Positions 1 to 41,480 of a DNA stretch of 41,480 nt are shown piece by piece. Source of the DNA: Aquisalinus sp. GTDB taxonomy: Bacteria; Pseudomonadota; Alphaproteobacteria; Caulobacterales; Parvularculaceae. The stretch covers positions 1-41,480 of the forward strand of contig JALEGJ010000071.1 of NCBI GenBank assembly GCA_022763115.1, written 5' to 3'. Numbering within the stretch: position 1 is the stretch's first letter; each line of letters begins with the position of its first letter. The position numbers were made by a program, and so were the translations under genes. Below the pieces are notes generated by a model. That model was given only the letters and a program-made list of their open reading frames with translations, was not told where the DNA came from and did not search any database.

Positions 1-282
1 GCAGCAAATTTAGCGATACGGCCGCCAGATTTGGCCAAATTGGAAACAGCAAAAGTCACAGGATGAGTCCCCCTCCCTGTCAATGAGTACCACACTTATT
101 CGGGAGTGTAGGATACTAAGTGAAACAAGAGCAAGCCCTCAAATACCGTGCCAGAGATGTTTTTCTCCCGACAATTTTCACCATGATCCACGCATCTGTT
201 GTTTTCCGCCAATCAGTCGCTGGACGTCAGGGGCAAGTCCGGGTTAAAGGTTAACAAAACGGGCATTGTTGAGGGGGTTCTA
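1..282. other. Left-edge intergenic region
   Basis: No convincing gene was found before the cyclase start. The stretch holds a perfect 12-bp palindrome, ATTTGGCCAAAT, at 29-40. It has no T-run after it, so it is not an obvious terminator. The open frame of the cyclase extends upstream to a TTG at 199, but that part looks untranslated. Any promoter for the cyclase should lie here; I could not pick out a clear -35/-10 pair. Confidence 0.5.
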
Positions 283-2601
283 GTGGCTGATAATGCACAA
301 AGAATAAGGCTTCTTGTCGGGCGCAGTAAAAAGCTGATCCCGCTGTTTCTGGGCCTTGCCAGTGTTGTCATGTCTTTGTTTTCGTATTGGTATTTTCCAG
401 ATGCCCTCAAAGATGTTGGGAACATCCTTTTTGATGAATATCAGCGCCAGAAGCCACGAGAGTACCTTGAAACACCTGTGAAGGTCATCGACATCGACGA
501 TGAGTCCCTTGAGGTGTTGGGGCAGTGGCCTTGGCCACGCACTGACTTCGCCGATATGAGCATGAAACTTGGCCAGATCGGCGCAGCGGCGGTGGTTTAC
601 GACGTCGTGTTCTCTGAACCTGACCGGACCTCGCCCGGCAACATCGCAGGGATGCTCCTGCAAAACGGGCTTTCCTTCGATGCGTTTGATGCCATCACCG
701 CTCTGCCGGATCATGATGAATATCTGGGCCAGAGTTTTGCGCAAGCTGATACAAATATTGTGACGGGCTACTTCCTCACACAGTTTTTGGAAGAGGGTAA
801 AGAGCAAGAGTTGCCACCTGTGCGGTACGGCTTCGTAGAAATTGGTGCCAGCGCCAAGGATGTGATGCCGACCTATGAGACTTCCACGCGTACTTTACCA
901 GTTATCGACGAGGGAGCCCAAGGCTCAGGTTTTGTGAGTGTGGCCAGTATTGATGGTGGCGTTATCCGCAAGGCGCCGTTGCTGGCGCGTATTGATGAGC
1001 AGATTTTCCCGTCCCTGTCTCTGGAGGCATTACGTGTGGCAATCGGTGCTGGTACGATACAAATCAAAAGCTCTTCAGGCAGCGGGGAGTTTGGCAGTGG
1101 CAGTGAAGGCCCTGCTTTTGTTTCGTTAGTGCGAATAGTGTCCGACATTGGTGATTTTCAGATACCAACCACCGAGACGGGCGAGTTTTTGGTCCATTAT
1201 TCCGAGGAAAGACCAGAGCGGCGTGTGCCTGCCTGGAAAGTCATCAAGGCCGGAACTGGTACGCCCGGCGCGTACAGCATGCAGGAATTACAGGAATTGC
1301 TAGGTGGCCATATTATCCTGATTGGTCCGTCCGCCCCCGGTTTGCTAGATTTGCGCTCTACACCCATGAACGGATCCTATCCCGGGGTGCTTATTCACGC
1401 CCAGATGGTTGAACAGATGCTGAATAAGCAATTCCTTTCAAATCCATATTGGGGGCAAACGCTGGTTGGTGTGATTATCATGGTGGGCGGCACCATACTC
1501 GCGTTCATGCTGTCATTCCTGGGTGCGGTGCGCGGAGGTCTCATCACGGTTATCTCTCTGGTTGCCCTGTTCTGGTTCTCTTGGTGGCAGTACACGGAGA
1601 ATCAAATCCTCTTCGACCCGACTTTTGCGGCAGCGGCTTTGGTGTTCATTTCCATGGTCACCATCATTTCCAGCTTCTACCTGACAGAATCCGAGAAAGC
1701 GGAAATCCGCGGCGCGTTTGACCATTATCTCTCACCGGACATGGTGGACCAGATTGCTGACGATCCGAGCCTCTTGCAACTCGGCGGTGTCGAGAAAGAC
1801 ATCACCATTCTGTTCTGTGATGTGCGGAGCTTCTCCAAGATTTCCGAAAAATTGTCGCCACAGGAATTGATTACGTTCCTCAACAACTTCTTGACACCAA
1901 TGACGGAAATCCTGATGGATTCAAAGTCCACCATCGATAAATATATCGGTGATGCGATCATGAGTTTCTGGAACGCGCCGCTGGATGACCCGGATCATGC
2001 CCGCAATGCCTGTCGCGGATCGCTCTTGATGATCGACACGCTCCGCGAGATGAACAAGCTCTATTATGACGATCCGGAAAATGCACCGCTGCCGGTGGAA
2101 ACCAATATTGGTATCGGCCTGAACTCCGGTCCGTGTAGTGTGGGTAACATGGGCTCGACCCAGCGCTTTGCCTATTCCGTGCTCGGTGATGCGGTGAACC
2201 TGTCATCCCGCCTTGAGGGCCTGACCAAGCAATACAAACTCCACATCATCATCGGCAGCGCGACGGCAGAAGGCGCGCCGGACTTTGCCCGTGTTGAAGT
2301 CGATCAGCTGCGCGTGGTCGGTCGTCAGGCGCCAGAAACAATCTACACGCTTGTCGGTGACGAGAAGGAAGCGCAGACCGCCACTTACAAGCAGTGGCAT
2401 GAGCTGCAAATGGCCTACCTTAATGCCTATCGCTCCCAACAATGGGATGAGGCAGAGCGCATTGCCGCCGAGGCGCGCCCACTGGCGGCCACCTGGTTCG
2501 TGGACGGATATTATGATGTCATGCAGACCCGCATCGACGAATACCGCCAGAACCCGCCAGGCGAAGACTGGGACGGCGTCTATCAGGCGACATCGAAATA
2601 G
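283..2601 (+). CDS. CHASE2-domain class III adenylate cyclase
   Basis: Membrane enzyme predicted to make cAMP from ATP in response to an extracytoplasmic signal. An N-terminal membrane segment (about residues 15-40) is followed by a CHASE2 sensor region of roughly 350 residues, then about three membrane helices and a class III cyclase domain (about 500-690). Metal-binding aspartates are visible in FCDVRSFS and in KYIGDAIMSFW (D557). K553 and D636 form the Lys/Asp pair typical of adenine selection. N639 and R643 (VNLSSRLE) are the transition-state residues, so the enzyme should be active. I chose the GTG at 283 because GAGGGG lies just upstream; the frame stays open to a TTG at 199, which lacks such a site. 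The C-terminal ~60 residues reappear in a remnant at 3366-3569. Guanylate cyclase activity is less likely, given the K/D pair. Confidence 0.9.
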   Translation: MADNAQRIRLLVGRSKKLIPLFLGLASVVMSLFSYWYFPDALKDVGNILFDEYQRQKPREYLETPVKVIDIDDESLEVLGQWPWPRTDFADMSMKLGQIGAAAVVYDVVFSEPDRTSPGNIAGMLLQNGLSFDAFDAITALPDHDEYLGQSFAQADTNIVTGYFLTQFLEEGKEQELPPVRYGFVEIGASAKDVMPTYETSTRTLPVIDEGAQGSGFVSVASIDGGVIRKAPLLARIDEQIFPSLSLEALRVAIGAGTIQIKSSSGSGEFGSGSEGPAFVSLVRIVSDIGDFQIPTTETGEFLVHYSEERPERRVPAWKVIKAGTGTPGAYSMQELQELLGGHIILIGPSAPGLLDLRSTPMNGSYPGVLIHAQMVEQMLNKQFLSNPYWGQTLVGVIIMVGGTILAFMLSFLGAVRGGLITVISLVALFWFSWWQYTENQILFDPTFAAAALVFISMVTIISSFYLTESEKAEIRGAFDHYLSPDMVDQIADDPSLLQLGGVEKDITILFCDVRSFSKISEKLSPQELITFLNNFLTPMTEILMDSKSTIDKYIGDAIMSFWNAPLDDPDHARNACRGSLLMIDTLREMNKLYYDDPENAPLPVETNIGIGLNSGPCSVGNMGSTQRFAYSVLGDAVNLSSRLEGLTKQYKLHIIIGSATAEGAPDFARVEVDQLRVVGRQAPETIYTLVGDEKEAQTATYKQWHELQMAYLNAYRSQQWDEAERIAAEARPLAATWFVDGYYDVMQTRIDEYRQNPPGEDWDGVYQATSK

Positions 2602-2691
2602 GCGTTGTCTAGGACGAACAATTCCCTGAATTCGATTTATTGATTCGATTAAGCATGAGTTGTATCTTGATCTGTATTGAAGGAGGGGAGA

Positions 2692-3231
2692 ATGCAACAG
2701 CTCTGGAAAGTATTTGATCGTATTAGCTTATTCATAACACTAATTTCGCTGGGATTTTCAGTCTTTGTTTATTTTGCAGGGTACGAACTGCCTCGCTTGA
2801 GTTTAAGCGGCGCACAGCAGATCTTTTTTGCGGTTGTTGGATTCGAAGTGATACTGGCCGTTGCTGCATCTGCTGCAGGTGTGGCAATATTTAGCGCGAC
2901 TGGAAACACCGCCCTCGGGGCGCAGATACCCGTCCTTGTTTGGAGTTTTATCAATTACAATATTATTGGCGGCGCGTTTCCTGACTGGGACCAGTCCTTT
3001 CAGCCTTTCGCTAAGAACGGACCTGAGGGCATTGCTGTAATGACAGGATTTTTTGCGTTTCTCTACGTCTTCGGACAACTTTATGTCATTAGGGCATCAA
3101 AAGTGAAATTTAATGATGGGACGTTAGGAGGAAGTGTAGTTGATGCTCTAAACAGATTCAAACTCGGAACGGGCATCATCATTGCGGCTGGGCTGTGGCA
3201 TCTGTTTCTTCTGATGATAGATACGTTCTAA
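2692..3231 (+). CDS. Small integral membrane protein, unknown function
   Basis: A protein of 179 residues with about four hydrophobic segments (near residues 10-30, 43-66, 75-95 and 110-130) and a fifth weaker one at the C-terminus, so an inner-membrane location is likely. The ATG at 2692 follows a near-perfect AGGAGGGGAG at 2681-2690, better than the in-frame TTG at 2677. I do not recognise the family. It lies about 90 bp downstream of the cyclase on the same strand, so co-transcription is possible. The next rightward DNA is the decayed cyclase copy, so this gene sits between the intact cyclase and its remnant. Confidence 0.7.
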   Translation: MQQLWKVFDRISLFITLISLGFSVFVYFAGYELPRLSLSGAQQIFFAVVGFEVILAVAASAAGVAIFSATGNTALGAQIPVLVWSFINYNIIGGAFPDWDQSFQPFAKNGPEGIAVMTGFFAFLYVFGQLYVIRASKVKFNDGTLGGSVVDALNRFKLGTGIIIAAGLWHLFLLMIDTF

Positions 3232-3283
3232 AAATTTGTTGATTAGCAGCCGGGTACTAAGAACATTCAAAATAATCATGATG

Positions 3284-3347
3284 GTCAATCCCCCGTCAAC
3301 CATTTGGTAACGGACATGACTGATTCTTTAACCATCTCTTCTTAGCT
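3284..3347 (+). repeat. Dispersed copy of the ftsZ upstream region
   Basis: This segment aligns without gaps to 7115-7178, just upstream of ftsZ. The core from AACCATTTGGTAAC through CTTTAACCAT is identical, with only a few changes in the first 15 bases and a short mismatched patch near the end. The TTAACCAT motif at 3328-3335 is kept. The other CtrA-like half at the left is altered (TCAA instead of TTAA). It lies directly upstream of the cyclase remnant. It could be a promoter captured during duplication, or a short dispersed repeat. Confidence 0.8.
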
Positions 3348-3365
3348 ACACTTGCTGCGCGACCC

Positions 3366-3569
3366 CTGGATGACCCGGATAATACACGCAATGCCTATCG
3401 CTCCCAACAATGGGATGAAGCAGAGCGTCTTGTCGCCGAAGCGCGCCCACTGGCGGCCACCTGGTTCGTGGACGGATATTACGATGTCATGCAGACCCGC
3501 ATCGACGAATACCGCCAGAACCCGCCAGGTGAAGACTGGGACGGCGTCTATCAGGCGACATCGAAATAG
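3366..3569 (+). pseudogene. Remnant of a duplicated adenylate cyclase 3' end
   Basis: Bases 3390-3569 match the last 180 bases of the cyclase gene (2422-2601) with about seven substitutions and no indels, ending at the same TAG. Bases 3366-3395 match a different part of that gene (1981-2010). The two pieces join at AATGCCTNTCGC, which occurs in the intact gene at both 2005 and 2422. The copy therefore looks like a product of a 417-bp in-frame deletion between short direct repeats. Five of the seven changes are synonymous, so the copy was probably under selection before it was truncated. Similarity seems to continue weakly for about 40 bp past the stop. The open frame here has no plausible start, cyclase core or ribosome binding site. 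Confidence 0.85.
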
Positions 3570-3641
3570 GGCGTACCCGGTTAGGTAGGCAATCCCTCAA
3601 GTAGTCTATCTAGCTATTTTAGCTTGGTACTGATTAGATTT

Positions 3642-4565
3642 CTAATCCAGTTCAAGTTCAGCTTGAACCAGATTTGCCTGTTCTCGTAGCCATTCCCGGA
3701 AAACACTGATGTGCTTTTCTTTCATCCGGTCACGTCTCGTGACAAAATAGTAGCTGAACGGAGAGCGTATTTTCTTTTCGAAAGGGAGTACCAGCCGCCC
3801 GGCAATCAAATCTGGTGCCGCGATGGCAACCCGACCCATCAAGATACCCGCCCCATCAATGGCTGCCTGAATAGCATGGTCCGCTTGATTGAAGTGTCTT
3901 CCTGAATCCTTTCCTTGTAAATCATGCATCTCAAACCAGTCAGGCCATCCTGGCGCATTGCCTGCCAGCTGCGCCGCATCATCGTGGAGCAGGGGGTGGT
4001 TGAGTACTTCTTCCGGATTGCTAAAACCATTAGCTTCTTGAGAAAGAAGATCCGGCGAGCACATCGGGGCGTGAAACTCATTGAGCAATAGAGTGGAGTC
4101 CAGGTCCTCGTACTGACCACCACCATATCGGATCGCTACGTCAACGCTTTTTGTTTTGAGATCAACAGTCTCGGTACTTGTTAATAATTCAATCTGCAAT
4201 GCGGGCCACAGCTCTTCAAAAAGATAAAGTTTGGGCGCAATGAACTTTGCAGCTATCGCGGGGCCTGCACTGATTGTGATTTTGCCCTCAGCGCTGGTTG
4301 CACGCACATTCCGAATGGATTCGCTAATCTGCTTGAACCCCGAATGAAGACCCGGATAGAGTTCGGCACCATCATTCGTTAAGGTTATGGAGCGGGCGTG
4401 TCGCTCGAACAACTTTGTCTGAAGGTAAAATTCCAAAGTCCTTATCTGGTGAGAGACTGCAGAGGGCGATAGGCCGAGTTCTTCTGCTGCATCCTGGAAG
4501 CTTAAATGTCTGGCAGCAGCTTCAAAAGCTCTCAGAGCTCTTAGGTGTGGTATCTGTTCAGGCAT
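3642..4565 (-). CDS. LysR-family transcriptional regulator (GcvA-like)
   Basis: A 307-residue DNA-binding regulator. The N-terminal winged helix-turn-helix (about residues 5-65) has the LysR pattern LRAFEAAARHLSFQDAAEELGLS followed by a recognition helix with SAVSHQIR. The rest is a periplasmic-binding-protein-like effector domain. The opening residues and the text around SVDVAIRYGGG resemble the GcvA/AmpR-type branch. It is transcribed divergently from the beta-propeller gene at 4705, the usual layout for a LysR regulator and its target. The ATG at 4565 has a weak ribosome binding site. The effector is unknown. Confidence 0.9.
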   Translation of the reverse strand: MPEQIPHLRALRAFEAAARHLSFQDAAEELGLSPSAVSHQIRTLEFYLQTKLFERHARSITLTNDGAELYPGLHSGFKQISESIRNVRATSAEGKITISAGPAIAAKFIAPKLYLFEELWPALQIELLTSTETVDLKTKSVDVAIRYGGGQYEDLDSTLLLNEFHAPMCSPDLLSQEANGFSNPEEVLNHPLLHDDAAQLAGNAPGWPDWFEMHDLQGKDSGRHFNQADHAIQAAIDGAGILMGRVAIAAPDLIAGRLVLPFEKKIRSPFSYYFVTRRDRMKEKHISVFREWLREQANLVQAELELD

Positions 4566-4577
4566 ACAGGTGAAAAT

Positions 4578-4597
4578 ATCTCATGTCTTGTTGAGAT
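4578..4597. promoter_or_regulatory. Inverted repeat in the LysR/propeller divergent region
   Basis: ATCTCA-N8-TGAGAT, with arms at 4578-4583 and 4592-4597, lies 13 bp before the LysR start codon. The position fits an operator for self-regulation by the adjacent regulator, but this is inferred from symmetry and position only. I did not see a second matching site. Confidence 0.35.
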
Positions 4598-4704
4598 CAA
4601 TCCTTTTGATTTTTCTGACCCCATTTCGCAATAAATCCGTATCGCGATTTAGTTTGAAATAGTTGCGATTACCTTTTTGTGAAAGAGTCGAAAGGAGCAT
4701 TAAC

Positions 4705-5637
4705 ATGACATTTTCACTAAAAATACTACTGTCTGCGGCTGCTGTATTTTCTATGGTGAATACAGCTCCAAGAGAAGAAACGATTACTTTGCCTGGTGAT
4801 CGCCTCTTTCCTGAAGGGATCGCAGCAAGCTCTGACGGACGCATCTTCGTTGGCAGCTTTATTGACGGGACGATCATCGAAACGAACAGGTCTGGTGAGA
4901 CATCAATCTTTGCAGAAGCAGGAGAAAATGGTCTGGTTTCAGTCGTTGGTCTCATGGTCGATGAAAAAGCGAACCTGCTTTATGCATGTTCATCTGATCC
5001 AGGTGTCGCAAACCTGACCGGAGCGGCGACCCCGGCTGTTTCTGTGTTTGATTTGACGACAAGTGAAGCAGTCGCCCGTTATGAGTTGCCTGGCGGAGGC
5101 TTTTGCAATGACATGACTCAAACACCAGATGGGTCAATCTATATTACTGATAGCTTCAACCCGCGAGTGTTGAAACTGGATCCGTCAAAAGATGCTATTT
5201 CGGTTTGGCTCGAGGATGAGCTGTTTACAGGTGAGGGCTTTAACCTGAACGGGATCGCTTATCAAAACGGCGCTCTCTATACGGTGAAATATAATTCAGG
5301 TCAGCTCTTTAAGATCAACTTCGACGGAAATGGGTCTGCTGGCTTAATTGAAGTGTTGGAAACGTCTCGCCAGTTGCAAAATCCGGACGGCCTTATTGCC
5401 TCTAGCTGGAACGAACTCCTCGTGGTTGAAGGTTCAGGCCAAGTATCAACTATTTGTGTGAAGGATCACTTTGGTGAAGTGAACTCGGTATCGGAAAAGC
5501 TAAATGTTCCGACGTCGGTCGCCTTACTGAATGGCTTGGGATACGTAGTACAGAGCCAGTTTGATCATTTGTTTAATCCTGAAGTTGCGAAAACAGCACC
5601 TGATGCTTTCTCGATTCAGGTCATTAACGTAAAGTAA
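4705..5637 (+). CDS. Exported SMP-30/gluconolactonase-like beta-propeller protein
   Basis: A 310-residue protein starting with a short signal-peptide-like segment (residues 1-20, LKILLSAAAVFSMVNTA). Repeated blocks such as FPEGIAASSDGRIFVGS, FCNDMTQTPDGSIYITDS and LNGIAYQNGALYTVKY are the blades of an SMP-30/NHL-type propeller. The N-D pair in FCNDMTQTPDG matches the metal-binding region of SMP-30-type lactonases. It may hydrolyse a lactone, but the substrate is unknown. The ATG at 4705 follows AAAGGAG at 4691-4697 and is preferred to an upstream TTG at 4663. It is divergent from the LysR gene and followed by a strong hairpin. Confidence 0.8.
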   Translation: MTFSLKILLSAAAVFSMVNTAPREETITLPGDRLFPEGIAASSDGRIFVGSFIDGTIIETNRSGETSIFAEAGENGLVSVVGLMVDEKANLLYACSSDPGVANLTGAATPAVSVFDLTTSEAVARYELPGGGFCNDMTQTPDGSIYITDSFNPRVLKLDPSKDAISVWLEDELFTGEGFNLNGIAYQNGALYTVKYNSGQLFKINFDGNGSAGLIEVLETSRQLQNPDGLIASSWNELLVVEGSGQVSTICVKDHFGEVNSVSEKLNVPTSVALLNGLGYVVQSQFDHLFNPEVAKTAPDAFSIQVINVK

Positions 5638-5660
5638 AATGCTGAGGCTTTGATAAAACT

Positions 5661-5722
5661 AACCCCTGCCGAGGGTTTTACTTTACTATGCGGCCGTCAA
5701 CCCAAGGCGGCCGCATTCTTTT
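5661..5722 (+). terminator. Two hairpins ending in a T-rich tract
   Basis: A perfect 9-bp stem ATGCGGCCG / CGGCCGCAT (5688-5696 and 5708-5716) is followed by TCTTTT. A smaller hairpin AACCC/GGGTT lies just before it at 5661-5677, also followed by T-rich sequence. It probably ends the propeller transcript. It is also positioned to stop transcripts of the convergent serine hydrolase gene. Confidence 0.75.
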
Positions 5723-5787
5723 ACAGTTTAGTCTGAAACTATAGCGGTCCCGATTCGTATGGTTACAACATACCAGTGTAGCTAGTT

Positions 5788-6984
5788 CTAATCAATATAT
5801 GGATTTTCCTCATCAATTGCCTCTTGTACAGATTTGAAGAAAGCCGCGCGTTGATCGTTCTCCCCGTCCTTATAGCCAATGGCGCTGGACCAGCTGCTGT
5901 TTGCTGCAATCACGAGCTTTCGTGACGGGTCGATATAAATGCTCTGACCAAATATACCGTATGCTGCAAATTGACCACCATCCTCGGCCCACCACTGGAA
6001 ACCATATCCTTCGCCTTCCGCGCCGAAATCAGCCTGTTTTGTACTTGCGCTATTGATCCAGCCGGCAGGGAGCACGGGCACACCATTTATTTGTCCGCCT
6101 TCAAGGATGAATTGTCCGAAACGCGCAAAGTCCCTTGTGGCCGCCTGAATGCAACAGCCACTCAATTCCAGGCCGTCTTCACCCAATAACCAGGTTGCAT
6201 CCTGCTGCATCCCGTATGGCTCCCATATTTTCTCTGACAGGTAGCTTGCAACGGATTGTCCGGTTGCCTCCGCCACCAGAATACCGATCAGGTTTGTTTC
6301 CCCGGTTGAATAGTTCCAGACCGCACCTGGCGGGTGTGCCCTTGGTAATTTCTTCATATAGCTGACGATATTCGGCAGTCCGTCATCGGCAGCGTGCTTG
6401 TTGAACAGGGCAACATCAGAAGCCGGATCTTCATAATCTTCATTCCACTGCACGCCGGAGGTCATGGTCAGTAACTGCCGGATGCTCACATCTTCATAGG
6501 CCGAACCAGTGAGGCCTGTAATATACGTTGAAACCTTGTCTTCGAGACTGGCGATGTACCCATCCTGAATGGCGGCACCGACAAGTGTGGAGGTGAGAGA
6601 CTTGGCAACAGAAAAGCTGGTCCAGCGCTCTTCTGCTGAAAACCCAAGTCCATATTTCTCAAGCCGAACAGCCCCATCCTGCAAGATCACAAGCCCTGCA
6701 ATGTTCTGCTCCTCAACATATTGATCTATATCCAGAGAGAGATTGAGCGGCGCACCGGCCTCCAGCGCTCGAACACTGTTTCCGGCATGAATTGTATGGC
6801 TTTTGGAAACAAGCGGGACCTGGTCGAGCAGGCGGAACCCGGCGTCGCGCTGTCCCTGACTCCAGAACAGAACATCCGTTGATCTTGGCGGATTTGATAG
6901 AAGCGCTCGCCAGTCCGGTCCAATGACGTTCCAGCCAACAAAGCCGGCTACGATCAGCCCTGTAACAACAAAAATCGCTCTCAT
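5788..6984 (-). CDS. Serine hydrolase, beta-lactamase/6-aminohexanoate-dimer-hydrolase family
   Basis: A 398-residue protein with an N-terminal membrane anchor or signal (AIFVVTGLIVAGFVGWNVIG) and a PF00144-type hydrolase domain. The SxxK nucleophile motif is SVAK in WTSFSVAKSLTSTLVG. The second catalytic tyrosine is probably the one in WNYSTGETN. The overall pattern (SIRQLLTMTSGVQWNEDY, CCIQAATRDFARFGQFIL) recalls NylB-type amide hydrolases and related esterases rather than true beta-lactamases. I chose the ATG at 6984, just after AGAAGGGTGAAGAG; the frame runs on to a TTG at 7041. It occupies the place where ftsQ/ftsA usually sit in alphaproteobacteria, but on the opposite strand. Substrate unknown. 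Confidence 0.85.
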   Translation of the reverse strand: MRAIFVVTGLIVAGFVGWNVIGPDWRALLSNPPRSTDVLFWSQGQRDAGFRLLDQVPLVSKSHTIHAGNSVRALEAGAPLNLSLDIDQYVEEQNIAGLVILQDGAVRLEKYGLGFSAEERWTSFSVAKSLTSTLVGAAIQDGYIASLEDKVSTYITGLTGSAYEDVSIRQLLTMTSGVQWNEDYEDPASDVALFNKHAADDGLPNIVSYMKKLPRAHPPGAVWNYSTGETNLIGILVAEATGQSVASYLSEKIWEPYGMQQDATWLLGEDGLELSGCCIQAATRDFARFGQFILEGGQINGVPVLPAGWINSASTKQADFGAEGEGYGFQWWAEDGGQFAAYGIFGQSIYIDPSRKLVIAANSSWSSAIGYKDGENDQRAAFFKSVQEAIDEENPYID

Positions 6985-7114
6985 CTCTTCACCCTTCTGA
7001 ACCCCGGAAACTATTCGGCCACTATGCGTTTTCTGAAGCAATTGGCAATCAGGTCACTGCTTATGGGAGAGGCGCGCACTGCTATCTCAAATGTCTCGAC
7101 AACTTTCAGTGAGA

Positions 7115-7178
7115 GTTAATCTCCCGTTAACCATTTGGTAACGGACATGACTGATTCTTTAACCATGACCTATTAGCT
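7115..7178 (+). promoter_or_regulatory. ftsZ upstream control region with CtrA-like sites
   Basis: TTAACCATTTGGTAA at 7127-7141 fits the CtrA pattern TTAA-N7-TTAA with one mismatch, and it is also near-palindromic. TTAACCAT recurs at 7159-7166. CtrA control of ftsZ is known in Caulobacter, so these are good candidates for cell-cycle control here. The whole block is duplicated at 3284-3347. Confidence 0.6.
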
Positions 7179-7211
7179 GTTCTGCCGCCCCTGACCCCCG
7201 GAGTTGTTCCC

Positions 7212-8816
7212 ATGCCCCTGAACCTGAGTGTACCGACCGTGACTGAACTGAAACCCAGAATTTCCGTAATTGGCGTCGGCGGCGCTGGCGGTAATGCCGT
7301 CAACAATATGATCGAGAGCCAGCTGGAAGGCGTCGAATTCGTCGTCGCCAACACAGACGCGCAGGCTGTCGGCCTTGCTCTGGCAGATCACAAAATTCAG
7401 CTTGGCACGGCCCTCACGCAAGGCCTCGGTGCAGGCTCGCAGCCGGAAGTCGGGCAGGCGGCCGCCGAAGAAAGCCTGGCTGAAGTGATGGACCTCATCT
7501 CCGGCTCCAACATGCTCTTTATCACCGCTGGCATGGGCGGCGGCACCGGTACGGGCGCAGCCCCAGTTATCGCCAAGGCGGCGCGCGAGCGTAACATCCT
7601 GACGGTGGGCGTTGTCACCAAGCCGTTCCACTTTGAAGGCGCGCGCCGGATGCGGATCGCCGAAAGCGGCATTCTCGAATTACAGAAATATGTCGATACG
7701 CTGCTGATTATCCCGAACCAGAACCTGTTCCGCATCGCTGATGACAGCACGACCTTTGCCGACGCTTTCGCCATGGCCGATGAAGTGCTGCACTCCGGCG
7801 TGCGCGGCATTACCGACCTGATGATCGTCCCCGGCCTGATTAACCTCGACTTTGCCGATGTGCGCTCCGTCATGTCCGAGATGGGCAAGGCGATGATGGG
7901 CACCGGCGAGGCAGAAGGCGACAAACGTGCCTCCGAGGCCGCAGAAGCAGCGATCTCTAACCCGCTGCTTGACGAGGTTTCCATGAAGGGCGCGCGCGGC
8001 GTGCTCATCAACATCACCGGCGGCATGGACATGAAACTGTTCGAGGTTGATGAGGCCGCGAACCGCATCCGCTCGGAAGTTGATCCGGACGCCAACATAA
8101 TCGTCGGCTCCACCTTCTCCAGTGAGCTTGAAGGCAAGATGCGCGTCTCAGTCGTCGCCACCGGCATTGACGCAGAGCAGAAGGCTGTTACCACAAACCA
8201 GACTGCGCAGGCAACCACCCCGGCAGCGCAACCTGCCATACAGGAAGCTCGCCCGTGGCTTGGTGCTATCGCGCCAACGACTACCGTGGACGTGCCGGAC
8301 TTGCCGATGGCAGATATTTCTGTCTCCGAAGATACCGATGTCGATATCCCGGCAACCCATGAGTTGTTTACAGAAGATCTCCCGGCGACACCGCCAGCCG
8401 TCATGCAGGAAACAGTGACGACACAGAGTGATGCAGCGAAGAATGTTCCCGCTGCTGCCAGCAAGGCTGCCACGGAAGAAGCCGCCAACCCGGTCGGTGA
8501 TGTCCACGCCCGCATCCGTAAACTGCTGACCGAGGATGCCGATGAGACCGACACCGGCACCTTGCGCCCCGCAACCGAGTCCGGCAGCCAGGGCTTGCGC
8601 AATCCGTTCCGCGAAGAGCAGAAAACCAGTCGCTCCCCGCTCAACGCCGCCGTGGGCCTTTTGAAAGAGACCTTCGGCGTCGATCAGTCGTCAACGCAGT
8701 CCACCCGCAAACAGTCCCGGCGCCCGGCGAAGTCGGACGCCGATGACCTGTTCCGGGAAGAGCGCGACCCAGACCTTGAAATCCCCGCCTTCCTGCGCCG
8801 CAAAAGCGGCCGCTAG
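7212..8816 (+). CDS. ftsZ: Cell division GTPase FtsZ
   Basis: Tubulin-like GTPase that forms the cytokinetic Z-ring. The protein has 534 residues. The GTPase core covers about 1-320, with [12 protein letters not shown] near the start and the signature GGGTGTG at 109-115. A long variable linker (about 320-500, rich in Ala, Thr, Pro) follows, typical of alphaproteobacteria. The C-terminal peptide [11 protein letters not shown], which binds FtsA and other partners, is intact at the end. The ATG at 7212 is preceded by GGAG about 10 bases upstream. It heads the ftsZ-lpxC-bamD-recN-ligA run, but ftsQ and ftsA are absent from upstream. Confidence 0.98.
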
Positions 8817-8885
8817 ACCCGGGCCGGGCAGGGGTACAGCCTGTTGGCGCACTCCGGCGATGCCAGCTTGCCAACGTTACAAAAA

Positions 8886-8920
8886 TTAACCAGTAATAAC
8901 AGATGGTTAACGGCCATCTG
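8886..8920. promoter_or_regulatory. Overlapping inverted repeats between ftsZ and lpxC
   Basis: TTAACCA (8886-8892) and TGGTTAA (8904-8910) form a perfect inverted repeat with an 11-base spacer, and both arms contain the TTAACC core of CtrA sites. A second inverted repeat overlaps it: CAGATGG (8900-8906) with CCATCTG (8914-8920). No T-run follows, so this is more likely a protein-binding region for lpxC than a terminator. Confidence 0.45.
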
Positions 8921-9082
8921 TAGCATTGTGTAACATACCTTTATTTGAATGCGGGCGTCCTCTTGCGCATATTGAGATTGTCCGGTGGGGGCAATTTAAT
9001 CCGGCCATCTTCTCATGGTCAGGGCGTAGTGTAGGGCGTAATTCCGGTGTTCGATCAGTTAGACTCGCATTCATCATTTCAC

Positions 9083-10021
9083 ATGCAGACCACAATCAGG
9101 ACTTCTGTTTCCTGTGAAGGGGTCGGCCTGCATTGTGGTGAGCAGGTGACGATGCAGCTGCATCCGGCACCGGCGGGAATGGGCATCATCTTCCGCCGTG
9201 TTGATCTTCTGACCTGCAACAGCTTGGATGCGCAAGCTGCGTCCCTTAATCAGGTGTCCATCAAGGCGTCGCCAGCCAATGTTGCTGGCACGCAGCTTGG
9301 CACATCTCTCATCAATGAGCATGGCATTGAAATCTCCACGGTCGAGCACCTCATGGCTGCTTTTGCTGGCTACGGCGTTGATAATGTCATCGTCGAAGTG
9401 GACAATGCCGAATTGCCGATCATGGATGGCAGCGCCGAGCCTTTCCTCGACCTGATCGAGCGTGCCGGCCTGCGCCAGCTCAACAGCCCGAAATTCGCCC
9501 TGCGTATCAAGGAAAAGATCAGCGTGCAGGATGGTGACCGCTGGGCCTACGCCTTGCCCTTGGATGAGGACGAAGCGCCAGTGTTCAATATTGACGTACT
9601 GGTTGATTATGTTGATCCGGCCATCGGCAAGCAGCGCGCTTCCATGACAGTCACCCCGGCAGAATTTCAGGCCAATGTCGCCCCGGCCCGCACCTTCTGT
9701 TACCTGAGCGATGTTGAAGCCATGCGCGCCCGGGGCCTCGCCCTTGGCGGCTCTTATGACAATGCGATTGTCGTGAACAATGGCCAGATCGAAAACGAAG
9801 GCGGCTTGCGCCTCTCTAACGAATTCGCTTCACATAAGGCACTCGACCTTCTGGGCGACCTCTTCCTGCTCGGGATGCCGCTGCAAGGGCGCATCACCGC
9901 GTTCAAGCCCGGCCATGACATGAACACGCGCCTTGCCAGAGCCATCCTTGACAATCCTGACAAGGTCGAACTGGTCAGCATCAGCAATGCGGCCACCGAA
10001 ACGGTCCGCGCCCACGCCTGA
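9083..10021 (+). CDS. lpxC: UDP-3-O-acyl-N-acetylglucosamine deacetylase LpxC
   Basis: Zinc enzyme for the committed step of lipid A synthesis. The 312-residue protein begins MQTTIRTSVSCEGVGLHCGE, which matches the E. coli protein in length and pattern. Visible family motifs are EHLMAAFAGYGVDN (zinc histidine), FASHKALDLLGD with the second set of zinc ligands, and ARTFCYLSDVE. I chose the ATG at 9083 from this alignment. A GTG at 9047 with AGGGCG upstream would add 12 residues and cannot be excluded. It lies downstream of ftsZ in the same direction, as in many alphaproteobacteria. Confidence 0.97.
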   Translation: MQTTIRTSVSCEGVGLHCGEQVTMQLHPAPAGMGIIFRRVDLLTCNSLDAQAASLNQVSIKASPANVAGTQLGTSLINEHGIEISTVEHLMAAFAGYGVDNVIVEVDNAELPIMDGSAEPFLDLIERAGLRQLNSPKFALRIKEKISVQDGDRWAYALPLDEDEAPVFNIDVLVDYVDPAIGKQRASMTVTPAEFQANVAPARTFCYLSDVEAMRARGLALGGSYDNAIVVNNGQIENEGGLRLSNEFASHKALDLLGDLFLLGMPLQGRITAFKPGHDMNTRLARAILDNPDKVELVSISNAATETVRAHA

Positions 10022-10092
10022 GGCAGACCTGAGCTGATCGCCACGTTTCTGATTTTTAAGCCATTTTGAACCGTTCAGCCGTGTCTGGGCAT

Positions 10093-10121
10093 TTGACCAT
10101 GCCGCGGTTTGCCCATAAGAC
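10093..10121 (+). promoter_or_regulatory. Candidate sigma-70 promoter for bamD
   Basis: TTGACC at 10093-10098 and TAAGAC at 10116-10121 are separated by exactly 17 bases, and the start codon of bamD is 50 bases further on. This would allow bamD expression independent of lpxC. Confidence 0.45.
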
Positions 10122-10171
10122 TTATGGCTCAAAACCGAGTATCTCTGGCATAAGTTGAGGAGCCACTGAAT

Positions 10172-11008
10172 ATGCGTCTTGGAACCACCGTTTCTGTCAA
10201 AGCCCTGGCCGCCGCCTGCGCACTGGCTCTTGGTCTTTCCGCCTGTGCCGGCAATGACACGGATGCCCGTGACAAGTTCGCGTATGTCGAGCGCCCGGTG
10301 GAAGCCCTGTACCAGGAAGCGGTGGATAACATGGAGCGCCGCCGTTTTGATGAGGCGATCCTGTTCTTTGACGAGGTGGAGCGCCAGCACCCGTATTCCT
10401 CTTGGGCGCGCCGCGCCATGCTCATGTCCGCCTTTGTAAAATATGAGCAGGCGCAATATGAAGACGCGCTGGCAGATATTGAGCGTTTCCTCTCTATCCA
10501 TCCGGGCAACAAGGACGCGCCGTATGCGTATTACCTGCGCGCCATGTGCCATTATGAGCGCATCCGCGATGTTGAGCGCGATCAGGACATCACCCGCAAC
10601 GCGCTGGAAGCCCTGAATGATGTCATGCGTCGTTATCCGAATACGGAATATGCGCGTGATGCCCGCCTCAAGCTGGACATGACCTATGACCACCTTGCGG
10701 GTAAGGAGATGGAAGTCGGTCGCTTCTATCTGCGCCGCAACCAGCATGTGGCTGCCATCAACCGCTTCAACAATGTGGTTGATAACTTCCAGACCACGAG
10801 CCACACGGAAGAAGCATTGCACCGTCTGGTCGAGGCCTATCTGGAGCTCGGCGTCCTGCCCGAAGCCCAGCGCCATGCCGCGATCCTCGGCTTCAATTAT
10901 CCTGGCGGGGAATGGTATCAGGACACATATCGCCTGTTCCGCAGCCGTAATCTGGAAGACGCCTTCAAGGCGTCACAGGAACAACGCACCGCGCAGGCTG
11001 ACGGTTGA
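10172..11008 (+). CDS. bamD: Outer-membrane assembly lipoprotein BamD
   Basis: Component of the BAM complex that inserts beta-barrel proteins into the outer membrane. The 278-residue protein has a lipoprotein signal peptide with lipobox LSAC and lipidated Cys25. TPR-like repeats follow: LYQEAVDNMERRRFDEAILFFDEV, the FVKYEQAQYEDALADIERF region, and VGRFYLRRNQHVAAINRF. GAGGAG lies about 10 bases before the ATG. Downstream, the conserved link to recN is interrupted by the oppositely oriented higBA pair. Confidence 0.95.
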   Translation: MRLGTTVSVKALAAACALALGLSACAGNDTDARDKFAYVERPVEALYQEAVDNMERRRFDEAILFFDEVERQHPYSSWARRAMLMSAFVKYEQAQYEDALADIERFLSIHPGNKDAPYAYYLRAMCHYERIRDVERDQDITRNALEALNDVMRRYPNTEYARDARLKLDMTYDHLAGKEMEVGRFYLRRNQHVAAINRFNNVVDNFQTTSHTEEALHRLVEAYLELGVLPEAQRHAAILGFNYPGGEWYQDTYRLFRSRNLEDAFKASQEQRTAQADG

Positions 11009-11089
11009 AACATTCTTGCTGATTAAGCCTACAGTTATCGTGTGACTGAACCGCCGTAGTAGCGCATTGACGTCTGCATCCAGAGCCGG

Positions 11090-11383
11090 TCAAGCTGCCT
11101 GAAATGGTGTCACATTCACCTCGGTCTCCCGTTGGCGCATTTCCCAGGCGTCATACATCATCTGCATCTTGAGTAATGTGTCCATCTGTACACCGAATGC
11201 CTTTTCAATACGAAGTGCCATTTCAGGAGATAACGAGGATTTTTCGTTCAATAAGCGCGACAGGGCAGGGCGTCCAACGCCGAGCACACGCGCAGCTGCT
11301 GTAACGGTCAGCTTATCCGGTAGAACAGATCGCCTGATAAACGCGCCCGGATGAACAGGCGTCATACCAATTTTGATAGCCAT
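11090..11383 (-). CDS. higA: HigA-type antitoxin (XRE family)
   Basis: A 97-residue helix-turn-helix protein. The opening HPGAFIRRSVLPDKLTVTAAARVLGVGRPALSRLLNEKSSLSPEMALRIEKAFG is the HigA/VapI family pattern. It should neutralise the toxin encoded just upstream and repress the pair's promoter. Toxin-before-antitoxin order is the typical higBA arrangement. The gap between the genes is 18 bases and includes a ribosome binding site (AAGG/AAGGAC). Confidence 0.92.
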   Translation of the reverse strand: MAIKIGMTPVHPGAFIRRSVLPDKLTVTAAARVLGVGRPALSRLLNEKSSLSPEMALRIEKAFGVQMDTLLKMQMMYDAWEMRQRETEVNVTPFQAA

Positions 11384-11401
11384 GTCCTTGACCTTCCCTG
11401 T

Positions 11402-11692
11402 TTAGTGATAGTCCTCATAGTCCAGATCAATTATCTCATCCGCTTCAGGATCATATGAAAAAGTTATTCTCCAGTTGGCAGTCACATGGAAACTGTATGT
11501 ACCGGCTCTGGTACCTGAAAGAGAATGTGGTTTGTATTTCTGAAGATCGAAGACTTCTTCAATCTCACTTATGGCAACCAGAAACATCATGATGTCTGAT
11601 ATTTTTCCCAGATAGGCAGCAGGCAGGCCTCTCGCATTGTTTCTTTCAACAAAGTTACGCAAACCCTTGTGGCGAATATTTCTAATTTGCAT
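11402..11692 (-). CDS. higB: HigB-type toxin (RelE/ParE superfamily)
   Basis: A 96-residue protein ending in the HigB-family strand pattern FHVTANWRITFSYDPEADEIIDLDYEDYH. In studied members this fold is a ribosome-dependent mRNA interferase. The early segment RHKGLRNFVERNNARGLPAAYLGKISDIM also matches the family. A 30-bp imperfect palindrome starts about 10 bases before its ATG, probably the HigA operator. The toxin gene is intact, with no frameshift. It diverges from recN. Confidence 0.92.
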   Translation of the reverse strand: MQIRNIRHKGLRNFVERNNARGLPAAYLGKISDIMMFLVAISEIEEVFDLQKYKPHSLSGTRAGTYSFHVTANWRITFSYDPEADEIIDLDYEDYH

Positions 11693-11702
11693 ATTTCACA
11701 AA

Positions 11703-11732
11703 ATTGTATCGTGTAACAGTACGCAATACAAT
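11703..11732. promoter_or_regulatory. Candidate HigA operator palindrome
   Basis: The arms ATTGTAT (11703-11709) and ATACAAT (11726-11732) are exact reverse complements, and some of the intervening bases also pair. It sits 10 bp before the higB start codon, where toxin-antitoxin autoregulation usually acts. Binding is inferred. Confidence 0.6.
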
Positions 11733-11776
11733 ATCTCCCGCTTTTCCACCTAAAAAGTCTTGAAATGTTCTCTTTT

Positions 11777-11791
11777 GTTCGTTATATGTTC
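11777..11791. promoter_or_regulatory. LexA (SOS) box in the higBA/recN divergent region
   Basis: GTTCGTTATATGTTC is an exact match to the alphaproteobacterial LexA box GTTC-N7-GTTC. Another GTTC lies 6 bases upstream at 11767-11770. The box is 59 bp before the recN start and 84 bp before the higB start, so LexA could control both. recN is a classic SOS gene. Confidence 0.8.
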
Positions 11792-11850
11792 CATTGCGTC
11801 TTTTGTCTAAGGAAATGAGGCTCCCGCGACAAATAAGAGGAACAGGAACA

Positions 11851-15860
<4,010 letters not shown>

Positions 15861-15870
15861 AACAACACCA

Positions 15871-15900
15871 CCTCACCTCCGAGCCTGTCGAAGGGTGAGG
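15871..15900. repeat. Hairpin with a dispersed-repeat-like core after ligA
   Basis: CCTCACC (15871-15877) pairs with GGTGAGG (15894-15900). The loop and right arm contain GAGCCTGTCGAAGGGTGAGG, which resembles the GAGCCTGTCGAAGG type of short palindromic repeat scattered in many proteobacterial genomes. It may act as a terminator between the convergent ligA and the DUF6460-like gene, but no T-run follows. Confidence 0.4.
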
Positions 15901-15920
15901 CAAGAGAAGTGCAATCGAAA

Positions 15921-16229
15921 TTACTTCCGTAGGCTGAATAACTTCACGACAGCCCAAACCGGCACAACGATGATGGCGCCAACCGCAATATAGAGAAGCG
16001 CCGTTCGCACGGTGCTCCAGCCGGTATCAAGGAAGCGTTCGGCCAGTTCATAAACACCACGGGCCAGACCTTCCCACAATTCGATAGGAGAAATTCCGGC
16101 AAGGGTCAGCACGGCACCGACCAGAAAACTCGCCACCAGCAGCACGGAAACCGTGCGCACCCTGGCTCCGAAGCTGCCCGTCCCGCGGGCTGCCGAGCCA
16201 TTCTCAACAGAGGTATCTTGGTTACTCAT
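15921..16229 (-). CDS. Small membrane protein, DUF6460-like
   Basis: A 102-residue protein with a polar N-terminus of about 25 residues and two hydrophobic segments (VSVLLVASFLVGAVLTLAGI and TALLYIAVGAIIVVPVWAVV). The linker GISPIELWEGLARGVYELAERFLDTGW resembles alphaproteobacterial DUF6460 proteins, though I matched this from memory only. Function unknown. It lies downstream of mscS on the same strand with a gap of about 75 bp. Confidence 0.7.
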   Translation of the reverse strand: MSNQDTSVENGSAARGTGSFGARVRTVSVLLVASFLVGAVLTLAGISPIELWEGLARGVYELAERFLDTGWSTVRTALLYIAVGAIIVVPVWAVVKLFSLRK

Positions 16230-16304
16230 GGGCTCATATTAAGCGTTCTGCGGCAGGCCTGCAATGGGCATAAAAAGAGCACACCTGCCAGCAGAAATAG
16301 TGCT

Positions 16305-17159
16305 TCAGCCCTGTTTCTGGATTTCGATGGCCGTCGGGAACGGGATGTTGACACCTTCATTGTCGAAGGCTTCCTTGATCTTCCGGTTCATTTCCCATTT
16401 GACCGCGAAATAATCAGACCCGGCAAGCCACATCCGCACGGTGAAGTCCACCGAGAAGTCGCCAAGATTGTTCACTTCAACCAGCGGCGCTGGCGTGTCA
16501 TGCACGCGGTCATCGGCCTTAACAATCCGCAGAATGATATCGCGCGCCTTGCCGATATCGTCATCATACGAAATACCAAATACCATATCGAGGCGACGAT
16601 TACTATTGGCTGAAAAGTTGGTGATTGTATCATCCCAGATTTTGCCATTCGGGATGATAATCTTCTTGTTATCTACGGTCGCCATTTCAGTGGTGAAGAT
16701 GGTGATATCCTTGATCGTCCCTTCTTCGCCACCGGCCTGCACGTAATCGCCAATCTTGAACGGCCGGAACGCCAACAGCATCACGCCGGAAGCCACATGA
16801 CCAAGTGTGCCTTGCAAGGCAAGACCAATCGCGAGACCTGCCGCACCAATCACAGCTGCAAGGCTGGTTGTCTGTACACCGAAGCTGCCGAGCACCATCA
16901 CCAGCACGAGTGCCAGTGCAGCATAATAAACCAGACTGGAAATGAACCCGATCAGCATGGCATCCAGCTTGCCGGTGCGCGTCATGACTTTGCGAATTCC
17001 AGCCTTGATGCGCCCGGCCACAAACAGGCCGATAATCAGAATGACAAGGGCACTGACGGCACTCAGGCCCCATTCGGCTGCTTTTTCTGCCAGCGTGTTC
17101 ATCAGTACCTGCATGTTTTCGGGGTTCAGGTTACTGGCAGCGCCATTATTCTTCTGCAT
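16305..17159 (-). CDS. mscS: Small-conductance mechanosensitive channel MscS
   Basis: Channel that opens under membrane tension to release osmolytes. The 284-residue length matches E. coli MscS. There are three N-terminal membrane helices. The pore helix is recognisable as AAVIGAAGLAIGLALQGTLGHVASGVMLLAFRPF. It is followed by GDYVQAGGEEGTIKDI and the beta domain with KIIIPNGKIWDDTITNFS. A C-terminal alpha/beta domain ends the protein. GGAGAAAC lies before the ATG. Confidence 0.95.
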   Translation of the reverse strand: MQKNNGAASNLNPENMQVLMNTLAEKAAEWGLSAVSALVILIIGLFVAGRIKAGIRKVMTRTGKLDAMLIGFISSLVYYAALALVLVMVLGSFGVQTTSLAAVIGAAGLAIGLALQGTLGHVASGVMLLAFRPFKIGDYVQAGGEEGTIKDITIFTTEMATVDNKKIIIPNGKIWDDTITNFSANSNRRLDMVFGISYDDDIGKARDIILRIVKADDRVHDTPAPLVEVNNLGDFSVDFTVRMWLAGSDYFAVKWEMNRKIKEAFDNEGVNIPFPTAIEIQKQG

Positions 17160-17212
17160 CTTGTTTCTCCTTTAGTCGTCTTTGAATTTCAGCGTCTGTG
17201 TATAACGCCTCT

Positions 17213-18313
17213 CTAGCCGCATTGTGCCCGGTGGCGCAGCGCATGGTCCGCCAATACACAGGCCGTCATCGCCACAGCCACAGGCACCGCCCGAATACCG
17301 ACACACGGGTCATGCCGACCTTTTGTGACAATTTCTGTTTCCTCGCCGGATTTGGTAACGGTTTTGCGCGGTGTCAAAATGGAGGAAGTCGGTTTCACCG
17401 CGAACCGTGCCACAATGTCCTGCCCGGTACTGATCCCGCCAAGCACACCGCCTGCGTGGTTCGAGAGAAAGCGCGGGCCATCATTGCCAGCGCGCATCTC
17501 GTCCGCGTTGTCTTCGCCGGTCAGGGCAGCTGCTGCCATCCCGGCGCCGATTTCGACACCTTTGACGGCATTGATGGACATCAGCGCAGCAGCAAGATCA
17601 GTATCAATCTTGCCATAGACAGGGGCGCCAAGCCCGGCAGGCACGCCCTCCGCAACCACTTCAATCATTGCCCCGAGGGACGAGCCGTCTTTTCGTGCCT
17701 TGTCCAACACGTCTTCCCAGATTTTCGCGGCCTCCGGGTCCGGGCACCAGAACGGGTTGTCGCTGACGCCAGCCCAGTTGATCCGCCCTCGGTCGATCTG
17801 ATGCGTGCCCATCTGCACCATGCCGGCATGAATTTTCACCGCATCGCCATACAGGGATCGCAACACTTCCATCGCCACAGCCCCTCCTGCAACCCGCGAG
17901 GCCGTTTCGCGCGCAGAGGAGCGCCCGCCACCGCGATAATCGCGGATGCCGTATTTGGCCTCGTAAGTATAGTCCGCGTGACCCGGACGGTATTTGTCGC
18001 GAATGTCGGAATAGTCTTTCGAGCGCTGGTCGACATTCTCGATCATCAGGCAGATGGGCGTGCCGGTCGTGCGCTGGCCGTCCGTGCGCTCATCTTCAAA
18101 CACGCCGGAAAGGATTTTCACCGCATCCGGTTCACGCCGCTGTGTCACAAATTTTGATGTGCCGGGGCGGCGCTCATCAAGGCGCTGCTGGATCATCTCC
18201 GCCGTCAGCAGAATGCCCGGCGGGCAACCATCCACCACACAGCCAATCGCGGGCCCGTGGGATTCCCCCCAGGTTGTCACGCGAAACATCTTGCCAAACG
18301 TATTATCAGACAT
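17213..18313 (-). CDS. aroC: Chorismate synthase AroC
   Basis: Converts 5-enolpyruvylshikimate-3-phosphate to chorismate, the last step of the shikimate pathway, with reduced FMN as cofactor. The 366-residue protein shows the family signatures [18 protein letters not shown] near the start, [23 protein letters not shown] in the middle, and [25 protein letters not shown] near the C-terminus. It is transcribed divergently from pdxH across about 60 bp. Confidence 0.97.
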
Positions 18314-18373
18314 AAGTTTGTGTCATATCAATCACTTGCTTGTACTACTAGACTTGTTCCGGAGGCATTTCCA

Positions 18374-19051
18374 ATGGCAGATGACGGTTTGATCCCCAAA
18401 ACCCCCAGCGCAAAGGAATACAAGTCCGGCAAAGAAGCCTTCAACGTGGCAGAAGACCAGGGGGAGGTTTTTACCTCGGCTGACCCCATCGAGCTTTTCA
18501 TCAGCTGGTTTCAGCTGGCCCGAAAGCACGAAGTGAATGACCCCAATGCCATGTCGCTAGCCACGGTGGACTCAAACGGTCTGCCTGATGTGCGTATTTT
18601 GTTGTTGAAGGATGTCAGCGCCAGCGGTTTCTCCTTTTATTCCAACAGCGAGAGCGCGAAGGGTGAAGAATTGAAAGCCAACCCGCAAGCGGCTCTCTGT
18701 TTCCATTGGAAGTCGATTCGGCGGCAGGTGCGCATCCGTGGTCAGGTGGAAGCGCTCAGCAATAGTGAATGCGACAATTACTTTGCAGAGCGCGCACGTG
18801 GATCACAAATCGGCGCCTGGGCTTCATTCCAGTCCCGCCCACTGGAAGATCGCGAGATCCTGCGCCAGCGTGTCGCAGATTACGAAGAAATCTATGAAGA
18901 CAAGCCCGTACCAAGACCGGAAAACTGGATCGGCTGGATTGTGCGCCCCCAGACGATAGAATTCTGGGTCAACCGTCCTTTCCGCCTGCATGACCGGCTA
19001 CTATTTACAAGCGGCCCGGAAGGCTGGCAGCAATCCTGGCTTTATCCGTAG
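18374..19051 (+). CDS. pdxH: Pyridoxamine/pyridoxine 5'-phosphate oxidase PdxH
   Basis: FMN flavoenzyme that makes pyridoxal 5'-phosphate. The 226-residue protein contains AMSLATVDSNGLPDVRILLLKDV, FYSNSESAKGEEL, ALCFHWKSIRRQVRIRGQVE and the C-terminal signature IEFWVNRPFRLHDR, all typical of PdxH. GGAGG lies 8 bases before the ATG at 18374; an upstream TTG/ATG frame overlapping aroC is not needed. Its stop codon is three bases from the convergent purL-bolA stop codon. Confidence 0.96.
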   Translation: MADDGLIPKTPSAKEYKSGKEAFNVAEDQGEVFTSADPIELFISWFQLARKHEVNDPNAMSLATVDSNGLPDVRILLLKDVSASGFSFYSNSESAKGEELKANPQAALCFHWKSIRRQVRIRGQVEALSNSECDNYFAERARGSQIGAWASFQSRPLEDREILRQRVADYEEIYEDKPVPRPENWIGWIVRPQTIEFWVNRPFRLHDRLLFTSGPEGWQQSWLYP

Positions 19052-19054
19052 GGG

Positions 19055-21796
19055 TTACTGCTTCGCTACTGTCTCCAGGGCGAGAGCGTGCAGTTCGCCA
19101 CCCATCTTGCCTTTCAGGGCCTTGTACACTAGTTGATGCTGGGCCACGCGGGACTTGCCGTTGAAGGCAGCAGAAATAATCCGCGCCTTGTAGTGGTCGC
19201 CATCCCCGGCAAGGTCCTCGATCTCGACCTCTGCGTCGGGCAGGGCTTCAAGGATCATGGATTTGATGTCTTCCTGGGCCATAGGCATGGGAGCAGTCTC
19301 CTTATTCGGGGTCATAAGTGCGGGTAGGGTACCCTGATGAATGTCAACGAGGTCGATAAGGCCGATCATCTCTTCATCATCAAGAACAATGTCCTCACCA
19401 CCAAACATGCCGAGCTTGGTTGCCTGAATGCCCGCCATGGAGGCTTTCAGGATCAGGTTATCCGCAGCGTCCGTCGGTACGGAAACGAGATAGCGCCCCT
19501 GATCTTCGCCAAACCAGTATGCGGCCCGCCGCTCCTTGACCGGTGTTGTCAGCATCAGGCCAAGGCCGGCGCCCATCGCCATTTCGGCTGCGGCGACCAG
19601 AAGACCGCCATCTGAAACATCTGTCACCGCCGTCGGCAGGCCGTCCTGTATGATCTTGCGGATGAATTCACCCGTCTCGCGCTCTGCTTTCAAGTCGACC
19701 GCTGGCGGTGCCCCGTCCTCTATGCCAAACAGATCACGCATATAGAGTGACTGTCCCAGCCAGCCACGGGTGATGCCAAGCGCCACCAGCGTGTCACCGG
19801 CATTGGCTGTGTCATTGCGGGCAGTGTGCTGAACATGCTCAATCAGGCCAACGCCGCCAATGGCCGGTGTTGGCGGGATCGCTTGCCCGTTGGTTTCGTT
19901 ATAAAGCGAAACATTGCCGGAGATGACAGGGTAAGAGAGCGCTTCACACGCTTCCGCCATGCCTTCGATACAGCCGACAAACTGGGCCATGATTTCAGGA
20001 CGCTGCGGGTTACCGAAGTTCAGGCAGTTGGTAATCGCAAGTGGCTCTGCCCCGGCTGCACACAGATTACGCCAGGTCTCCGCAACTGCCTGCTTGCCGC
20101 CTTCATGCGGTGCCGCCTTGCAGTAGCGCGGGGTCACATCCGTGGAGATGGCAAGTGCTTTCGTTGTGTCGTGTACGCGCACAACAGCCGCGTTGCCGCC
20201 CGGCGGCACAACCGTGTCGCCCATAACGGTGTGGTCATATTGCGACCAGATCCAGGAACGTGAGCAAAGGTCCGGTGTGCCCAGAAGGTTTGCCAAGGCC
20301 ACCAGCATGGTATCGCCACCCGGCTGGTCAGCCAGGGAAACTTCCTGCGTGTTCAGATCAGCGCTGGCCTCTGCCACCATGCCGGTTTCGGCCAGATTCT
20401 CTGCGGCCTTTGTCAGGTCCGCAATGGCGTCGGCACCGGCGTTTGCATCAAGCCGCACATAAAGCTCCGCCTTGCCATGGGTCGCAGACCAGCCGGCAGC
20501 TTCCACTGACGCCATCCCGCTCAGTTTCTCGTCAATCAGCGCTTCTGCCAGCGTTCCCATTTCCTCGGCACTCTTTTCAGCGGTGAGCGTAATAAGCGCT
20601 TCCTGAATGGTGACGCGCGGATCAGCCAGCGGCTCCGGTTTGGCAAGTTCGGTATAGGGACGATCATAATTCGGGGCATCATCAGCCAGCGGCGGCACGG
20701 GCATGTCTGCCTGAATGTCCCCCAAATGCCGGATGACAAGGCGACCGGTATCTGTAGTATGGCCGATGACCGCAAAGTCGAGGCCCCATTTGTCGAAAAT
20801 TGCCTTGGCTTTGGCTTCTGCTTCCGGCTTGATAACCATCAGCATACGCTCCTGGCTTTCAGACAGCATCATCTCATAGGCTGTCATGCCCGTTTCGCGC
20901 TGTGGCACCTTGTCGAGATCCATGTCGAAACCGCCGCCGCCTTTTGCCGCCATCTCTACAGAGGAAGAGGTGAGACCTGCCGCGCCCATGTCCTGAATGG
21001 CGATGATCGCATCTTCCCCCATCAGTTCCAGGCAGGCTTCAAGCAGCAGTTTCTCGGTAAACGGATCACCCACCTGCACAGTCGGGCGTTTCTCTTCGGA
21101 AGCATCATCAAACTCGGCAGAGGCCATGGTCGCGCCGTGAATGCCGTCGCGTCCTGTTTTCGCGCCAACATAAACGACCGGATTACCAGCGCCTTTGGCT
21201 GCCGAATAGAAAATCCGGTGCTGCTCGGCGAGGCCGACGCACATGGCGTTGACAAGGATGTTGCCATTGTATCCGGCATCGAAATTCGTCTCGCCCCCAA
21301 CTGTCGGCACACCCATACAGTTGCCATAGCCGCCAATCCCGGCAACGACACCTGACAACAGGTGGCGCGTTTTCGGGTGGTCAATCGCCCCGAAACGCAA
21401 GGCGTTCATGTTGGCAACAGGTCGCGCGCCCATGGTGAACACGTCACGCATGATGCCGCCAACACCAGTCGCTGCACCCTGATAGGGCTCAATGAAAGAC
21501 GGGTGGTTGTGGCTTTCCATCTTGAAGATAGCTGCCAGCTTCACGCCATCCGGGCCATCGCCAATGTCGATCACACCGGCATTTTCACCCGGCCCACAGA
21601 TCACATGCGCAGCCTTTGTGGGCAATTTCGCCAGATGACGGCGCGAGGATTTGTAGGAGCAATGCTCGGACCACATGACCGAAAAGATGCCAAGCTCCAG
21701 CAGGTTCGGCTCCCGGCCCATATGGCTTTTGATCCGTTCATACTCGTCCGGCGTCAGGCCATGGTCTTTGATAATATCAGGGGTGATGGTGGTCAT
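19055..21796 (-). CDS. purL: PurL (FGAM synthase subunit II) fused to a BolA-family domain
   Basis: The main part, to about residue 829, is the ATP-dependent synthetase subunit that forms FGAM with PurS and PurQ. Motifs include [39 protein letters not shown] and [13 protein letters not shown]. The last 77 residues, from MPMAQEDIK, are a complete BolA/IbaG-type domain with [15 protein letters not shown] and [13 protein letters not shown]. No stop codon separates the two; the linker is only about seven residues. A ribosome binding site precedes an in-frame ATG at 19286-19288, so BolA may also be made alone. Between the two PurL halves, residues about 390-490 are an extra segment not normal for this family. 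I used the ATG at 21796; a GTG precedes it. The usual glutaredoxin partner gene of BolA is not here. Confidence 0.93.
19286..19303 (-). promoter_or_regulatory. Internal ribosome binding site before the BolA domain
   Basis: Read on the minus strand, AAGGAGA (19297-19303) lies 8 bases before an ATG (19288-19286) that opens the BolA domain. An out-of-frame TAA overlaps the ribosome binding site, as is common between adjacent separate genes. This suggests the fusion arose by loss of the purL stop codon, leaving the bolA start signals in place. Confidence 0.6.
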
Positions 21797-21802
21797 CACG
21801 TA

Positions 21803-22465
21803 TCATCCAAATTCTTTAAGTGCAGTAGCAAAAAACGCGGTCCCGTCCTCGCCACCCAGCAGCGGTGAAATGACGCGTTCCGGGTGTGGCATCAGGCCGA
21901 GGACATTGCCCTTTTCATTCAGGATACCGGCAATGTTCCGACTGCTGCCATTCGGATTGGTCACATAGCGGAAGGCAACTAGGTTTTCGCCTTCAAGCCG
22001 GTTCAGGGTTTCCTGGTCTGCGGTGTAATTGCCGTCGTGGTGCGCAACCGGGAAATCAACGAAGGCACGGTCAGACAAGCCCCGCGTAAACCTGCTTTGC
22101 GTATTGGCGACCTGCAAGGTCTGCATACCGCAAATAAATTCCAGTCCGGCATTGCGCATCAGTGCGCCGGGGAGCAGTCCGGTTTCTGTCAGTACCTGAA
22201 ACCCGTTGCAGATGCCGAGCACAGGCACACCATCTTCAGCCTTTTTCACCACATCCTGCATGATGGGCGAGCGCCCGGCCATGGCACCGGAGCGTAAGTA
22301 ATCACCATATGAGAACCCGCCAGGCAGCAGGATAAAGTCCGTGTCCGGCAGGCTGGTTTCGCCATGCCAGACCATATCAGGCTTCTGCCCGGTCGCCTGT
22401 TCGAGGGCGACGGCGGCATCCCGGTCGCAGTTTGAAGCAGGGAAAACGATAACGCAGGATTTCAT
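21803..22465 (-). CDS. purQ: FGAM synthase glutaminase subunit PurQ
   Basis: Class I glutamine amidotransferase that supplies ammonia to PurL in purine synthesis. The 220-residue protein has the nucleophile Cys in [14 protein letters not shown] and the catalytic His/Glu near the C-terminus in GLMPHPERV. It opens with the usual [18 protein letters not shown]. It is three bases from purS upstream and just upstream of purL, so translation of the cluster is tightly coupled. Confidence 0.97.
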
Positions 22466-22468
22466 GGC

Positions 22469-22711
22469 TTATCCGACCAGTTCGATCTCATAGTTTTCCA
22501 TCACCGGATTGGCGAGCAGCTTCTTGCACATGTCTTCGACTTTGCTGCGCGCCGCCGCTTCATCTGTCTCGGTCAGTTCCAGTTCAATCACCTTGCCCTG
22601 GCGCACACCGGAGACCCCTTCAAAGCCAAGGCCGGTAAGGGCGCCTTCGATCGCGTTGCCTTGCGGGTCCAGAATGGACGGGCGCAGGGTAATGTGTACA
22701 CGCGCTTTCAT
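22469..22711 (-). CDS. purS: FGAM synthase subunit PurS
   Basis: Small 80-residue subunit that bridges PurQ and PurL in the FGAM synthase complex. The beta-alpha-beta pattern VHITLRPSILDPQGNAIEGAL followed by GVRQGKVIELEL and the C-terminal LLANPVMENYEIEL are diagnostic. It sits between purC and purQ with three-base gaps on both sides. Confidence 0.96.
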   Translation of the reverse strand: MKARVHITLRPSILDPQGNAIEGALTGLGFEGVSGVRQGKVIELELTETDEAAARSKVEDMCKKLLANPVMENYEIELVG

Positions 22712-22714
22712 GGT

Positions 22715-23503
22715 TCAGTCCTTCTTGTCGTCATTGTTGCTTACCAGCACCGGCCCTTTGGTGTCCGAAATTTCCTCGTTCTTGCGCAGGATGCCAAGGC
22801 GTCGCGCGACTTCCGTGTACGCATCAGTCAAGCCACCAAGGTCCTTGCGGAAACGGTCCTTGTCGAGGATTTCTCCCGTCTCAATATCCCACAGACGACA
22901 GCTGTCGGGTGAGATTTCGTCTGCAAGGATAATGCGCATCAGGTCGCCATCATATTGGCGGCCAAATTCAACCTTGAAGTCGATCAGTTGAATACCGACC
23001 CCTGCAAACATGCCGCACAAATAATCATTGATGCGCAGCGTATAGGCCATCATGTCATCAATTTCCTGCGGGTTGGCCCAGCCAAAGGCGTTGATCTGGT
23101 CTTCGGAGACCAGCGGGTCACCCAGTTCATCCTTTTTGTAATAGAATTCCACCACGGGCCGTGCGAATGGCTCGCCTTCCTTGAAGCCCAGCCGCTTGCA
23201 AATAGAGCCTGCAGCCACATTGCGGATCACGACTTCCAGCGGAATGATCTCCACATGATAGATCAACTGCTCGCGCATATTCAGGCGCTTGATGAAGTGC
23301 GTCGGAATGCCGATGCGCTCCAGACCAACCATGACAAATTCGGAGATGCGATTGTTGAGGACGCCCTTGCCTTCCAACACAGCATGTTTCTGGTTGTTGA
23401 AGGCGGTGGCATCGTCCTTGAAATACTGGATCACAGTGCCAGGCTCAGGGCCTTCGTAAAGAATCTTGGCCTTGCCTTCATAAATCTGTTTGCGACGCGC
23501 CAT
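22715..23503 (-). CDS. purC: SAICAR synthase PurC
   Basis: ATP-dependent enzyme joining aspartate to CAIR in purine synthesis. The 262-residue protein has [30 protein letters not shown] at the N-terminus and the SAICAR synthase signatures [17 protein letters not shown] and [10 protein letters not shown]. The C-terminal ~12 residues (SNNDDKKD) are a polar tail. It is first in the minus-strand purC-purS-purQ-purL cluster and diverges from the ATPase inhibitor gene across about 180 bp. I could not find a clear operator there. Confidence 0.97.
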
Positions 23504-23681
23504 GCGGTGTTCCTTGGGGGTAAAGGGAATCGGCTCACGGGCCGGAAATCTTCGCTAGCATGTCCGGCAACGGCGTGCAAAGGGAGTCTTTTACAGCCGC
23601 AGACAACGATTTTCTGCTTTGTATGACGCCAGTGAACACCATATGTAAGTCATAAGAATGACACCCCCGGAAGGAGATACC

Positions 23682-24005
23682 ATGAACTCGTTTGATGATC
23701 GTCAGGACCGTTTTGAAAAGGAATTCGCCCACAGCGCAGAGCTTCAATTCAAGGTTGATGCGCGGCGCAACAAGCTGGTTGGCCTCTGGGCGGCCGAACT
23801 CCTTGGTAAGAGCGGCGACGAAGCTGCGGAATACGCGAAATCTGTCGTCATCGCAGACCTCGAAGAAGCTGGCGATGAAGATGTTTTCCGCAAGCTGCGC
23901 GCCGACCTTGATAACGCGCCGAAACCTGTTTCAGATGAGGAAATCAGAAACAAAATGGATGAGCTGATGCCGGTGGCCAAGCAGCAAATCCGCGACGGGG
24001 CTTGA
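23682..24005 (+). CDS. F1-ATPase inhibitor zeta subunit (DUF1476)
   Basis: A 107-residue helical protein of the alphaproteobacterial DUF1476 family; the Paracoccus member is a natural inhibitor of F1-ATPase hydrolysis. The diagnostic opening is MNSFDDRQDRFEKEFAHSAELQFKVDARRNKLVGLWAAELLG. A strong GGAAGGAGA lies just before the ATG at 23682. It diverges from purC, and 28 bases separate it from the SDR gene, suggesting co-transcription. Confidence 0.9.
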   Translation: MNSFDDRQDRFEKEFAHSAELQFKVDARRNKLVGLWAAELLGKSGDEAAEYAKSVVIADLEEAGDEDVFRKLRADLDNAPKPVSDEEIRNKMDELMPVAKQQIRDGA

Positions 24006-24033
24006 TGTCAGACCCCGGTGAAAGGGGAATGAT

Positions 24034-24810
24034 ATGGGACGCCTCGACGGCAAAAAAGCATTCATTACTGGCGGCGCGCAAGGACTTGGGCGCTGTTTTG
24101 CGGAAATGTTCGCAGCAGAGGGTGCATCTGTCGCCATAACAGATGTGCAAGGCGACGCGGTTCAGAACACTGCTGAAGAAATCAACCAGAAGCACCCTGG
24201 CAAGGCGTTTGCTTTTACGCATGACGTCACGTCCAAAGAAGAATGGGAGACATCCCTCGCAGGAGCCGCTGATGCGATGGGCGGTATTTCCGTGCTGGTC
24301 AACAACGCCGGTATTGGCGGCGCTCTGGCGAATATCGAAACCGAGACATGGGAGATGTATCGCAAAGTCATGGATATTGACCTCGATGCGATTTTTGTCG
24401 GCACGCAGCTGGCCATGCCGTATCTGAAGGACAATCAGCCAGGCTCCATCATCAATATCTCGTCCATTGCCGGTGTGAGAGCTGACGGAAATTTCCTTTC
24501 GTACAATGTAGCAAAAGCCGGTGTGCGGATGATTTCCAAGTCCATCGCGCTGCATTGCGCGAGGGCCGGGTATCAGATCACCTGCAACTCCATTCACCCG
24601 GTGTTCACACGCACGGCAATCATCGAGCCCATGACGTTGATGACAGGCTCGCAGGAAGATGGCGAGGCGAAACTTGCCCGCCAGATTCCAATGAAGCGGA
24701 TCGGCGAGCCGTCAGATATTGGTTACATGGCAATCTATCTGGCTTCCGATGAATCCAAATTCATCACGGGCGGCGAGTTTATGGCCGATGGCGGCATGAC
24801 CGCACGCTAA
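24034..24810 (+). CDS. Short-chain dehydrogenase/reductase
   Basis: NAD(P)-dependent oxidoreductase of the classical SDR family with 258 residues. The cofactor motif is TGGAQGLG (about 13-20). NNAG follows, then the catalytic Ser in INISSIAG, and Tyr157/Lys161 in the YNVAK motif. The acidic residue in ITDVQGD after the second strand favours NAD+ over NADP+. The substrate is not evident; secondary alcohol or hydroxysteroid-type dehydrogenases share this layout. Probably in an operon with the ATPase inhibitor gene. Confidence 0.88.
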   Translation: MGRLDGKKAFITGGAQGLGRCFAEMFAAEGASVAITDVQGDAVQNTAEEINQKHPGKAFAFTHDVTSKEEWETSLAGAADAMGGISVLVNNAGIGGALANIETETWEMYRKVMDIDLDAIFVGTQLAMPYLKDNQPGSIINISSIAGVRADGNFLSYNVAKAGVRMISKSIALHCARAGYQITCNSIHPVFTRTAIIEPMTLMTGSQEDGEAKLARQIPMKRIGEPSDIGYMAIYLASDESKFITGGEFMADGGMTAR

Positions 24811-24842
24811 CGAATAGCCCACGATTGTGTGAACCATCGTGA

Positions 24843-24864
24843 CTGGCCAGTTTTTACTGGCCAG
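24843..24864. terminator. Hairpin after the SDR gene
   Basis: CTGGCCAG occurs at 24843-24850 and 24857-24864, forming a stable stem around the loop TTTTTA. A weaker CACGAT/ATCGTG hairpin lies just upstream. There is no T-run after the stem, so termination is possible but not certain. Confidence 0.45.
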
Positions 24865-24899
24865 CGTATTCCGTATCCATCTCACGAGGGAACGATATC

Positions 24900-25298
24900 A
24901 TGGTTAGAAACATTCTTGCATTGCTGCTTGCCGCGGCATTGATCTTTTTCGGCATACAGAAGTTTGGTGCCGAAAATTTCATCTTCGAGCGCATTGCCGA
25001 GCGCTCCGGCATCGGTCTGTTTGAACCGGGCGTGCGCATTCTGACGGGTATTCTTGAGGTTGCTGCCGGGCTATTGCTTATCCTGCCACGAACGAGAAGT
25101 TATGGCGCCTTGCTCGGCACTGGTCTTGTTGCCGGTGCAATTTTCTTTCACCTGACGCCATGGCTGGGCATCTACACGCCTGCCTCTGCGGGCGGTGAGG
25201 AAAGCATTGGGCTCTTCATGACAGCGCTGGTGGTGTTTGCACTGTCACTGACCAATCTGTTCCTGAACCGCGCAGGGTTGCCGATCATCGGCAGATGA
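24900..25298 (+). CDS. DoxX-like membrane protein
   Basis: A 132-residue protein with four hydrophobic segments: the N-terminal VRNILALLLAAALIFFGIQKF, then ILTGILEVAAGLLLILP, LLGTGLVAGAIFFHL and LFMTALVVFALSLTNLFL. The layout (an early FxxQKF, a central GxLEVxAG, and a late His) fits the DoxX/DUF417-type family of small inner-membrane proteins of poorly known function. The ATG follows CACGAGGGAACGATATC. Its last 14 bases overlap the end of the convergent sulfurtransferase. Confidence 0.75.
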   Translation: MVRNILALLLAAALIFFGIQKFGAENFIFERIAERSGIGLFEPGVRILTGILEVAAGLLLILPRTRSYGALLGTGLVAGAIFFHLTPWLGIYTPASAGGEESIGLFMTALVVFALSLTNLFLNRAGLPIIGR

Positions 25299-26158
25299 AT
25301 GCGTCGGGCAATTGCCCCCATTCCGCCCAGGACCCGTCGTAAAGACGGGTTCTCCGGTGCCCGATTATGGCCAGGCCAAGCGCGAGAATTGCCGCGGTCA
25401 CGCCAGAACCGCAGCTGACGATAACATCCGTGTCCGGCTTTACGCCATGTACGGCAAATAGTTTATCCAGTGCGTCAGCGGGCTTCATGAAACCGTCTTC
25501 GATCAACTGACTGGCGGGCAGGTTTTGCGAGCCGGACATATGACCGCTTTTCAAACCAGGCCGAGGCTCCGGCGCGCGTCCGTAAAATCTGTCAGCAGGG
25601 CGCGCATCAAGAATGATGGCAGACTTGTCTGCGATAATTTGCTGCAACTCACTGCACCCGATGATTTGGGTTTCATCAAATTCAGTCTCAAAGTGCCCGT
25701 CGGATGATATGCCTGAGGGGCCATTCTCAAGCGGCAATCCGGCATCACGCCAGGCTGGCCAGACCGCCATCCAGTAGTTGAACATGCTGCGCGCCCATAA
25801 TACGAAACGTCCACCAGACGCGCGGGGCTGAGAAAACCCCCGTACTGTCATAAATAACAATCCGGTCATGACGCGATATACCAAGCTTTCCTACCGCTGC
25901 CTGAAAAACGCCCGGACTTGGCAGCATGTGTGGCAAGGATGTGTCGGGATCACTAACCGCATCCAGATCAAAAAAGACAGCACCCGGCAGATGTGCTGTG
26001 TCAAAGTCATTGCGGGCACATCTGCTCGCCTCAAGATGCCAAGAAGCATCGATAATTCTCAGCGACGTGTCAGCCAGAGAGTTGAAAAGCTCCTCTGGCT
26101 GCACAAGAAAATTGATGTGCTGACTGCCCGGCACATCAGTCAATTTGTAATGCAGCAT
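25285..26158 (-). pseudogene. 3-mercaptopyruvate sulfurtransferase-like gene with a single-base frameshift
   Basis: Two rhodanese domains are recognisable but lie in different frames. The N-terminal half (RIIDASWHL ... FFDLDAVSDPDTSLPHMLP ... HVQLLDGGL) runs into a TGA at 25745-25747. The C-terminal half continues from PAWRDAGLPLENGP to the active-site loop CGSGVTA, the 3-mercaptopyruvate type. Removing one base from the GG/CC pair at 25759-25760 restores LDGGLPAWRDAGLPL exactly. It is either a recent inactivating insertion or a sequencing error. The start overlaps the end of the thioredoxin-like gene by about 23 bp. Everything else about the gene looks intact. Confidence 0.88.
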
Positions 26159-26534
26159 CAAAAACCTGATGCATTAAATCGACAGACATACCCGCACTGA
26201 CCCGACCTTTCAGTTCGCCATCCACTACAATGACGGCATATCCGGTTTTCACGTCATTCAGCGCCACCTTGTCGGCAACGCCCAGAGCCTCGGCTTTTTC
26301 GGCTTCCACCAAAAGGCTCTCGTAAGTCATATTCGTATAATCCAGTCGGACAATGTCCATCTCGGCTTTGTCATAAGTATTCACCGCTTCTTCCAAAACC
26401 GGATCGAGAATTTTGCAGGCGGAGCACCACTCAGCCCAGTATACCATAGCAGTAGCGTCTGCTGCTCGCGCCAGAGGTGAAGCGGTGACAATCGCCAGTG
26501 CGACAAGGCTTGTGATTATGGTTTTCAGGGGCAT
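26136..26534 (-). CDS. Exported thioredoxin-fold protein with CSAC motif
   Basis: A 132-residue protein with a signal peptide (LVALAIVTASPLARA, cleavage after about residue 24) and a thioredoxin-like active site WCSAC at 36-40, instead of the standard CGPC. It probably acts on disulfides in the periplasm. The C-terminal half (TGYAVIVVDGELKGRVSAG) fits the fold, though the usual cis-proline is not clear. The gene lies immediately upstream of the sulfurtransferase and overlaps it, so the two were likely co-expressed. Confidence 0.8.
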   Translation of the reverse strand: MPLKTIITSLVALAIVTASPLARAADATAMVYWAEWCSACKILDPVLEEAVNTYDKAEMDIVRLDYTNMTYESLLVEAEKAEALGVADKVALNDVKTGYAVIVVDGELKGRVSAGMSVDLMHQVFDAALQID

Positions 26535-26704
26535 ATCTATCTCCTTAAAATTTTCACGACTTTATCCGCAGCCATGCATAATGCACAGTCACATCTCGTT
26601 CAGCGGAGAAAACCCCCATTTTGAGGGACAAACTGCTGTCGGTTTAATCGAATATAAAGGCCAATCACAGATCATTATGACCGCGCCAGATTGGGAATAA
26701 TGAG

Positions 26705-26941
26705 ATGAAACCGGATATCATGGAAACTCTTGTAAACGACTTGAACGATGAGGCGCTTATTCTCACGCTGCTTGGGTCGATGCAGGATGATGCGATGCTT
26801 CGCCTGATCCGCGCCTGTGTGGAGATGGATCCGGAACATCGCCATGGCATCGCTGCCCTGATTGAAGGGCTGAAAGCCAATTATGAAGAAGTCGTGATTG
26901 AAAGCGTGATGGACAGCAATTCTGTTCTGGAAGTAGCCTGA
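26705..26941 (+). CDS. Small acidic protein, unknown function
   Basis: A 78-residue protein, mostly helical by composition (LNDEALILTLLGSMQDDAMLRLIRACVEMDPEHRHGIAALIEGL). No family was recognised and no strong ribosome binding site precedes the ATG. Codon usage is like that of its neighbours and the frame is well used, so I think it is real. It lies between the divergent thioredoxin gene and the receiver protein. Confidence 0.55.
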   Translation: MKPDIMETLVNDLNDEALILTLLGSMQDDAMLRLIRACVEMDPEHRHGIAALIEGLKANYEEVVIESVMDSNSVLEVA

Positions 26942-26977
26942 GACATCGCAAATGAGTCTAGGCTAATTATCCTTGCC

Positions 26978-26985
26978 TTAACCAT
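26978..26985 (+). promoter_or_regulatory. CtrA-like TTAACCAT motif before the receiver gene
   Basis: TTAACCAT occurs 45 bp before the start of the receiver protein gene. The same octamer occurs twice in the ftsZ-type control regions of this window. A single octamer can occur by chance. Confidence 0.35.
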
Positions 26986-27029
26986 ACTTGGCTAGTTTCT
27001 GTCCACAGTTTTTAGGACAAGGGTTTGCG

Positions 27030-28055
27030 ATGCTAGTTCATTATATTGAGGACGATGATCTTGACGCCAGCGTGCTGAAGCGTGCGGCAAAAACCAACGA
27101 CACGCTGGACGTGACCGTTAGTAAATCTCTTGAAGACCTGTCTGATCGGCTGGCCGCAAAGCCTGTAGATTGCATTCTGCTTGATGTTCTGCGCCCTGAA
27201 TCTGTTTCAATAGAGGATGATATTGCCCGGGTGCGTCAGCTTACGGATGCACCGATTGTCTTTATTACCGGTGGCAATGCCAGCGAGCTGCGCTTGCAGG
27301 CGGCACGTATTGGTGCAGATGCCGTGATTGACAAGGAAGATATTTCACCAGCCGTGCTTAAGCAGATTTTCTACAATATAGGTGCCCGTCACCAGGCTGT
27401 AGCGCAACAATATCAGAGTGAACATGCTGTCTTCAATGATGAGACAGACAGTACAGCACAACAGGGCAAGGTGCCTGCTATATCGCTCAGTTATCTGACA
27501 GATGGATTATCTGTCCTGCATGAGATCATGAAGGATAATGGCCATGACCGAACAGCCGACTTCGTTCAGGAGTTGCTGGAGACAAGTGAAGCGATAAGCG
27601 CTTATTTAACCAGTGACCTGTCTGCAACCGCTCAGGTTGCGTTGCATACGATTTTGAGGCGTATGCAGAGCAGGGCTCGTGAAATCGCCCGATCAAAGAA
27701 AATCCGGTTCTCAATGGAATGTGACAAAACCTGGTATCATCAGGCGGGCGACGCAACGCTGTCTCGTCTCGGGTTTCAGCATTTCATCGAAGGGGCCTTG
27801 CGGGCTTGCCCGGCCAACAGCCAGTTGCTGTTTTTTGCGGCTTGTCACGGTGAAGGCGTCAAGCTGATGTTGTATTTTGACAGTCAGTTGCTGCCCGGAC
27901 CATCAATCTTCTTCGATGATAATGCACCGGGTTCTACCCTTCCGAAGGAGGCGCATTCTTCCTTGCGTCTTGGAGCAGCTATCCTGGGGATAAAACCGGA
28001 GAACCTCAAGATCACGACAACGGGCAGCGATCAGATGATCACGGTCATTCTGTAA
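27030..28055 (+). CDS. Receiver-domain protein with degenerate kinase-like C-terminus
   Basis: A 341-residue signalling protein. Residues 1-120 are a receiver domain with acidic residues D8/D9, phospho-acceptor D52 (CILLDVL), T80 (VFITGG) and K102, so phosphorylation looks possible. After a linker, residues about 150-341 have a long helical stretch (LSYLTDGLSVLHEIMKDNG ... AQVALHTILRRM). A segment laid out like a histidine-kinase ATPase domain follows, but with no clear H-box, N-box or G-boxes. This suggests a degenerate kinase or a phosphotransferase-like module of the ChpT kind. I chose the ATG at 27030, preceded by AGGACAAGGG; an upstream TTG at 26988 lies over the CtrA-like motif. It is convergent with the histidine kinase cluster. 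DNA binding is not evident. Confidence 0.75.
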   Translation: MLVHYIEDDDLDASVLKRAAKTNDTLDVTVSKSLEDLSDRLAAKPVDCILLDVLRPESVSIEDDIARVRQLTDAPIVFITGGNASELRLQAARIGADAVIDKEDISPAVLKQIFYNIGARHQAVAQQYQSEHAVFNDETDSTAQQGKVPAISLSYLTDGLSVLHEIMKDNGHDRTADFVQELLETSEAISAYLTSDLSATAQVALHTILRRMQSRAREIARSKKIRFSMECDKTWYHQAGDATLSRLGFQHFIEGALRACPANSQLLFFAACHGEGVKLMLYFDSQLLPGPSIFFDDNAPGSTLPKEAHSSLRLGAAILGIKPENLKITTTGSDQMITVIL

Positions 28056-28108
28056 CGGATATTGTCTCTCGCCTGATGGCAGAGGCACATCCTAATTGGG
28101 TCCTGACC

Positions 28109-28519
28109 CTAGGTTGCCAGTCTTGCTTCGCCGAGCCAGAATTCTTTCAGTCTCATGACGGTCTGTTTATATCCAACCGGGCTATCTGGTTTAACAAGAT
28201 AGGCATTGGCATGCCGGGCGTAGCAGTCAGCAATATCGGCTTTACTGTCTGAGGTCGACAGCACAATTGCCGGAATGCTCTTTAGCTTCTCGTCTGACTT
28301 CAAGGCTGTCAAAAGCTGACGACCATCCATGCCTGGCATATTCAGATCAAGGATTATGAAGGAGTGACACGGGTCTTGCTCCAACACCTCAAGCGCTTCC
28401 TGGCCGTCACGTGCTGTATTAACAATCAGGTCCTGATCATCCGTATTATCTTCCAGATATTTCTGAACGAACCGCATGTCTATCGGATCATCCTCGACCA
28501 AGAGAATCCTTCTCGGCAT
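28109..28519 (-). CDS. Single-domain response regulator (CheY/Rcp1-like)
   Basis: A 136-residue receiver with no output domain. E9/D10/D11, phospho-acceptor D58 (ILDLNMPGMDG), S88/T89 and K110 are all present. The SKADIADCYARHANAYLVKPDS layout is typical of the Rcp1-like regulators paired with phytochrome-type kinases. It starts 13 bases after the kinase gene ends, so it is probably the kinase's partner, relaying phosphate to another protein. Confidence 0.92.
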   Translation of the reverse strand: MPRRILLVEDDPIDMRFVQKYLEDNTDDQDLIVNTARDGQEALEVLEQDPCHSFIILDLNMPGMDGRQLLTALKSDEKLKSIPAIVLSTSDSKADIADCYARHANAYLVKPDSPVGYKQTVMRLKEFWLGEARLAT

Positions 28520-28532
28520 ATTTCTGCGTCCT

Positions 28533-30845
28533 TTAGTAATATGGCACTTCCAGCACGAAACAACATCCGTCCTGATATTTCGGGTCTATACGCAATGTAC
28601 CTTTGTGTAAGTTAGAGATGCGTCGGCACAAGGCAAGTCCGATGCCCGCGCCTTCAACTTCTTCCTTGTGGTGCAGGCGTTTGAAAGGCTCGAACACCTT
28701 CTCGTGGAACTCCGGGGGGATACCCAGTCCGTTATCCTGAACACGGATTTCGTGCACCAGTTTGGCAGGATTTTGGTTGTGACTGATATGAACGTGCGGG
28801 CGCTCACTTCCGGCATACTTCACAGCATTCGCAAACAGGTTCTGGAATAGCTGGGCGAGCAGGTCTTCAGCACCCAAAACGGTTGGTAAATCTTCGACGG
28901 AAATCTCTGCCTGCGCCTCTTGCAATACCTCCTCAAGAGAGGCTTGCGCCCGCTCTATAACCGCGTTGACATCTACCGGCAGGAGTTGAATTTGCTGCGT
29001 ATCCAAACTGAAAAGATGATAAAGGTTTTTCACCATGGAACGCATGTTGAGGACAGATTTCTCAAGGCTCTCAAGCGTCTCCAGAGCATTTTCAGAGATC
29101 GCAGCTTCCTCGATTTCATCACGCAGCATTTGTGAGAACATGGCTGTCTGACGCAATGGTGCCTGCAGGTCATGTGCCGCGACAAATGCAAATTCCTGCA
29201 AATTCCGATTCAGTTTCTCAAGCTGTTCCTCGCGCTGTTTCAGGGTCGTGATGTCGCTGGATACGACCAGTAATCGGTTGTCGCCTGATGGCACTTCAAG
29301 CGGAATCTTGTCCGTGCTCACCCATCCTTTTTCACCGTGCAGGGGGGTATAGGATTCGACAATATTTCGCAAAGGCTGCTTGCTGTCGATAACGGCCAGA
29401 TCATCTTCATGATACTTGGCGGCCATTTCCGGAAACAGTTGGTAAGTGTCCGTATTTTCCAGATCATTGGGGTCCTCGAACCCCATGGAATGAGCAGCCG
29501 CCTTGTTAGCGTGCAGAATTGTGTTTTTGTCATCCTTATACCAGATGCGCGCTGGCATGTTGTTGAACAAAATTTGTAATTCATCCCTGCTTCGGCGCAG
29601 ATCATCCTGTGATTCAACCAGTTTTATCCGGGCGGTAAGCATATCCGCCATCATGCTGATGATGTCGGTATCACTCTCGGAGAAAGGCTGGTTTTTGGCT
29701 GTCTGACCAAGAAAGCACAGTGTACCGACGGGCTGGCCATCCACCAGCAAAGGCGCACCGATATAAGCCCCAAAGCCCGCCTTTGCCTGCTCGGGATGGC
29801 TCTGTTGAAGATCATGGCTGGCAAGTGGTGACTTGTCCTGGACGACGTTTGCACAAACAGTTTTTTCAAGGGGCAAAGTTGCACCGGCTTTAAGCGGCAG
29901 GTTGTCTGTTGTTTCCAAGATGTGGTAAGTTCCATCCGAAACTTCAGTATAGAGACCGAAAGGGCAGGAAAAGACTTTCTGGCCGATAGCAAGAATGCCC
30001 CGCGCAACCGCAGCGATATCCAGGCTTGTATCCAGGGAAAGTCGGTGCAGTTCCTTGAGCGCCAGTTCATAGCGCTTGGTAGATGTAATCTGCGAGAAGT
30101 TTATTGTTACACCGTCAACACCGGTCTGAACAGCTCTGACCCGGAACCAGTCTTCTACATTATCCTTGTCATAATGGACTTCGAAATCTGCGGGGCGCCC
30201 CGTTGTGGCGACCTGATGATAGATATCATAAAGACCTTCATCCTTGTTGCCGGGAAATTCCTCCAGCAGGGTCTTGCCAAGAAGCTGTTCCGGTGAGCGA
30301 CCTGTAAGCAAAGCGTTAGCTTCATTTGCAGCAACAAAACGATAATCGACAACCTGCTGATTTTCATCACGCACGGGGGTCAGACTAAGAATGCCAGCGT
30401 CAGAGGAGTCAAGGAGTGACTGGTTGAACTCCGCATATCGCTTTATCTGATCTGTATACTCGCGATCAGCATGGCTTTCTGCGCTGAGGCAGATCACGTA
30501 ATTCTTGTCATTGTGCGTTTCTGTCAGTAGGCGGAAGTCGCAGGCGAGAAATGAACCATCCTTGCGCCGGAGGGCCACATTTACACTAGCTGACTTACCA
30601 GCCTTCTCCACAGATGAAGCAAGATCAGGGCTCAGATTGCCAATTGATGTTTGGTTCAGCTCTATGGGCGCAAAGCCCAGTTGTTTGCACAGGAAAGTGT
30701 TCGCGAAAGCGATAGTGCCTGCGCTGGCGTCAAGGACAAGCGCTCCGCTCGCCAGGTTTTCAAGTATGTCAGTTGTATCCAGCGCGGGCAGTCTTGCACC
30801 TTCAGCAAGTGTCTCATGTCTCAGCGCTGCGGTTGATCCATCCAT
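28533..30845 (-). CDS. PAS-PAS-GAF-PAS sensor histidine kinase
   Basis: A 770-residue cytoplasmic kinase with no membrane segments. Sensor order from the N-terminus: two PAS-like regions (about 25-130 and 150-265), a GAF domain (about 285-425, GAYIGAPLLVDGQPVGTLCFLG), and a third PAS (about 440-545). The HisKA helix has His558 in AAHDLQAPLR. The ATPase domain shows the N-box NLFANAVKYAG, then DNGLGIP and GAGIGLAL. The HDLQAPLR H-box is like that of bacteriophytochrome kinases, although no phytochrome module is seen. I chose the ATG at 30845; a TTG at 30875 also lies in frame. The signal is unknown. Confidence 0.92.
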   Translation of the reverse strand: MDGSTAALRHETLAEGARLPALDTTDILENLASGALVLDASAGTIAFANTFLCKQLGFAPIELNQTSIGNLSPDLASSVEKAGKSASVNVALRRKDGSFLACDFRLLTETHNDKNYVICLSAESHADREYTDQIKRYAEFNQSLLDSSDAGILSLTPVRDENQQVVDYRFVAANEANALLTGRSPEQLLGKTLLEEFPGNKDEGLYDIYHQVATTGRPADFEVHYDKDNVEDWFRVRAVQTGVDGVTINFSQITSTKRYELALKELHRLSLDTSLDIAAVARGILAIGQKVFSCPFGLYTEVSDGTYHILETTDNLPLKAGATLPLEKTVCANVVQDKSPLASHDLQQSHPEQAKAGFGAYIGAPLLVDGQPVGTLCFLGQTAKNQPFSESDTDIISMMADMLTARIKLVESQDDLRRSRDELQILFNNMPARIWYKDDKNTILHANKAAAHSMGFEDPNDLENTDTYQLFPEMAAKYHEDDLAVIDSKQPLRNIVESYTPLHGEKGWVSTDKIPLEVPSGDNRLLVVSSDITTLKQREEQLEKLNRNLQEFAFVAAHDLQAPLRQTAMFSQMLRDEIEEAAISENALETLESLEKSVLNMRSMVKNLYHLFSLDTQQIQLLPVDVNAVIERAQASLEEVLQEAQAEISVEDLPTVLGAEDLLAQLFQNLFANAVKYAGSERPHVHISHNQNPAKLVHEIRVQDNGLGIPPEFHEKVFEPFKRLHHKEEVEGAGIGLALCRRISNLHKGTLRIDPKYQDGCCFVLEVPYY

Positions 30846-30979
30846 GAAGTGTCGTTTCTGGGCAAAATTGGGCAATTCAGTCTCGACTATAGGTACTGTT
30901 TGGATGTTTTCACAACCATTAAGGGAAAGTCTCTCATCAGAATCATGTTTTAAGAAAAAAAATTTTCAGTGAGACTAAG

Positions 30980-31726
30980 ATGAAAAAGACGATTTTACTG
31001 ACTTCCCTAACCATGATTTCCTTCTCCATCGCGCCGTCGGCGGTCGCAGAGGAGGTTGGCGATGCCTGGGAAGGAAGCGTAGAGTTCTCCGCTGCCAACG
31101 CGACAGGTAACTCCGAAAACACAAATCTCGGTTTCGGGTTCGTGGCGAAGCGTAAAGTGGGGCGCTTCCTCAACACCATCACCTCAGCGGCCAATTTCGC
31201 GGAATCCGAAAGTCTCGAGACCCAGAATAACTGGCTCATCGCCTATCAGGTTGATTTCGATCTTGATGACCGGACCTACGCCTATGTCCGCGGGCAGTAT
31301 GAGGAGGACCAGTTCTCGGGTTTTGACAACAGGCTGTTTCTTGGCGGCGGTCTGGGGCGTTTCATGATTGAGGAAGAGGGGCGGGTCTGGAAAGTTGAAG
31401 CAGGTCCGGGCTACCGCCTCTCAACCATAGAGACGCCAGCGCCGCCGGTGCCAGCGGATTTCGACGATCAGGAGTCGGAGTTTGCGCTCTACGCGTCCAG
31501 TGATTTTGATCTGACCGTGCGCGACGGGGTGGAATTCACCCATGATCTTGCCTCGACTTACACACAGTCAAACACCACCGTTACCACCAGCTTCGGGCTG
31601 ATAACGCAGTTAACTAGCGCGCTCTCGTCGAAGCTGTCTTACCAGGTTGATTATGAGACTGATCCGCCCGTGGGCCGGGAAGATACGGACACCTTGCTGA
31701 AAGCCTCGGTGCTGTTCACCTACTGA
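30980..31726 (+). CDS. DUF481-family outer-membrane protein
   Basis: A 248-residue protein with a clear signal peptide (KKTILLTSLTMISFSIAPSAVAEE). The rest shows alternating amphipathic strands, such as WEGSVEFSAANATGNSENTNLGFGF, FALYASSDFDLTVRDGVEFTH and LSSKLSYQVDYETDPP. It ends in an aromatic-terminated strand (SVLFTY), as outer-membrane barrels do. The pattern fits DUF481 (YdiY-like, sometimes salt-induced). It diverges from the histidine kinase across about 130 bp, so kinase-linked control is possible but not shown. Confidence 0.82.
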   Translation: MKKTILLTSLTMISFSIAPSAVAEEVGDAWEGSVEFSAANATGNSENTNLGFGFVAKRKVGRFLNTITSAANFAESESLETQNNWLIAYQVDFDLDDRTYAYVRGQYEEDQFSGFDNRLFLGGGLGRFMIEEEGRVWKVEAGPGYRLSTIETPAPPVPADFDDQESEFALYASSDFDLTVRDGVEFTHDLASTYTQSNTTVTTSFGLITQLTSALSSKLSYQVDYETDPPVGREDTDTLLKASVLFTY

Positions 31727-31760
31727 CATCCGGTATGCTCAAGCAGTCAAAAAAGTTACC

Positions 31761-31789
31761 GTGAACTAACTCCTGCATTGCGTTATACT
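31761..31789 (+). promoter_or_regulatory. Candidate promoter before the TVP38 gene
   Basis: TATACT at 31784-31789 is a good -10 element. The best -35 at the proper 17-base spacing is GTGAAC (31761-31766), which is weak. It lies about 50 bp before the annotated start. Confidence 0.3.
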
Positions 31790-31838
31790 ATAACTTTCTG
31801 CTAGGACGCCTGCTCAGACAGACAGCATCCTGCGTCGG

Positions 31839-32609
31839 ATGCACGTCGCGTATTCAGGGCAGGGCGCAACCGGGATGGTAACTCTTTTTCAACTGATAGG
31901 CCGGTTTCTCAATAATATGGATGCCAGGGCCTGGGTCTCGCTGCTTGTTTCAGTCGCGTTGCTTGCTTTCGTTCTGCTGATGCTGGTTTTTGGCGGTGAG
32001 ATTCTGCAGCTTGATCAGGGCAAAGTGCAGGAGCTGATGGTTGGTATTTCAGAATCGCCGTTCGCCTTGCTGGGTGTGATCTCGGTCTTCTGTCTTCTGG
32101 CCATGACCGGCTTTCCGCAAACCCTTTTGATAGCGGGGGCGGTCGCCGTTTTTGGCCCGCGTGATGGCGCCATCAACGCCTGGATCGCCACCATGTGCTC
32201 CGGCACGCTAACCTTCATGATGGGCAACATCTTTGGGGGCCGATTTGTCAGCAAATTGTCTGCCGGGCGTGCCACGCGCATGATCGGCACTATTCAGCAT
32301 CACGGCATCCTCTCCACCATGATGATCCGCTGGATACCCTCCGCGCCCTTTATCGTGGTCAATGCCATGGCAGGGGCCGCCCGTATATCCATTCTCAAGT
32401 TCTGGCTTGGGACGGGCATCGGCATCGTCCCGAAAATTGTCTTCATCGCCGCTCTCGGGGGGCAGGTTGACGAGATCGTCAAGTTCTTCACCAACCGTGA
32501 CCCGCAGCATCTGATAATCCTCGTCGCGATCATCGTTGGTTGGCTGGTCTTCCTGTTGCTGGTCCGCTGGCTGTTCATGCGCCTCAGGTTGCGGGATGCC
32601 GGGCAGTAA
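31839..32609 (+). CDS. TVP38/TMEM64 (VTT-domain) membrane protein
   Basis: A 256-residue inner-membrane protein of the VTT/DedA superfamily, which includes likely lipid scramblases. Hydrophobic segments include VSLLVSVALLAFVLLMLVFG, LLGVISVFCLLAMTGFP and LIILVAIIVGWLVFLLLV. The family core is GFPQTLLIAGAVAVFGPRDGAINAWIA with the polar GNIFGGRFVSKLSAGRATRM segment. The start is uncertain: 31839 lacks a good ribosome binding site, and ATGs at 31875 or 31920 are alternatives. It stands alone between the DUF481 gene and mreB. Confidence 0.8.
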   Translation: MHVAYSGQGATGMVTLFQLIGRFLNNMDARAWVSLLVSVALLAFVLLMLVFGGEILQLDQGKVQELMVGISESPFALLGVISVFCLLAMTGFPQTLLIAGAVAVFGPRDGAINAWIATMCSGTLTFMMGNIFGGRFVSKLSAGRATRMIGTIQHHGILSTMMIRWIPSAPFIVVNAMAGAARISILKFWLGTGIGIVPKIVFIAALGGQVDEIVKFFTNRDPQHLIILVAIIVGWLVFLLLVRWLFMRLRLRDAGQ

Positions 32610-32726
32610 GAGGCGATTTCAGGCGCTTCGAGGTTGAAAATAATTAACCCTGTATAAGGCAAACAGCTATAGTCTATGCATCTTGAATGTGCCGGTATGC
32701 GTTGCAGCCCAACAGCACTCAGATAG

Positions 32727-33779
<1,053 letters not shown>

Positions 33780-33825
33780 TCTGGGCCAGCCGTGACGGTG
33801 TGGCATACGGTATCGGAAGTAGAGG

Positions 33826-34734
33826 ATGCAGGAACTCGGATCTTATAGCCGTGAAGGCCTCGGCAGGAAAAGCAACCGCCGTCTCAGCATCATTTTCCTG
33901 CTTGCTGCTTCACTGATGATGTTCTCCTTTTCCCTGTATGGGGCGCAGGCGTCTGTTTTTGAAAAAGCCCGCGCCACCATTCTCGATGTGGCAGAGCCCG
34001 TTTTGAGCCTCTTCAATGCACCCATTCGCTGGGCTGATAACCGGCTTGGGGACATCACGGACTATTTCAATTATCTCGAACAGAACAAGCGTTTGCGTGA
34101 AGAGAACGCGGAGTTGCGCGTGTGGATGAATGAGGCCGTGACGCTGCGTCAGCAGGTGGCGTACTATGAACAGCTGCTTGATATGCGCATGGAAACGCCG
34201 GCCGAACCCATTGATGCCCGTGTCGTTGGTGAGGCGGGGGGGCCATACCGGCGCGCGCTCATCATCAATGCAGGCCGTGGCCAGAATGTCGAAAAAGGGG
34301 ATGCTGTTATCAATACAGAGGGCATGGTCGGCCACATCGTCACGGCAGGTCGCTCGGCATCGCGCGTCCTGATGCTGACGGATTTCTCAAGTCGGATTCC
34401 GGTATTTGTGGAAGGGGCCGGGATTGAGGCGATCCTTGCCGGACGCTTTCCGGATGAACCGGTTCTCCTGTTCCTTGAAACACGCGACGCTGAAGAGATC
34501 AGCGCAGGGATGCGCATCGTCACATCCGGCACAGGCGGCAAATTGCCGCGGGGCATTCCGGTCGGCAATATCGGTGTTATCGGGGAGGAAGAAATTACTG
34601 TCCGTTTGTTCGCCAAGTATAACAGCACTGATGCTGTGAGGGTGCTGGATTATGCCTTTGTCGAGGAAGAAGTCAGCAACATACTTGAAGATGCAGAAGA
34701 GATGCCTGTGAGTGATGAGGCACCCGCAGAATGA
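33826..34734 (+). CDS. mreC: Rod-shape-determining protein MreC
   Basis: Bitopic inner-membrane protein linking MreB to the periplasmic cell-wall machinery. The 302-residue protein has an N-terminal membrane helix (LSIIFLLAASLMMFSFSLYGAQ). A coiled-coil region (LEQNKRLREENAELRVWMNEAVTLRQQVAYYEQLL) follows, then the beta-rich MreC domain (NAGRGQNVEKGDAVINTEGMVGHIV, TSGTGGKLPRGIPVGNIG). Its stop codon overlaps the mreD start by four bases (ATGA). Confidence 0.95.
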   Translation: MQELGSYSREGLGRKSNRRLSIIFLLAASLMMFSFSLYGAQASVFEKARATILDVAEPVLSLFNAPIRWADNRLGDITDYFNYLEQNKRLREENAELRVWMNEAVTLRQQVAYYEQLLDMRMETPAEPIDARVVGEAGGPYRRALIINAGRGQNVEKGDAVINTEGMVGHIVTAGRSASRVLMLTDFSSRIPVFVEGAGIEAILAGRFPDEPVLLFLETRDAEEISAGMRIVTSGTGGKLPRGIPVGNIGVIGEEEITVRLFAKYNSTDAVRVLDYAFVEEEVSNILEDAEEMPVSDEAPAE

Positions 34735-35243
34735 TCCAGCCGGAGCAGGGATTTGCCGGCATCTTGCGCGCGCTCACGCCGACCTTGCTGGGCTTCGTCG
34801 GTGTACTGCTGTTATCACTGCCATTACGATTGTTTGAGGGAACGGTGCCAACGCCGGTATTTCCTCTCATCGTCATTTTCTTCTGGTCGCTTTACGCGGC
34901 CGAATATATGCCGTCCGTCTCCACGTTTCTCATTGGCCTGTTGCAGGATCTGCTGCTGGGCGGTCCCATGGGCATGTGGGCCATCGCGTATCTGGTGACA
35001 CAATATGCCATGATTACCCAGCGCAGCTATTTTCAGGGGCGCGAGCAGCATGTCGTCTGGCTCGGCTTTCTTGTCGCGGCTTTCATGGCAGGGACCATTA
35101 TCTGGCTGGCCATGAGTATATTCGCTGGCACCTGGATGCCGGTGCGGCCCATGATCTGGCAGGTGCTGGTGACCTTCGCTTTTTACCCTGTCATGGCAGT
35201 GGCCTTTTCCAGCCTGCATGAACGGGTTATAGTGGAACAGTAA
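34731..35243 (+). CDS. mreD: Rod-shape-determining protein MreD
   Basis: A 170-residue membrane protein with about five hydrophobic helices, the size and position of MreD. Recognisable segments include FPLIVIFFWSLYAAEYMPSVSTFLIGLLQDLLLGGPMGMWAIAYLV. It probably works in the rod complex with MreC, PBP2 and RodA. Translation is coupled to mreC by the ATGA overlap at 34731-34734. The next gene starts two bases after its stop. Confidence 0.92.
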   Translation: MIQPEQGFAGILRALTPTLLGFVGVLLLSLPLRLFEGTVPTPVFPLIVIFFWSLYAAEYMPSVSTFLIGLLQDLLLGGPMGMWAIAYLVTQYAMITQRSYFQGREQHVVWLGFLVAAFMAGTIIWLAMSIFAGTWMPVRPMIWQVLVTFAFYPVMAVAFSSLHERVIVEQ

Positions 35244-35244
35244 G

Positions 35245-37233
35245 ATGCGTGTAGAACCTTTCGATACCCAGCGGCACATGATCTTTTCCCGCCGCGCAAC
35301 CCTGTTCACCGGGGGTGCAGTGCTATTGTTCGCCGGGCTTGGGGGACGACTTTATCAGCTGCAGGTCCGGGATTATCAGCAATATCGCGGATTGGCTGAT
35401 GATAACCGCTTCAATCAGCGCGTGATCGTGCCGATGCGCGGTGAAATCTATGACCGTTTCGGCGTTCCCCTGGCGACCAATCGGCAGAATTTCCGTGTGC
35501 TGCTGATTCCGGAAGAAGCTGGCAGCATCGCTGACGCTCTGGAGCACCTCGGCGACATCATCACAATTTCTGATGCGCAAAAGCAGAAAGCCCTGCGTGA
35601 AGCCCGGCGTGGACGCGCCTTCACGCCGATAGAAGTCGCCAGCAATCTGACATGGGACGAGTTCACAAAAGTCAATTTTGAATTACCAAACTTCCCGGGC
35701 CTTCGGTCGGAGGCCGGCAATACCCGCAATTATCCGTGGCAGGATGCCACGGCCTTTGTGGTTGGCTATGTGGGGGCGCCCAGCGAAAACGATCTGCAGC
35801 AGGAAGAAGATGAAGCAACACGCCTTCTTTATCGGCAACCTGGATTCCGCCTCGGACGGGCGGGAATTGAGCGCCACCATGACGAGGTCTTGCGCGGCCA
35901 GGCTGGCTCCTTGACCGTACAGGTCAATGCCCATGGGAGGGTGATTGAAGAATACCCGAATGATGGTGACAGGCCGGTACAGGGCCAGCCGCTTGGTCTG
36001 ACGATTGACAGTGAATTGCAGATCGAAGCGAAACGCGTACTCGCAGAACCATTTATCGAACCGGCAGAGGGCGAGAAGCCCGAACCGGTGAGTGCCAGCG
36101 CCGTCGTGATGGAAATTGAAACCGGCGATATTCTGGTCATGGCGTCCGTGCCGGCGTTTGACCCCAACGAATTCAATGTCGGTGTATCTGCAGCCAGATG
36201 GCGCGAGTTGAATAACAGTCCGCTCAACCCGTTGTTGAACAAGACACTGAACGGCGTCTACCCGCCGGGCTCAACCTTCAAGTTGATTACGGCGCTTGCC
36301 GCTCAGGAAGCGGGCTTCAAGCCTAACTACCGCGTGAACTGTTCCGGCAAGATATGGTTCGGCAATCGTTTCTTCGAGTGCTGGAAGCCGGGCGGCCACG
36401 GCACCATGGATATGCGCGACTCTATCAAGCATTCCTGCGATACCTATTACTGGAACCTTGCCCAGCAGCTCGATATTGATCTGATCGCAGATGTTTCAAG
36501 ACGTCTCGGTCTCGGTCAGACCTATGATCTTGGTCTTGGTACGCAGCAACAGGGTATCGTGCCGAGCCGGGAGTGGAAGCAAAGATATTTCCGGTCAACA
36601 CCGGAACAGCAAACCTGGTTTCCGGGCGATACATTATCCGCTGCCATCGGCCAGGGTTATGTCGCCTCGACACCGCTGCAACTCGCCGTCATGACAGCGC
36701 GCATCGCCAGTGGCCGTGAGATTGTGCCCCGCATTGTCAGGGTGAACGGTACGGGTGTCATCCCCCCGGCACCGCGCAGCTCTCTGGCTGTCAATGACGA
36801 TCACATGCAGATCATTCGTGAGGGGATGGATGCTGTGGTGAATCAGTGGGGCACTGCTTCACGCTCCCGTCTTGAAAAGCCGGAATGGCGTATGGCTGGC
36901 AAGACAGGCACCAGTCAGGTTGTTACCCTGCAACGTGACCCTGTCACGGGCAAGCGTATCCGCAACGAAGATCTGCCGCGCGAAATGCGTGACCATGCGC
37001 TTTTCGTGAGTTACGCGCCTTATGATAATCCGCGTTACGCCTGCGCGGTCGTTGTTGAACACGGTATGGGTGGTTCAAGTACAGCTGGCCCGAAAGCGCG
37101 GGATATCATGAATGCTGTCATGGCGAAGGACCCGGCCTTGCGGCGCGCTTACGATCCGTCACGCGACAAGCCAGTCAAGTTATCTGACATCAGCAGATCT
37201 GCTGGCCAGTCCGTCAGCGGAGGGATGCCATGA
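35245..37233 (+). CDS. mrdA: Penicillin-binding protein 2 (elongation transpeptidase)
   Basis: Class B PBP that crosslinks peptidoglycan during rod elongation. The 662-residue protein has an N-terminal membrane anchor (about 20-35), a dimerisation/pedestal domain (about 55-230) and a transpeptidase domain with active-site Ser343 in PGSTFK, S397-C-D in HSCDTYYW, and K553-T-G in AGKTGTSQV. All catalytic motifs are intact. Encoded immediately after mreD. Its last bases overlap the rodA start (ATGA at 37230). Confidence 0.96.
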   Translation: MRVEPFDTQRHMIFSRRATLFTGGAVLLFAGLGGRLYQLQVRDYQQYRGLADDNRFNQRVIVPMRGEIYDRFGVPLATNRQNFRVLLIPEEAGSIADALEHLGDIITISDAQKQKALREARRGRAFTPIEVASNLTWDEFTKVNFELPNFPGLRSEAGNTRNYPWQDATAFVVGYVGAPSENDLQQEEDEATRLLYRQPGFRLGRAGIERHHDEVLRGQAGSLTVQVNAHGRVIEEYPNDGDRPVQGQPLGLTIDSELQIEAKRVLAEPFIEPAEGEKPEPVSASAVVMEIETGDILVMASVPAFDPNEFNVGVSAARWRELNNSPLNPLLNKTLNGVYPPGSTFKLITALAAQEAGFKPNYRVNCSGKIWFGNRFFECWKPGGHGTMDMRDSIKHSCDTYYWNLAQQLDIDLIADVSRRLGLGQTYDLGLGTQQQGIVPSREWKQRYFRSTPEQQTWFPGDTLSAAIGQGYVASTPLQLAVMTARIASGREIVPRIVRVNGTGVIPPAPRSSLAVNDDHMQIIREGMDAVVNQWGTASRSRLEKPEWRMAGKTGTSQVVTLQRDPVTGKRIRNEDLPREMRDHALFVSYAPYDNPRYACAVVVEHGMGGSSTAGPKARDIMNAVMAKDPALRRAYDPSRDKPVKLSDISRSAGQSVSGGMP

Positions 37234-38393
37234 GCACGCTTGTCATGATGGACAGTCGCCATGGTGTTCGGGCGCGGCTTGCTGCCCTGAACTGGTGGCT
37301 GGTTGTGATCCTGACACTTATTGCAGCTATTGGCGTCGCCACGCTTTATTCTGTGGCAGAGGGCGCCTGGGACCCGTGGGCACGCCAGCACGCCTTGCGC
37401 TACCTGTTTGCCCTGGCGCTGCTGATCGGCATAGGCCTGACGCCGTTGCGTTTCTGGTTATCCATGGCGTATCCGGCCTATTTCGGCGTGCTGGTTCTGC
37501 TGGTATTGGTGCCATTCATCGGCGAGGTGAATATGGGGGCGCGCCGCTGGATTGATCTTGGCGGATTTCAGCTTCAGCCCTCTGAATATATGAAAGTTGC
37601 GCTCGTCATGGCATTGGCGCGCTACTATCACGGCCTTGAATTCAAGAAGGTCTCCAATCCCATCTATCTTTTCATGCCTTTGATGATGATTGGCGCACCG
37701 GTCGGGCTAGTCTTCATGCAGCCCGATCTTGGGACAGCACTTCTGATCGGGGCGATTGGTCTTGCGGTCATCATGCTGGCCGGGCTTAGCTGGCGGATGA
37801 CCACGCTTGGCGCCATTCTGGCCGTGATCGGGGTTATTGGCGCGATCCGTTTTGACCTTCTGAAAGCGTATCAGATCAATCGCATTACAGCCTTCCTTGA
37901 CCCGGAAAGTGATCCGCTCGGCTCCGGCTATCACCTGGCGCAATCAAAAATTGCCATCGGTTCCGGTGGTGTTTCCGGCAAGGGCTTTATGGGCGGCACC
38001 CAAAGCCAGCTCGAGTTTCTGCCGGAGATGCAGACCGACTTTATCTTCACGATTTTCGGGGAGGAATTTGGGCTTGTTGGCGCGCTGGGCTTGCTGGTTC
38101 TCTATCTCGCCTTGTTCATCATGGCGACAAACATTGCGATGAAAGCCAAGTCACATTTCGGCCGCCTGATGAGCATGGGTATCGGCCTCAATCTCATTCT
38201 CTATGTGCTGGTCAATATCGGTATGGTCATGGGGCTCGCCCCGGTGGTGGGTGTGCCGTTACCACTCGTCTCTCATGGGGGCAATGTGATGATTGCGATC
38301 ATGGCCGGCTTCGGTCTGGTGATGAGCACATGGGTTTGTCGCAATCAGGATACGTTACGCACGAGCACGTCATATTACGGCAGCATCAACTGA
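37230..38393 (+). CDS. rodA: Peptidoglycan glycosyltransferase RodA
   Basis: SEDS-family polymerase that works with PBP2 in the elongasome. The 387-residue protein has about ten membrane helices. The SEDS motifs include GARRWIDLGGFQLQPSEYMKVALVMALARYY and LQPDLGTALLIGAIGL-type sequence (FMQPDLGTALLI). Then come GVSGKGFMGGTQSQLEFLPEMQTDFIFTIFGEEFGLVG and GVPLPLVSHGGN. The catalytic Asp region (EMQTDFIF) is intact. Last gene of the mre/mrd operon. Confidence 0.96.
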   Translation: MSTLVMMDSRHGVRARLAALNWWLVVILTLIAAIGVATLYSVAEGAWDPWARQHALRYLFALALLIGIGLTPLRFWLSMAYPAYFGVLVLLVLVPFIGEVNMGARRWIDLGGFQLQPSEYMKVALVMALARYYHGLEFKKVSNPIYLFMPLMMIGAPVGLVFMQPDLGTALLIGAIGLAVIMLAGLSWRMTTLGAILAVIGVIGAIRFDLLKAYQINRITAFLDPESDPLGSGYHLAQSKIAIGSGGVSGKGFMGGTQSQLEFLPEMQTDFIFTIFGEEFGLVGALGLLVLYLALFIMATNIAMKAKSHFGRLMSMGIGLNLILYVLVNIGMVMGLAPVVGVPLPLVSHGGNVMIAIMAGFGLVMSTWVCRNQDTLRTSTSYYGSIN

Positions 38394-38421
38394 AGCTAAA
38401 AAATTTTGGAAAGATAAGGGG

Positions 38422-38796
38422 TCAGGCAGCCAGAGACTGCATCAGGTCCTTGAAAGCCACGCGGGAGGCAGAAACATCGCCAGCCAGATGGATAAAAGCC
38501 TGCTGCACAGTCTGGATGTCATTGTTACGGGCACCGCTTTCAATAACCTTCGCACGCTCTGCAAGCTGTACAGCCCCGAGATTCATGGCTGACCCTTTCA
38601 GGGCATGGGCTGCCTTGGACATTTCGTCGAAATTGCGGTCCTGGAAGCTGTCTTTCAGAAGGGTCAGAAGGTCCTCGCAGGATGTCCAGAAAGCATCGAG
38701 AATGGCACCTGCGGCCTCAACCCCTGCTGCAACGGCAAGTGTTTGCAATTGCTCTGTGTCGATTACGGTTGTTTGCGCGCTTTGCATTGTACTCAT
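38422..38796 (-). CDS. Hpt-domain phosphotransfer protein
   Basis: A 124-residue helical phosphorelay protein. The phospho-accepting His64 lies in AHALKGSAMNLGAVQLAERAKVIE, the classic Hpt signature. No kinase or receiver lies next to it. It may pass phosphate between a hybrid kinase and a regulator, perhaps including those at 27-31 kb, but this is only a guess. It is convergent with rodA and divergent from the transporter. Confidence 0.9.
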   Translation of the reverse strand: MSTMQSAQTTVIDTEQLQTLAVAAGVEAAGAILDAFWTSCEDLLTLLKDSFQDRNFDEMSKAAHALKGSAMNLGAVQLAERAKVIESGARNNDIQTVQQAFIHLAGDVSASRVAFKDLMQSLAA

Positions 38797-38951
38797 ACCT
38801 GACTGATGCCTCTACAATAGTCTCAACGCCTTAAAAAGCCGTTAGCAGATCGGTCGAAAAGCCCTGTCTATTCCCGGACAAATTTGCTAAGAATTCTGAA
38901 AATTTGCTTAAATCATTGAACTGTAAGCGTAAAATCTGGAAGGGAACAACT

Positions 38952-40436
38952 ATGGCGGGTGTCAGTCAATCATCAGGACAGGATCACTGGTCCTCACGCG
39001 CAGCCTTTATTCTGGCCGCAATCGGGTCGGCGGTGGGACTCGGGAATCTGTGGCGCTTCCCGTATGAAGCCGGCGAAGGCGGTGGCGGTGCCTTTGTTCT
39101 TGTCTACATCTTGTGCATTTTCCTGATTGGCCTGCCAGTACTCTGTGCAGAGTTGATGATTGGCCGTCGTGGTGGTGGTTCAGCTATTTCCGCCGTCGCA
39201 AGACTGGCGAAAACCGAAGGTCATCCTGCCTTATGGGGCACTTTTGCAGCCCTTGGTATTCTGGCGTCTTTTCTCATTTTGTCCTTCTACTGCATGATTG
39301 CAGGTTGGGTTCTTTATTATGTGGTCGCGATCATTGGTGACCTCTTCAGCAATATTGCGGCCAACGGGTTTGGGGCAATCTCAGCGGGGGCGTTTGCGAA
39401 CGATTCTACTGATGAAATCAGTGGTCGTCTCGGGGCGCTGCTGGCGCGCCCCGGCGAGGTCATCATCTATCAGGGCATCTTTGTGCTGTTGACTGTCGGC
39501 ATTGTTGCACGTGGCGTGAGTGGCGGTATCGAAAAAGCGGTCACCATTCTGATGCCAGCATTTTTCGTCATGCTTCTTATTCTTGTCGTTGTCGCGTTGG
39601 TACAGGGCGATGGCGCACAGGCTGTGAACTATCTGTTCAAGCCGGATTTCGCAGCGCTTGCAGATGGCGTCCGTAATGGCACGATACTTGGTGCTGCGCT
39701 GGGCCAGGCATTCTTCTCTATTGGTCTCGGCTCTGCATTGATGATCACCTATGGCATGTACATGAACAAGGATGCTGATGTGCCAGGGTCTGCAACAATT
39801 GTATGTTCGGCTGACACCATTGTTGCCCTGATCGCCGGTCTGGCCATCTTCCCGATTGTCTTCCAATTCGGGCTTGAGCCTGGCGGTGGCCCTGGTCTGA
39901 TGTTCGGGACACTGCCACTGGCCTTCCAGCAGATGCCGTTTGGAGCTGTCTTTGGCGCGGTCTTTTTCCTGATGGCACTTTTTGCGGCTTTGACGTCTTC
40001 CATTTCGCTGCTGGAGCCGGCAGTGGCCTGGCGTGATGGTGCAGCTGAGCTGCCTGCGGAAGACAAGATGAAGCGTCGCCTGGCGGCTTCGATTGGTCTT
40101 GGGGCTATCCTGTTCGGTCTTGGTGTGATGCACATCATGTCACAGGTGCCGGGAGATCAGCCTAACTTCTTCAATAACTGGGTGCCGCTCGATTTCGGCA
40201 GTTTTGCAGGTCAGACATTCTTTGACTTCTCTGATACGCTGACATCAAAATTCCTGTTGCCGATTGTCGCGTTGCTGACCTCCATCTTCGCAGGCTGGGT
40301 CGTGTCCAAAACGGCATCGCGTGAGGAGTTGGGTTTCAAGACAGAGTCCAGATACCGCGCCTGGTATTTTCTGATCCGGTTTGTCTGCCCGGCAGCAATC
40401 TTCCTGATCGTCCTGACCAGCCTTGGCATTCTCTGA
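38952..40436 (+). CDS. Neurotransmitter:sodium symporter (NSS/SNF) family transporter
   Basis: Na+-coupled amino-acid-type transporter with 494 residues and about 11-12 helices. The family signature is AAIGSAVGLGNLWRFPYEAGEGGGGAFVLVY in helix 1, which carries the substrate and sodium-binding GLGNLWRFP segment. The helix 6 region GAALGQAFFSIGLGSALMITYGMYM is also present. The substrate cannot be told from sequence. I chose the ATG at 38952 because GGAAGGGAA lies upstream; the frame stays open to a TTG at 38904. A strong hairpin follows the stop. Confidence 0.94.
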   Translation: MAGVSQSSGQDHWSSRAAFILAAIGSAVGLGNLWRFPYEAGEGGGGAFVLVYILCIFLIGLPVLCAELMIGRRGGGSAISAVARLAKTEGHPALWGTFAALGILASFLILSFYCMIAGWVLYYVVAIIGDLFSNIAANGFGAISAGAFANDSTDEISGRLGALLARPGEVIIYQGIFVLLTVGIVARGVSGGIEKAVTILMPAFFVMLLILVVVALVQGDGAQAVNYLFKPDFAALADGVRNGTILGAALGQAFFSIGLGSALMITYGMYMNKDADVPGSATIVCSADTIVALIAGLAIFPIVFQFGLEPGGGPGLMFGTLPLAFQQMPFGAVFGAVFFLMALFAALTSSISLLEPAVAWRDGAAELPAEDKMKRRLAASIGLGAILFGLGVMHIMSQVPGDQPNFFNNWVPLDFGSFAGQTFFDFSDTLTSKFLLPIVALLTSIFAGWVVSKTASREELGFKTESRYRAWYFLIRFVCPAAIFLIVLTSLGIL

Positions 40437-40458
40437 GATGCAGCCAACTCTCATTCAT

Positions 40459-40487
40459 AAAAACGGGGAGCAATGCTCCCCGTTTTT
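40459..40487. terminator. Strong bidirectional rho-independent terminator
   Basis: AAAAACGGGGAGCA (40459-40472) is the exact reverse complement of TGCTCCCCGTTTTT (40474-40487). The A- and T-runs on the two sides let it work in both directions, for the transporter and for the convergent peptidase, whose stop codon overlaps it. Confidence 0.92.
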
Positions 40488-41439
40488 ATTGCTTGAATTT
40501 TTCCGTTGCTGCCACAAGCGCTGAAATAATGCCTGGTTCGCTGGCCGCGTGACCCGCATCCGGCACGATTGCCAGTTCGCAATCAGGCCAGACCTTATGC
40601 AGCATCCAGGCGGTTCGCATGGGCGTCACGACATCGTAGCGCCCCTGCACGATGACGCCGGGAATGCCTTTCAGCTTGCCAGCATTCTGAAAAATATGAT
40701 CATCTTCCTCAAAGAACCCTTTGTTGATGAAATAATGGTTTTCGATGCGCGCAAATGCCAGAGCAAAATGATCCGTGGCAAAACTTTTCATGCGCTCCAT
40801 GGATGGGTAAAGGGAAACCGTAGAGCCTTCCCAAACGCTCCAGGCCTTGGCGGCTTCTATCTGGTCGTGGCGGTTATCACCCGTGAGGCGTCTGGCATAG
40901 GCCGTTAACAGATCATTGCGCTCACCCTCGGGAATTGGCGCGATGAACTTCTCCCACGCATCCGGGAAAATCCAGCTCGCCCCTTCTTGATAGAACCAGT
41001 CTATCTCATCCTGTCGTAGCGTGAAGATACCGCGCAGCACCAGTCCGCTCACTCTCGCCGGGTGAGTTTGTGCATAGGTCAGGGCAAGGGTGGACCCCCA
41101 GGAGCCGCCAAAGACCAGCCACTCCTCAACATCCAGATGCGCCCGCAACCGCTCCATGTCTTCGATCAGATGCCAGGTGGTATTTTCCCGCAACTCGGCA
41201 TGGGGGGTTGAGCGGCCGCAGCCGCGCTGGTCGAACAGAATGATGCGGTATTTTGCCGGATCAAAATATCGACGCATGGAAGGAGACGTGCCACCACCTG
41301 GCCCACCATGGCAAACAACGACGGGTTGTCCGTCAGGTGCGCCAGACACCTCATAGTAAACCTCATGCAGGGTTGAGACCTTGAGCCTGCCGGTGTGGTG
41401 CGGCTCGATCGCCGGAAAAAGGCCATATTTCTTGGTCAT
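40486..41439 (-). CDS. pip: Proline iminopeptidase
   Basis: Alpha/beta-hydrolase that removes N-terminal proline from peptides. The 317-residue protein has the oxyanion region HGGPGGG (44-50), DQRGCGRS (70-77), the nucleophile Ser113 in GGSWGS, and the catalytic Asp and His in GRYDVVTP and PDAGHAASE. These are the standard proline iminopeptidase signatures, with an intact triad. Likely cytoplasmic, since no signal peptide is seen. The remaining 41 bases to the right edge are its upstream region. Confidence 0.95.
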   Translation of the reverse strand: MTKKYGLFPAIEPHHTGRLKVSTLHEVYYEVSGAPDGQPVVVCHGGPGGGTSPSMRRYFDPAKYRIILFDQRGCGRSTPHAELRENTTWHLIEDMERLRAHLDVEEWLVFGGSWGSTLALTYAQTHPARVSGLVLRGIFTLRQDEIDWFYQEGASWIFPDAWEKFIAPIPEGERNDLLTAYARRLTGDNRHDQIEAAKAWSVWEGSTVSLYPSMERMKSFATDHFALAFARIENHYFINKGFFEEDDHIFQNAGKLKGIPGVIVQGRYDVVTPMRTAWMLHKVWPDCELAIVPDAGHAASEPGIISALVAATEKFKQ

Positions 41440-41480
41440 AGAGATTGTCGCTGAGATTGAATGAGTGTTAGTGTTTAGCA

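Follow-up and report, generated by a model that had tools for sequence, protein, structure and literature searches.

The gene at positions 27,030 to 28,055 of the window, the 41,480-nucleotide stretch of Aquisalinus sp. DNA that was analysed, encodes a protein of 341 amino acids. Judged by its sequence and a structural model, this protein is a pseudokinase form of the receiver-controlled histidine kinases (Rec-DHp-CA, LvrB type), since a kinase fold and collinearity with a Rec-histidine kinase are combined with catalytic loss. As the dead kinase core is nevertheless strongly conserved and the gene is usually co-inherited with one particular kinase-CheY pair, the protein probably acts by binding a partner and not by phosphate transfer. 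The parts of the gene are as follows.

27030..28055 (+): receiver-pseudokinase gene, 341 aa, with the stop codon counted in the coordinates (ORF translation)
27030..27392 (+): receiver domain, aa 1-121, with E7/D8, D52 (codon 27183-27185), T80 and K102 (Pfam, alignments)
27393..27479 (+): variable linker, aa 122-150, with a degenerate H-box in which Pro149 is kept and His is replaced by Gln (AF2, dN/dS, alignments)
27480..27617 (+): predicted pseudo-DHp helical hairpin, aa 151-196, shorter than in kinases (AF2 helices, dN/dS, alignment)
27618..28052 (+): predicted pseudo-CA (Bergerat-like) domain, aa 197-341, with the N-box Asn replaced by Gly255 and the G-boxes and ATP lid lost (AF2, fold search, alignment)

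Receiver domain and kinase-like core

The receiver was matched by Pfam PF00072 over residues 4-103 (E=9.9e-8). In an alignment of 13 homologues the phosphorylation residues E7, D8, D52 and K102 were invariant and T80 nearly so. The receiver had been predicted to be complete (D8/D9, D52, T80, K102) and the Pfam match and alignments bear this out, with residue 9 varying between D, N and S across homologues. Asp12, four residues past the acidic pair and located in alpha1, is rare in receivers of the window's genome. Among the 30 receivers compared, an Asp of this type was found only in the window receiver and its CheY-like partner. It is retained in 12 of 13 homologues and is present in the partner CheYs too. 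The alpha1 region of receivers helps to set kinase specificity. Comparison of the receivers gave no special overall similarity between the window receiver and the partner CheY, the alpha1 Asp being their sole shared trait.

In Pfam the C-terminal 201 aa alone had no match, and the equivalent segments of 12 members yielded nothing beyond stray matches (E>0.1). Sequence searches of the PDB returned receivers only, plus a DivL match below significance. Receiver domains swamped the results when the full-length model was used for a fold search, and the C-terminus was therefore modelled and searched separately. The resulting AF2 model (pLDDT 88.2, pTM 0.82) consists of two helices followed by an alpha/beta sandwich. 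Kinases of the LvrB type have an unbroken signalling helix that runs from receiver alpha5 into the DHp. In the AF2 model of the full protein a helix spans residues 107-131, and pLDDT is below 50 for residues 123-149. Foldseek returned 247 matches to the C-terminal model in the PDB at E<=0.001. DivL (4q20, 1.6e-9) was first, followed by phytochrome, RetS and many other histidine kinase cores, and DHp-CA kinase cores were matched along the full length of the model. All rows of the VIA structure comparison were histidine kinase cores (Z 11-13), including DivL (Z 12.7 over 190 residues, rmsd 5.5) and CusS (Z 13.1 over 183 residues, rmsd 6.0). The family profile was also matched to the linked kinases (E=1.1e-4, 144 columns) with the H-box Pro region in register. 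The original prediction of a histidine kinase-like core was upheld by the model, the fold search and the profile comparisons; neither an unrelated fold nor a match to a characterised family was obtained. The suggested dimerisation of this core is probably possible and was counted as supported.

Catalytic loss, selection and origin of the family

Catalytic residues were compared in an alignment of 12 family members and nine true kinases. The H-box His column in the members was occupied by Q, S, E, E, E, E, E, E, E, M, D and A, while the H-box Pro was conserved. The N-box Asn was replaced by Gly in nearly all members. The G1 box, G2 box and ATP lid were absent, and DHp helix 2 was about 11 residues shorter than in the true kinases. 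The H-box and ATP-binding motifs are lost, as had been predicted. His164, followed by Glu165, is confined to the window protein and the two orthologues closest to it, and His164 occurs in no other member.

Values of dN/dS were computed between three close orthologues. The pseudo-DHp, at 0.013, was the most constrained part measured and the receiver had a value of 0.036, both from the single pair that was unsaturated at synonymous sites. The pseudo-CA domain was at about 0.08 and the linker at 0.2-0.3. The domains of the Rec-pseudokinase are under purifying selection, the pseudo-DHp strongly so, and the C-terminal part is not decaying.

Orthologues with 89% and 81% identity are present in two species of the window's genus, one of them an Aquisalinus MAG. 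Homologues with roughly 30-35% identity occur in Ponticaulis and other Hyphomonadaceae, and more distant members were found in L041 and G124. The gene was found in 11 of 398 genomes of the order (E<1e-45), and among 385 genomes sampled across the class no clear member was found except in the window's own genome. The reading frame is open in all members. No description of the family was found in the open-licence literature. The Aquisalinus MAG also carries a second Rec-pseudokinase (L032, 6001-7044) that is 38% identical and not beside any kinase. Weak profile matches in other genomes of the same family were rejected as members, being ordinary histidine kinases with an intact H-box. The closest true kinase to the pseudokinase CA domain by profile is a 301-aa kinase (L070, L072 and similar, in f1 g2 genomes), which has an intact H-box and a degenerate N-box (CALRAC/CALKAC).

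The full-length family profile was collinear with the intact Rec-HisKA-HATPase kinase L123 (hhalign Prob 93.5, E=2.4e-7, 253 columns), and the alignment ran from the receiver through the DHp and into the CA domain. On this collinear match, the origin of the family by degeneration of a Rec-histidine kinase, no particular one being singled out, is well supported. The window's genome has two intact LvrB-like Rec-HisKA-HATPase kinases, L123 (G000:C152:3105-4199) and L118 (G000:C28:2516-3619). No match of L118 to the full-length family profile was obtained (E=0.17).

Partner genes and promoter region

The features next to the gene are as follows.

26978..26985 (+): CtrA half-site TTAACCAT, 52 bases upstream of the ATG (identical in orthologues L058 and L057)
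28109..28519 (-): CheY-like single-domain response regulator, 136 aa, convergent with the gene (Pfam 3.5e-20, co-occurrence)
28533..30875 (-): PAS-GAF-PAS-HisKA-HATPase kinase with H-box HDLQAPLRQ (Pfam, H-box alignment)

The kinase gene lies upstream of the CheY-like gene and is co-directional with it. The coordinates and Pfam matches agree with the predicted full kinase/CheY pair convergent with the Rec-pseudokinase gene, and the pair is also statistically associated with it. The window kinase has full-length orthologues (E<1e-120) in nine of 398 genomes. The co-occurrence search that had been proposed indicated that the gene is co-inherited with the kinase-CheY pair, being present in eight of these nine pair-bearing genomes (Fisher p=1e-13; p=3e-4 at genus level; both values ignore shared ancestry). 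In the window's genus all three genes are present in three species and none in three. G173 has the kinase and no Rec-pseudokinase gene, and G336 has the Rec-pseudokinase gene and no window-type kinase. The window-type kinase-CheY pair is unlinked to the Rec-pseudokinase gene in Ponticaulis and G124, so the association is more than neighbourhood.

Most members adjoin a kinase of the HDxxxPxR type. A short kinase runs divergently from the Rec-pseudokinase gene in Ponticaulis, and two further lineages have a CheB/CheR-type kinase together with a CheY gene ahead of it. The linked kinase differs in G059 and G167 (CheB/CheR-type), and the G124 member has no adjoining kinase. The H-box HDxxxPxR...F was present in 10 of 10 linked kinases, across three gene arrangements; this type makes up two of the approximately 22 recognisable H-boxes of the window's genome. 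Beside the unlinked kinase-CheY pair of Ponticaulis-type genomes, G124 and G173 lies a third gene, which encodes a receiver alone and has an ISKDD-like motif (L196 8036-8479, L197 7984-8388, L198 8083-8490, L199 5061-5477). It is possibly a further component of the circuit. This third receiver (Rec3) of the Ponticaulis-type operons was considered as a close relative of the window receiver and rejected, as it was not specially close by comparison.

A CtrA-like sequence had been noted before the gene start, and it was confirmed as TTAACCAT with an identical copy in two orthologues. The site was absent upstream of members outside the window's genus. The same sequence occurs at five places in the window, with about 1% expected in the 88-base gap. 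Because it recurs, a single site is weak alone and only its conservation gives it weight. The paired CtrA site TTAACCAT-N5-7-TTAACC was not found in the window's genome. The Ponticaulis homologues adjoin fliJ-fliI and ctrA. From these sequence features the gene is probably under CtrA control in the window's genus, and a link to CtrA is plausible.

The heptamer CTGTGGA/TCCACAG recurs ahead of the gene, in Ponticaulis at a distance of up to 160 bases (L033-L039) and in the window's genus on the opposite strand (about 27001-27010). It may be a promoter element or due to chance. A 73-aa ORF lies directly upstream of the gene (26720-26941, +) and is present in both orthologous loci (92% and 66%). 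It matched no family above the cut-off, the best being PF23130 IcmW (E=0.03), and was not found near the Ponticaulis homologues. A rhodanese-type sulfurtransferase on the minus strand (25285-26161) is split into the overlapping frames 25745-26161 and 25285-25884. In the neighbouring species G005 the rhodanese-type gene is intact (290 aa, L057 13366-14235). The split may reflect a frameshift in the genome or an assembly error.

Proposed mechanism and comparison with known systems

The favoured reading, to which we give about even odds, is a receiver-controlled pseudokinase whose receiver is phosphorylated by the linked HDxxxPxR kinase and whose dead core acts by binding. The kinase would phosphorylate both the receiver of the Rec-pseudokinase and the CheY-like protein. 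By analogy with LvrB, receiver phosphorylation would change the pseudo-DHp dimer, and the dead core would work through binding and not chemistry. The face of the pseudo-DHp could dock the CheY-like regulator, as DivL does with DivK~P. The dead core could also heterodimerise with the kinase and modulate it, as RetS does with GacS. In the window's genus, CtrA control would connect the module with the CtrA regulon (motility/cell cycle).

Several other readings were weighed. The receiver could be a phosphate sink or competitor that drains kinase phosphate from the CheY-like protein, with the C-terminus just dimerising or stabilising it. The receiver is complete, the alpha1 Asp it has in common with the CheY-like partner fits one kinase for both, and the gene co-occurs with the kinase-CheY pair. 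However, a conserved 190-aa kinase core is superfluous for a pure sink, and the strongest constraint measured falls on the pseudo-DHp; this reading is considered unlikely. The same constraint bears on the idea of a protein that functions through its receiver alone, its C-terminal half being a relic in decay. Although the catalytic motifs are gone and the family is small and patchy, purifying selection on both the DHp-like and CA-like parts, the confident fold and the frame kept open in all members make a relic very improbable. A partner switch that frees a sigma or other factor upon phosphorylation would follow the plan of LvrC of Leptospira, a Rec joined to an RsbW-like anti-sigma fold of the Bergerat-like kind (PMC13269768). 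Output through binding is likely in any case, but the two-helix DHp ahead of the CA fold indicates a kinase core, the collinear full-length match to a Rec-histidine kinase and the fold matches also count against such a switch, and the listed neighbours included no sigma or anti-sigma gene. It is regarded as decidedly unlikely.

An unusual histidine kinase that is still active through another His, for example H164, and an altered ATP site would fit the H164-E165 pair of the window protein and two orthologues. H164 is missing from all other members, however, and the N-box Asn, G-boxes and ATP lid are lost in the family; this reading is hardly credible. Relay of phosphate, perhaps as a ChpT-like shuttle, had been part of the original prediction. 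ChpT has the general plan seen here of a two-helix DHp and a degenerate CA domain, and the setting is alphaproteobacterial and possibly CtrA-linked. The H-box His is, however, in no member (12 aligned), with H164 restricted as described. The C-terminus gave no Pfam match to ChpT (PF10090), and the family did not match 16 ChpTs of relatives (hhalign E=0.08, Prob 0.7). The linked kinases did match these 16 proteins (E=7e-7), in whose alignment C19, H20 and D21 are invariant. A bona fide chpT is located on another contig of the window's genome, close to ctrA. As the phosphoacceptor His is lost, the profile comparison was negative and a true chpT is elsewhere, the ChpT-like shuttle was rejected, and a ChpT/Spo0B-like phosphotransferase or shuttle is rated highly improbable. 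At the chpT locus (L053, G000:C160:45285-46923) a small receiver gene (C160:45789-46121) was observed between chpT and ctrA.

To our knowledge, few pseudo-histidine kinases have been well studied. The receiver-controlled pseudokinase may represent an undescribed family of phosphorylation-switchable pseudo-histidine kinases (Rec-pseudoHK). Together with a CheY-like protein and a PAS/GAF kinase of the HDxxxPxR type it would make up a CtrA-fed three-protein circuit, the dead core reading or tuning the phosphorylation of the other two. This wider proposal is tentative and is held with somewhat less than even confidence. In DivL a dead kinase core has been turned into a sensor of another regulator's phosphorylation (PMC4211667). 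Here the dead core is fused to a receiver that can be phosphorylated, the proteins are small and soluble, and their partner kinase and CheY have been identified by statistics; the role of a non-catalytic kinase fold is therefore directly testable. In Hyphomonadaceae-like bacteria the Rec-pseudoHK could be a further arm of the CtrA network.

RetS, a membrane-bound hybrid kinase whose receivers are C-terminal, resembles the window protein in its histidine kinase-like core, which was a high-ranking fold match (PDB 6dk7; 7n0e with GacS) and binds another kinase, GacS (PDB 7n0e title). ChpT likewise has a DHp and a degenerate CA domain without ATP-binding motifs, but it keeps a phosphorylatable His, has no receiver and has no profile similarity to the family. 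Osp and FixT are single-domain regulators that inhibit a kinase (PMC9430884). Osp is similar in being a receiver-type protein with a CtrA-site promoter in a CtrA setting, but it consists of a receiver only and does not have the residues required for phosphorylation (PMC9430884). DivL, the top Foldseek match, is a Caulobacter pseudo-histidine kinase (PDB 4q20) whose core binds the single-domain regulator DivK~P (PMC4211667). Both proteins have a DHp-CA core without the catalytic His. DivL has N-terminal PAS domains and an H-box Tyr, whereas the window protein has a receiver and Gln (Q/S/E/D/A/M among members). A separate DivL-like kinase (L111) is present in the window's genome. LvrB of Leptospira (PDB 8vc9) is the prototype of the receiver-controlled histidine kinases with the order Rec-DHp-CA, and phosphorylation of its Rec alters the DHp dimer (PMC13269768). 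The family members differ from the LvrB type in the loss of the phosphoacceptor His and ATP motifs, in the shorter DHp helices and in the deleted lid. They share with it the Rec-DHp-CA order, a length of about 340-385 aa and a phosphorylatable receiver.
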